Origin: Anagrus nilaparvatae
Taxonomy: Eukaryota; Arthropoda; Insecta; Hymenoptera; Mymaridae
Direction of reading: 5' to 3'
DNA: 64,000 nt
Assembly (NCBI GenBank): GCA_022575985.1
Contig: JAKSXM010000247.1
Location: forward strand, 9,509,501 to 9,573,500
The translations under genes and the position numbers were made by a program. Shown here piece by piece: positions 1 through 64,000 of this stretch. The notes beneath the pieces were generated by a model, which saw only the letters and a program-made list of their open reading frames with translations, had not been told where the DNA came from and ran no database searches. Positions within the stretch are counted from its first letter, which is position 1. Each line of letters starts with the position of its first letter.

Positions 1-640
1 TTTTTGCTCATCTCATTTTTTTACTGCAAGTGTCACGTTTCAAATGCCGTAAACCGCGTTCTTTTATCATTGATCCTCTCATCACTATAGCCAATTAACC
101 TAACGATAATTTTCGACTAAAAATGACCAATTTTTGAATTTTTTTAAATTGCTGTCAAAATTGTAATTTTTGACCAAATTCAGCTTTGCAGGTCTTAAAA
201 ATTTTCTACAAGCTTCAAATTTCCAAAAATTTTTTACTCACCACTTTTCAATAAATTATTAACCAGAGGTGATAATTTAAAGTCAAAGTCCCAATTTCGG
301 GGTTTTAAAAAAAATCAATTTTTATCATTATCTTTGAAAAGCGATATCTTAAAAACTATTTAAAGAAACGAGACGAGTAAAAAATTTTTGGAGACTTGAA
401 GCTTGTAGAAAACTTTTAAAGCCAATAAAACTCAATTTTGTCAAAAATTACAATTTTGGCAGCAATTTAAACAAATTTAAAAATTGGGCATTTCGGGTCA
501 AAAATGACCAGTAGATTAATTGACTATAGTGCTGAGAGAATCAGTGATAAAAATACACGGTTTACGTCGTTTGAAAGATGACACTTACACCAAAAAAAGT
601 AAAACAATTAGAAGTGTTTTGGTTAATTTTTGAGGTTGCA
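1..640. repeat. Foldback copy of dispersed family B
   Basis: The two halves are inverted copies. The left arm is about 17-245 and the right arm about 355-600. Matching landmarks are the GTAAACCGCG-type motif near 50 against CGGTTTACG near 560, and AATGACCAATTTTTG near 125 against CAAAAATGACC near 500. No coding sequence is visible. The same motif set (asymmetric AAATTGGTCATTTTTGGC, then GTTTATTGACTATA, then GGTTTACG and TGACACTTACAC) recurs near 19.4-20.2, 38.2-38.5, 41.3-41.6 and 61.8-62.1 kb. It therefore looks like a non-autonomous mobile family. The left end may run beyond the window. Confidence 0.6.
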
Positions 641-1020
641 GCGTTTTATCGAAAATTACCGAAAAACCCTATTTTATAAGGATGAGCCAACATGTAAATT
701 TGCGTTTTTAGCCTCAAAATTCCTTTTGGAACGAATTCAGGGCTATTCGCATGTCTTTACAACATATGAAAGTTTGTTTTCCAGTAAAAATTAGCTTTTT
801 AAAACGCTTTTTGGCCTCTGTCAAAATTTGTAGAGCTAAAAACTCAAAATCCCCATGTTATTTAAATGGGAAACTTCAAGTGCTCGGCGGCACGGGTTAA
901 AAAAATCGAAAATCAAAATCCTTGGAGCTGGGTGTTTTTTATGACCAAAATATTCAAAAAAAAAATGGGGGGAGCCAAGAAATATCGAAAAAAAAAAATA
1001 AGACACACTCTAGTATGTAC

Positions 1021-2780
1021 GTATGTCTGTAACCGGAGATATTTCACTACCAGTATGACATTAAGACCTAATTTTGTTTTTAAAATTTTTTTTACCAAAA
1101 AGCCTCGATATACTTTTTTTTTTTTTAATTTGGATGTAACACCTCATTTTTTTCCATGAAAGTACTGATATATAGAAGTATCGTTTTTACTCGATATCTC
1201 GAATCTTATAATTTATTTTTTGAAAATTTTTTTCTCAATATTTTTTTCACCAAAAAATACAAAAAATACCAATTTTTTTTTTTACTTTATGGACGCAGTA
1301 CTTAATTTATTTCTGTGGAAGTACTAGTTTTAGAAACATCATTTATAGTAATTTTTTGGATCTGATACGTAATTTTTTCAAAATTTTTTTCTTAAAATTT
1401 TTGTCGCTAAAAAATACAAAAAACGCCAAAATTTTTTTTATTTTAGGACGCACTCTTATTTTCTTCCTATGAAAGTACGAATATCTAGAATTATCGTTTG
1501 TAAAGGATTTCTCCATCTGATACGTAATTTTTCGAAATTTTTTTTTTCAAAATTTTTTACATAAAATAATTAAAAAAACACCATAATTTTTGTTTCATTT
1601 TGACCAAGTACTTAATTTTTTTCTATGAAAGTCTGCAATCTGATGCCTAATATTTCTAAAATTTTTTTTAAAAAACTTTTTTAATAAAAAAATATTAAAA
1701 AAAACAATCATTTTTTTTTTATGATGTATAGTACTTATTTTCTTTCTATGTAAGTTCTAATATCTAGAATTATCGTTTTTATTCGTTACCTTCAATCTGA
1801 TACTTAATTTTTCGAAAATTTTTGTATCATTACATAAAATAATTAAAAAAACACCATAATTTTTTTTTTTTAGGACTTAGTACTTAATTTCTTTCTATGA
1901 AAGTATAAATATCTAGAATTATCATTTGTAAAGGATTTCTCTATCTGATACGTAATTTTTCGAAATTTTTTTTCTTCAAAATTTTTTACATAAAAAAATT
2001 AAAAAAACACCATACATTTTTTTCTTTTTGCACGTAGTACTTAATTTATTTCTATGAAAGTACTAATATCTAGAATTAACGTTTTTACAAGGTATCATTT
2101 TTATTCCTCAATTGAAACATAGCAAAAATTTTTTGTTTATTCCTATAGCTGGTGTAATTAAGTCTTCAAGATATAACTACACCAGCTACACCAAAAACTG
2201 TCTAGCAGACATAATTATCATAAAAGAAGATTATGTACTAGTGTAGAAAAATCTTAGATCTTAGATCTCTTAAATCTTAAATCTTAGAGTACAAATCCTT
2301 AGATCGTGGGTTCGAGTCCCCAAGGTTGAGGAATTTTTTTATTTAAGATAAAATTTTCTTTAGCTTTTTTAAGATCCAAAAAGGTAAATTTCATTGGTTC
2401 AGAATTTTTTAAAAATATGCAAATATTTTTAAAAATTATTTAAAAAATGCTTAGATGTACATTCTGGACACGAAAGTGTCAATATATGTATATCTGTTAA
2501 AAGCATTTATTTGATCGAAATATCGTCTTATAATATTTAATTAATTATAAATTAACGTCGATCGCAAAAATAATTACCTAGAAAAATCTTCTTTTTTTTA
2601 TGTAAAAAACCTAATTTTTTCCATGATATGTTAAACTAACAGTATCAAGGAAAAGATCATTCAATGATCATTCTTAGTTTTTCTGATGACATTATACTTT
2701 GTTAGGTAAAATAGACCATTAAGAACATTTTGTTATTGCTAATGAGGAACCATAGTGCCAATTACTTGGCAGCGTTTTTT
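1021..2780. repeat. Family A element with internal ~150-bp tandem subrepeats
   Basis: Degenerate copies of a unit containing TATGAAAGTACTAATATCTAG, a CTGATACTTAATTTTTC-type segment and AAAAACACCATAATTTTTT are repeated about six or seven times over 1,080-2,090. The element continues through CAAGATATAACTACACC near 2,170 and ends near GAGGAACCATAGTGCC (2,740-2,770). The same order recurs at 52.8-54.75 and 55.1-56.37 kb. The 2,256-2,579 stretch is a later SINE insertion. No protein-coding capacity is seen. It does not match a superfamily I can name. Confidence 0.65.
2256..2579 (+). mobile_element. tRNA-derived SINE-like insertion with 11-bp TSD
   Basis: A 324-bp insert is flanked by the perfect 11-bp repeat AGAAAAATCTT at 2,245-2,255 and 2,580-2,590. 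It carries a textbook Pol III B box inside GTGGGTTCGAGTCCC near 2,307. The paralogous family A copy near 54,645 lacks the insert and runs straight from TAGTGTAGAAA into the T-rich continuation, giving a natural empty site. The A box is poorly preserved and there is no clear poly(A) tail. A tRNA-headed SINE copied by LINE machinery is the best reading. Confidence 0.7.
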
Positions 2781-2786
2781 TATTAT

Positions 2787-2935
2787 AGCCTACTTCCTTA
2801 GGTTACGCTAGTGTAAGTCTTGACGTCTCGTTTTTTTATTATAGAAAACTTCCTTAGGTTACACTAGTGTGAGGCTTGACGTGTCGTTTTTTTATTATAG
2901 CCTAGGTTACACTAATGTAATGCTTGAAGTGTAAT
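2787..2935. repeat. Short outlier of the ~56-bp TTAGGTTACGCTAGTGTAAG minisatellite
   Basis: About two and a half copies of a unit containing CTTAGGTTACACTAGTGT, GGCTTGACGTGTCG and TTTTTTTATTATAG. The same unit forms the longer array at 36.18-36.86 kb, so one satellite family occupies two places 33 kb apart. Confidence 0.8.
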
Positions 2936-3130
2936 TTTTTTTACAGTAAAAATTTTAATAATTTTCCGAATTTTTTATTCTGATTTTTGGTTACATTTTA
3001 TTTTTGATCAACATTTTCCCATTTATGATTATATAAATTTGAAAATATATTATTTCATTTTTTATTGTATAAATTAAATAATTTTCCGAAATTTTCCATG
3101 CATGGGTTTTCTTTTACCTGCAAGAAGTAT

Positions 3131-3582
3131 GAAAGTCTCAAAGTAGGTATTTCGGGGCTAATTGGCCGTCTGAAGTTAAACATTTTTAAAAAAATGGCCA
3201 AAAATGCAAATGCTGACAAGTCTGGTGGCCTTTTGGATTGAAATTTTTCTTTGGAAAATCATTATTTGCTTAATGGGCAAAAGTTTTTTATGGTTTGGAT
3301 TTGTGAGAAAGTCTCAAAGTAGGCATTTAGGGGGTATTTGGCCGTCTGAAGTTAAACATTTTTATAAAAATGGCCAAAATGCAAATGCTAACAAGTCTGG
3401 CGGCCTTTAGGATTAAAATTTTTTTTTTTGGAAATTATTATTAAATTAATGGGCAAAAGTATTATATGGTTCGGATTTGTGCGAAAGTCTCAAAGTAGGC
3501 ATTTCAGGACTATTTGGCCGTCTGAATGTAACATTTTTTAAAAAATTGCCAAAAGTCCAAGTGCTAACAAGTCCAACGCAAG
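3131..3582. repeat. 176-bp tandem repeat, about 2.6 copies
   Basis: The landmark GAAAGTCTCAAAGTAGG begins at 3,131, 3,307 and 3,483, giving an exact 176-bp period. Other shared pieces are TTGGCCGTCTGAAG and AATGCAAATGCTAACAAG. Small open frames here change between copies and are not coding. Confidence 0.85.
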
Positions 3583-3930
3583 GGTGCTTGTCCCCCACGT
3601 TAATACTGGATGGTTTCTAACATATTTACGATATCTTAGGCCTCTTATGAACCCTGCACTTTTATATCTTGACAAAAAAAAATCGAGAGAAAGAATTTCA
3701 TACCTTTTTTTTTATTTTTTATTTAAAAGATTTTTATCCCAATTTTTTAAAGTCACCCGTATGGCCAAAATTTTTGATCCCAAGGGTATACGCAAGGGTG
3801 CCAGCTTCGAAGGTTAATTCTGGATGTTTTCTAACATATTTATGATATTTTAGGTAACATATGAACCCTGTACTTTTATATCTTGGCTCAAAAAAAATCG
3901 AGGGAAAGGAAAAAAATTTCAACTTTTTAA
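3576..3930. repeat. ~214-bp direct repeat, 1.7 copies
   Basis: ACGCAAGGGTGC occurs at 3,576 and 3,790, each followed by GGATG.TTTCTAACATATTTA and TGAACCCTG.ACTTTTATATC. It directly abuts the 176-bp array. Confidence 0.8.
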
Positions 3931-4344
3931 TTCATAAATATTAATCGTAGAACTTGAGTAAACATTTTTAATTCACTAGGAAAAAGATTAATTGTGAACA
4001 ATTAATTTTTATACCGACAAAAATCAAATTCATTTTTAATAACGTTTTAGAGCATAATTTAGTCAACCCACTTTATTGTAAGAAACTTTATTATTAAAGT
4101 TATAAAAAATTTAACACATTATTTTATTTTTAATACACTCTTTAAATCGCAATCATGTATTACTGCGCCATTTATGGCGCCGTTTCTAAGTTAAGTCTTA
4201 GAAACAGACTAATATACAGGAAAATACTCTTTCTCTCTCTTTGATAATCGCAATTCGAGCATATAAATATACAAATAAATAAAAACATTATACAATTAAC
4301 AGATATTATCCACAGCATATGATTGTCAAACTTCGATTCTTTAT

Positions 4345-4437
4345 GGTTATGCAATAATAGCTCAACTGGTTGCGTGCTTGCTTCGCAAATCCGCAAATCG
4401 AAACGGCCGGGTTCAAATCCCCAACATTCCTTCACTT
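4345..4437 (+). repeat. tRNA-like sequence (SINE head or tRNA pseudogene)
   Basis: TAGCTCAACTGG near 4,354 fits the Pol III A box with one mismatch, and GGGTTCAAATCCC near 4,409 contains a perfect B box at the expected distance. The acceptor stem does not pair well and the D arm is one base short, so this is not a functional tRNA gene. An A-rich tract follows from 4,500 to 4,572, compatible with a degenerate SINE tail. Confidence 0.5.
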
Positions 4438-4537
4438 TTTTTTTAATTCAAATAAATCTTTAAAATAAATTTAAGTAATAAAAAAATATTATTTATAATA
4501 AATAATTCAAATTTATAATTGAAAAAAAAAATAAAAT

Positions 4538-4576
<39 letters not shown>

Positions 4577-4735
4577 TAATAATAAATAATTCAAATTAAT
4601 AATTAAAAAAATAAATAATTAATAAAAATTAATAATAATGATATCATAAAAAAAAAATAATCAAAAAATTTAAAAAAGGACGTCCTAGAAGTTTCATAAA
4701 TGAACGTCTGTAGGACAATTTTTTTTCATTTTGTG

Positions 4736-4860
4736 TACATGAGATCTCATATGAGATCCGAGTTGAAAAACTCATGTGAGATCTCATATGATTTCTCATG
4801 TGAGATCTCATGCGAGATCTCATGTGATATCTCATATGATATCTTATGTGACATCTCACA
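4736..4860. repeat. Palindromic ATGAGATCTCAT minisatellite
   Basis: The stretch is built almost entirely from CTCATGTGAGAT and ATATGAGATCTC variants with a 10-bp half-period. Each ATGAGATCTCAT unit is its own reverse complement, so the array can fold in many registers. It produces pseudo-repetitive open frames on the minus strand that should not be annotated as protein. Confidence 0.8.
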
Positions 4861-4979
4861 TCCCTTTTGACAGTAGAGAAGGTATAGTTTGTGTACAAAA
4901 ATTTTTTTTTTTAAATACATGAAAAAAACTATATTTTTTTCATTCAACTTATTTTCAGTTTAAAAACTTCAAAATACTT

Positions 4980-6600
4980 TATTTTTAGCTTTCTTGACGG
5001 TCTAAAAATTTAGATATCTCGTGATAGTGAAGAAACAACTTTTAGGAGAGCATGCCTATTTCAACATGCCGTAAGAAATAAGGCAACTTTTAAGGTTTGC
5101 AATTGACGATTATATAAAGAAATCGTGTTTTATTTTTTGCTTCCCTTATCATATTATAATATTAGATTTTAAATTTAAAATTTGCTTTTGTGTCGTTTTT
5201 TATGCTTTTCGCCTATACTCAACCAAAGGACTTCATTTATTTCATGAAATCACTTTTAGATTTATTAATGATCAATAGGATGATCACCTTTTTAAAAAAA
5301 AATAAATACGTTTCTTCGGGTACCTGAGACCATATATAAAGTGAAAAACAATGTGGGAAATAGAAAATATTTTGCTTACACTATATTTTATTTTTTTATT
5401 TGGAAAGCTTAAAATTACGTTTTTTCGATATTTAAAAAAACCGATTTCTCAATTGTTTTTTTTTTTTTTTTTAAATTATTCTGAATAATAGATTCATGTT
5501 TTTTCACTTGTCTGGGACCCTAGGAATCTTATTTTTTATCTTAAATCATCAAATTCAGTCAATAATATACGAAAAATATTATGGGGCCGGAAACCATACC
5601 TTATTCCGCAGTAGTCTTAGATTTCATTTTCGAGATTTAATTAAATTAAAAAAGATCTCTTGAATGAAAATTAGAATCGCAGGGCAAAAATTAATCTTTA
5701 AAATCTATTTCCAAATTTATTGAAAAAAAACGAAAAAGAAAACCGTTTTTTGAGAATATAACACCAAATCAATTTTGTATGATAAAATAACTAAACATGT
5801 TATTTATAAATGGTTGAATATACTTATTAAATAAGATACTAGCTGTATTATAAAATTAAAAAAACCTCTGAGTAAAAAAATGATAATAATTGATCAGTAA
5901 AGTTATACATTTGTAGAATATAAAATTTTAAAATAGATTCTGGATTTATACATTTTATTTTAAATAATTTAATTTGATAAGAAAATAATGTTAATAAGCG
6001 CGCGATTATTCTATTTAGTAATTTAAACTGAAAAATTAAATTGAAAAAAGCATAATAGAGGAATATTCTAATAGAGTACAAAAGTGTTAAAAATGAAATT
6101 ATTTTAAGTGGACGAAATGCGTGAATAAAAGCGTGTACGCAGGAATTTGAATGCGCTGTTTGGTTTATTTACAGGTTCTATGAAATGAAAGATTTGATTT
6201 TCTCTGATTGTAGAACGTATTCCAAAAATATTCCTTTCTCAAAAATTTTTTCCCCAAAAAATAGAGAATACTTTTGTTTTTAATTTGGATATAGTACCTT
6301 ATTATATAATAACAGAAAATAAATTTTTAAATTAGAAATGAAGTATAATTATGAATAGCATTATGAAAATGACTTTTTGTATTAGAATAAATAATATTAA
6401 ATACCTTATTATCCGTTTTCAAAGTGGGTTTCTTTTAAATAATAATTATACACAAAGCGTTTCAGAACAATTTTCCATCGATAGGCGTGGTAAAATTATT
6501 TATCAAAACTAAAATTTGTAAAAAAAATTTTTTATTGGTATATTAATTTAGATTTAATTTTATAATAAAAGTCTTATAAAATTTTTTTAATTAATTTAAA
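4980..6600. other. AT-rich intergenic stretch without recognised gene
   Basis: No open frame with protein-like composition. A diverged fragment of family A (ATTTGGATATAGTACCTTATTA) lies near 6,200-6,305. Otherwise only homopolymer-rich sequence is seen. Confidence 0.5.
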
Positions 6601-6644
6601 AATCAGAAAAATTTAAATAAAAGTAGATTAACGGTAATTTTATT

Positions 6645-6972
6645 GGGTCTACCCGGAACCTACACATTTTAATCTTGCACATCTATTTTCTTACACATTT
6701 TATTACACGAAAAAAATATTACACATTAAATAAATTAGCAAAATAAATCTTACACAAGTGTAGGAAAATTAATAATTAAATATTTTATATATTTTAATTG
6801 TAAAACAATATGAAAATTATAAAAATATATAAAATATTTAATTATTAATTTTCCTACACTTGTGCAAGATTTATTTTGCTAATTTATTTAATGTGTAATA
6901 TTTTTTTCGTGTAATAAAATGTGTAAGAAAATAGATGTGCAAGATCGAAATGTGTAGGTCCCGGGTAGACCC
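6645..6972. mobile_element. hAT-type palindromic MITE with 8-bp TSD
   Basis: A 328-bp element is almost entirely one inverted repeat (arms about 155 bp, centre near 6,808), starting GGGTCTACCCGG and ending CCGGGTAGACCC. It is bounded by a perfect 8-bp duplication, ATTTTATT, at 6,637-6,644 and 6,973-6,980. An 8-bp TSD is the mark of hAT-superfamily transposases. There is no coding capacity, so it would have moved in trans. The high arm identity suggests a fairly young insertion. Confidence 0.9.
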
Positions 6973-7149
6973 ATTTTATTGAAATGTTTTTTTCTTAAAA
7001 GTTGTTATTTATTTAATAAAAAGAAAATCAGACCACTTGCGTATTAATTAGTTAATTTCAGAAAAAGTTTTGTGGGTGTTATATAGTTTTTAAAAAACGT
7101 TAACTTTGGCTGCTGATATCTCTGAACCTACATATCTACTGATAATTAA

Positions 7150-7450
7150 TTTGTTGAAAATTCTCGAGGTACTTTTTTTTTTTTTTAATTTGGATGTAAT
7201 ACCTCATTTATTTCCATGAAAGTACTTATATTTGGAAGTATGATTTTTACTCGATATCTCAAATCTGATCATTAATTTTTTGGAAATTTGTTCTATAATT
7301 TTTTATCAATAAAAAAAACTTTTAAAAGTTAATAGAAATGAATGTATGATTGCATGCTTATAATCGGTGATATCTGTGGCATATTGAAGTATTAAACTCA
7401 TTGTTTGAGGAACCTTAGTGCCAGCTAGTTGTCAGGGTATTTCTAATTAT
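7150..7450 (+). repeat. Family A fragment, plus orientation
   Basis: It runs from CTCGAGGTACTTTTTTTT through TTTGGATGTAATACCTCATT and TCCATGAAAGTACTTATATT to TTGAGGAACCTTAGTGCC. The same end occurs at 16,190-16,215. Confidence 0.7.
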
Positions 7451-7784
7451 ATTTTTTTTTTATTTGCCTCGGCCTGGTCTAAAACCGGTGAACTTCAGCT
7501 TATCAGCTTCACAATGTACCATTATGCTAAAGAAGGTTTCACAACATATTTTTAAATTATGGGTACCATGCTTCTTTTGATTTATCATGTTTTGTTTCTA
7601 GTAAATTTTAATATTATTTTTTAAAGAATTTGATTTTGATAAACTAAACTCAATCTAATTATGATTAAAAAAAAAAATAAAAAAAAAATTATTACCTCTT
7701 GCTAATTAAAATCCATTGGTAATAAAAAATGAATGCGATTTCACCTCGGTATAGGTAATTTATGTGCAATTTGATAAATTTTTT

Positions 7785-8039
7785 TGATAAAATATTTGGT
7801 ATTTTTTGTATTTTTTTGTGATGAAAATATTGGGAAAAAATTTTTCCAAAAATTAATTATCCGCTTCGAAATATCGACTAAAAATCATACTTTTGAACAT
7901 AAGTATTTTCATGGAAATAAATGAGGTATTACATCAAAATTAAAAAAAAAAAGTACCTCGAGATTTTTTGGTAAAAAAATTTTTGAAAAAAAAATTAGGT
8001 CTTAACTCCATAATGTTTGTGAAATATCACCAATTACAT

Positions 8040-8070
<31 letters not shown>

Positions 8071-8680
8071 TACATACTTTTTTTTAAAACCAGTTTTTTA
8101 GCTTCCTGAGGTCTCAAAATGTGCAAAGAAAAATTAAAAATTTACAATTTCTTTTCGAAAATTTTCAAAAAATATTTGTGAATTTACAACTTTTATCGTA
8201 CATTCACAAAAAAAAAATCGAGAATTCTCGAATATTTCGATAATATACTAAATTTAGTAAATTTACGATTTGTTTAGTATATTTACAAATTTTTTTGAAA
8301 ATTTACTAATTTTTCGGAAAAATTCTATTTTTTTTGTAAATCTAAGAAAGTTACTTTTTACAGTGCATACTTTCAAATATAAGTACTTTCATGGAAAAAA
8401 ATGAGGTATTACATCCAAATTAAAAAAAAAAAAATTAACTCGAGATTTTTTGGTAAAAAAAATTTTGAAAAAAAAATTACTTATTTTTACTTTTTTAATT
8501 CCATAATGGTTGTGAAATTTCACCGTTTACATACATACACACACACACACACATACATACTTTTTTTAAAAACCCGTTTTTTAGTTTCCTGAGGTCTCAA
8601 AATGTGCTTACATGCCAAAAAATCAAAAACCAAAATTTGACCAATCACAATACAATGGTTCCTCATTGAGGAACCAAATA
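7785..8680 (-). repeat. Two family A fragments, minus orientation, split by a small MITE
   Basis: Two copies of the inverted family A module (GAGGTATTACATC, CTCGAGATTTTTTGGT, an ACAT/AC microsatellite, TTAGCTTCCTGAGGTCTC) occupy 7,785-8,118 and 8,366-8,676. Between them is a palindromic element at about 8,119-8,365 ending AAGTTACTTTTTACAGTG, which is related to that at 40.2-40.6 kb. The block ends with the palindrome GGTTCCTCATTGAGGAACC at 8,657-8,675, which is the family A terminus meeting its own inverse. Confidence 0.65.
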
Positions 8681-10819
8681 AATTTATAGATTACAATTTA
8701 TTCTTAATAATTTCAATTTAAACTTTCAATTTAAATAATAAAAAAACATATGTGATTAAAAATTATAGATATTATAAAAATAATTATTTAAGATACCTAA
8801 TAAATAAAAAAAAATTGTTTTAAAATATTTTTTTAAGATGTGATTTTATAAAAACTTTGTTTTATAAAAATCACACAATTACTTTTGTGAAAATACAAAG
8901 TTATGTTTGTGATTTTACAAATCAAGTAGTTTGTGAATTTAAAAAAACGTTTGTTCATTAAATTTATTTCCATAACATTTTTTGTGATTTCACAATAAAA
9001 AATTTTTATACTGTACGTATAATAATTGTTTGTACATCGTGTTTGCGTGAAAACTTTTGACAATTTTTGACTTGTTTTCATTCACCATCGCTTTAATCAG
9101 TTAAACATTGAACAACGAAATATTTATTAAGTCATTTAATTTGAATACTCTTTAATTGTATAATGTTCATTCATGAAGAATTTTTTTACACGCTCCTGCT
9201 ATTATTTCATTTTTTTAGGAACCCAGAATTGGCACAATACATTCCTCGCCCGAAATTACAACAAACTCTATATAAAACCCAAAAAAAGAATGCATATGCT
9301 ATTAAAATTGATGGAAAATTTGAAAGTTTATTGGAATTAGCACAGCACCTAGAAACCAACAAATTAAAGTTAGAAAATTCTGCTCAAAAAAAAGATTACA
9401 CCATTGATTCAAAGTTGATAGAAACAAATGATGGATGCAACTTAATATTATACGATGAGCAATTGATTAAAGAGTTTGATGATGCAAACGACATCTTTAT
9501 AGATGCCACTTTTAAATGCGTACCTAGGCGTCTTAAAGGCTGCATGCAGTTATTAACTGTGATGGCAAGAAAAAATGGAGTTGTGCGTCTTTATATATAT
9601 AAATAATGTAAGGTACCGGATCTGATTAGATAGGCATTGTTTAAGACATTTTTTTTCATTTAATTTTTTATCTTCTGTATTATTGATCACTTTACATTTT
9701 TTTTTCAACATGCATTTAATATTTCTATAAAAAATTTTTTTTTTTTTTAATTTTTAAAATTAGTTATATTTTGAAGGCGCCAAAGTACACGTGCACAAAA
9801 TTCATTTGGTCCATGGCCAGGAGTTAATCTCAGGATTGACATGAACGAATCAGAAAAATCAAAAAGATTCTTAATAAGTGATGAGTGTCACTGGGCAATT
9901 CACCTAAAATATTTAAAAAAAAACAAAAAAATAAAAAAATGGTCTAGCCGGAAAAATTTTTTTTAAAGAAATAAATACAAAATAAAAAAAATAATAATAA
10001 AATAGAAAGAGATAGAAATATATTATAGACGTTTTGTAATTAAAAATTTTGATCCATTTTTTTAACCTCAGACGTTTGTTTACCCTATTACGCTTGGTAA
10101 AGGAATATTTTAATTAATATTTTATAAATTTATGCTGAATTGCCCTGTAATATACTTTCATAAAGATAACGCATTTAAGTTTTTGAAAATCTGTCTAGCC
10201 AATCCGCAAATTAACTCCAGGCCAGTTGAAAAAAGGTAGTTCCGAGAAAACGTGTTTGAAATTTTTTGTATGTATTGTTTCTTAAAGATTTCTTTTGTTT
10301 AGAGTCGTGTAACATCCTTTTAAAGCAAAAATTTGCCTACAGGTATAAAGAGTTGAAAAGAGAATTTTTTAAAATTTTGAATTTTTGAAATATCTAATTA
10401 CATCTGGTACCTTAAAAACAGATATCTCTAAACTATTAAAGCAGTACAAATAATTTTTATTTAGGTGGTGCCCATCATGTGGATCATGATGGAAAGGAGA
10501 ACTACAGTTGCTTATCGGTCGATTTGGCAATTTTTAAAAAATTCATTTCCAAATTTTAAGCCTCCCACTGCTATGTGTGATTACGAAGACGCCCTTATGA
10601 ATAGTTTAAAGCACGAATTCTCTGGTATAAGGATCATGGGGTGTCATTTTCATTTCGCCCAGGTAAGTTAACGACATTAGTACATATTACTTAGTAAGGT
10701 TATTTTAATTAGAAAAAAACAACGTTAAACAGGTGTAATGTAAGTTATTTTATAGGAATTTGCTAAAGTCCAAAGAATCGGTGGATTAAAGTAATCAATT
10801 ATCACGAACATCAAGTGAT

Positions 10820-11190
10820 TTTTACCGTTTTTCATTCCAATTTTCCATTCCTAAATGAAATGTTATGATTTTTTAAATTTCATATTTGAAATCTGCAACC
10901 TCTAAGACTCCCCGAAGTAGTTTTTTAAGTAAACATAAAGCCTATTATAAAATTTAATTTTCACCCCTTTTCACCCTAGTTTTCCACCCGTAGATGGAAT
11001 TTCAGTATTTTTTGGAGTTTATATTAGAAATCAGCAACCTTGATAACTCCTTGGTATAGTTTTGCAAGTAAAAATAAAGCCTTTTATAAAAATTTATTTT
11101 TCACCTCTTTTCATCCCCATTTTCTACTCCTAGATGGAGCTTTATGGTTTTTTGACTTCATATTTGAAATTAAGAACCTCAAAAACCTCC
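10820..11190. repeat. ~136-bp tandem repeat in MULE-like intron 2
   Basis: About 2.6 degenerate copies of a unit containing TTTTCACC, CCATTTTC.ACTCCTAGATGG, TTTTTTGACTTCATATTTG and AACCTC.AAAACTCC. It has no coding role. Confidence 0.65.
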
Positions 11191-11876
11191 AGGTGCTAAT
11201 TAGAAGAAAAAAACAACATATTTTACAAATAGTTAAGACTTACGTAAAAGTGGCACGTTTTGGCCGCAAAATAGCGCTAAAATTGCTTGTTTTTTAAGTT
11301 TCCGCCCCTTGTAGACATTTTCTTGAGGGTTTCTTAGTAAAAAATAATTCATAAAATGAATTTATCATGCGGTTTTAGTCTTAAAATAATTTTAAAATTA
11401 AAATTTTAATGAAAATCAAAGCTGGTATTAATCAAGTGGCACGTTCCGGCTGCCTGGGCGGTAATGGATTAATGGATTCCAAATGTGGTAATAAACAATA
11501 AAAATTAATTACTCATCCTAAATCAAGAGTAATATAATTTCGAAGAAAATCAAATTATTTATTTGAGTTTGCAATCAACGCCGATAAGTAAGAATTTTTA
11601 GATGCTTAAAACACCTTGCTAAAACTCGATGAAAAAATAAAGGTTTTCAATAGACAGAAGGCTACAAATTAGATAATTGTTTTTTTAAATTAAGCAGTTT
11701 ATTTAAAGTTTTAAGTGTAAAAATTTACAAATCTTTGGTTTTACCAACAAAGAACATAATCAATCTAAGCTTTAAAAAAAAGTATGAAAGATTTTTTCCG
11801 TACGAGACTTTTTTAAGCAGCTTAATATATATTACAGTTGCAAAATATTTTTCCAAAACTGGTTAAATTATTCAGC

Positions 11877-12843
11877 TTAGTAGCTACGCGGTATAATTGC
11901 TTTGGTTGAACCTTAAACCAAAATGGTTGAAAATTCATCCAAACGCTAAACTAGAAAATAAAAATGATGTAATTATAATACAGAGTAAAAAAATGATCTG
12001 TGCTTCCATTAAAAGTGAATTAATTTTATAATAGATTATATAATTAGTGTTTTTTTATGTATTATTTGTTCATTTGGCTCAAAAGCTGAGGAATGACTAA
12101 TTAAATTAAAATGGAATCTAAAATTTCAAGTTTTTCAAAACACAAACTCTTATTTATGTATATCGAACAGTTTTTAGCTTAGCCAGCTTGTTCAATCAAT
12201 GCTCTATCTGGAAATTCGCTTTTATGACAAACTCTGACAATAAATAAAAAAAAATTACCTTTTAGTAATATTACAGGCGTATTCACTTTACTAATAAAAT
12301 TTTATGTATTTAAATTTTTATTTGCATATATAATGGATTATTATCAATGACATTAAAAAATATATTCGTTTTTTTCTTTTTATAATAATAGTTAAAATAA
12401 CGTCTTTACTTAAATTTAAAACTATATATACCTTTAAAATCGTAAAAATGTTTTTTTTTTATTAATCAATACTTTTTTTTTGTAAATAAAAAAATATGTA
12501 CTTTGCTGAGTGGAGAAAAAATTTTAAATTACTCTTTTTAAAATTAATTTTTCAAAAAATGCACCAAGAATCTTACATATAGGTATAGTTTAAATTTAAA
12601 AATTATGGATAAATTAAATTAAGTAACCTTCTTAATTAGTCATTCCTCAGCTTCTGAGTCAAATGAAGTAATAATAATAATATATAAAAAATCACTAGTT
12701 ATATAACCTAAAATAATATTAATTAATTCACTTTTAATGGATGCACAGATCATTTTTTTACTCTCTATTATAATTACATCAATTTTATTTTGTATTTTAG
12801 CTATTGGTTGAATTTTCAACAAAAGCAATGCAACCGTGTAAGC
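11877..12843. mobile_element. Foldback element with ~190-bp inverted arms in MULE-like intron 2
   Basis: The left arm (about 11,890-12,105) and right arm (about 12,635-12,835) are inverted copies. Shared landmarks are GATGTAATTATAATA, AAAAAAATGATCTGTGC, CATTAAAAGTGAATTAATT and GCTGAGGAATGACTAATTA. The spacer is non-coding. No TSD could be read with confidence. Confidence 0.65.
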
Positions 12844-14214
12844 TTATTTCACTAACCTTACTACTTATATAAATAAAATAATTTAGTATTCAATAATTAA
12901 CATAATTTTTGTTTTCTTTTTCATAAAGTTAGGCATTTTATTTTATATGTTTCCCAATTGCACTACAATAGACGTATTAGCATAGAAAATTTTCTTTGAT
13001 AATTACAATTTGCGATAATTCTAATTCCTTCTTTGAAAATTCATCCGTACTAAATGTGAATAATTCAAATTTCGCGAACAAAAAATATTTTTTTTAAAAT
13101 CATTTTATTGATCTTGAAAAGTTCTAATTGTAATGTAAATTAATAAATAAATTCATAAATAATTAAAACTCTGTATTTAAAATTTTCAGGCGATAGTGAG
13201 AAAGGGAAAAGCTTTGGGAGTAATAAAAAAAAAAAATAATGCATCTGAAGATCCAATTGGGCATGATATTATACGGAAGATCATAATGCTTGCTTGCTCT
13301 TTTGAAACCAGAGTCTTTCAACGAAGGTTTCGATTATATAAAACGATTGGTTAATGAACATTTTAAGGGTAACAGGAATTGGCAAAACTTTTTGAGATAC
13401 TTTACGAGAGAATGGAAGCAGAGGGTTACCCCTGAAACCTTTTCAGTATTCGCCTCTCTTGATAGGACCAACAATTATGTTGAATCTTATCATCGGACTG
13501 TAAATATGATGTTAAAAAAAGCACCACTGCTAAAAAATTTCTTCGGTAAGTTTGTAATATGGATTATGATTTTTTTCAAAAAAAGATTAATATTTGGAAA
13601 GTATATATAGTTTGAATGGTCAAGTCTTAAAATCGGTACTACCGTGCGAAATTTTCCAGTGAATTTAAATATTGGGTATGCTTTTCATTTTGACTTAGCG
13701 AGACATTAGTGGCAAATAAGTCTTTAAAAACTATTATTTTGTAAGCTAGAACTCGCAATTACATTATCTGAGACCCAAAATAAATGGTTCATTGCGATGA
13801 TAATAAGTAAGCAAACAAGTAATTAATGACCAACAGAAAAAAAAATAAAGAAAAATTAAACTTAGAAGAGTTGATAGCAAAAAGTTTCTATAGCGTACGC
13901 GCAGTTTAAAAAAAAATTTAACCCTGCATGTTGTCTTTCACAGGAACGGTACATATACTGTCCGACATATTTAAATACGGATTGAAAGCTCTTTAGTAAG
14001 TCCTTTTATTTTAAAAAGTAGATAATTAATATTTCTTTAAAGTCCCAACCTACTGCAATTATTTAACTAACATTATAAAATAATTTTGTAGGGCCTGTGT
14101 GTTAAAAATTTAGCCACCCTATTATATGTAAACATTCCATATTAATATTAATCTTCAGATTTAAACTTAAAAATAAGGAAATTATAAACTTAAAATTTAA
14201 TTTTAAATTTCATA

Positions 14215-14765
14215 TTTGTGTACCCGAAATCGGCCAGAGTTTTCTAAAAAATGTCAAATTTTTGAAAATTTAAAAAATAATAGCCTAAGACTGTTTCGGG
14301 GGTTTTCCAGGTGTGTTGAGCTAGAATTTAAAACTTCAATTTTAAAATCAAATTCTCTGTCCCGAAATTAGCAAATTTTTTTCAAAAAATGACAAATTTT
14401 TTAAAACAGAAAAAAATGGGGGGGGGGGGTTTGGTGAACTGAAAATTACAGATAGACCATAAATTGGACAATTTTTTCAAAATACCACAGATTTTTTAAA
14501 AGCAGAAGATTAGTGTGCTGAATTATAATACAACAGTCCACAAACAGATAAATTGGTGAATTTCGGGTATGCAATTTGATTTTAAAATGTAAATTTAAAA
14601 TTCTTGTTTAGCCCACCTGAAAAAACCCCCAGAAACAGTCTTCAATGATTATTTTTTCAATTTTAAAAAATTTAGCATTGATTCGAAAAAATTTGGTCAA
14701 CTTACGGTCAAAAAATTTGAATTTTAAAATTAAAGTATAAAATTAAAGTTCAGCAGACCTGAAGT
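14215..14765. repeat. Imperfect inverted repeat in MULE-like intron 3
   Basis: ACCCGAAATCGGCC, a CCTAAGACTGTTTCGGGGG motif and AAAACTTCAATTTTAAAATC on the left reappear inverted on the right (AATTTCGGGTATGC, CCCCCAGAAACAGTC, GATTTTAAAATG). The centre is near 14,450, next to a run of G at 14,418-14,429. It is non-coding. Confidence 0.5.
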
Positions 14766-14984
14766 CCCCCCGAAAAAATAAATTTCTAAGTTTTTTTTTA
14801 CAATGAATTAGCGCTGAAAATATTCGCTGAAAACCTGGATAATAAAAAGTACAAGAAAATTAATTGGGAAAAAGATAATAAAGGTTGTGTTGTAATAAAT
14901 AATTATATAAGTATATAATAAATAATAAATATATATATTATAAAAAGGATAAAACTTCTGTAAAAAAACTCTGGCAAGTAATTG

Positions 14985-16850
14985 GCACTATGGTTCCTAA
15001 TTAACAGCAACAAAATGTTCTTAATGGTATATTTTACCTAGTGAAACGATAATTCTAGATATTATTACTTTAATGGAAAAAAATTAAATACTACGTCCCA
15101 AAAGAAAAAAGATATTGCTAATTTTTTTACTGTTTTATTTTAAAAATTTTGAGAAAAAATTTTTCCAAAAATTAAGTATCAATTGGAGATATCGATTAAT
15201 AACCATATTTTCAGATATTGGTACTTTCATAGGAAAAAATTAGGTACTAAATCCAAAAACAAAAAAAATATTTTTTATTTTAATTTTTTAAAATTTTGAG
15301 AAACAAATTTTGAAAAAATTAAGTATAAGATGAAGAAATTTTTAAAAACCGATAATTCTAGATATTCATACTTTCATAGAAAAAATTAAGTAGTATATCC
15401 TAAACAAAGAAATTAATAATTGTTTTGTTTCCTCAAAGAGGAACCATTGTGATAGGTCAAATTTCGATTTTTGATTTTTTGGCATATAAGCACGTTTTAA
15501 GACCCTAGGAAGCTAAAAAACTGGTTTTTAAAAAAAGTATGTATGTGTATGTGTGTTTGTGTGTGTGTATGTGTATGTATGTAATTGGTGATATTTCACA
15601 ACCGTTATAAAATTAAGACCTAATTTTTTTTTCAAAAATTTTTTCACCAAAAAAGCTCTAGGTACATTTTTTTTTTTTAATTTGGATGTAATACCTCATT
15701 TATTTCCACGAAAGTACTTATATTTGAAAGTAAGGTTTTTACTCGATATCTTGAATCTGATACTTAATTTTTTGAAATTTTTTTTCACAAAAGTTTTTTC
15801 ACGAAAAAATACAAAAAACACCAATTTTTTTTTCATTTTGGACGTAGTACCTAATTTATTTCTATGAGAGTACTAATTTTAGACAGTTAGTTTATAGTAA
15901 TTTTTTGGATCTGATACCGAATTTTTCCAAAATTTATTTCTAAAAATTAAAAAAACTGCTTTTAACTGCAATATTTTTTTTTGTGTAATGCTTCATTTAA
16001 TTCCATGAAAGTACTATCTTGAATAATTATTATCCAATGAATTACGTTAGATTTTATTTGAAAAAAATAGATTCAGTTAAATTCAATACATAAATTTTCT
16101 TTAAACTTTTGAACGTTAATAGAAATGAGTGTATGATTGATGGTTGTAATCGGTAATATCTGTGGCATATTGAAGTATTTAGCTCATTGTTTGAGGAACC
16201 TTAGTGCCAGCTAGTTGGCAGGGTATTTTTTCTAATTTTTATATGTAAAAAATGTTGAAAAAAAATTTTTCGAAATTAAGTATCAGATTGAAGATATTGA
16301 GTAAAAACTTAGAACCGGTTTGTGTAAAAACAACTTAAATACATGTAACATGTTTACTTCCAGCTGAGGACTAGGTATAATACAAATGCTACTCAACATT
16401 ACAATTATCTAATTTTATAATTTGTAATTATCACATTTCTAAATTTTGGCGTATTTTGTATTTTTTGGTGAATAAAATTTACAAAAAATAAATTATAAGA
16501 TTCAAGATATTGAGTAAAAATGATACTTCTAGATATCAGTATTTTCGTGGAAAAAAATGAGGTATTACATCCAAATTAAAAAAAATGAAAGTATATCGAG
16601 ATTTTTCAATAACAAAAATTTAGATAACAAAATTAAGTCTATAATACCACAATAGTTGTTAAATATCCCTGGTTACAGTAATGCATACATACATACATAC
16701 ATGCATACATACATACATAAATCATAAGCACACACACACAAACAAACTTAAAAAATTTTTTTTTAAACCGGTTTTTTAGCTTCCTGAGATCTCAAAACGT
16801 GCTTATGTGACAAAAAATAAAAAAAAAATTTATGACTGATTACAAATAGA
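14985..16850. repeat. Family A cluster inside MULE-like intron 3
   Basis: An inverted terminal fragment (TTGGCACTATGGTTCCT near 14,995) is followed by a plus-oriented copy from GAGGAACCATTGTGATAGG (15,434) to GAGGAACCTTAGTGCC (about 16,192). An inverted copy then runs to about 16,850, with CATA and CA microsatellites at 16,683-16,740. Head-to-head copies also occur at 7.1-8.7 kb, so the family tends to occur as inverted pairs. Confidence 0.65.
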
Positions 16851-17659
16851 GGAGTTATTGTAAAAATCCATATGGAATTTACAAAAAATATTGTTGGAAT
16901 GGATTTGGGGACCCATCAATGCACGCCTTTATATTCACTTTGCAAATATTAATTCATATCTATGTCACATCCTGTTTGTTAAATTGTCCATTTCATGAAC
17001 CGGATGATACTAACATTACCCATACTTTAAAATAAAAATTGTTAATCATTTGTATTCAATCGCTTTCTTACAGAATACATAATTAGTCTTAAGGAAGAAT
17101 CTATAACAAATTTAAAGAGGGCTAAAAATAGGTTGTCAATAGCCCAAAAAAGAACCAAGGATAACATACTTTGGGATGATAAGGTTCAAGAATTTATGCA
17201 AAAATTAAAAGATGATGAAATAACGCCAGAAAATTTCATTATTGAACTATCAAAAATAAAGTATCCCATAATGAAGGTAAACTAATGTTAAAAGAATTTA
17301 ATTTTTTGAAAAATAAAATACCAAAATTTTATGAATTACAGATGATTGCGAAACTGTTGTTGATCTCTCAGAGGACCCTGATGTAAATGAGGAAATAGAT
17401 AATGTAGATGTAAGTAACCGAAAATTAGAAAATTGTGCAATTAAAAATAAAAAACTTTCCTTTAAAAATATTTCCTTTTTTTTTTGGTCGAGTAACTGTC
17501 GGTATTTTTGCTTCGGATAAAATCGGTTTGTAAATGAAATAAAAAATTTGTCTAAAATGTAGAGAAAATTTTCTGAATCAAAAATGCCCTAGGGTTAGCA
17601 GATCTATGAATATTTTTTTGAGAATTTGTTCATTAATTATAAATAATAATTCATTATTG

Positions 17660-18223
17660 TCAATAATTAAACGATCTCTACGAACAAATAATAATCTTAT
17701 ATTTCAAAGAAACATAAGGCATTTTCATGCCATTAATTTTATTTAAAATTTTTTACAATTTTAAATAAATTAGAAAAAATTTTTTAATTGATGTTAAATA
17801 ATTTTTCAAGATAAATTAATAAATAATTTAGCTTAAAAAAGTGGTTTTGAATGAAAAAAATTATCCATCATTTGTCTCGAGCGGGATTCGACCCCACGAC
17901 CTTTGGTTTGCCGGACCAACGCTCTACCAACTAAGCTATCGAGAGCGGACATCAAGTAGAGCGTTGGTCCGGCAAACCAAAGGTCGTGGGGTCGAATCCC
18001 GCTCGAGACAAATGATGGACAATTTTTTTCATTCAAAACCACTTTTTTAAGCTAAATTATTTATTAATTTATCTAAAAAAATTATTTAACATCAATTAAA
18101 AAATTTTTTCTAATTTATTTAAAATTGTAAAAAATTTTAAATAAAATTAATGGCATGAAAATGCCTTATGTATCTTTGAAATATAAGATTATTATTTGTT
18201 CGTAGAGATCGTTTAATTATTGA
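17660..18223. mobile_element. Head-to-head inverted pair of tRNA-headed SINE copies
   Basis: A long near-perfect palindrome is centred near 17,942 with a ~30-bp asymmetric spacer. Each arm carries a tRNA-like head and the same ~220-bp body (AAATGATGGA, AACCACTTTTTTAAGC, GGCATGAAAATGCC, GTTCGTAGAGATCG). The left copy has a full head on the minus strand. The right copy starts inside the A box. The open frames found on both strands are by-products of the palindrome. Confidence 0.75.
17873..17945 (-). tRNA. tRNA-like head of SINE (pseudo-tRNA, apparent GGC anticodon)
   Basis: The 73-nt sequence folds as a cloverleaf. The acceptor stem pairs TCTCGA with TCGAGA and has a mismatch only at 1-72. The D stem is GCTT/GAGC, the anticodon stem TTGGT/ACCAA and the T stem GTGGG/CCCGC. 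The loop CCGGCAA gives anticodon GGC (alanine), but it has C instead of the near-universal U at position 33 and G instead of U at position 54. It is therefore more likely a SINE-borne relic than a working tRNA. The A box TAGCTTAGTTGG is perfect. Confidence 0.6.
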
Positions 18224-19118
18224 TACTAATATTTGAAAAAATATGACGAACGTTAAACTAATTAATTAATTCATTATTGTGTAATTGTTGGTACTGTCTC
18301 TCCTTGTTTTTAAGCGTCATTTTGACAGATGGATACGAGCACCTAATAATTAATTACATAGATCTGTTAGTTAAAGAAAATAAATAAGTTGAAACGTTGA
18401 TAAACAAATGTTGTTTATAAAAAATTAACAAATTCTTAAAATATTTTACTTTTAAATTTCTTTAAAATAGAAATTGCGTTTTTATAAAAGCAAGTGTTAT
18501 TTAATTTAAAAAATTTAATTTAAGATTAATTTTGACTCGGCAAAAAAACAGTTCATTACACTGATGAGATTTTTTTTTTTTTAGAGTCGAAATAAATTTT
18601 ATAGTGCATTGCAAATAAAAAAAACGCTTGCTTCTATAATAGTGCGATTTCTTTTGTAACTAAATTCCAAAAAGTTAATTTATTTAATGGCGTAAATTTG
18701 TAAAATTGTTCATAAAAATTGTTTTTATGCTAAAAAATTATTTGCTTATTTAGGTACAAGAACTTGAAGCTGTAAAATTGGATGTATTAGAAAACAAGGA
18801 GAAGAAGAATCCTGGTAAAGCAAAAAAAAACATGAAAGTGGTTATAAAAAAAGAAAAAACTAGAGTAACTGCATATAAAAACTCAAAACAGAAACTAGAA
18901 AATAGCGTTTTAGCTGATATAAACGTTAACATACCAAAAGCTTTTAAAAAGTCGACCAGCGGGAGAATAATAAAAAAAAAAGTGGTTTATGATGCATAAA
19001 CATTGCTAATTTATGATTGTAAGGATTGAGCTTCTTTTTGTGAATATTCCTTTTTGTCACTTGGAATAATTTAGAAAATGTTAAAAATGATATTTTTTAT
19101 GTTAAAAAATTATTTTAA

Positions 19119-20370
19119 CAACCGGAACATTTAGGACTCCAAATTACAACCTATACTTATGGATGACTTTACAATGTTGGGAAATCAGCCAGGATACCCT
19201 CCGTTTATCCCAACAGGTCTTCTCTGGATCTAGAAATGTAGGCCTCAATTTTACGACAATGTTATATAAAATAGGGGTTTTTTTAAAATCTTCCATTTGA
19301 CTCTGAAACCTCGCAAATGAACCAAAATACTTCTAGATGTTCTCATTTTGGATAATTACCAACTTACAGTCCCTGTAATTTTTTATTGATCTCTAATCAG
19401 TATATTCAATAAACCCCTTGGCCCGAAAAGACCAATTTTTAAATTGCTGCCGAAATTTAAATTTTCAATTTAAAACAGGTTTTCTAGGTCTAAAAATATT
19501 TGTAGGAGCTCAAAGTTTTTAAAAATGCCTTATTCGTTCTTTTTACATAATTTCTTAATCACAGATGCTAACTTAAAAACAGCGTCTAAATAAACGATTT
19601 TTAAAATAAATCATATTTTATTGCTGAATTTGCGTAGCTGTATCTCGGAAAAATGTGAAGCTCAAAAGGCGAGTAAGAAATTTTCGGAATCTTGGAACTT
19701 TTTGAGACCTATATTATGTCCTGTCGCCAGCATTGCTATTTAATGCCCTAAAATGCCATAAAACCTCTATGGAAAAAATGGGTGGTTATTATGTTTTTTG
19801 ACCCGCTGAACACGAATCCGGGGTCTATTTTGCAAAATTCGTGGTCAATTTTGCGAAATAGACCTCGTATTCGTGTTTAGCGGGTCAAAAAACATAAATA
19901 CCACCCATTTATTTTCATTGAGTTTTTGTGGAATTTTATGGATTTAGAGCATTAAATAGTATTGCTGGTGACAGGACTATATGTAACTAATTTTTTCTTT
20001 TTTTTAATTACAATTTAAGCAACAGTTAAAAAATTTTTCATTTTGACCCAAACATAGGCATTTAGTTTATTGACTATGGATATGAGAAAATTCATGTTAA
20101 TAAATTGAGGTTTCAGGGGAATAACGGGTAACACTTATATAAAAAAATAGAGCAATCGTAAATATGTTAGTTGAAATGAAAAATGACAGCGTTTTTTGAA
20201 AATTAGCCAAAGAATCCTATTTTATAACATGTTCATAATAGTGGGCCCTGCGTTTGTAGACCCAAATGACACGTTTGAATAAATGGAGGGTATATTGAAT
20301 GTTTTTCCAAAATATTAAAGCCATTTACATTTACTGCATATTGTAATCTGGCATCCCTAATGTTCCGGTC
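19119..20370. mobile_element. 1.25-kb foldback element between TTAA sites (family B)
   Basis: The terminal inverted repeats are ACCGGAACATTTAGG at the left and CCTAATGTTCCGGT at the right, each continuing imperfectly inward. TTAA lies on both sides (19,115-19,118 and 20,371-20,374). The middle holds a second palindrome, centred near 19,838, with GACCCGCTGAACACGAAT against ATTCGTGTTTAGCGGGTC. Internal motifs match family B. TTAA duplication is characteristic of piggyBac-type transposition. No transposase is encoded. Confidence 0.7.
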
Positions 20371-20399
20371 TTAACCTGTAAGTAATATATACTTTTTTG

Positions 20400-22690
20400 A
20401 TTAGTAGAAAAAAGAATCCTAAATATCCATTTTTTATCTAACATAAATTTAATGACAATTATATCAGAATAATTAGTAAAATGAATTCTTTGGAGAATTA
20501 ATGATGTGGTTTATCTTATGCATAAAAACACAGCTTACATTAGTTGTTCCTGAAATTTGCTGGAATAGTTTTAAAAGTGTAAGAATTTGGTTTGTGTGAC
20601 ATTAACCGATCAGAGGCTTCGTGTCGGTCTGTGATTTTTCTGATAAGGCGGGGTCGATTTTAGCTATACTCCCAAAAGCTCCAAAGGTCCGCAAAAGCAT
20701 AGTTAAATTTGTAATTTCCTTGGCATTATGATATTAAAAATAATTTTTAATTAAAACTCATGAATGCATGTAAGTAAAATATTGTATGTAAGTTAAATCG
20801 TAATATCATAAATTTAATCTCATTTTTGTCAAAAGCTTATTCTATTATTATTTTTTCATTAAATTCTGTATTTTTTAATATAAATATACAATTTAAAAAA
20901 AAAGTTAAATAATTGTGAAGGTTTAGCAATTAAATAAAAATGAAATTTGATTAAGGTTAGCAAAGAAACTATGATTATAAATGATTTGAAAGAAATTTAA
21001 AAGCCAAAAATTAAATTAAATAAAGTTAATGAAACGTTTTTTTTTTTTAAATTAGAATATAGGCTTTAGACATTAAAGAAAAAATATTTTATAATTGAAA
21101 ATTTTACGTTACATACATAAGCATGTATATTTATAATTTATAGTTACGTTTATAATTTAATACAATTATAAGCTTCAGAAGTTTTTAAAATATGCGTCGT
21201 AATTTTATAATTTTAAGTAATCTGCTTGTATGAACAATTAAGTGATAGATTAAGTGTATAATATACTTATGCTATAAATTTTGAATATTTTCAAAATACA
21301 CGACTAGGTTGCTTTAATTGCATTAAATTGCAAGCAGTTATTAACATGAAATGAGAAAGACTTTAGGCAAGTTTAAATTAAATTTCCCTCCCTTGTTGTT
21401 CCTCTGTGTTTTTTGTTTGCTTATATAAATTTGTAGTTTTTCGCTGCCGCTCTGAAATAAATGTTAAAATAAGGGAGGTTAATGAATTTCAAGCTTTCCT
21501 AAAATATTTTTTATTTGATTTAAATAACTGTTTGAAATATCAAACAAGTTTATTTTTTTCTTTTAACGTTTAAAATTTCAAAGAAAGCATTTTAGCAGTG
21601 TATAGTCAAATAAAATGGAAAAACTTTTTATTGTCATCAGTTATGAAAGATGTCATTAATCATTAACCTACTTGTTGGTAAGATGTAATATAATTACGTA
21701 CAAAAAATACCAATGGAAAAAATGTGCTATATTTAAAAATAAATAATAGTACATTCTTAACCAAGGGAGCAAAAAAAAAAAGAATGGCCCAGATCGTATG
21801 TTAATAAACTTCGGAGGCGAAGCCGAAGATGAGAAACAGTGATCTGGGTTATTATTTTTTTTGTTTCCATGGACAAATCGAAATTTTTCTTTCTCAGTGG
21901 GGAGAAAACGCGTTTTTTTCGAGCTCATTGCGGATCGAAAAAAGTGTTTTTGACCCGCTAGAAAGAAAAATTAAGTTTAATCTTAACATATTTTCATACT
22001 GTTTTTCAAAAACTGCTATTGACATGAAAGTGGAAATATTATTTTTGCTTATTATTTTCAATATTAATACTTCAAAAGAATAAACTTTTTTTTTTATTTT
22101 GTTTTTTTTTTATGTACAAGCTAGGATTAAAAAAAAATAGAAATTTGTGTTTAAAAAAATGCATGTAAGTACTATAGGTACTAAATTATCTTTGTATTGT
22201 ATAAATAAACTCGTTTTTGTACATTTTTTCCTTTATTTTGTAGGATATTGAAATACAATAATTCCATTTACAAATATGTTTTTTGAAAAAATTTAATTAT
22301 TATAAAATTAATTATTATAAATTTATTATTATATTTCATTTCAGTAAAAATAATAAAACTGATTTAAGGCCTTTTCTGAAAAGGTGAAATTTTTAAAATC
22401 GGATTATAAAAAAGTCTGGGTGTGTGTAAGTAAGTATTTATGGATTTAACCGGTGATATTATAACAACCATTCTGGTATTAATCTCAAACTACTTATTCT
22501 TTATTTTGGATAAAAATGATTTTTTTTATTAAAGTTATAATATCTGAAAATATCTTTTTTATTCTTTTTAAATAAATTATTTTTAAAATAATTAATAATA
22601 GTCATTAATATATTTTTAGTACTTTATTTTAGAGATTTTTAGTACTTTATATTCCGTGTACGCAATACTTATGATTAGTAGAAAAATTCG
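20400..22690. other. Intergenic, no gene recognised
   Basis: AT-rich sequence with a short GC-richer patch at about 20,600-20,700 (CCGATCAGAGGCTTCGTGTC) and another at about 21,785-21,960 around AACTTCGGAGGCGAAGCCG. The 84-codon plus-strand frame at 21,829-22,083 lacks any recognisable motif and overlaps a minus-strand frame, so I do not call it a gene. Confidence 0.4.
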
Positions 22691-22698
22691 TTCGATAG

Positions 22699-22990
22699 CT
22701 ATCGTGGCTTAACTTTTGGCTTATTTATTATTTTATGAAAATTTTTCAAGTAAAACCAAAAATATATCATTAATCGTCAGTATCTCCTTTATCTAAGTAT
22801 AGAATCTTTTCGATTTTTTATGATGCAAAGTAAATTAATTTACTCGAAAACTAATTTTTAAAATGACTTGAAAATCTATATTTAGATAAAGGAGATATTG
22901 ACGATTTAAGGATATGTTTTTGCTTTTACTTGAAAAATTTTCATAAAATAATAAATAAGGCAAAAGTGAAGCCACGATTGAAATACGATT
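22699..22990. mobile_element. ~290-bp foldback MITE
   Basis: The arms are about 22,699-22,800 and 22,880-22,985. They share ATGAAAATTTTTCAAGTAAA, CTCCTTTATCTAA and ATCGTGGCTT with their inverted partners. The spacer is non-coding. The TSD is unclear. Confidence 0.65.
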
Positions 22991-23674
22991 GTATTAGCCA
23001 CTATAGCGCGTGTAAAAAACAATATATTATATTCTTTGAGGTGATTTCAGAATTACGTCAAGAGTGCATACACTTAAAAATAATACTGGTAGAAACGGAG
23101 CGCCCAGTTTGTTTGTATTTTATATGGAGAACCGGTAAATTTTTTTTTATTTTTCGTAAATAAATAATAAAATGTTTTCTTTTTCAAGTTTCGATAAACT
23201 TATTATAAAAAGAAAACATTTCAAGTAAAAATTAATGCATATAGTTAGTAACATTTTTGATTAATTATAATTTATATTTTATGAACTAAAAAAATATCGT
23301 GTCTTTACGTATACTTTAACTGTTAGACGTTAAAAAACCGGAGTTTCAATAGAGCGATTTTTGTTATTCGTACATAAAACATGAATTATATTGAAACAAA
23401 AATTTTACTAACTATATTTATTATTTTTTACTTGGAATATTACATTTTTATTACGTGTTTATATCAAAACTTAAAAAAATGTACGAACATTTAATGACAA
23501 TTTTTATTAAAGCATTCTGCTTTAATATTAGTAAAAATAAATCACCTTGTTCAGATGGCGTACGTGAACAGTACAAGATTTCGAGGTAAGTTAGAAACAA
23601 GACCCGGAAATCTTACTTATCGACTTCAACGAGTGCCGTATTCCTCAAGAGAGACAGAGAGAAAAGACGCTCTC

Positions 23675-24990
23675 CTATTGGCTGGCTTTTTTGTGCCATC
23701 TAGAAAAATGCACATTCCTAAAACTTTCAAATAATTTTATTTTTTCTAATTCGGCTTTGACAATGGAAGAACATATTTCATTTACCACTTGCTTTTCAAT
23801 AACAAATCTTAATAGGTAGCCATTTGAATCAAAGCTATTTTCTGGTATGTGATCTTGATAAACTTTTTCTGGTAGAATTCCTCGAGCATTGCATTGTCCT
23901 ATTGTTAATTTTAATGCTTTTCTTTTTGATTCAACAAAATTGTACACTTTAATTCTTTCCAGAGTAAATTCTGGTATTCTAAAATTCTCTTTGCTTAATT
24001 TTACATACAAATTATCTTTATTACATTTTAGTCTTGCTCAAAAACAAAAATAAATTGCATCATTTTCATCCTCAAAACCGAGAATAGCAATGAATTTCTA
24101 CAGTGGATATTCTGATTCCAGTAGTATGGCAATATGTCTTTACTATAACTGATAATGCTCTAAAACAAATATTTAAAAGAAATATTCTTATTATAATAAA
24201 TTGAATTGCAATTAAGTAAATTTATTAGAGTATTAACTGACCTGATTAAAATATCGCAGAAAAATGCAAGCATTTAAAAATGTGCTTTAGTGTAGGTGAT
24301 CGAGAGTATTGCTTAACTTCATTAATGTGGTCTATTTTATACTCGCTGATATCTAATTATTTGTAACTACTTACTTGCCTTTGCAATTCTCGCATAAGTC
24401 TTTCCTTTTCAGGACAAATGTCTGGACAAATCCCTTTAGTTACTTTAACCGTTTCCAATTTTGTTCGCTTACCACGATTTAATCTAGATAATTTGTTCTT
24501 GATATCTAGCATCAAGAACCTGAAATTAAAAATTTTACATTATTCATACAATCTTAAATGAAATTATTGTTAAATAAAATAAATTATAAAAACCTTATAT
24601 TTTTCTTTGGCAGTAACGGCTGATTGTTTTTGTGCTCCTTTATTTGCAACAACTTTTGTTTTTGCAATAGCACTTATTATAGCAGCCAATGACTTAATTT
24701 GAGCAGGTTCTGGTAAATTATATTCTAAAACCGTCATAGCTTCCAATACTTCTTTAACTTCATCACTTATACTTAAAATACTTTTTAAAATTCTTTTTTT
24801 ACTTTTTCTGGTTTTCTTGCTTTACTATTTATCAATATTTCTTCATTTAACTTTATATTTGCGTCCTTTGAAAAGTTTATTATTGTAGACTGCAATAGCT
24901 GCTTATTTGTTGGCAAAATAAGCTCTAACCATTTTTTGTTTTGGACGTATCCTAATCTTGTAAATTCCCAAAAATTTCAATTATTACAAA
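23675..24990 (-). pseudogene. SAC3/GANP-family (Xmas-like) gene fragment
   Basis: Three minus-strand coding blocks are visible. Block 1 (about 24,975-24,594) is interrupted by one frameshift near 24,795. Block 2 (24,519-24,375; acceptor TTTCAG, donor GTAAGT) shifts frame after LDARYQEQ and then encodes KGICPDICPEKERLMRELQ, the signature just upstream of the SAC3/GANP domain. Block 3 (24,010-23,675) resembles the segment after that domain (ESKRKALKLTIGQCNARGI, then a hydrophobic EKQVVNEICSSIVKAELEKI helix). GANP/Xmas proteins act in TREX-2 mRNA export at nuclear pores. The central SAC3 domain is absent between blocks 2 and 3. The frameshifts and the gap indicate a decayed partial copy. The family assignment rests on the CPDMCPEKER-like motif and is from memory. 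Confidence 0.6.
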
Positions 24991-25564
24991 TTTCTTTCAA
25001 AACTAAAGTTTTTAATTGAAAAATTTTATTTTATTCACATAATTATAAATTATAAATTAAATATAATATAAAATCTTTCTCCTTTTTCGGTTTTACTTTT
25101 TTTTGTTGATAATGTAGATATGATATAGAGGGAGCTAATCCTACAATACCAATAGAGACCAATAAAAAACGGTTTTTTTCTATCCTTTTCATTTCATAAA
25201 CCAATAAAAAAAGTTTAGCTTCTGTCTTTGCCATGGCGCAATAAATAAATCAAAAAATTAAATTTGTATGATAAAAAAATTTTTAATTTTTTCTTTTATA
25301 AACTATATATACTCTGTAGAACATTATATTGTCATGATAATAAATTCAAAATTAAATTTATTATTTATCAGGTCAAACATTTTTAAAATTTAAAAATAAA
25401 AAAAAACGTATTTAATATTTTAATGTCAGCTATAAACAACCAACCAAATAGAATTTCAAAAATTTTTTTTAAACAGCAACTCTTTTGCATCTCTACATTA
25501 CGGAAAAGAGAATGAAATTTGACAATCCAGATGAGGAAAGGTCTTTTAAGAGTCTAAGGATATT

Positions 25565-27078
25565 TTGGTTCTAGGTGACTCCGAGAATCAAGGTTTGGCA
25601 TACTGTAGTCTCGCATGTCAAAAATGACAAAAATGGAGTGTTAGCCAAAAAGGAAGTCATTTTACCCTTAGAAGGCAGTTTCGATCTAGGGAGACGGTTT
25701 TTCTGTATGGTTATGTGGGACTCAACCTCAAATTTGTATCTGGGGTTGCCCAGATATACACGATTGAGGAATTACAATACCCACTAAACTCCCCACCCTC
25801 CTGCATTTATGACAATATCATAGAATCCGGACCGGGACTCCCTGTTTAGGTATTACTTCGGTCCGGAAACAATGCAGCCCAGGCATTTCTTCGCCATACC
25901 CTGTCAATAAAGGAGGAGATTTTCCTACGAGAGGAAACCTTCCTCCTTTTTTCCAATCAGTGTCGCCCGTACGTACTCTGCCACACTGTACCAGTTAGCG
26001 GCACTGCGCAGCATTTCCGGGACGACTACTTCCGGCCTCCATTCATCGAAGGGCGGTCGCCCTTCAGCGAAGCGAGGACACCCAAAAAAGGTGTGCTCAG
26101 CGGTATCCAGCTCGCCCGGGCAATGCAAGCATTCCGGAGATGTCACCTTGCTCCACTTGAAAAGCATATCGCGGAAATAACCGTGACCAGTTAGGAACTG
26201 TGTGAGGTAGAAGTCTACCTCTCCATGATCACGATTCATCCAGCTTTCCAAATCGATGATAAGGCGGTGCGTCCAACGTCCCCTCGGGTCACCATTCCAC
26301 CTATACTGCCAACATTCCATTGTGCGGGAGCGAGCGCGAACGGAAGCTACGTCGCGCTCTTCTTCCCCACGGTTATAGATCGCCTGCCTTTCCAAGGCAA
26401 GCAGGTCGATGGGAATCACCCGAGCCACCACCTGGATCGCTGGCTCTGATACTGTCTTGTACGAGCAAGCGATTCGAAGTGCCCCCTGCCTCTGTACTGC
26501 CTTTAGTTTCTTGCAGTACTTTTTTATGCGGACATTGTCCGCCCACACCTCTGCACCGTAGAGCAAGATGGAGTTAACTGTCGTCATCAACAGCCTCCTC
26601 TTCTCAGATCTGGGACCGTCGATGTTCGTCATTAGCCACGAGAGGGACTTTGTCACCCGGCCAGCCTTTTCACAGGCCTGCTGGAATTGTCTATTGTAGG
26701 TCAACTTGTTATCCAAGAAGACCCCCAAATATTTGACCGATGGTTTGGTCTGGATCATAAGGGGATTACCTCCGTCATCAAAGCTGATGCCGAATATGGT
26801 ATCAACCCTTCTCCGGGTCAGAAGGACAATCTCCGTTTTCGGGACTGCCAGTCTTAGTCCGTGATCCGACATCCAGCTATTGATAAGGCGCATGGCCTCA
26901 TCCAAGGTATTCTGCTGGTCCTCTGGCTCTCGAGCTGTTATGGTTAGAGCAACGTCATCCGCGTATCCGATCATGGAGCATCCATCCGGGAGCTCAATCT
27001 TTAGCAAGCCGTCGTAAAAGGCATTCCACAGATCAGGACCCAGAACTGAACCCTGCGCTATGCCTGCGCTTAATACTT
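25565..27078 (-). mobile_element. 5'-truncated R1-clade LINE
   Basis: A GC-richer block sits in AT-rich surroundings. The open frame enters at about 27,078 inside the reverse transcriptase (GIAQGSVLGPDLWN) and runs to the stop at 25,925 with no interruption. It contains the catalytic YADD box (GYADDVALTI), the thumb region (VKYLGVFLDNKLTYN) and a C-terminal CCHC knuckle, CLHCPGELDTAEHTFFGCP, as in R1-like elements. The 3' UTR extends to about 25,565. The intact frame and sharp composition boundary suggest a recent insertion. 5' truncation is normal for target-primed reverse transcription, so the element cannot move by itself. Confidence 0.85.
25925..27078 (-). CDS. Reverse transcriptase C-terminal part of R1-like LINE (partial)
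   Basis: About 384 uninterrupted codons read in from the truncation point without an authentic start; internal ATG codons are not meaningful starts. Domain order is RT palm (QGSVLGP, then YADD), RT thumb (ILLYGAEVWADN) and the zinc knuckle in the last 70 residues. The upstream palm motif and the endonuclease are missing. The product, if made, would be inactive alone. Confidence 0.85.
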
Positions 27079-27622
27079 TACAAAGTTAAAAGTATATGAA
27101 TTGTATTCAATTTGAAAGCATTATAGACAGACATGTGAATTTCATGATTTAATTTTAAAAAAATAAATTAAAAAGATGAAAACAATTTCTTTTCAATTTA
27201 TTTACTTATAAAAATGTTACATTTTATTGACATGTTTTTATTAAAAACTTTTTTTCAAGATAATTTCTTAATTTAATTATAATTAATAGCAATATTTACT
27301 CTTTAGAGAAATTGAATGTTACAAAATTTTCATAAATACTGATTTTCTTTCCAAGCTATTTTTATTATTGTTCATTAATTTGTACATAAGAATTTTGTTA
27401 AAAAATGTTGTCAGATTATACTTATAATCAACTATGATTATTATGTTAAAATAATTAGTTTCAAACACATGATAGATGCAAACATAAATTATAAAAAATA
27501 TTATTACATTATAAACTACGTTTTAAGTATTGAAATGTATTGAAATTTTAATTTAAAAAAAAATTACATGCAAAAAATTTTCATAAACATATCTTAATAC
27601 TATATATATTTGAAAATTTATT

Positions 27623-27627
<5 letters not shown>

Positions 27628-27678
<51 letters not shown>

Positions 27679-27800
27679 CACTCATCACGCAAGAACCGCC
27701 GAATCAATTGGCATGAAACCGGTGTCAAAATAAAGATAAAAAGTCTGCGGGTGACATAGGCCCTATATTTTCTGACTAGCTGTCGTAGTTTTTGAGATAT
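27628..27800. repeat. (TCTG)n microsatellite with linked conserved flank
   Basis: About 13 TCTG units (27,628-27,678) are followed by TCACGCAAGAACCGCCGAAT and ATTGGCATGAAACC. Microsatellites of this type with a fixed flank are known as parts of small mobile elements in insects. Here it lies just inside the left TIR of the 6.2-kb element. Confidence 0.6.
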
Positions 27801-28845
27801 TTAATTTTTAGTATTTTTGAACTTGATAACATTTTTTAAAATTTTTAACAAAAATTGAAATATCTCGAGACTATCGAAAAATTTAGCTATCGCACTTCAT
27901 AGTATTCGATTCAGCACTAATTTTTACGTATTCTCTGAAATTTTTATTCAAAACGGAGGTATCTTTAAAATTTTATAAAATATTTTTAAAGCTGGTAAAA
28001 AAATTTTTTTCATTTTTTTATTTTTATGGTATTTCTAATCATTTATTTGTGGGTCTGTGTATATTATAATGTAATTTATATTCTATATTAAAATGTAATT
28101 TATGCGTACTTAGTTAAATTTTTATTAAAAACGTACGTTTCTTTAAAATTAAAAAAAAAAAAAAAAAATTTTTTTTACTATATATTATATATATTCAACT
28201 CAAATTTTAGGGTATAGTTTGGGGTGATAAAAAAGTCCCTCAGCCAAAGTTTTAGTCCTCTAGCACCTCATGGGCCCGAAATATGTCTGTTCAAAGGTCC
28301 AAAAATAGCCTGATCTGGCCCATTTTCAAAATTACACCATTCCTTTGAATTTACTACAAATTTTATCTTATTGGTCACATTTGAACTGGTAAAAGGTCTA
28401 CATTAAGAAAAAAATTTTAGCTCATTTCAAGGCGTTAATTTTTTTTGACATTGATATATATTTTGGACAATAACAACATGATAATAATAAAAAATCAATA
28501 ACAACAACACCGGGAATAGATCAGCGGAGCCCCCCCTCACACCTATGCTAGTAAAATATATGTTAAAGTATTTTTTGAGATTAAAATCATATTTTATAAT
28601 AATAAAATACGATGGGAAAAAAATCCTTTCTATCAAATAGTTTGAAATTTATAGTTGTAAATATAAATTATAAAATATATTATTAAATTATAAACTATAT
28701 CTTTAAGTTACATATACTTAAGTATAGTGATATTTTTAAATATATCATATATGATATAAAAGAAATATTTTTAAAAAAGTTATCTTATTAATATTAATTG
28801 TTAAAGAAGAAAACTAAAAAAGTAATGTTCATTTTTACAAAATTT

Positions 28846-29386
28846 TTATTCGCTGCTGAGTTGCCTAGATTCGTCTAACACCAATTGAAGATCTTGCTGT
28901 TGTACGTCAATATCTTCCAAAAGTTCGTCATATTGTTTTATCATGCTAGCATACCGTTCCTTCATATGTTGATACCAAAAAATTTGCCTTTCTTCTTCAG
29001 TTATGTACTCATTTAAAAATCTAAAGAAAAAAGCCTGAGGAGATGTAGGCTCACCATTTGTAATGACATATGATTTTTTATAAGCTACTGATAACTCTTT
29101 CCATGCTGCCTTAATAGTGTTTGCTAATTTCAAAGAAATAATATGTTACTTAAAATATTTAGGCAAAAAAGTGAACATTAAATAAACGTTTTATAATTTT
29201 ATAATTTATACCTTCTAAATTCATGCCATGTAAATTCTTTAAAATAGCTTCGATTCTTTCATACGATTTTTTATGCAAATTTACTGCATTAAAATGTATA
29301 TGTTGTTGGTTATATAAAATTGGCGTAACTCTAACTTCAAGAGCAATGTACATTATCTCTTTTAACGACAAATTTTCATAAACCAT
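28846..29386 (-). CDS. MADF-like protein 1 of the Harbinger-type element
   Basis: Two exons: 29,386-29,212 (start ATG, donor G|GTATAA) and 29,123-28,846 (acceptor AAATTAG). Phases match (1), giving an uninterrupted protein of about 150 residues. The N-terminal 75 residues have the MADF pattern: EVRVTPILYN, then a charged helix, then AAWKELSVAYKK. The C-terminal half is a predicted coiled coil (KERYASMIKQYDELLEDIDV, then heptad-like QQQDLQLVL). MADF proteins bind DNA or recruit partners. Here it probably helps the transposase to recognise DNA or enter the nucleus, by analogy with other PIF/Harbinger elements. The short N-terminal extension upstream of MVYENLSLKE is open too, so the start is uncertain. 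Confidence 0.65.
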
Positions 29387-30325
29387 TGTAAAAATTGTAA
29401 TTATCAGATTTAATTTTACAAAGAAATACGCAGTTCTAGATTCTACTCTTTGAACGAGATTAAACAAGTATCTTGTGCAAAAGGAAATACGTTAGTAATC
29501 GAATTTACCTATATGTACAGCTACTGCTAAAGTCAAAGAATTAAAAAAAAATACACACCAATAGGAATCCTACATGCTGCTAAAGGCGGTATAATTTAAA
29601 CCTTGAAATAATCATTTTTTCTCTTTATAACTATAAAGAGTACTGAGGGCGCATAATTTTGTTTCTGAAAAAAAATGTATTTATTTTTTATTCTTATGAG
29701 TTTTGAAAATTTTTTAGAGATCAGGCGAAAGTTTTTCCCCTTTCTTTATGTAACTTACAATATTTTGGAATACAAACTATTTGATTTAATTTAAAAATTT
29801 TTTATGCCAAAATATTCTACATTAAATACAGAAAGTGGAAATTTTCAAAAACTTTCCCCTGACCTCGAAAAAATTTTCAAAACTTATTAAATTATAAAAT
29901 AAATAAAAAAAATGGCGTATTTACAGTGCTCTTAAGTATACTAAACGACATATAAAAATTAAATTTAAAACATATTATAAGAATTTTTTTTCATAACTAT
30001 TCGATTTCATAATTTCCTATTTTTCACATCAAATTACTGATAAAAGTTGAAAGAAAAATTGTTGTTATTCAAATTTTTTATTTTGTATAATTTCAAGATT
30101 AATTATAATTTTTATTTTCTTATAATTTTTTTTGATATTTCATTTAGACATTAGTTTTTTATTATTTCTATAGTATAAACTATAAAAGAGACATATGTTA
30201 CACATCATATAATGATAATTACTTTTTGTCTCAGCTTTATTTTATTTTACTTTCTTTCAATAAAAATTATGTACATTGAAACTAAATAATAATTTAGTGC
30301 AATTTAAATCTTTCAAAAATTATTT

Positions 30326-31574
30326 TTAGTCTTTTTGTATAAATTTCTTAGAAATCTCATCTAGTTTAAGAAAACAATCTCTTCTCTTATCAGCAGGGAC
30401 AGTAATAAATTCTGCAAAAACAAGTCTTGCTTGTCGGCAGGGCTTTGAGTCTTCTGTTGCAGGAAGTTGAAGATTGACTTCTTTGTTCATATGTTCTACT
30501 ATAATCTCATCCTCAATTTCAGAGGATGTTCTTTTTCCTTGCTGCAAATGTATTGGATTTTTTAAAGTGATAACTTTATTTAATAATTCTTTCTTTTTAT
30601 TTTTAGAGGTTGCTGTCTTTAATAAAGCATCCTCATTCTTAGCAAGAGGAGAATCTTGTTTGTTTAAAGCATTATCATTCAGTTGGGATACCTCCGAAGC
30701 ATTCTTCTTGCATTGACCCTATTGTAAAGCCTGCTGAGAATGTAATTGTAAGTCCTGATGAGCATTGTTATTAATGACAGCATTTTGAACACTTTGATTG
30801 GTAGCGTCATAAACATCGTCAACTCGTGCAGAAACCAAAGCCTCATTCGTTTCCTCAAGATTAATAGATTGCAAAACCACATCAGCTGATTCTGTGTTAC
30901 CCAATCCATAACAATTATGAGAATTAGATTTAAAAATGCTGGCACAGCTCTGAACGGCTGTTGCTAGTCCTGTCATCTGAACACCAAATTCAGAGTCTGA
31001 CTTCATTCTCTTATTTCGACAAAAGGTATCGCTTCTTGGAACAATGAAACCTTTCTTTTCTTTTTCTTGTAGTACTTGGCCAACGTCATCCCAAATGCTA
31101 CTTTTTGTACTTGAGACTTTAATAGAAGATTTTCCTGCTCTATTAGCCAATTTGGCATATATAAAGCTCATTTTATCAAATAAATCTGACATTGCAGTAT
31201 CTTTTGGAGGTGGAGCACCTGAACCAGAAGGTAATTTGCTTGATTCTTTTTGTCGAAACTTTGCATATGAGGTTTTTAGCTTTTCCCAAACCTCTTTAAT
31301 TTCGTCAACTAAAATAAAAAGAAATAAATAAATTATAAATTTATCAATAATTAACTTCTTATTAGCAAGTTACGTTAATTGAAAGATAAAATTAAAGTCA
31401 ATATTTTACTATAACCTTACCTGTTATATTCTCTACGCACTTTTTATTTATTGCTTGTGCTACATCGATAAAAGCACGATTTCTTTTTTCTATAATCTTG
31501 TAATCTGAGCTGTCCATACAATATAATTGTGGGTACTTTTTTACCTCATCTATAATTAGTTCTGCAAGGATCAT
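30326..31574 (-). pseudogene. MADF-domain gene 2, interrupted by one in-frame TAG
   Basis: Exon 1 is 31,574-31,421 and begins MILAELIIDEVKKYPQLYCM, the classic start of a MADF domain (LI.EV.KYP.LY). Exon 2 is 31,308-30,326; phase 1 joins to give V-D-E-I-K-E-V-W-E-K-L, the second half of the domain. The frame is open through a Ser/Asn-rich linker to the terminal LDEISKKFIQKD, apart from one TAG at 30,719-30,721. The same frame continues for 130 codons on the far side, so this is a single nonsense mutation in a ~380-residue gene rather than two genes. It lies divergently from the transposase with about 320 bp between starts, a likely shared promoter region. Confidence 0.75.
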
Positions 31575-31893
31575 TTTAAATTTTCTTTAGGTAAAACCTC
31601 AATTTAAAAGCAAAAATAACTTAGTTCCCAAAATAATCTTATCTTAGGTGCCAAATAGCAAGTAGACTGTAGAGTTAAGGTTAGGTTCAGTTTTTATTTC
31701 ATTGTGCTGTCTGCTGTGCAGCTGTTGCATATTGATGGTTTTTAATTCATGCGCTAATTTTAAAATAAAATAAATAAAAATAAAGAAATTAAAAACTTTT
31801 TTCTCAACTATTTGATATAACATTATATTCCTATAAGAATATTAACTTGTAAATTTATTTTTCATATTTGTTCTTATAATTATTAAATAAAAC

Positions 31894-33353
31894 ATGGACT
31901 TCGAATATGAAAGTTTATGCTTAGCTTCTATGCTTGAATTATTTCTATATGCTCTTATAATGTGTACAATTTATAAAAAAAGTACAGAAATCTACAGGAG
32001 ATGGTACATCAAGCCTCATTTAACTGAAGAGATTAGAGATAAAGTTGGTGCATATACTACATTATTCAAATATTTTTATCTACATAATCATGAAGAGTTC
32101 ATTGCACTGACAAGAATGACTGTCGATCAATTCGATTTAATGTACGAGCTTGTAAGACCAAAGTTATCAAAACCTTATACTACAGGAAGGAAACCATTGT
32201 CCAGCGATATAAAACTTGCTGCAACCTTACAGTAAATAATATTACATTATATTTTTTAAAACATAGAGTATATAGCTTTCTAAATAATGAAAAATATGTA
32301 TTTAAATATAGCTTTTTAGCTCAAGGAACAAATGTTCGAGATAATGCATGGATTTATCGTATTGGGCTTAGTACAATGTATAAAATTATACCACAAGTAC
32401 TGGAAGCAATTATTGAAGCATTAGGAGAGAAGTACCTACAGTTTCCAACGGCTGAACAATTCATAACAATATCAAACAACATGTATCACCATTGGCAAAT
32501 GCCAAATTGTGTTGGAGCTATAGATGGGAAGCATATGAGAACAAAAGCACCTGCACACAGTGGAAGCTTATACCTCAATTATAAGGGATACTTTAGTTAA
32601 GTTTTGATGGCTGCTTGTGACGCTTTTCATAGATTTACATGGGTGCAAGTTGGAGATTATGGTAATAAAAAAATAATACCCTAAATTGAAATTTACGTTC
32701 AAAATTTGGGCTTTTCTTCATTTCTCTGACCAAGTATCAATTAATGTACTAATACAACATATAAAATTATCTAATATTTTTTTTTCTAGGTCACTTAAAC
32801 AAAGCTGCAGTATTCAATAACTCCGATCTTGGTATTGCTTTACAACACCACTCAGCAGAACTTTTACCAGAAAGTCAATATTTACCTGGAACTCAAATAT
32901 ATAAAATGTCCTTACTATTTTGTTGCTGATGCAGCTTTTGGATTGAAATCTTATTTAATGAACCCATATGCCAGAGCAAACAATTTATCAGATCCTGAAA
33001 AAATTTTTAATTATCGTCTTTCAAGAGCTAGACGCATTATTGAATGCGCTTTCGGTATTCTGGTACGCAAGTGGAGAATTTTAGAGTACTCGATTTATTT
33101 TAAACAGGAAACAAATGAAAATATTGCCATAGCATTAGTTTTAATTCATAATTTTTTAATCACTAGTGAGTTATCATTAGAACCAAATGAAAGGCAATAC
33201 TATGATCCTGAAAATGTAAAAGAGGAAGAAGAAGAAATAGAAGAAGGGCCTACTTTTACAGTAGATCCTGATGCTATTTTAATACGCAATCTCTTAACCG
33301 AATATTTTAAGTCAAACACAGGATGCGTTGATTTCCAGTGGGATAAAATATAA
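31894..33353 (+). pseudogene. PIF/Harbinger transposase (DDE nuclease), 3 exons, disabled
   Basis: Exons are 31,894-32,231, 32,312-32,661 and 32,790-33,353, with GT-AG borders in matching phases. Conserved features in order: a helical N-terminus ending FDLMYELVRPKL; first catalytic Asp in CVGAIDGKHM; second Asp in QVGDYG; NNSDLG; LPGT; FVADAAFGLKSYLMNPY; and the last acidic residue in RARRIIECAFGILVRKWR. Two lesions are clear. TAA at 32,598-32,600 interrupts KGYFS*VLMAACDAF, and a one-base frameshift lies between LPGTQIY and CPYYFVAD (about 32,885-32,915). The C-terminal tail is Glu-rich. The protein would cut and join transposon ends in the nucleus; this copy cannot be full length. Confidence 0.9.
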
Positions 33354-33559
33354 GCTATAAGTGAGTTTTCGGGATTATTAAGCATAAGCTTTTTTGGATT
33401 TTCAATACTTAAAACGTAGTTTATAATGTAATAATATTTTTTATAATTTATATTTGCATCTATCATGTGTTTGAAACTAATTATTTTAACAAAATAATCA
33501 TAGTTGATTATAAGTATAATCTGACAACATTTTTTAACAAAATTCTTATGTACTCTAAT

Positions 33560-34700
33560 TTCTCTAATTTTTTTTAGAAACAGAAAATTTAAATTATTCC
33601 AAATTTCTTTCAAAAATAAAAAAAAAATTTTTTTATCAATTTATTTAGCGAATCATATCTTTAAAAAAAAAAACAAAATTTGTGTACTTTAAACCAATCT
33701 TGGATATAAACTAAAATTGTTAAATTTAATTTGGTGAAGTATTAATTTATTTTTTTTTTTTTTTAATCAACTATGGATCAAATTTGTATTCAAGTTAGTT
33801 TGTAAAAGTGATGTTTTTAAAGCTTTGAAAAACTACTTGCAGAATGTGTAAAACTAAGTTTTGTTCAGTTTTTTTTTTAATTTTAGTGTGTACTATTTTT
33901 TATATACTTTCATCTTTAATTTCTAAGTGTATATAAGAAACTTTTGCACTAAAGAAAATTATTGTGCATTCAATTAAATTTTGTTTGAAAAATTACTCCT
34001 GATCTTTTTTATTTTGAATTTTGAAATATTCCTCAAATCCTTAAAAATTATTGAAATTGGTCTGGCTAAAACTGGTACCATTTTTTGCAAATTAACAGGG
34101 CATAAATAATTTATTCTCAATTTTTCATTTGAGCAGTAAAAAAAGCAGCAGAAAAATTTATTTATTTTTTAGGAGTTGGTACATATTTAAAATTTTTCTG
34201 CAAATTTCAATTTTTCACAATAAAAAGTAATTTTCAAAAATTTTTAATTCTTATTAATCAATTTTAATTGACAAACTATTACATGTATATATCTATAAAT
34301 TTATAATAATAAATATTTTAAAGATAAAATAAATATAAATTTATAACCTTTTTATTTTACACAAAAAACTATAACAACATACTTGTAATTTTCTTCTTCA
34401 ATATAAGAATATTTTCATTATAAATAAAATTTTTATATATAAATTTATCAAAAAATAAACTTTTTTCTTTTTTGACGATTTAAAAAAATATTCTTCATTG
34501 ATAAATTTTTTTTTTAATTCTTATATTGCACTTACGTATTAACATATTTAAACTAGCTACAATTATATCTGAACGCTTTCACATTATTTTTATTTACAGA
34601 ACAGTTTTTTTTTTTATAACATTTTATTGTGATCTAAGTTTAATTATATATGAGTTATATTAACTCAACTTCTATACAAAAAACCCAGGTTTTGTCAACA
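33560..34700. other. Intergenic, homopolymer-rich, no gene seen
   Basis: Long A and T runs and no protein-like frame on either strand. Nothing can be supported here. Confidence 0.4.
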
Positions 34701-34727
34701 TTATTTTTTACTATTATCTAATTTAAT

Positions 34728-34980
34728 AAATATGTTAGCTAAGTTGCGAGTTTTTTTCAGTCTTTTACAAGTTTCATGAAATATATCTTTAATTTTCGCA
34801 AAAACCATTGGATTATAAACTGATCTTGTTGTGTTTTTGAAATCAAACGGTTCTTCTATACAGAAGTATTTCCATTGATGTGGGTCATTTTTAATATTAT
34901 TATTATTTTATTAATATCTAAATTAAATGTAGAGTTGTAAAATTTCAATACAGTAACTTTTGCTTGAATTAATTCTGTAA
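34728..34980 (-). pseudogene. Terminal uridylyl/poly(A) nucleotidyltransferase (TUT-like) fragment
   Basis: The minus strand encodes two pieces in different frames. At about 34,980-34,915 is LIQAKVTVLKFYNSTFNLDI, the region around the third catalytic Asp of cytoplasmic poly(A)/poly(U) polymerases (consensus KVPILKF...DI). At about 34,880-34,728 is YFCIEEPFDFKNTTRSVYNP followed by a helix, matching the PAP-associated domain signature IEEPFD..NTAR.V. The sequence expected between them is deleted and the frame is broken, so this is a decayed fragment. The parental enzyme would add nucleotides to RNA 3' ends. Family assignment is by motif only. Confidence 0.65.
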
Positions 34981-35404
34981 AAAAGTATAAATTTACTTTT
35001 CAATTTTAAATAATTTTTTTTTTAATGTTTAAAGAAATTTTTACAAACCACACTTATTTAAACATCTTAATATTCGTTCAAGTCAAAATATAGCTTCATT
35101 TTTTTTATCCATTTCAGCATTACGTTATAAAAGGCAGATATCGATATATCTGAAGTTTGGTACAAAACCATTCAATGTTAAGCCAACCATAAAAAAGCGA
35201 TGTTGAGGAAATTTAGACTAAAACATTTGTTTTGAAAAATAAAAATATTGCTTACTCTTATTATAAATATCAGAAGATACTTTCATAAATTAATTTTGCT
35301 CCAAAATGTTACTTCTGTTTGTTGATTTTGCTCACATTTATCTCATATAGCTTTTGACAATTTTTCATAAGTAAAATAATTTAATAATTTTTTTGGTTTT
35401 TATT

Positions 35405-35640
35405 TAACTTCAATTAAATGAACTTTAAGAAGAATACGGTCTGGAGCAGAGCAATACGATTGAGGATAAATATAATTTCCTAATACTAAAGCTCCTGGAA
35501 ACTTTCGGTTTCTATGAGTCCGAGGGGGACTGTTTCTTGTATTTTGATAATTATGATAAACTTGTGATCTCTAAATATTATCTTGATAATTATAAACATT
35601 TCTTTGATTTGAGTATAAACTTTGAGATGATGAACTAGAT
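35405..35640 (-). pseudogene. Unrecognised Asn/Tyr/Arg-rich coding-like block
   Basis: One minus-strand frame with a single in-frame TAG near 35,575 encodes SQSLYSNQRNVYNYQ, then QNTRNSPPRTHRNRKFPGA and NYIYPQSYCSAPDR. The composition is more protein-like than the surroundings. It lies upstream, on the same strand, of the TUT-like fragment and might be a low-complexity part of the same dead gene, but no domain identifies it. Confidence 0.3.
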
Positions 35641-36183
35641 ACTAATAATTTAAAAATCCTGATACTAGCTGCAAATACTGCTATAATCTGTGGTTAAAAA
35701 TGAGCTATAACCCTGGAACATTGATTTCAAACTAAAAACATTAAAATTTTTCACAAAGCAATAATAAGTAATAAAAAATAAAATTTATCTAATATGCATA
35801 AAGATTAGGCTACCATTCACAGACAGTGATCATTATAGTCCTCTGTTTAACTTTTGATTCTAATCTGAAAAATAGTTTATAAATATTCGTTCATATTAGT
35901 AATTAAAATTAAAAAAAAATAAAATTAATACTTCCTGTAATATATTATATAGTAAAAATAAAAGAATCATTGCACACTACAAAAAACTAAAATATGCACT
36001 TGCATCACTTTATTTTATTTTTTTTTGGTTATAAAATTTAATAAATTTAAGATGAGTTGGCTACACTGAAAAATTTCGTGCGTTGCGGTCTACGGTTGCG
36101 GATTGCGGGGCGTTTTCACGGGTTTGTAGAATGTGCCATACCAATAGCATTTGGCTGCGCCGTGCGTTGCTGGTATGTATACT

Positions 36184-36862
36184 AGGCCTTAGGTTATGCT
36201 AGTGTAAGGCTTGACGTGTCGTTTTTTTATTATATCCTACTTCCTTAGGTTACACTAGTGTAAGGCTTGACGTGTCGTTTTTTTAATATAGACTACTTCC
36301 TTAGGTTATGCTAGTGTAAGGCTTGACGTGTCGTTTTAGTAATATAGCTTACTTCCTTAGGTTACGCTATGGTAAGGCTTCACGTGTCGTTTTCTTAATA
36401 TAGACTACTTCCTTTGGTTATGCTAGCGTAAGTCTTAACGTCTCGTTTTTTATTAAACCCTACTTCCTTAGGTTACACTAGTGTTAGGCTTGACGTGTCA
36501 TTTTTTTATTATAGCCTACTTCTTTAGGTTACGCTAGTGTAAGGCTTGACGTGTCGTTTTTTTATTATAGCCTACTTTCTATAGGTTACGCTAGTGTAAG
36601 GCTTGACGTGTTGATTTTTTATAATCACCTACTTCCTTAGGTTAAGCTACTGTAAGGCTTGACGTGTCGTTTTTTTTAAATATAGACTACTTCCTTAGGT
36701 TTTGCTAGTGTAAGGCGTGTCATTTTTTTATAATCACCTACTTCCTTAGATAACGCTAGTGTAAGGCTTGACGTGCCGTTTTTTTAATATAGACTACTTC
36801 CTTAGGTTTTGCTAGTGTAAGGCTTGGTCTGTATTTATTTTATTATAGATAGACTAGTTCGT
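36184..36862. repeat. ~56-bp minisatellite array, about 12 units
   Basis: The unit is TACTTCCTTAGGTTACGCT-AGTGTAAGGCTTGACGTGTCG followed by a T run and ATTATAG. Individual units differ by a few substitutions and two are shortened. It is preceded by a GC-richer 110-bp patch (36,068-36,178). The unit contains the short palindrome ACACTAGTGT. Confidence 0.9.
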
Positions 36863-36869
36863 TAGGTTT

Positions 36870-38165
36870 TGGTCAATGAGTCCGCTATTTTGATTTTCGA
36901 AATTCGAGGTCGAATTTAATATTAATAAAATATATAATTTTTATTTATTGAGGGGTTGTATTAATTTTCTAACATAAATTATACAATAGTAATAAAATAT
37001 TAAAAAGATTGGTTAAAAATAAAGCAAAAATTATAATTTTAAACCATATATGGCTCATTTTCATTTTTTTTTGCAAAAATAGATTTAAAAAAAATAATAT
37101 AAAAATCTTGTTTTAGTGCTGTAATTTTTAGAAAACATAAAGTAAAAGTTTTTTTTATCAAAGGAACAACTTGTTATTGTCATAAAAACTAAGTAAAATT
37201 AAAAAATTTTTATTATTGTGCTTTTAACCGATTATTTCTTGAGGTATAAAAAAGTATTTTTATGCTTTTGTGAATAAATCCATAATTTTTGGTCATATTT
37301 TAAACTAAAATAGCATCTTAAACATTAATTTAAGGTTAAATAGCTGTTGGTACATCTAAAATTAATTGAAATACAAACTTTAAAAAAAGGAAATAAAAAT
37401 CTATGCACTTATTTTGCTTAAAACACCAAGTTCCTAATAGGAACGGTAAAGGCTTTTTAGGGGAACGGTAAAGGCTTATTTGTCATATTTTAGCCACAAA
37501 TTTTTTTTTTCAACTTAAAATTATGTTAATTTTTATGGTGTATGGTCAACAACTTTTTGAAATATAAACTTTAGGACAAAAAAATTTGTAAATTCTTACT
37601 TCAATCGGTAGATACGACCACGTGACACAATTTTTGCAAAAAAAATGAAAATGAGCGATATATAAGAATCAGTTGGTTAGATCCATTTGATTTAATATTT
37701 GTATTATTCATTTATCGCTGCTGGCACCTTAACTATTGTGATGCAGAGTGATGCAGAGTGATGCAGAATGTTAAATGCAGTCCATAATGTTTTCTGAATA
37801 CTCAGGAACATAATTCAGAGAAAAAAAAATGTTTGCATCGCTTGCATCGATGCTGCATTGCATCGCCGACTCCTTGACCTATTGCCTATGAATCCAAATA
37901 TTAATATTCTAATGAAAATTTTACTTTTTTTTTATTTCTTTTTTGTTCATTTATGAGATAATTTCCCATAATATCCCATAATATCCCGTAATATCCCGTA
38001 TTATTTTCCAAAAAATGGAGATATTATGGGATATTATGTGTTCTTTTTTTTCCACGAGGGATCATCCAGGTGACTTTCCGTAACCAACAGGTTTTCCGTT
38101 CGAACAATGGAGCTTTGGCCAAAAGTCTAGAATTTCGCTATGTCGATGGCAAATAGTGCATATGA
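36870..38165. other. Intergenic, no gene seen
   Basis: AT-rich. It contains short direct repeats GTGATGCAGA (37,739-37,770) and AATATCCCATAATATCCC (37,966-38,000). No supported coding feature. Confidence 0.4.
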
Positions 38166-38169
38166 AACC

Positions 38170-38480
38170 GTTTGAGTGGTTTCAATTAAGTCACCCTAAT
38201 TCTTAATAACTGAAGAAAAAGAAACGAGTAAAATACTTTTAAAAACAAGGAGCTTGTACAAAATTTTTGAGGCCTATAAAAATCATTTTAGTCATAAGTT
38301 TTAATTTTGGAAGCAATTTAAAAATTGGTCATTTTTTGCCAAAAATAGTCATTCGGTTTATAGGTTATAACGGTAAGAGTATTTCTGATAAGAAAATTCC
38401 GTTTACGGGGATTAATAGCTGACACTCACACAAAGAACATTAGATCAATCGGAAGGTATTTGGTTGACATGCAAGGTAGG
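38170..38480 (+). repeat. Family B fragment
   Basis: AAATTGGTCATTTTTTGCC, GGTTTATAGGTTATAACGG, CCGTTTACGGGG and CTGACACTCACACAAAGAAC match the right arm of the copy at 1-640 and the element at 19.1-20.4 kb. Confidence 0.65.
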
Positions 38481-39481
38481 AGCGTTATTTAGAATATAGC
38501 CTAAAAAACTCTATCTTGTAGCATAGAACCCTGCTAGGGGGTCTAATTTCTTGGCCCGGGAGGACCATTTAGGTATACTTAGGGTATTTGGGGTATTTTC
38601 AACTACCAAAACCTGAATGGGCCTAATCTGGACTCTGAAAGTGCGAAAATAGCAAAAGCACTCCTTTCTCGGGGGCAGTTTTAGCCAATTTATGGGCGAT
38701 GTTTTAATTTTTCATGAAAAAGTAGTCGAAATTCGTAATTAGCGACCCAAAAAATCTACATGAGGCAAATCTGAGCACTCAAAATGCGTTTAAGTAAGAA
38801 AACTCCTTTTTGGGGTAGTTTTTGCAAATTTAAGGGTGAAGCCACGATTTCTCTATTAGTAGACCAAATTTGATATTCCCCAATGATAATACAACCCCTC
38901 CCCCCTCACTCCGCGTATTATGACTTGAGTAACTAATATTATTTTTAGAAATCTTATATTAACGCTTTAGAGCTCTTTTGGAGTTATTTTAGAGTTATCT
39001 TTGATTTTATTTGGAGCTCCTTTAGAGCTAAATCAGACAACAAAATTTGAGCTCCAATGGAGGATAAGCCTTGTCTGGGTAACCCTGTGAAAAATTTTAA
39101 CCATAAAATGGCCATAATTTATGGTGATGGTTGGGTTTATGGCCATAAATTATGGTCATATTATGTCCATAAGGTTGACGTTTGACCATAATTTAAAAAA
39201 AAAGTTTTTTTTGTTTATATTGTATAAAACCATCGTTTATATCCCTCCAAGGCCCGAAGCAAGTGTAAAAATGACACTCTTTCTTCCTCAAGTCCATAAA
39301 ATCATAAAAACGAGGTTTATAATTAAAAGTAATTATTAATAATTAAATAATTAAATTATTAAATTAATTTTTGTTTTTTTTTTCATTTTATTAACATAAA
39401 TTAACAATAATAAATATAATAATTAATTGTATATAGATTATTATGAACTATATATATTATATAGTTATAATAATTTAATAT

Positions 39482-40985
39482 ATGGGTAGATTTAAATGAA
39501 GCGTGTATGAACTGTATGGTCGGGTCTTCAGAATTACCCCAACGTATTTTTTTCTGAAAGTACTACCAAAAATAAGTCACCAACCCAATTTTTAGCCTCC
39601 TAGAGAGAAATCTTGATTTTTGGCAGCCATTTTTGTGTTTTGGACTTTTGCAAAAAAAGTAAGAAAAATAAGGGATAATTTTTCTTATTTTTTCTTTTAA
39701 AAACTATCATTAACATGAAAAATTTTTTCCTCTTAGGTCCGGATAGGAAATTTCTCTGGCTATCCGATTTTGGGGTCAAAATTTTTTTTTTGATAAGCGC
39801 ATTTGCCAGAAATCGCTAAGATAGGCTTTTTTTTTTTCAAAAGTCGTTTTCTTTAATGCCTATCAGTGAAAAATCTACTAGCCAGGCTTAAATTTTTCCT
39901 TGAACTGTATTTTTTTTTGTGAAAAAAAATGTTAATGGGTCATAGCTTTTTGGGAGCTCTAAATCAAAGATTCTATCCAAGGTAAAAAAATAGAAGCTTT
40001 CAAAAGTTCATTTTTTAAAAATTTTGAATTTCCCGCCAAGTCACGCGACCAATCAAAAATCTGACCAAAAATTAGGATTCCGCGGGAAATTTTACATAAG
40101 GATATATCTTTTTTTGTTTTAAGAGCTTTTATGTTCAAACAGCTAAATAATAAAGAATTCTCTGTTTAATTTTGAATAATTTAAAAAAAAAACTTTCTTA
40201 TATTAACAAAAAAATTAGAACATTTTCGAAAAGTTAGTAAATTTTCGAAAAATTGTATATTTACTAAATTTAGTATATTAACTTTTTGTTAATTCGAGTT
40301 AATTCGAGTATTCTCGAATTTATTATGTGAATTCGCAAGAAAAATTGATAATTTACAATTTTTTTTCGAAAATTTACAAAAAATAGTTGTAAATTTCCGA
40401 AAAATAGTTGTGAATTAACAATTTTTTTCGTAAAATCACAAAAAAAAAATCGAGAATTCTCGAATTTTTCGATAATATACTACATTTAGTAAATTTACGA
40501 TTTTTATCGAATATTTACAAAACTTTTTGAAAATTCACTAATTTTTCGAAAAAATTCTATTTTTTTTTGTGAATCTAAGAAAGTTACTTTTTACAGTGTA
40601 GTTTAAAAAATAAAAAAATTACATGTTCATTTTAATAATAAAAATGAGATATTTATTTTAATCTTTCAATTTAAAATTTCGCTACTTTGACCCCGAAATT
40701 GGATAGCCAGGGAAATATCCTATCTGGACTTACGAGGAAAAAATTTTTCATATTAATGATAGTTTTTTAACAGAAAAAATAAGAAAAATTATCCCTCATT
40801 TTTCTTACTTTTTTTGTAAAAGTCCAAAACACAAAAAAGGCTACCAAAAATCGAGATTTTGCTCTGGGAGGCTAAAAATTGGATTGGTGACTTATTTTTT
40901 GTAGTACTTTCAGAAAAAAATATGCTGGGGTAATTTTGGAAACCCGACCATACATTTCAAACACACTTCATTTAAATCTAACCAT
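39482..40985. mobile_element. 1.5-kb foldback element with ~300-bp inverted arms
   Basis: Arms at about 39,482-39,790 and 40,675-40,985 are inverted. Shared landmarks are GGTAGATTTAAATGAAG, GGTCGGGT, TCTGAAAGTACTACC, GTGTTTTGGACTTTTGC, TTAACATGAAAAATTTTTTCC and GATTTTGGGGTCAAA. The interior carries TTTCCCGCCAAGTCACGCG (also at 61.67 kb) and a nested palindromic MITE. There is no coding capacity. Confidence 0.75.
40180..40600. mobile_element. Nested MITE (CACTGTAAAAAGTAACTT family)
   Basis: Terminal inverted repeats begin ACTTTCTTATATTAACA on the left and end AAGTTACTTTTTACAGTG on the right. The interior is made of GAGAATTCTCGAAT and TACTAAATTTAGTA palindromes. A related copy sits at about 8,119-8,365 inside a family A pair. 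Confidence 0.65.
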
Positions 40986-41203
40986 GTACATAAAAAAATA
41001 TTTAAACTTAATTAAGAGTAAATGAAACATTAATTTTAAATAAATTTTAAAAAAGTTTTTAGTATAATATATATTTATGTCAACAACAAGATTTTGCTCA
41101 TGTTTTTGAGCAAATCTCGTGTGCTATTAAAATCGAGTTTTAGATATACCTACTCTAAGTCGAATACTAAAAATTCTTAAAATTGCGCTGTGATGCTGTA
41201 ATA

Positions 41204-41312
41204 ACCCACGTAATAAGATTAAACTTAATTTTGGGTTACGGACAGACCCTTTATTTTGGGTAAACTACATAAGCTTACCCAAAATTAAGCTTAATCTTTT
41301 TACGTAGGAAAT
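41204..41312. repeat. ~110-bp hairpin element
   Basis: ACGTAATAAGATTAAACTT and TTTTGGGTTA near 41,204-41,245 pair with TTACCCAAAATTAAGCTTAA near 41,274-41,309. It is a compact inverted repeat of unknown origin. Confidence 0.55.
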
Positions 41313-41339
41313 GAAGGGCAAGGGTTATATTCATTTATT

Positions 41340-41600
41340 TTTTGCCAAATTATTTTAAATTGTTATGTCGATAATCTATTTAAGAGATATGAAAATTTAA
41401 AGTCAGAGTCCCGATTTAAGATTTTTCAATAAACGCTAATTTTAAACGCCATCTTCACAGAGCCATATCTCGACAGCTGAAGCACAAAGAACGATTATTA
41501 TAATTAGAATATCGGCAGAAATTTAAAAATTGGTCATTTTTGGCCGAATATGGCCATTAAGTTGAACAATCACAATCTGTCTTAAAATTTAGAAACAAAT
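41340..41600 (+). repeat. Family B fragment
   Basis: AATTGGTCATTTTTGGCCG, TTAAGTTGAACAATCAC and upstream AGAGATATGAAAATTTAAAG align in order with other family B copies. Confidence 0.5.
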
Positions 41601-42079
41601 TGGCTTCCCCAAAAGTTAACACTCCCCTTGTAAATACTATAATAAATACCAAAAATTTTAAATATTTTTAAAATATACCATTGTCAATACCCTCAATCCC
41701 AACAGCAGTATTTGAAAATAATAATTCAGTAGATCTTGACTTTTCTATGCTGCTAATGCGATGTTGATTTATGGAAAATTGTTTATTAAATTTAAAAATT
41801 AATATATAAAATTTATTATTGAAATTTTTAACCGAAAATAAAAATTGAAAATAATAAATTTATAAATTAATTAAGATTTTTAATGAATATTTTTACTTTG
41901 AATTTACAATTTCAACTTCTTTATTCATCGGTTTTCCTATTGTTTCTGGACTTATAATAATAAAAAAAAAACAAAAATAAAATAAAAAATTTTTTTTTTT
42001 TAATTATGGTCAAAAGTCAACATTATGGCCATAATATGACCAAAAAGTCTCGATATATAAATGGTTTTAGGTTGGCGGC

Positions 42080-42810
42080 GTTAGCCGTAAGTCTAAGTAT
42101 CTTCTATTATTGACCAGAATTGGAACTGAACTTTTTTATTGTTTTAAATTATTTAAAATAAATAAAACAATACAAATTATTTTGATGTAAAAATTTTTTT
42201 ATTTCACAATATTTCACCAATAAGTCCGTTGACCTCTTCATTTTTGTATTAACAATGTGTCAAACTTACATAAAAATACTTGTTTTTTGAGCTATGAGAT
42301 ACTGGGTGCTGCCGACATGAGACTAATTATTTTTTGTTTTTTAAAAAACTCTTTGAAAAAATCTTTATAAATACATTAAATAGCCATATGTTTTACATCA
42401 CATTTCTTTAATCAAATACATTTAAATATTTATTAACATGGGACTATGACGAACCGGCATTCTCATTTTCATTTATCGTATTATTAAATTTATTGATTTA
42501 CCACTTCCGAAAATTTTCTTGTTCTAAAATCTGGTTCCGTGTCTAATATCGCTATATTGTTAAAATCCATATTATGCAACATTTTGCAATGATTAGGTAT
42601 TGGTTTATCTAACTTATTCTTGATGTCTTTCAAATGGCCCTCCATCCGTTTACAAATTCTACGTTTAGTTTCACCAATATATGACACATCACAATCCACA
42701 CAGTCTATTTTATAGACTACGTTGGTGCGATTCGAATTTCTTATATCGTCCTTTCCCTTTTTAATTATACACGAAAGATTTTTATTATTGTAAGGAACTC
42801 TAATTTTTTT
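42080..42810 (-). mobile_element. Penelope-like element 3' fragment with GIY-YIG nuclease
   Basis: The minus strand reads VPYNNKNLSCIIKKGKDD, then NVVYKIDCVDCDVSYIGET and KRRICKRMEGHLKDIKNK. This is the linker and GIY-YIG endonuclease start of Penelope-like retroelements, where the IG of SYIG and the Arg/Lys helix are diagnostic. The frame ends at 42,490. The downstream 3' UTR to about 42,080 (GAGGTCAACGGACTTATTGG, a CAGCACCCAGTATC-type motif) is shared, in opposite orientation, with 49,727-49,915. The reverse transcriptase is absent, so this is a truncated copy. Confidence 0.8.
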
Positions 42811-42839
42811 TCAATAATTTTTTCATCAAAAAAATCTCC

Positions 42840-44285
42840 CCGTACGTAAAAAGCCTGTACAAACGTTGTACACAAAGTTGTGCACAAAGTTGTGCACAAA
42901 ATCGCGAATTTTGTGCACAAAGAAAATAGAAAATAATTTTTTTAAATATTTATCCTGGGGCAGTAAAAGATACTCCCAGGGGTATTAAACTTTAAGGGGT
43001 CAAATGGGCCCCCTTGGGGTAAAAATATGATCTTGTAATAAAAAGAGTTTTGCCATTAAAAGTGGACTTATGGCCGAAAAATACGATCCAATGGCAAAAT
43101 GCTTAGCCTACGTGAAAATTGGGCCCATTTGGGGCGAAAAATGTAATCTGTGGCGTAAACAGATGGCAAAACTCTGTTTTCTCCCTAGATTAGAATTTTA
43201 CCGAAAAATGGGAAATTTTCTTCCATAAAGTTCAATTTTCATGCAAGCTGAATTTTCTAGTCACTGAATCATACTTTCCTAGTCAGTGAAAACGTTTCTA
43301 AAACGTAAAAATGCACTCTATTCTAATCTAATTGCAATAGATAATATTCTTAGATTATTTTTCATTTTAGAACTTATTTGCACTGTAATCAAAAGTTAAA
43401 TTTTATATAAGTATACATAAAATTTTTTCAATTTTTTTAATTATAAGTATTATTTATTTGAAATAATTTTTAATTAATTTGATTTTCAATGAAAATCATA
43501 GCAAAAATACAAAACCGAACAAGTCGATTCTGTAATATAATAACTATCTTACAAGGTCTTATATGCAGTTAGAACGAGAGTTAGAAGATCATTTTATTTA
43601 TGACTTGAGAAAAATAGTAATCGCCACCTATGAATCATCTTAAATAGTTCATTTTGTCTAAAGTAGATGGCTTTTTTTAAAAGTGTAAAATGAATATTTG
43701 TATCTAAATTTTACAAAACTCGTATAGTAAAAATTCTAGACTTTCATAGGAAAAATTATTTCAAGTATAGCGAAAGAAAAAATTAATTTTCAGAGCACAT
43801 TGTTTTTTTTTCTTTTATAATTCCAACCATCTTTTGAACTGCAGCAATTATTTAATTAATCTACCTACCTATAATATTTTATATTCGAATATTTATTATC
43901 GCATCTGATCGAGAAACTCGAGGGGTGGACGGAGCTATTATACATGTATACATTCGCACATGCACGCGAAGTTCTATGTACACTAGTTATGTATGTTTAA
44001 GTTAGAAACTCAGTGTCCTTATATAGAAACTAAAACCCATTTTTTCCACTTGCGAGTAAAATTTAACAAGCCTCTTGCAGTATATTTTAAAAGCTTGAAT
44101 TAATTTATACAATTTATTGATATAAGATAAAGTAGATTTATATTTTTTAATTTTATACCGCCAGATAAAATGAAAGAATTAACTTTTTATAATGTCTCAA
44201 TGACGTAATATGAGACACATATCATATATATGCTATTTATATACTAAAGAATTGTACTAAAAATTACTGAATTTTCTTAAAAAAT
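42840..44285. other. Intergenic, no gene recognised
   Basis: Includes short GC-richer text near 42,955-43,190 with repeated TTGGGGCGAAAAAT- and GGCAAAACT-like phrases. No coding frame can be supported. Confidence 0.4.
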
Positions 44286-44289
44286 TACT

Positions 44290-44365
44290 GTTCTTAACCA
44301 TTAAGAACATTTTGTTATTGCTAATGAGGAACCATAGTGCCAATTACTTGGCAACGTTTTCTATA
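44290..44365 (+). repeat. Isolated family A terminus
   Basis: ACCATTAAGAACATTTTGTT and GAGGAACCATAGTGCC are almost identical to 2,715-2,770 and 56,310-56,360, but without the body of the element. Confidence 0.75.
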
Positions 44366-44678
44366 AATTTATTACCAAAAAGTAGCTATAAAAACTCAGA
44401 AAAAACTAAAAAGTTGGGAGAAATTATATTTTATTCAAAAACATAAAAATTTTGGTTGGCGAAGGTCATTTTGTAAGAGCTACCTTTCAGCTGGTTCTAC
44501 CCTTTACGTTTAAAGCTCGTAATAGGTAGCAAGGTATTAAAATTTTATATGGCCCTTGGCCAAAAAAAGGGAATGCCCCAGATTGTATTTTACCAGATAA
44601 TTTACGTGCGATCTGGACCATTATTTTTTTTTCTGGCCACGATCTGTAAATATACCTCCCTGAAATAAAATCCGCTTT

Positions 44679-44702
44679 CCGCTACCGGAATTCCGGTAGC
44701 GG
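44679..44702. repeat. Perfect 24-bp palindrome around GGAATTCC
   Basis: The 24 bp equal their own reverse complement; the core is CTACCGGAATTCCGGTAG. A second partial copy (GGAATTCCGGTAGCCGCAAC) lies at about 44,916-44,936. The high local GC contrasts with the AT-rich flanks, suggesting part of an inserted element or a hairpin. Confidence 0.75.
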
Positions 44703-45639
44703 CAACCGGATTTTTTTTTTATTTTAAATGGTCGCAAATGTCAAAATGTAAAGAAAAGATAGAAAAAAATTTTTTTAAATCGTTTATCAAAGAATCACAA
44801 GAAAAGTTTTTTTTTTTTATTTATCATGCCACTTTACTCGCATTTTAAATGCATGAAAATAATATTTTTAAAATTTTCTTTAAATTTTAAAGACTTTTGC
44901 AATCGTAGTTAAACGGAATTCCGGTAGCCGCAACCGGATTTTTTTTCTTTAATGTATTTTTTATTCTGGTATAATACTAAATTTATGAAAGAATAAATAT
45001 TGTTTGCAATTTAGGTTTTACTGGGAACGAACCCATGTGATCAAGGCTGAGATGTAACTTTGTGGCAATGTATTGCAGGCTAGTAAATTTATGCGTATAA
45101 ATTTTGTCTTCAGAAAAAATTCAAGAAAATGCTTTGAATTCGCATCAAGACATAAAACTGTATTTATGTTTGTTTCTCTTTTTAAATAAAAAATTAAAAT
45201 TTTGTTTTCATTAGTTTAATTTTACATTTTATTTAACCAAAGTCCTCGATACCCAAGTAGTTTACTAAGCAATTATTTTGAAAATTAAGTTAGACAACTG
45301 TAAAGTATTCAAAATATTAAAAAACTTTTATAACTTAAAAAAAAAAGAAAAAAAATAATAAATATTCACCTGTGATATCATATAAAAAAGGCAAAAGATT
45401 TACTTAAATCAATATTTTTGCCCAAAAAGTAAAAAGTAAGACTTAAAAAAAGAAAGAAAATAATTAAGTTATTAAAAATATTAAAAAAATTTTTTAAAGT
45501 CCCAAAAAGTTTTAAAGATGCTTTTAAATAATTCTTATGGATTCAAAATCTACTTTTCATGATTATATTGCCTAATTTTAACTTTAATTACTCTTTTTAT
45601 TAAGAGTAAATTAACTGAATTTAGAAAAAAAAATGATTC

Positions 45640-45830
45640 TTTTTTATTTAATGTTCTACAGAAGCTAATATATTACATGCTATGCCACCTTCTATTTTTA
45701 TATTCGTTTTATATTTCCCGCGAATGTTCTTGCGAATATACCTGGGAAGGTTCTATAGCATATTCTTGAGAGAGTACTGTAGCATATGATTTTTTTCACG
45801 TGAGCAGTTTATAGCCCTTAATTTTTGCGA
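45640..45830 (+). repeat. Dispersed repeat also present inverted at 63.44-63.60 kb
   Basis: CCGCGAATGTTCTTGCG, GAAGGTTCTATAGCA and AGTACTGTAGCATATGA correspond to TCATATGCTACAGTAT, TAGAACCTTCTGAGG and GAACATTCGCG in the other copy. Confidence 0.55.
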
Positions 45831-46548
45831 ATTTTGAAAAAAAAAATTTTCCAAGCTCTTGTGAGCTGCCCGTTTTTCTTCATTACCCCATCTCTTCCAG
45901 AAACGTGCAAAAATTATGAGGCAGAGGGACAATAGTAAAATTTTCTTAAGAATCCGATCCTACCATTAGTTTTGAAAAATTCCTACACTGAGAGCTGGAA
46001 AATTGAATTATTTACATACAATTTTGCCAAAGCTGTAAAAAAATAACGTCCTCAATTTTTTTCAGGATTTGGGACAAGTTCTCCTTTTGCATATATTTTC
46101 GGATGCCATATCAAACTAATTGTGATCGGCCTCTGGAAATTCCAAAAACAGCAAAAAAAATTAAATTTTTTAGAGATAAATAATGGCAAAAATCGAATTC
46201 CCAGGAAAATTTCCATAAATTTTATATTTAAAATTTTTATTATTTATTTTGAACGCGATTTCAGATATGGGGTTTTAAGGCGTATCCTTTTCCTAAAAAT
46301 GAAATGCTCATCGCGACAGTAAATATGTAAATTGTTATAGCTAAAGAGTCATTCTGATTGGCTGATAGAAATTTCATTGTTATTTGTTTAGAAATTCAAA
46401 TTTGAAATTTTATTAATTTTAATTATAGTTTTTCAAAATTGCTTTAATCAGTTATAGTTAAATAATTAACGAGATACATTAATTAAAAAATAAATCTTTA
46501 AATTATTGATCACATATTATATTTTTTTATTTATAAAAATGTGGATTA

Positions 46549-47990
46549 TTGTAAATGTAAATGTAAATATTCTTTATTTTGCAATTGAACAAAAATACAG
46601 TCATAAAATATACATCATATAGTAAATAATAGATAATCAACATAAATAATTTTTAATAAGTATAAAATATACGTAATAACATTTAAAATTTTGAATAATA
46701 AATTAAAATAAAGTAAATTAGATACTAAATGCTTATGTTCTAAATATGATTTAATAGTATACTATAAGTATCACAGTCGATTTAATTGCATATGCATGGT
46801 AAAGTCAGTCTTATATTGATTAAAAAAAAAAAGTAAAATGCTTTAAAATAAAATAGAATAATAGGAATTTGTCTTGCAACGAGAAGTGACAAGACATTCT
46901 TAGACTAATGTTAAGGATCAAGTGTAAAAAGATATTTATATACAGCAGCTTTAAATGAATTAAGAGATGGAAGAAACCTAATTTCTGCTGGTAGGGAGTT
47001 CCAAAGCCTGGCCCCTTTGTACCGAAAGGTGTTAGTACCACAGTTTTTCGTGTTAGGTATGGTGATTTCCTTTGAGCGCAAACCACCCCTTGCATTTTCT
47101 TTAGGAGTATACTTGATGAAAGATTCTCTCAAGTATAAGGGCTGATGTAACCGTAGGATTTTGTAAATGATTATGGCCAAAAAGTAATGCCTGCGTGAGT
47201 CAGTGCATAACCATCCTAACTTGCGTCTAAAAGGGGTTATGTACTCGTCTTTGCGTATGCCATAAATATACCTCAGTCCAGAATTGCATAGTCTTTGTAA
47301 CCTTGCTTTTAGTGTATTGCATGCATTCAAGTAAACAACTGAGCAATAATCAAAATGAGGTATAATTAATGCCTGTACCAGTCTTGTACGTAATGTTTCT
47401 GTAGTACAATGTCTGATGAATCGTAGAGTATATAGAACGCGATTTACTTTTTTTTCAATAGTTGTAACGTGACTGTTCCAGTTGAGTCTGCTGTCAAGTA
47501 TTACTCCTAGACTTATCACCTCATCTACAAAAGGAGTAATGATGCCATTTCCTAAGTCTATTCCCGACAAATTTAAGCTCTTTAAACGATTGACAAAGGT
47601 TCGCGTGCCAATATAAATAGCTTTCGTTTTTCCATGATTGAGCCGAAGGGAGATACTTTCAGCCCAAGCAGAGATGTTGCAAGCAGTTTTTGATAATAAA
47701 GCAATGGCCTCAAGTACTTTTTCAGGTGATACTTGACAGTAGACTTGTAAGTCGTCTGCATAAAGTATGTGTCGTACGTTAGATGGTAAGTGTTGTTTTA
47801 CATCATTAATATACAGACAAAACAGCAAGGGTCCGAGTACTGAACCTTGGGGCACCCCAAGATTAACACTAAGTGGATCAGAGCGAGATGATTTAGAAAT
47901 AACTTGTAAACTTCTACTTTGCAAGTAGGATTTGATCCATAATAGTGACATCTTGGAAAATCCCATTTCCATCAACTTAAATTATTGGTA
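46549..47990 (-). mobile_element. 5'-truncated Jockey/CR1-group LINE
   Basis: The frame runs from about 47,985 to the stop at 46,911. The 3' UTR ends in short tandem ATTTAC units (46,549-46,570 on the plus strand as TGTAAATGTAAATG). RT motifs are NLGVPQGSVLGPLLF, LYADDLQVY and ISLGVILDSRLNWNSH. The C-terminus carries the F...GARLWNSLPAEIR.LPS...FK signature of Jockey/CR1-type elements. The endonuclease and N-terminal palm are missing. A 3' microsatellite tail instead of poly(A) fits this group. Confidence 0.8.
46911..47985 (-). CDS. Reverse transcriptase C-terminal part of Jockey/CR1-like LINE (partial)
   Basis: About 355 codons are open without lesion, entering in the RT fingers/palm (MEMGFSKMSLLWIKSYLQSR) and reaching the catalytic YADD. 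No genuine start codon is expected because the copy is 5'-truncated. Downstream come the thumb (IIPHFDYCSVVYLNACN) and the terminal GARLWNSLPAE motif. The intact frame implies either a recent insertion or constraint; recent insertion is simpler. Confidence 0.8.
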
Positions 47991-48141
47991 AGGTTAGTAA
48001 ATCGGGTTGCTGAATTATAAATTATAAACAATAAATAAGTAAGGGAATTTTTAGAGAAGTTATAAAAATATTTTTCAATACTTTTGTGAGATAAAAATAC
48101 TAAAATATTATACGATCATTAAAAAAATTATTTAATTACTC

Positions 48142-48804
48142 AATAAATAAAATTTCAGGTAAACTTCATTACTCAATATTTTCATGTATAAACATGAATA
48201 TACAGAAATTTTATCTTTTATGACCAACGTAACCCAATTAAATGTGATATTCTTATTAATTTAACCAATAAATTGGTTAATTTTAAACTAATAGGTACGT
48301 AACAGTGTTTCGCCATAGTGTATTAGGTTGGCTCGTCAGTAGACTCCTAATACACCTTATCTAGACACCGTTTAATTATTTAAAAAACAAAAAATATTAA
48401 AATTATAAAATTAATTTTTTTTAAAAATTTTTTTTAAAAATTTGTGTAAGTACTTGCCTCGCACATGCTTTCAAAACGACTAAAAATGCTGGATTGTGTA
48501 TACCGTTAGAAAGGAGAAGTTTAGTTTTCTCTTTCTAATTTAAATACAGCTGGCATTTTTATTCTATTAATTTCATAAAAATTACATTCAAAGTTTTATT
48601 AAATTTAATAAGGCTAAAAATAACACGAACTGATAAATCAGTATCAAAAAATGTCATAGCCTTATTTTTGAAAATAAATTTTCATCAAAATTTGCTTATG
48701 TTAAAGCTTCTAATCAATAAATAAAATTTCTGGTAAACTTCATTACTCAATATTTTCATGTATAAACATGAATATACAGAAATTTTATCTTTTATGACCA
48801 ACGT
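48142..48804. repeat. 91-bp direct repeats 572 bp apart
   Basis: Nearly identical copies at 48,142-48,232 and 48,714-48,804 contain GTAAACTTCATTACTCAATA and the palindrome TTCATGTATAAACATGAA. The intervening 480 bp show no coding sequence. This may be a small element with terminal direct repeats or a duplication. Confidence 0.7.
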
Positions 48805-48849
48805 AATTTTTATTTTATTTTGTTTAATTTTTTTATTTTTTTTTTTTTT

Positions 48850-49052
48850 TATTTTGTTTAATATTTATCTAAGATGGCATTTACCTACGGAGAAGTTGAT
48901 TGGAATATTAATAAAAATTTTTTTAAGGGGGAGAATGCCAAAAAATGAGGTCTGTTTTCGACTATTTTCGTTTTTTACGTGTAACTTTTTTATTATTCAA
49001 GATTTTTCTTTCTCCGTAGGTAAATGCCATCTTAGATAAATACTAAACAAAA
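48850..49052. mobile_element. ~200-bp foldback MITE
   Basis: The arms share ATCTAAGATGGCATTTACC and TACGGAGAA, inverted at 49,008-49,045. The spacer is about 110 bp. AT-rich flanks prevent a reliable TSD call. Confidence 0.7.
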
Positions 49053-49559
49053 CAAAAAAAAGAAAATTCAAATCGAGCGAGTAGTTTTTTTGTAATCGTG
49101 CGGACAACTTTTTTTTAATTTTTTGACTTCATCACTTTGGCGCCATCTTTGAAGTACTATTTCAAGGCCAAAAAAAAAATAATCATAAAAATTTAATGTT
49201 TAATGATGTACAAAAATAATAAAAAAAAAATTATGTCATTAAATCCAGTAGATTTTTTTAAAAAAATCACCAAAGATTCCTTGAAATTTAGGCATTTCAA
49301 AACGAAACCTCCCATAAAGCATCGATTGAAAAACTTTCATAATTTAAAATCCTTTTTTAAATCTTCGTAAGCTCAAAATTTTACAATAAAATAAAATTTT
49401 CAATGAAAATAGGTGATTAAAATTTTTTAATATTTTTAATCAAATCATCATATTATTTATTTAAAAATCGTCCTAGAATTCCATTTTTTTTTTATAGGGC
49501 TGGGTACCTCAGAAGGTCTGAAAATCTAGAGAGAATATAATTTAAAATGTAGTCACTTT

Positions 49560-49663
49560 TTAGAGGAACCATTGTGATGGGTCAAATTTGATTTTTGATT
49601 TTTTGGCATATAAGCACGCTTTGGGACCTCAGGAAGCTAAAAAACCGGTTTTTAAAAAAAGTA

Positions 49664-49698
<35 letters not shown>

Positions 49699-49726
49699 AA
49701 CCAGTGAAATTTCACAAACATGAATG
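49560..49726 (+). repeat. Family A 5' part, interrupted by Penelope fragment
   Basis: GAGGAACCATTGTGATGGG through CATATAAGCACGCTTTGGG, AACCGGTTTTTAAAAAAAG and a GT microsatellite to TTTCACAAACAT, where the Penelope sequence begins. The family A continuation (ATAAGACCTGATTT) appears only at 52,818. Confidence 0.7.
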
Positions 49727-49930
49727 TCGGCAGCACCCAGTGTCGCATAGCTCAAAAAAAACAAGTATTTTTATATCACCTGAAGAGGCCAACGGATTTG
49801 TTAATGAAATATTGTGAAATAAAAAAATTGTTACACATCAAATTAATTTGTATTGTTTTATTTATTTTAAATAATTTGAAACAATAAAAAATTCAGCTCC
49901 AATTCTGGTCAATAAAATATTATTTTTACT
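49727..49930 (+). mobile_element. Penelope-like element 3' end
   Basis: GTCGGCAGCACCCAGTG, CCTGAAGAGGCCAACGG and GAAATATTGTGAAAT align with the inverse of 42,080-42,310. It is inserted within family A at CACAAACAT|TATGG. Confidence 0.7.
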
Positions 49931-49945
49931 TTTATTATGGAATTA

Positions 49946-52817
49946 CCCACCTGAAGATAAAGACGCCATTTTACACATCTTAAATGACGTCCTTTTACAC
50001 ATCCTAAAACACGTCTTTTTTCACATCCTAAAACACGTCCGATTATGAGAATTTCGGACGTGATTTAAGACGTGTTTTAAGACGTCAAAAAAGACGTCTT
50101 TTAACAATTTAAAAAATTTTTTAGAAAAGGCTTTAAAAAATATAAAAAATATTTTAATTAACTATAGCAAATTTAATTACTAAAATAAAAAATAAAATTC
50201 AATATTTAAATAAATAAAAAAAAAAAAAAAAAAAATCAATACTGCCGAGTTATACCCAGGGCAGCGGCGAACCCACGTTCTTTCGAACAATGCGTCCATC
50301 AGGAATGAGATTAAACGAGCTGGGCCAAAACTCATTTAACACAAGGTTATAAATTATAATAGGTATATACCGTACACAAAATTTAAAAAACTTCAACAAT
50401 TAATCAATTATAAACTGGATGGTCTTATGGATCAATTAAAAACTTTTAGTACTTTATTATTAAAAATTAATTTATGGACATGGGGGCGGGAGAACAAATT
50501 ATAATGGGTGGACCACACGCATATTATGATCGCGGCAGGAATCAGGATATAAGTTGTGGCGCGCGAGCCATCGTTGCAGCTGAGCATTGTAATGATGCCT
50601 TCTGCTATAAGTTATTGTTTATATGTGCTCTGTAAGTCTGTACATATTTTTTGTTAAGCTAGATTAAATTAACAAATTAAGGTTAATATTTTTATGTGGA
50701 TAAAAAAAAATTGGTTTTTTATAAGTGAACAAATTATTAAAATATAGAACATAAAACAACCAGGATTAATCACATCATTTAAAAAGTTCCTTTAATAATT
50801 TATGCAAATATGCTGAAAATTTGTGTGTTCAATGTCAAATTTCAAAAATTTGCACAATAATTTTTATTGTGGAGTTGTGTCAAGTGATAACTTAAATTTT
50901 AAAATATACATTAGAGAAAGCAGGTCAAAGGCATAAGAGAATTATTATATCGTATTGAAGATTTATACAATTATAATGGGGGAGTTTATTATAAAGTTTG
51001 TGGAGCACAATATGAAATATTTAAAGTTTTAGGCAATAACACTAAATTCTAATTAATCTCATTCTTTTAATCATTAATATTTTCAACTAAATATTTATTT
51101 TTTAACAATTGGAGCGCTCTAAATAAATTCAAAAGATCAATTTTTGAGCTACTAGAAACTGTTGGAGTGAACCAAACAAGTTCAAAATTGACTTGGTGTT
51201 TGATATATCAAAATTAAATTTCAGAAGGGGCCTAACAACTTTATCGGAAGGGCTTTTTATCATAAATATCGATTTCAGAGCAAAATTTGATAATTATAAA
51301 GTTTAGTTTTTTACAAACTGCTATTTAAGTTCTAGAAAAAGCAAATAGAATTTAGCGTTGTTTCATATTTTGTTCAACAAACTTTATAATTATTAAATTT
51401 TGCTCTCAAAATTTCATTTAACTTCTGATCAAGCTGTTAGGCCCTTTCTGAATTTTAATTTTGATATTTTAAATACCAAGTCAATTTTGGACCTTTTTGG
51501 TTCACTCCAACAGTTTCAAGCAGTTCAATAATTGAATTTTTGGATTTATTTAGCGCACTCCAACCGTTAAAAAATAAAAAAGTACAAAAGCTAATCAGCA
51601 TTTGTTCTTAAAATTTAATGATAAAAACCATTTCCGATCAAGCTATTAGACCCTTTCTGAGTTTTAATATTGATCTATATATTTTCAGATCAAAAACTAA
51701 TTAGCTTTTGTAGTTTTTTACAAACTGCTAACTAAGTTCTGGAGAAAGTAAATAGAATTTAGCGTTGTGTTGTTTAAAGCTTTAAATATTTCATATTATC
51801 AATCTTAATATCAATCCGATATAATAATTCCCTTATGCTTTTGACCTGCTTCCTCTAATATATATTTTAAAATTTAAGTTATCTCTTGACACAACTCCAT
51901 AATAAAAATTATTGTGCAAATTTTTGAAATTTGACATTGAACACACAAATTTTCAGCATATTTGCATAAATTATTAAAGGAACTTTTTAAATGATGTTAT
52001 TAATCCTGGTTGTTTTACGTTCTATATTTTAATAATTTGTTCACTCATAAAAAACCAATTTTTTTTTATCAACATAAAAATATTAACCTTAATTTGTTAA
52101 TTTAATCTAGCTTAACAAAAAATATGTACAGACTTTCAGAGCACATAAACAATAATAATAGATTATAGCAGAAGTCATCATTACAATGCTCAGCTGTAAC
52201 GATGGCTCGCGCGCTACAACTTATATCCTGCCGCGATTATAATATGCGCATGGCCCACCCATTATAATTTGTCCTCCCGCCTCCATGTCCATAAATTAAT
52301 TTTTAATAATAATGTATACTAAAAGTTTTTAATTGATCCATAAGACCAGTTTATAATTGATTAATTGTTGAAATTTTTAAATTTTGTGTACGGTATATAC
52401 CTATTATAATTTATACCCTTGTGTTAGATGAGTTTTGGCCGAGCTCGTTTAATCTCATTCCTGATGGACGCATTGTTCGAAAGAACGTGGGTTCGCCGCT
52501 GCCCTGGGTATAACTCGGCAGTATTGATTTTTTTTTTTTTTTTTTTTATTTATTTAAATATTGAATTTTATTTTTTATTTTAGTAATTAAATTTGCTATA
52601 GTTAATTAAAATATTTTTTATATTTTTTAAAGCCTTTTCTAAAAAATTTTTTAAATTGTTAAAAGACGTCTTTTTTAACGTCTTAAAACACGTCTTAAAT
52701 CACGTCCGAAATTCTCATAATCGGACGTGTTTTAGGATGTGAAAAAAGACGTGTTTTAAGATGTGTAAAAGGACGTCATTTAGGATGTGTAAAAAGACGT
52801 CTTTATCTTCAGGTGGG
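49946..52817. mobile_element. 2.87-kb giant palindromic (foldback) element
   Basis: The ends are CCCACCTGAAGATAAAGACG and its inverse, flanked by TA on both sides (49,944-49,945; 52,818-52,819). The arms remain recognisable inverted copies for more than 1 kb. Examples are GCGCGCGAGCCATCGT- and TTGTGTGTTCAATGTCAAAT-type blocks, and GCAGGTCAAAGGCATAA near 50,920 against its inverse near 51,840. A second symmetry block (GTTGGAGTGAACC against GGTTCACTCCAAC) lies near the centre, about 51,340. The arm tips carry irregular tandem ACGTC motifs. There is no protein-coding frame. Deleting the insert with one TA closely restores the family A sequence GGAATT...AAGACC. Confidence 0.8.
50219..50345 (-). 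repeat. tRNA-like, T-run-terminated segment in left palindrome arm (mirror at 52,433-52,547)
   Basis: Read on the minus strand (plus strand in the right arm), TGGCCGAGCTCG is an A-box-like start and CGTGGGTTCGCCGC a B-box-like segment, followed by a long T run. The resemblance is to class II (Ser/Leu) tRNA D and T arms, but the T stem is broken. It may be a SINE or Pol III unit captured in the palindrome. Weak evidence. Confidence 0.3.
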
Positions 52818-54720
52818 TATAAGACCTGATTTTTTTTTCAAAAATTTTTTCATAAAAAAATCTCAAACTACTTTTTTTTTAATTTGGATATAATATCTCA
52901 TTTATTTCCATGAAAGTACTTATATTTGAAAGTACGATTTTTACTCGATATCTCGAATCTGATAACTAATTTTTTGAAAATTTTTTTCTCAAAATTTTTT
53001 TCACCAAAAAATACATAAAATACCAATTTTTTTTTCTTTATGGATGCAGTACACTGAGAAAAGAACGGGGAAGCAGATATCCCATTCGGGAAAGAATCTT
53101 CCCCTAAATTTGTATAAAATCTTTCTTATGTTTTTGGAGCGCTGCTATCTCAAAATAAGAAAACTACCTCCCAAAATACCTTCCGCCGATAAAGAAGATT
53201 GCAGTTTTTACTAATCTAATTCTATTATTTAAAAATTTGGGGAAGATTCTTTCGCAAAATAAGAAATATTCCATCCTAAAAGCTTGAGAAGTCTGTTGTC
53301 TTAACTGAGGGAAGGAAGCGTTCCCCTACTATTGTCAGTGTACTTAATTTATTTCTGTGGAAGTACTAGTTTTAGAAATATCGTTTATAGTATTTTTTTT
53401 GGACCTAATACTTAATTTTTTCAAAATTTTTTTCGCAAAATTTTTGTCGCCAAAAAATACAAAAAACGCCAAAATTTTTTTTATTTTAGGACGTAATACT
53501 TAATTTTTTCCTATGAAGGAGTATCTAGAATTATTTAAAGAACATGTTTAATGTTGTATCTAGAATTATCGTTTGTAAAAGATTTCTCCATCTGATACGT
53601 AATTTTTTGAAATTTTTATTTTCGAAATTTTTTACATAAAATAATTAAAAAAATACAATAATTTTTTTTCTTTTTGGAAGTAGTTCCTCATTTTTTTCCA
53701 TGAAAGTACTGATATCTTGAAGTATCGTTTATATTCTATATCTCGAATCATATAATTTATTTTTTGAAAATTTTTTTCTCAAAATTTTTTTTACCAAAAA
53801 ATACAAAAAATACCAATTTTCTTTTTCTTTATGGACGCAGTACTTAATTTATTTCTGTGGAAGTACTAGTTTTAGAAATATCGTTTATAGTAATTTTTTA
53901 GATCTGATACGTAATTTTTTCAAAATTTTTTTCTTAAAATTTTTGTAACCAAAAAATACAAAAAACGCCAAATTTTTTTTTATTTTAGTACGCAGTACTT
54001 AATTTCTTCCTATGAAAGTACGAATATCTAGAATCATCATTTGTAAAGGTCCATTTGATACGTAATTTTTCGAAATTTTTTTTTTCAAATTTCTTTACAA
54101 AAAATAATTAAAAAAATACAATAATTTTTTTTTGGACGTAATACCTAATTTTTTTCCATGAAAGTACTAATATCTAGAATTATCGTTATTACTCGTTATC
54201 TCCTAACCGACACCTAATTTTTCAAACAATTTTTTTTCTTTTAGTTTTTTACATAAAAAAATTAGAAAAAAACAATTATTTTTTTTTTAGGACTTAGTAC
54301 TTAATTTCTTTCTATGAAAGTATGAATATCTAGTAATATTAGTATCTAGTAATATCTATCTAGTAGTATAATTATCTTTTTTAAAGGATTTCTCTATCTG
54401 ATACGTAATTTTTTTTTCAAAATTTTTACATAAAAAAATTAAAAAAACACCATAAATTTTTTTCTTTTTGGACGTAGTACTTAATTTATTTCTATGAAAT
54501 TACTAATATCTAGAATTAACGTTTTTACAAGGTATTCCTATAGTTGTTGTAATTATGTCTTCAAGATATAACTACACCAGCTACTAGTGTAGTTAAAAAC
54601 TGTCTAGCAGACATAATTATCATAAAAGAAGATTATGTACTAGTGTAGAAACCTTTTTTTTTATGTAAAAATCCTAATTTTTTCCATGAGATGTTAAACT
54701 AATATAGTATCAAGGATAAG
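52818..54720 (+). repeat. Family A body with tandem subrepeats
   Basis: Repeated ATTTCTATGAAAGTACTAATATC-like units follow one another with a ~150-bp spacing, then CTTCAAGATATAACTACACC and ACTGTCTAGCAGACATAATT as at 2,170-2,240. It is interrupted at 53,052-53,340 by a MITE. Confidence 0.7.
53052..53340. mobile_element. Tc1/mariner-like MITE with TA duplication
   Basis: It begins CACTGAGAAAAGAACGGGG and ends CCCCTACTATTGTCAGTG, flanked by TA at 53,050-53,051 and 53,341-53,342. Joining the flanks gives GCAGTACTTAATTTATTTC, exactly the family A sequence at 1,286, so the empty site is documented within the window. It is 289 bp and non-coding. Confidence 0.85.
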
Positions 54721-54729
54721 ATCATTCAA

Positions 54730-54925
54730 AGCAGGGATAGCATATCTCCATTACATTCGTAATATTACTCCAATTAACTACATTTTTGATTAATAGTCAT
54801 TATTCATTGTTCAATTACTCCATTACTTTTTGTAATGGTTAATGGCCAAAAAATGATTAACCATTACAAAAAGTAATGGGTAATTGCCAAAACACCATTA
54901 ACCATTACAAAAAGTAATGAGACGT
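54730..54925. repeat. Cluster of CCATTACAAAAAGTAATG repeats
   Basis: Direct and inverted copies of CATTACTTTTTGTAATGG are packed between two family A blocks; the unit is itself palindromic. Confidence 0.65.
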
Positions 54926-55099
54926 TGCATTACCTATTATTTGCCTATTTTATTGAAAATACTAGTTTTCACATTTATTTTAAGCAAAGTTCAAATTTAT
55001 CTTAGTTTATTTAGGTGTAGTTTATGTTTTATATTTAATTTTTTAGATAGATTATTAAGTTTTATCATTTATTCTATTTTTGAATTTAAAACTATGAAA

Positions 55100-56375
55100 T
55101 TCCTATAGTAAGTAGTTTATATTTTTTTTAGATGTAGTATCTAATTTTTTCTTATGAAAGTACCAATATCTGAAAATATGATTATTACTCGATATCTCCA
55201 ATCTGAGATTAAATTTTTGAACTTTTTCTTCTCAAAATCTTTTGCCTACAAAAATAAAAAAAAACAATATTTTTTTCCTTTTTGAAAGCTGTACCTCATT
55301 TTTTTCTTTGGGAGTACTAGTTTTTGAAATATGATATTTCAAATTAATCTGTATTAATTCTTGAGAAAGATCTAAATTATGTGAATTTGTATGCGAAATT
55401 TAATTTTCTTTTATATGTTTATCAATAAAAATTATTATTAGTATACAAATTTATTAAATTTTTTGTTATACAAAAAAAAATTTTTTGAAGACCGATATCG
55501 ATATTATCGACATATCGAGCTCTTTGATTTCATCGTATCGAAAATAGGACATCAATATCGATAAAATATCGAAATGTCGTGGAACTCTAGAAATATCCTT
55601 TACAGTCAATTTTTTGGATCTGAAACTTAATTTTTTGAAAAATTTTTTTTTCTTTAAAATTTTTTACATAAATAAATAAAAATAGCAATATTTTTTTCTT
55701 TTTGAACTTAGTACCTTATTCATTTCTATGAAAGTACCAATATCTGAAAATATGGTTTTTACTCTATTTCTCGAATCTGATACTCAATTTTTTGAAAATT
55801 TTTTGCATAAAAAAATTAAAAAAACACTATTATTTTTTTTATTTTTGGACATAGTATACAATTTTTGTCTAAGAATTTACTAATATCTTAAAGTACGATT
55901 TTACTCCATAACTCCAAATCTAATAAATAATAAAAAAAAAAAATTTTTTCTCATAATTTTTCAAAAAATATTTATATAAAAAAACACAATTATTATTTTT
56001 TTTTAGACGTAGTACCTAATTTATTTCTATAAAAGTATTAATACACAGAATTAATGTTTTTTCTCGATATTTCCAATCTAATACTTAATATTTTGAAAAT
56101 TTTTGTCTAAAAAATAAATTTTTCCCTTTAAAAAATACAAAAAACACTAATTTTTTTTTCTATTCGGATGTAGAACATAATTTTTTTCTATGAAAGTATT
56201 AATTTTTTATGTAAAAATCCTAATTTTTTCTAAGAGGTATTAAACTGGCAATATCAAGGAATAGATCATTTTTAGTTTTTCTTATGACATTATACTTTGT
56301 TAAGTAAAATAGACCATTAAGAACATTTTGTCATTGCTAATGAGGAACCATTGTGCCAATTTTTTGACAGCGTAT
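55100..56375 (+). repeat. Second family A body ending in the GAGGAACC terminus
   Basis: The same tandem unit series as 52.8-54.7 kb, more diverged, finishes with ATTAAGAACATTTTGTCATT and GAGGAACCATTGTGCC at about 56,314-56,358. Confidence 0.7.
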
Positions 56376-56810
56376 TTTTATAAGCTTGAATGGTTTTGAA
56401 TACTGAAAAAAAAATTTTTAAATATACTTTCAAGTACTGTTCTGCATTCTGGTAATGATTTTTTAGCTATTTTTTAAAAATATTGGCATTGGAAATTTAT
56501 TAAGTGTTTTGCTGATTTAATTTCCAATGGTCATAAAATTTTATTTATGAGCTTCGTTGGTTTTGAATACTGAAAAAAAAGTTTTAAAATATACTTTCAA
56601 GCACTGTTCTGCATTCTGGTAATGAATTTTTAGCTATTTATTAAAAGTATTGATTACCGGAACTAAGCCAACGTATTGCTAGATTCACTCCCGTTGCACA
56701 AAATTATTTTTTTATGTAAAAAATTATTTAAATTTTCTTATAAAATTAATTCTTGAAAAGAATTATTTTTAATAAGAAATTTACGCACATAACGGAACAA
56801 ACAAAATATT

Positions 56811-56897
56811 AATCGGTCTATTTCGGCTCTTACGGAAATTAGTGTGAGCCATCATCAGTGTAATGCACTAATTTCCGCGTAATTACAGATAAACCAA
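56811..56897 (-). ncRNA. Hammerhead ribozyme A1 (intact core)
   Basis: On the minus strand, stem III pairs GGUUUAU with AUAGACC (extended by U-G and U-A). The cleavage triplet is AUC, cut between plus positions 56,888 and 56,887. Stem I is UGUAAU/AUUACA. The core CUGAUGA is at 56,858-56,852. Stem II is GGCUC/GAGCC after one unpaired U. GAAA is at 56,824-56,821. All invariant core bases are present. Loop I contains GGAAAUUAGUG, perfectly complementary to CACUAAUUUCC in loop II. Structure read by eye, not tested. Confidence 0.7.
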
Positions 56898-57280
56898 AAA
56901 AATTTGATCTTAAAAGGGTTTATACCTACCAAAAAAGACAAACTAAACATGTGCCTCTGAGACTTCCATCTTCTATGAACACACATATTGACCTAAAACA
57001 ATTAAAAGATTTCCCCCTCTCGGGAAGAATCTTTTCGTTGTTTTAGGAGAAAGATGACAAAGCAACTTTCTAGATTAGGCCAGTGAATTGAGCTATGACC
57101 GTTTTAATTAATATTATTCAAAATTATTTAAAATTTTGAAAAAATTGTATTTTAAAAATACAATTCACGTTCCTATGAATTTTAAATAAAAAATTATTTA
57201 AATTTTCTTATAAAATTAATTCTTGAAAAGAATTATTTTTAATAAGAAATTTACGCACATAGCGGAACAAACAAAATATT

Positions 57281-57367
57281 AATCGGTCTATTTCGGCTCT
57301 TGCGGAAATTAGTGTGAGCCATCATCATTGTAATGCACTAATTTCCGCGTAATTACAGATAAACCAA
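57281..57367 (-). ncRNA. Hammerhead ribozyme A2 (core C3 changed to A, probably inactive)
   Basis: Same helices as A1, 470 bp away, but the core reads AUGAUGA because of a single change of the essential C3. Loss of C3 normally abolishes self-cleavage. The other differences fall outside the core. Confidence 0.65.
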
Positions 57368-57509
57368 AAAAATTTGAGCTTCAATGGTTTTAAATACTGA
57401 AACAAAGAGTTTCAAAATTCACTTCTAAGCATTGTTCTGTATTCTGGTAATGATTTTTTAGCTATTTTTTAAAAATATTGGCATTGGAAATTTATTAAGA
57501 GGAGGTCGA

Positions 57510-58550
57510 GGTTATGCTTCTTTCTTGTGGGTGACTTCAGCGCCAGAGTTGAGCGGTCAACTCTGGAATCGCTTATATGTTTTGCGTGATCAAAGCCAAT
57601 GATCAACGATTATTAAAAAATGAAATAAAATTATAAATAAACATGCATCATAAGAATATAATTGTTGAAAATATTAATAATTTTTTTAAATATAAAATAA
57701 ATATACTTTAATTATTCTTCAACATTATTTGCATGCATATTATTTTAGGTTTCTTACAATGTATAAGATTAATATTTTTATTATTTGGATTTACCAGTTT
57801 TATTTATTTTATAAAATCATTGTATATAATCAAAGGCTCAATTCCAATAAAATAAATTGATTTATACGTAGTTTTAATTTTTTCTTAGGTTTTTAGTTTC
57901 ATTTTCTTTTTTTAACACTATAATTTTTTTAAGCTGTATATATTTTTTTATTTCTATATGATAAAAAGAAAAATTGAAAAAATTAAAAGTATATACCCCG
58001 ATAACACACCTTGTAGATAGTAGCAAAAAAAAGTAAAGCCTTGCCAGCACAAGCGATTGATGTATTTTTTCTTCAAAGTTTACGCACTTCTAATAATTTT
58101 TTTAAATATTCAAAATCCTTGCTGTTAACTTGCTGTCAATATTTAGAAACGAACTTTTCTTAAATGCTTAAGGTAATATTTGTCGCATATTCGGACGCAT
58201 CTTTGCGTAAACTTTAAGTAAAGCATTTATTCTTATATAATAGCTTAGATTTTATAAATTTATAGGTAGTTTGCGTAAACTTTTAACAAATCATTTATTA
58301 AACATTTTTACCTATATTTACATAAATTTATTTACATATGTAATAAAAGGTATTAGTTTTTTAAATGATTGTAATTTTACTGCAAGTTTAGTGCATTTAT
58401 CAAATGAGAAACTTTTTATTTACAAACATTTGTTCGCTATACATACATATCAGTAATTATGAATTATTATACAATTAAATTATTTATGTAATTATACAAT
58501 ATAAATTTCACGACGAATATTAATAAATGTTTCAATTAATATATTTTTGC
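57510..58550. other. Intergenic, no gene recognised
   Basis: A GC-richer 80-bp patch near 57,500-57,590 holds the hairpin CCAGAGTTGAGCGGTCAACTCTGG (24 bases, stem CCAGAGTTGA). The rest is AT-rich and non-coding. Confidence 0.4.
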
Positions 58551-58562
58551 GATGTATTAATT

Positions 58563-58781
58563 GGGTGCCAGTCAAAACTTAGAACTGCTGTTTAGTATTA
58601 TCGGTACCTTTTAGATAAATTTTTTTTAAAAACAACGAATGTTAAGAAAAAAATGAATATTGTAATATTAATTTTAAAAATAATTAGTTCTATTTTATAT
58701 TATAAACTTCTTTCTGTATTTGTAAATTCATGCCTGGTGCTGATTCTGCTAAACAGCAGTTCTGAGTTTTGACTGGCGCCC
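58563..58781. mobile_element. hAT-type MITE with 8-bp TSD
   Basis: A 219-bp element begins GGGTGCCAGTCAAAACTTAG and ends with the inverse (GTTTTGACTGGCGCCC). The TIRs are about 33 bp including GAACTGCTGTTTAG. The perfect 8-bp duplication TATTAATT lies at 58,555-58,562 and 58,782-58,789. It is unrelated in sequence to the hAT-type MITE at 6.65 kb, but both start with GGGT. Confidence 0.9.
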
Positions 58782-58789
58782 TATTAATT

Positions 58790-59640
58790 TAATTAATTGA
58801 ATTAAAATAATAATTATACTTATATTTGTTTTCATTACGAATATTGCAGTTACAATTTGCGAATTTTTCTTAATTCTTTAAAAAAAAAATTTTATAATGG
58901 AATTTGAAGGGTTTTTATAGGTGACTGCAAAAAATAAATATGTATGCTTTTTGTGAAAACAATAGAGTTATAGAAGAATTTTACTATGGATATCCTATAT
59001 ATATTAAAATGAAATAATTTAAAAAATTGACTATTTTTGATTTTATTGGACACGCATTTATGGAGAATTGTACGGACGAAAATACATGAAAGTGGTTTTA
59101 AAATAATCTTTAAAGAAATATCTCCAGACCTTTTTTTAATTTTTAAAAAATATTTAAATGATTTCGAGAAATCAATATCAGAAGTTAGTAGTCGAAAACG
59201 CAAAATAATTTCATTTTTTTTCACTAAAACTGATTTTTCTCAGGATCTAAGAGGTTTTTTGAAACGAGGTTTAGTGCAAATTATTCCTAGGAAAAAATGC
59301 TATCGATTTGGCGTTTTTTTTTTTTAATTTGAGCTCACGGTTCAGAGTTACAACTGTTTGAAGCTAAGAACTTCAAAATTAAAAAAATCAAAAAGTGGAC
59401 ATTTTCATCACTTCAGATCTCGGAATGGATTGTATCAAAATGTAAAAACCAAGTTTCTTTGTATTTATTAAGCACTTTTCTAATGCCACTTTTATTTTTT
59501 TTTAATTTCATTCATTCATTAAAGAGAAATGTCAAAAAAACGAATTAGAGTCTAATTTTTTGAATTTTTTATTTTTTTATATTTAGGACAGCTGATATCC
59601 ATTTTAAGTATTTTATATTTTATTTCTTTAAAAAAAATTT
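58790..59640. other. Intergenic, no supported gene
   Basis: Overlapping frames on both strands at 58,892-59,327 are shadows of each other without recognisable motifs. The sequence TCACGGTTCAGAGTTACAAC near 59,335 is a slightly GC-richer feature of unknown meaning. Confidence 0.35.
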
Positions 59641-61295
59641 AATTTCTACCATTGCATAAAAATATATCTAATTAAAAAAATAATTAAATGCAATCATTGT
59701 ATAAAAATATTTGAAATTCCAACTTTTCTATAAAACAGGAGACTGTTAGAAAAAAATTTATAATGGCATATAGTTTCTGGTAAAGTCAATAAAAAAATAC
59801 AATTTTCTTATAAAACAAGACAAATACAAAAAAAATTTCAATGCAATCATTGCATAAAAATTTTTGAAATTAAAAACACATTTTAATGCAATCATTGCAT
59901 AAAAATTTTCTCAATGCAATTATTGCATACAAATATTTGAAATTCCAACTTTTCTATAAAACAGGAGACTGTTAGAAAAAAATTTATAATGGTATATAGT
60001 TTCTGATAAAGTCAATAAAAAAATACAATTTTCTTATAAAACAAGAAAAATACAAAAAAAATTTCAATGCAATCATTGCATAAAAATTTTTGAAATTAAA
60101 AACACATTTTAAAGCAATTATTGCAGACAAATATTTAAAATTCCATTTAATAATAATATTAATTTTCATAAATATTCATTTTCATAATCATTGCATGAAA
60201 ATATTTAAAAATACAATTATCATATAAAACAAGGACACTATTAGAAAAAAATTTAAAATGATGTATAGTTTCTGCTAAAGTCAATAAAAAAATTTCAATG
60301 CTATCATTGCATAAAAACTTTTGAAATTCCAACTTTTGTATAAAACAGTATAATATTAGAAAAAATTTAGAATAGCGTATAGTTTCTGCCAAAGTCAATA
60401 AAAATATTTCAATGTTAACATTGCATAAAAATATTTGAAATCCCAATTTTTATATATAACAAAGCATTATTCAAAAAAATTTAGAATGGAGTAATGTTTC
60501 TGCTAAAGTCAATAATATTATTTCAATGCAATCATTGCATAAAAATATTTGAAATTCCAACTTTTGTATAAAACAGTACACTATTAGAAATTAAAAAATT
60601 TAGAATAGCGTACAGTTTCTGCTAAAGTCAATAAAAATATTTCAATGCAATCGTAGCATAAAAATATATGAAATCCCAACTTTTGTATAAAACAGGACAC
60701 TATTCGAAAAACATTCAGATTGACGTATAGTTTCTGCCAAAGTCAATAAAAATATTTCAATGTTAACATTGCATAAAAATATTTGAAATCCCAATTTTTA
60801 TATATAACAGAGCATTATTCAAAAATATTTAGAATGGAGCACAGTTTCTGCTAAAGTCGATAATAATATTTCAATGCAATCATTGCATAAAAATATGTGA
60901 AATCTTAACTTTTGAAAAAAACACAACACTTTTCAAAGAAATTTAGAATGGCATATAGTTTCTGCTAAAGTCAATAAAATATTTTAATGCTATCATTGCA
61001 TAAAAATTTTTCAAATTCCAACTTTTGTATAAAACAGGACACTATTCGAAAAACATTCAGATTGATGTATAGTTTCTGCCAAAGTCAATAAAAATATTTC
61101 AATGTTAACATTGCATAAAAATATTTGAAATCCCAATTTTTATATATAACAAAGCATTATTCAAAAAAATTTAGAATGGAGTACAGTTTCTGCTAAAGTC
61201 AATAATAATATTTCAATGCAATAATTGCATAAAAATATTTGAAATTCCAACTTTTGTATAAAACAGATGTATAAAACAGACACTATTCGGAAAAA
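59640..61295. repeat. ~115-bp satellite array, left block
   Basis: The monomer contains ATTTCAATGCAATCATTGCAT, AAAAATATTTGAAATTCC, CAACTTTTGTATAAAACAG, a CACTATT motif and TAGTTTCTGCTAAAGTCAAT. A variant with AATGTTAACATTGCAT recurs at 60,411, 60,759 and 61,101, i.e. every ~345 bp (three monomers), showing higher-order structure. All open frames here are repeat artefacts. Confidence 0.9.
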
Positions 61296-62312
61296 AAGTG
61301 TTTTTTTTAAGGAAATTTTAGAACTGCACAAATCACAAAAAGGGGAGGGGGAAAGGGAAAAAAGGGGGGAATACTAATTTTGCTTATTAATTTAAAAAAT
61401 ATTATCTCCTTAAATTTTGAAAAAGTACCTCAAAAATTACTTTTTATTAAATTTATTAAATGCATTCAGTTTAGATTTTCGACTTTCAGAATATACTCCA
61501 AAGTATAGCTTTTATACCTCAGCTGCAGATAGCTCAATTTTCATCCTGTTGGTCTCAAATTTTATATTTTCTCATATACTTTCAGCATATGAAATCATTT
61601 TTTTGGGTAAATTTATTTTAAAAGCACTAAAATTGAAAAATAGCTTCATTTTTCACAAATTTTAAATTTCCCGCCAAGTCACGTGACCAAATGAAAATTT
61701 GACTAAAATTCGGATTTAGCGGAAAATTTTACACAAGGATACCAATTTTCGTCTTTTTTCATTAAATAGTTTCTAATATATACCTTTTTACAGATAAAGA
61801 TTAAAATTGACTTTTTTTAAAAAACCCTGAAAATTGGACTCTGACTTTAAATTATTATATCTGCTAAATAAATAATTATAAAAAGACGAGTAAAATTTTT
61901 TTGGAAACTTAGAGCTTGTAAAAAATTTTTGAAGCTTATAGAAATTGTTTCTATTAAAAATTAGAACTTTGGCAGCAATTTCATAATTGGTCAATTTGGG
62001 GTAAGAATAGGCATTTGGTTTATTGACTTTCGAAATGAGAGAATTAACAACAAATAATTGTGGTTTACGATAAGTTAATGGTGACTCTTATTCGAAAAAA
62101 TCCTATTTTATAATATTGTCGTATTTTTTAGTTACTTAGTATTTTGCTATTTTATATCGATATAAAATTCATTTTTTTTAGAATATAAAATATTTTGTAT
62201 AAAAAACTAAAAAAGTTTATATTTTAGGACTGCACAAACTAGGTTTTAGTACTGCACAAATTTTTTCAGAACTGCACTTTTTGTGTAGAACTGCACGTTA
62301 AAAAAATCACTG
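61296..62312. mobile_element. ~1-kb insertion splitting the satellite
   Basis: The satellite unit is broken at CACTATTCGG and resumes at AAAACATTCAG. The insert starts and ends with GAACTGCACAAA/GAACTGCAC phrases. It contains a G/A-rich run (61,335-61,370), TTTCCCGCCAAGTCACGTG (shared with 40.03 kb) and a family B fragment at 61,800-62,110. Confidence 0.6.
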
Positions 62313-63322
62313 GAAAACATTCAGTTTGACGTATAGTATCTGCCAAAGTGAATAAAAATATTTCAATGTTAACATTGCATAAAAATATTTGAAATCCCAA
62401 CTTTTATATATAACAAAGCATTATTCAAAAAAATTTAGAATGGAGTACAGTTTCTGCTAAAGCCAATAATAATATTTCAATGCAATAATCGCATAAAAAT
62501 ATTTGAAATTCCAACTTTTGTGTAAAACAGTACACTATTAGAAAAAATTTAGAATATCGTACAGTTTCTGCTAAAGTCAATAAAAATATTTAAATGCAAT
62601 CATTGCATAAAAATATTTGAAATGTTAACTTTTGTATAAAACACAACACTATATTCAAAAAAATTTAGAATGCCGGATAGTTTCTGCTAAAATCAATAAA
62701 ATTATTTCAATGCTATCATTGCATAAAAACTTTTAAAATTCCAACTTATGTATAAAACAGGACACTACTCGAAATACATTCAGATTGACGTATAGATTCT
62801 ACCAAAGTCAATAAAAATATTTCAATGTTAACATTACTTAAAAATATTTGAAATCCCAATTTTTATATATAACAGAGCATTATTCAAAAAAATTTAGAAT
62901 GGAGCACAGTTTCTGCTAAAGTCGATAATAATATTTCAATGCAATCATTGCATAAAAATATGTGAAATCTTAACTTTTGAAAAAAACACAACACTTTGCA
63001 AAAAAATTTAGAATGGCATATAGTTTCTGCTAAAGTCAATAAAAATATATTAATGCAATAATTGCATAACAATATTTGAATTTCCAACTTTTGTATAAAA
63101 CAGTACACTATTAGAAAAAATTTAGAATAGCGCACAGTTTCCGCTAAAGTCAATATTTGGTCAATAAATTCAAAAAATATTCTAAACAAATATTTCAATG
63201 CAATCATTGCATAAAAATATATGAAATCCCAACTTTTGTATAAAACAGGACACTATTCGAAAAACATTCAGATTGACGTATAGATTCTGCCAAAGTCAAT
63301 AAAAATATTTCAATGTAATGGT
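62313..63322. repeat. ~115-bp satellite array, right block
   Basis: Same monomers as the left block. The AATGTTAACATT variant occurs at 62,365 and 62,824 (459 bp, four monomers), so the higher-order period is not constant. The array stops abruptly at CAATGTAATGGTAG. Confidence 0.9.
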
Positions 63323-63439
63323 AGTTCACCAGTAATTTAGACGACAATAGAAATCGCTAAAATTTTTATAGGGGCTTTATATTATAATAATACACATAAA
63401 AATAAAATTTTAAGAAAATTGTGGTTTTCGTTCAGGAGA

Positions 63440-63600
63440 TACAACTCACCTGAAAATAATCATATGCTACAGTATACTCTCGTGAACGTGCGATAGAACC
63501 TTCTGAGGTACATTCGGAGAACATTCGCGCCGAATACAAATTTAGAATATGAGTCCGAATGTACTTCAGAATATTCTGTAGAACATTAAATGATTATTTT
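63440..63600 (-). repeat. Inverted copy of the dispersed repeat at 45.64-45.83 kb
   Basis: TCATATGCTACAGTAT, TAGAACCTTCTGAGG and GAACATTCGCG are shared, in reverse order and orientation. Confidence 0.5.
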
Positions 63601-63787
63601 GTTTTTTTTTAAATAAACAAAGAATATGCAAAATAAGGGTATATATTCATAATAAGTTTAACATATTATTATTATAAAAATAAAGTAAAATATATACATA
63701 AATGTATATCAGTTTAGATTCCATGTACCAAATATATCATAGATATGAAGAAATAAATTTCTTATTTTCCATATTAATAAGTACATC

Positions 63788-63860
63788 AATGGTATTTCAC
63801 TCTGATACATTGAGTGAGATCATCAGTAAGAAACTCAATGTATCTTTCTTATATACCATT
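63788..63860 (-). ncRNA. Hammerhead ribozyme B
   Basis: On the minus strand, stem III is AAUGGUAU/AUACCAUU (8 bp). The cleavage triplet is AUA, cut between plus positions 63,852 and 63,851. Stem I is UAAGAAA/UUUCUUA (7 bp) closed by the 11-nt loop GAUACAUUGAG. The core CUGAUGA is at 63,826-63,820 and GAAA at 63,798-63,795. Stem II is weaker: ACUC/GAGU with extra nucleotides, or CUC/GAG with a U-U pair. Loop I is exactly complementary to CUCAAUGUAUC in the stem II arm. It is unrelated in primary sequence to ribozymes A1 and A2. TTATTCAACTA recurs at 63,861 and 63,985, so a repeat may continue beyond the window. Confidence 0.6.
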
Positions 63861-64000
63861 TTATTCAACTAGATGTGTCTTTGATTTCTTATATACTCTT
63901 GCAAAATCATTTCTCTTGCGAGAATATCTAACAAATCTAATCACATCGAATGCCATGAATTTGGTGCTTTGAATGTGATATACTTTATTCAACTATAACA

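What the first reader, a model, noticed from the sequence alone, without database searches (positions are those of the whole stretch)
56811..57367. Pair of hammerhead ribozymes in 191-bp direct repeats: a retrozyme-like element
The sequence shows CUGAUGA and GAAA cores with three correctly placed helices on the minus strand, duplicated with a 470-bp period. From established knowledge, hammerheads in repeated ends belong to Penelope-like elements and retrozymes. The stem III-open order is unusual for animals, where type I dominates.
Basis: partly seen in the sequence, partly recalled or inferred. Interest (0 to 1): 0.92.

Follow-up and report, generated by a model that had tools for sequence, protein, structure and literature searches.

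The report
Insect retrozyme-like elements with type III hammerheads
A short repeat in an insect genome encodes an RNA predicted to cut itself, and its relatives look as if they were copied back into DNA from RNA circles or multimers; their ribozymes are of a type that published animal elements of this kind were not reported to carry, with an unusually long lock between two of their loops.

Summary
Two copies of a 213-bp repeat, 470 bp apart, carry a stem-III-open (type III) hammerhead on the minus strand. Only copy 1 (56813-56897) has an intact core; copy 2 has C3 changed to A. Copy 1 has an extra U after A9. Rfam does not call it (12.7 bits; gathering 48.5), but a descriptor finds three such motifs in the window and six in 400 shuffles.

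The other two (48301-48372, 63788-63860) belong to different families; a fourth lies in L032. That helix either docks the active ribozyme or makes a competing hairpin.

Families 1, 2 and 4 are dispersed and tandem (units about 470, 574, 500 nt). In families 1 and 2 the 3' ends are fixed away from the cleavage site, 5' ends scatter, copies cross the cleavage site for up to 3.6 units, and inverted copies join head-to-head. I read them as non-LTR, retrozyme-like elements copied from circular or multimeric RNA. Family 3 is a palindrome with 2-bp duplications. Self-cleavage and circles are untested.

The parts
56710..57392 (-). Family 1 element: 1.45 units of a 470-nt repeat; RNA-sense 3' end at 56710 (unit position 178), 5' truncation near 57392 (unit 436)
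   Evidence: own genome: 42 matches, with 40 of 254 candidates scored; exact core+L2 23-mer 83 times, control 0
56813..56897 (-). Hammerhead copy 1 (intact core, extra U at 56851); cleavage expected between 56888 and 56887
   Evidence: RF00008 12.7 bits only
56832..56878 (-). Loop 1 strand 56866-56878 and loop 2 strand 56832-56844: 13-bp complementarity
   Evidence: 98.0% of cells paired over 34 distinct sequences, 2 pairs with changes on both sides; shuffled loops 0/5000 as long
57283..57367 (-). Hammerhead copy 2, core broken (C3 to A at 57328)
48137..48806 (-). Family 2 element: 1.17 units of a 574-nt repeat; this copy's 3' end is at unit 227, not at the family's usual 119-130
   Evidence: 306 matches of a 22-nt 3'-end pattern (two two-way letters) in the genome, control 0
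48301..48372 (-). Family 2 hammerhead (canonical core, no extra nucleotide; L1-L2 11 bp including one G-U); cleavage expected between 48364 and 48363
   Evidence: RF00008 34.2 bits, E 4.1e-06, gathering 48.5
63445..64000 (.). Left part of the family 3 palindrome, which continues to 64531 (L098)
   Evidence: about 1087 bp, arms 93.5% identical, precise ends, 2-bp duplication
63788..63860 (-). Family 3 hammerhead (stem I 7, stem III 8, L1-L2 11 bp); cleavage expected between 63852 and 63851
   Evidence: model R1 48.4 bits, E 3.3e-11; no Rfam hammerhead match up to E 10

Best explanation
The finding is a truncated multimer of a non-coding, non-autonomous, retrozyme-like element. Proposed cycle: (1) a tandem genomic copy is transcribed from the minus strand; (2) each unit folds a type III hammerhead, helped by a long loop 1-loop 2 helix, and cuts itself; (3) monomers are ligated into circles, where the same complementarity refolds into a hairpin that hides the core; (4) a reverse transcriptase supplied in trans, most plausibly of Penelope-like type, starts at fixed internal sites of the RNA, primed from one or both ends of a cut target, and runs round the circle for a fraction to several units; (5) when both ends prime, the two cDNAs join head-to-head. 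Shown here: motifs, pairing, fixed 3' ends, variable 5' ends, copies that run across the cleavage site, head-to-head joins, copy numbers. Inferred: cleavage, circles, the enzyme, the refolding switch.
For: Hammerhead: and RF00008 for families 2 and 4. Four families of different sequence keep stems I, II, III, core and an 11-13 bp L1-L2 complementarity. 3' ends of single-orientation loci: family 1, 21 of 28 at 170-183 and 7 of 28 at 243-256; family 2, 26 of 29 score-chosen loci at 119-130, and 17 of 18 among the loci chosen by a 3'-end string (not independent evidence). 5' ends scatter; in the 20 family 2 loci chosen by 3' end, 9 cross the cleavage site, 10 do not, 1 runs off the locus, and none starts within 2 nt of the cut (nearest: 4). 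Spans exceed one unit in 12 of 34 family 1 and 29 of 52 family 2 loci, up to 2088 nt; only 1 of those 29 is among the 20, the others having been chosen by score, which favours length. Inverted arrangements: 11 of 86 loci, all head-to-head; family 4 neighbours within 1.2 kb among the places listed: 10 head-to-head, 1 tail-to-tail. Units within a locus differ less than between loci (0.023 v 0.047 family 2; 0.040 v 0.060 family 1). 39 GIY-YIG matches above cut-off (150 of 1091 candidates scored), frames up to 885 aa.
Against: No RNA data. Nine of 38 family 1 cores, copy 2 among them, are broken. For all four families the unknotted minimum-energy fold is the L1-L2 hairpin, not the hammerhead, and pair counts cannot tell docking from hairpin, as both use the same pairs. 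Some family 2 variants lose part of the L1-L2 pairing without compensation (4 to 9 pairs left). Family 1 has an extra core nucleotide, is poorly scored by Rfam and is not found by the family 2 model. Uncleaved multimeric RNA would explain copies across the cleavage site as well as circles do; a Penelope-like protein in vitro mainly used unprocessed RNA (PMC11167929). No target-site duplication clearly above the null for families 1 and 2. The GIY-YIG genes were not read, so a Penelope-like element is inferred from the domain alone. Family 3 does not fit this cycle.
Confidence: 0.74

Rival explanations
1. DNA satellite or DNA-transposed repeat: the hammerheads are passengers and copies spread by rolling-circle DNA, unequal exchange or a DNA transposase.
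For: Long arrays exist (family 4, C79:5862128-5882607). Family 3 is a precise palindrome with a 2-bp duplication at 6 of 6 loci, like a non-autonomous DNA element.
Against: Families 1 and 2 have fixed 3' and scattered 5' ends, the pattern of reverse transcription, in flanks that are mostly unrelated (list cut at about 80 rows). Pairing is kept across four families of different sequence.
Confidence: 0.12
2. The conserved structure is only the long hairpin plus outer stem (a small-RNA precursor or transposase-binding hairpin); the hammerhead is a coincidence of sequence.
For: The hairpin is the minimum-energy fold in all four families.
Against: Hammerhead core plus stems I and II recur in four families of different sequence; 300 shuffles gave no strict hit and 400 shuffles gave six loose ones; RF00008 E 4e-6 and 9e-6.
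Confidence: 0.06
3. Fragments of a Penelope-like element whose pseudo-LTR carries a hammerhead.
For: Penelope-like elements show internal initiation at two sites, use of both target strands, tandem copies and hammerheads (PMC11167929, abstract and main text). GIY-YIG domains occur in this genome.
Against: The 470- and 574-nt units repeat head to tail and have no stop-free frame above 61 aa; hammerheads of Penelope-like elements are described as minimal type I (PMC7761336, passages); these are type III.
Confidence: 0.06

Closest known systems
Metazoan non-LTR retrozymes (PMC7229834: abstract, results part 1 of 3, discussion read)
   Same: Small AT-rich tandem units with one hammerhead each, dispersed; proposed circular RNA intermediate and mobilization by non-LTR or Penelope-like enzymes.
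   Different: Those carry type I hammerheads in units of about 150-450 bp, and most of their circles are predicted to leave the ribozyme free to fold; here the hammerhead is type III and its own loops can hide the core.
Plant LTR retrozymes (PMC4918200, passages; 4-bp duplications as stated in PMC7229834)
   Same: Type III hammerheads, dimeric or multimeric copies, circular RNA template model with cDNA of different lengths.
   Different: No 4-bp target duplications found here; one end is variable rather than an LTR boundary. PBS and PPT were not tested.
Insect and deltavirus-like type III hammerheads (PMC7936874, parts 1-3 of 4 read)
   Same: Type III in insect genomes, loop 1-loop 2 Watson-Crick contact.
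   Different: Those have a GCCR/YGGC contact and an extra capping hairpin on helix I; the termite genomic ones were isolated motifs. Here 11-13 bp, no capping hairpin seen, in abundant elements, mostly tandem.
Pseudoknotted hammerheads (PMC3088659 and PMC11300833, passages)
   Same: Loop I pairs with the loop II side to hold stems I and II.
   Different: The pseudoknots in the passages seen are about 4-6 bp.
Penelope-like elements (PMC11167929, abstract and main text)
   Same: Internal initiation at two sites, both strands cut and extended, tandem copies, hammerhead present.
   Different: Those encode the protein; the family 1 and 2 units have no long frame.

Membership tests
Hammerhead ribozyme | Conserved core CUGANGA ... 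GAAA ... UH with three helices | tested here: met
   Copy 1 and families 2-4; 29 of 38 family 1 and 54 of 64 family 2 copies by the patterns used. Family 1 has an extra U after A9; family 3 a U-U mismatch at the base of stem II.
Hammerhead ribozyme | Score above Rfam's gathering threshold (a database criterion) | tested here: not met
   Window: none. RF00008 12.7 bits family 1, 34.2 family 2, 33.0 family 4, none family 3; gathering 48.5.
Hammerhead ribozyme | Self-cleavage | not testable with these tools
   Needs in vitro transcription.
Type III hammerhead | Open stem III, closed stems I and II | tested here: met
Metazoan non-LTR retrozyme | Type I hammerhead | tested here: not met
   All four families are type III
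Metazoan non-LTR retrozyme | Small non-coding tandem units, dispersed | tested here: met
   Places; frames tested for families 1 and 2 only
Metazoan non-LTR retrozyme | Circular RNA in tissues | not testable with these tools
   No RNA reads available
Plant LTR retrozyme | LTRs with PBS and PPT | not tested
   No PBS or PPT search was made; one end is variable, unlike an LTR
Plant LTR retrozyme | 4-bp target-site duplication | tested here: not met
   No direct repeat clearly above the null at family 1 and 2 ends; family 3 has 2 bp
Penelope-like element | Encodes reverse transcriptase with GIY-YIG endonuclease | tested here: not met
   Family 1 and 2 units have no stop-free frame above 61 aa

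The most novel reading that the evidence does not exclude
A subclass of type III hammerhead lives in several mobile families of one insect genome: an 11-13 bp loop 1-loop 2 helix works as a bistable lock, first docking stems I and II for cleavage of the nascent RNA, then opening the core into a hairpin so that the ligated circle is not re-cut. Circles are then copied from both ends of a cut target, starting at two different internal sites, which yields the head-to-head arrays. Family 3 would be such an inverted dimer that gained a second way of moving as DNA.
Probability: 0.35. Interest if true: 0.85.

Novelty: new variant of a known kind. Interest (0 to 1): 0.72.

Why it matters
[quoted passage not shown] Here are abundant type III elements in an insect whose ribozymes carry a built-in competing hairpin, its pairing kept over four different sequences, which makes that question testable by transcription, probing and mutants. 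The fixed internal start sites and head-to-head joins are genomic traces of how such RNAs return to DNA. Structure-based searches with a related architecture had reported no further motifs in hymenopterans and hemipterans (PMC7936874); long loop helices may be one reason why existing models score such motifs low. The insect order is not known here, so whether this overlaps those groups is open.

Tried and rejected
Rfam over the window, over 56300-57900 and over four short stretches: results told above. Family 2 covariance model R1 over 23 sources: it found family 3 but not family 1; its other weak matches (20 bits and below) were taken as chance or as the hairpin read backwards. Target-site duplications for families 1 and 2: mean longest direct repeat 5.7 v null 5.7 (33 loci) and 5.9 v 5.4 (51 loci), so none claimed. 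A pile-up of family 2 5' ends in unit 22-43 (7 of 20; 12 of 51, which includes those 20) was seen, but the interval was chosen after looking and its cause is unknown. Rare shared variants inside arrays were too few to prove a single template. Viral contigs: 0 matches to two hammerhead patterns. The pattern count for family 3 did not complete. Helitron and LTR readings were set aside because one end is variable. Rows left out: L073 from the end maps; short matches; from the pair counts the duplicates L013, L014, L029 (two copies) and two copies with insertions, one of which also has a changed stem I. Literature searches.

Full report
Setting. The window lies in a 488.7-Mb genome of 393 contigs, at C196:9509501-9573500. 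It is AT-rich, carries a tRNA-Ala and reverse-transcriptase and transposase frames. Every organism name I could read among the listed relatives of one reverse-transcriptase frame is an insect (120 of 194 listed, most without a name), so the host is very probably an insect; the order is unknown.

The observation. The repeat is real: 213 nt, 96% identical, 470 apart. Copy 1 on the minus strand has a full hammerhead with stem III open, with one extra U after A9; copy 2 has lost C3. An extra nucleotide at that place is known to me from a viroid hammerhead by recall only (chrysanthemum chlorotic mottle viroid; the paper I looked for was not held). A strict descriptor had 2 window hits against none in 300 shuffles; a looser one 3 against 6 in 400 shuffles. 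Rfam scores copy 1 poorly.

More hammerheads. The strict scan also hit 48304-48369, and a covariance model built from 15 copies of that family then found 63780-63865 at 48.4 bits, E 3.3e-11. A fourth motif turned up in the flank of a family 1 copy (L032 2347-2423). Families 2 and 4 score 34.2 and 33.0 bits with RF00008, E 4.1e-6 and 9e-6 in focused scans, below its gathering score of 48.5; family 3 does not match Rfam's hammerheads.

Shared architecture. In all four, loop 1 and loop 2 are complementary: 13 bp (GCGGAAAUUAGUG with CACUAAUUUCCGU in copy 1 of family 1), 11 with one G-U (family 2), 11 (families 3 and 4). Shuffling the loops reached the observed length in 0, 0, 0 and 12 of 5000 trials. 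In the window's own family 3 copy the right arm keeps only 8, while both arms of five other copies keep the full length. In family 1, over 38 of 44 aligned copies (34 distinct rows; duplicates L013, L014, L029 and two copies with insertions were left out), 98.2% of cells pair against 27-49% when partners are slid; three pairs have changes on both sides, two of them the adjacent G-C to A-U pairs of one subfamily in the loop helix, so probably one event. The number of such pairs alone does not clearly exceed shuffles (60 of 500 as high), and some family 2 variants lose loop pairs without compensation. The stronger argument is the change of nearly the whole sequence between families with the pairing kept.

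Two competing folds. Without the loop contact the hammerhead is worth -8 to -12 kcal/mol; the best nested fold, the loop hairpin plus stem III, is -19 to -24; hammerhead plus loop duplex, without any steric penalty, is -24 to -31. So the two states may be close, and the predicted folds of circular units of families 1 and 2 show the hairpin form. Whether an 11-13 bp kissing helix is sterically possible was not modelled.

Mobile elements. Family 1: 42 matches with 40 of 254 candidates scored; 83 exact core-plus-L2 strings, control 0. Family 2: 75 matches with 39 of 559 candidates scored; 306 matches of a 22-nt 3'-end pattern, control 0. Family 3: 40 matches, 40 of 488 scored. Family 4: 42 matches, 40 of 748 scored; 419 exact strings, control 0. 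In the rows printed, flanks are alike only in a few duplicated segments (L010/L013/L014, L021/L026, L028/L029) and in shared background repeats (list cut at about 80 rows). Family 1 and 2 units have no stop-free frame above 61 aa on the circle.

Ends. Mapped on a circle that starts at the cleavage site (L073 left out), family 1 single-orientation loci end at 170-183 in 21 of 28 and at 243-256 in 7 of 28 (these include the duplicates L010/L013/L014 and L028/L029; two short second pieces, in L011 and L032, were not counted). Family 2: of 29 score-chosen single-orientation loci 26 end at unit 119-130; the exceptions are the window copy (227) and two at 97. Because that set was chosen by score, which favours length, I took 20 further loci by a 3'-end string, picked by hand from the listed part of the 306 places: 17 of their 18 single-orientation loci end at 121-128, which the choice favours, and one is cut by the locus end. 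Aligned spans are 47-609 nt; 9 cross the cleavage site, 10 do not, 1 runs off the locus, and none begins within 2 nt of the site (nearest at 4). A template cut at the hammerhead should pile 5' ends there. Spans above one unit, up to 3.6 units, need a circle or an uncut multimer. Units within a locus are more alike than between loci, which fits repeated copying of one molecule but also local duplication.

Inverted copies. 11 of 86 loci hold two oppositely oriented pieces; all are head-to-head with 0-5 nt between. In 10 of 11 one arm ends at the usual 3' site, and in 9 of those 10 the other ends further along the RNA. L021 and L026 are copies of one duplicated segment and are counted twice; their two mappings differ (171 and 178; 178 and 219), so the reading of that pair is unsure. 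In family 4, neighbouring core strings within 1.2 kb among the listed part of 419 places are 10 head-to-head and 1 tail-to-tail, with tandem arrays on both sides in some (joins not read). Among family 1's 83 places there are 3 head-to-head (two of them L034 and L037) and 1 tail-to-tail. This is what priming from both ends of a cut target would leave.

Family 3 differs. It is a palindrome of about 1087 bp from 63445 to 64531, arms 93.5% identical in the window's copy, with hammerheads reading outwards. Five further copies are complete, 99.2-99.8% identical to it, with the same ends, and at 6 of 6 loci the two bases left and right, compared by eye, are the same (aa, ca, at, cg, ta, aa). That looks like DNA-level mobility of an inverted dimer; the enzyme is unknown.

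Comparison. Animal retrozymes carry type I hammerheads (PMC7229834, sections named above; PMC7761336, passages); type III motifs are known from insect genomes and from deltavirus-like agents, with a short loop contact, the termite genomic ones as isolated motifs (PMC7936874, parts 1-3 of 4). I found no description of type III retrozyme-like elements in insects in the listings; those searches cover open-licence papers only, and PMC7936874 cites dipteran work in preparation that may have appeared elsewhere. I therefore call this a new variant of a known kind.

Noticed in passing
window 63445-64000 and L098, L099-L103: 1087-bp palindromic repeat with hammerheads in both arms, near-identical copies, 2-bp duplication at 6 of 6 loci; possibly a DNA-mobile inverted dimer.
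   Followed up: partly
window 60186-61267, 62313-63319 and L098 from about window position 64939: Tandem array of about 114-bp units on both sides of the palindrome.
   Followed up: no
window 56377-56485, 56544-56652, 57372-57480: A 109-nt repeat on both sides of the family 1 element, as if the element sat inside an older array.
   Followed up: no
family 2 unit positions 22-43 (L078, L082, L089, L092-L095): 7 of 20 family 2 insertions picked by 3' end start inside the hammerhead; perhaps a stop for the reverse transcriptase.
   Followed up: partly
L073 (C147:1995700-2003200) and C79:5862128-5882607: Long inverted tandem arrays of families 2 and 4, dozens of units for family 4.
   Followed up: no
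window 32799-33353 +: DDE_Tnp_4 transposase frame (Harbinger-like by recall).
   Followed up: no
window 25925-27085 - and 46911-47981 -: Two reverse-transcriptase frames (RVT_1); the named relatives of the first are insects.
   Followed up: partly
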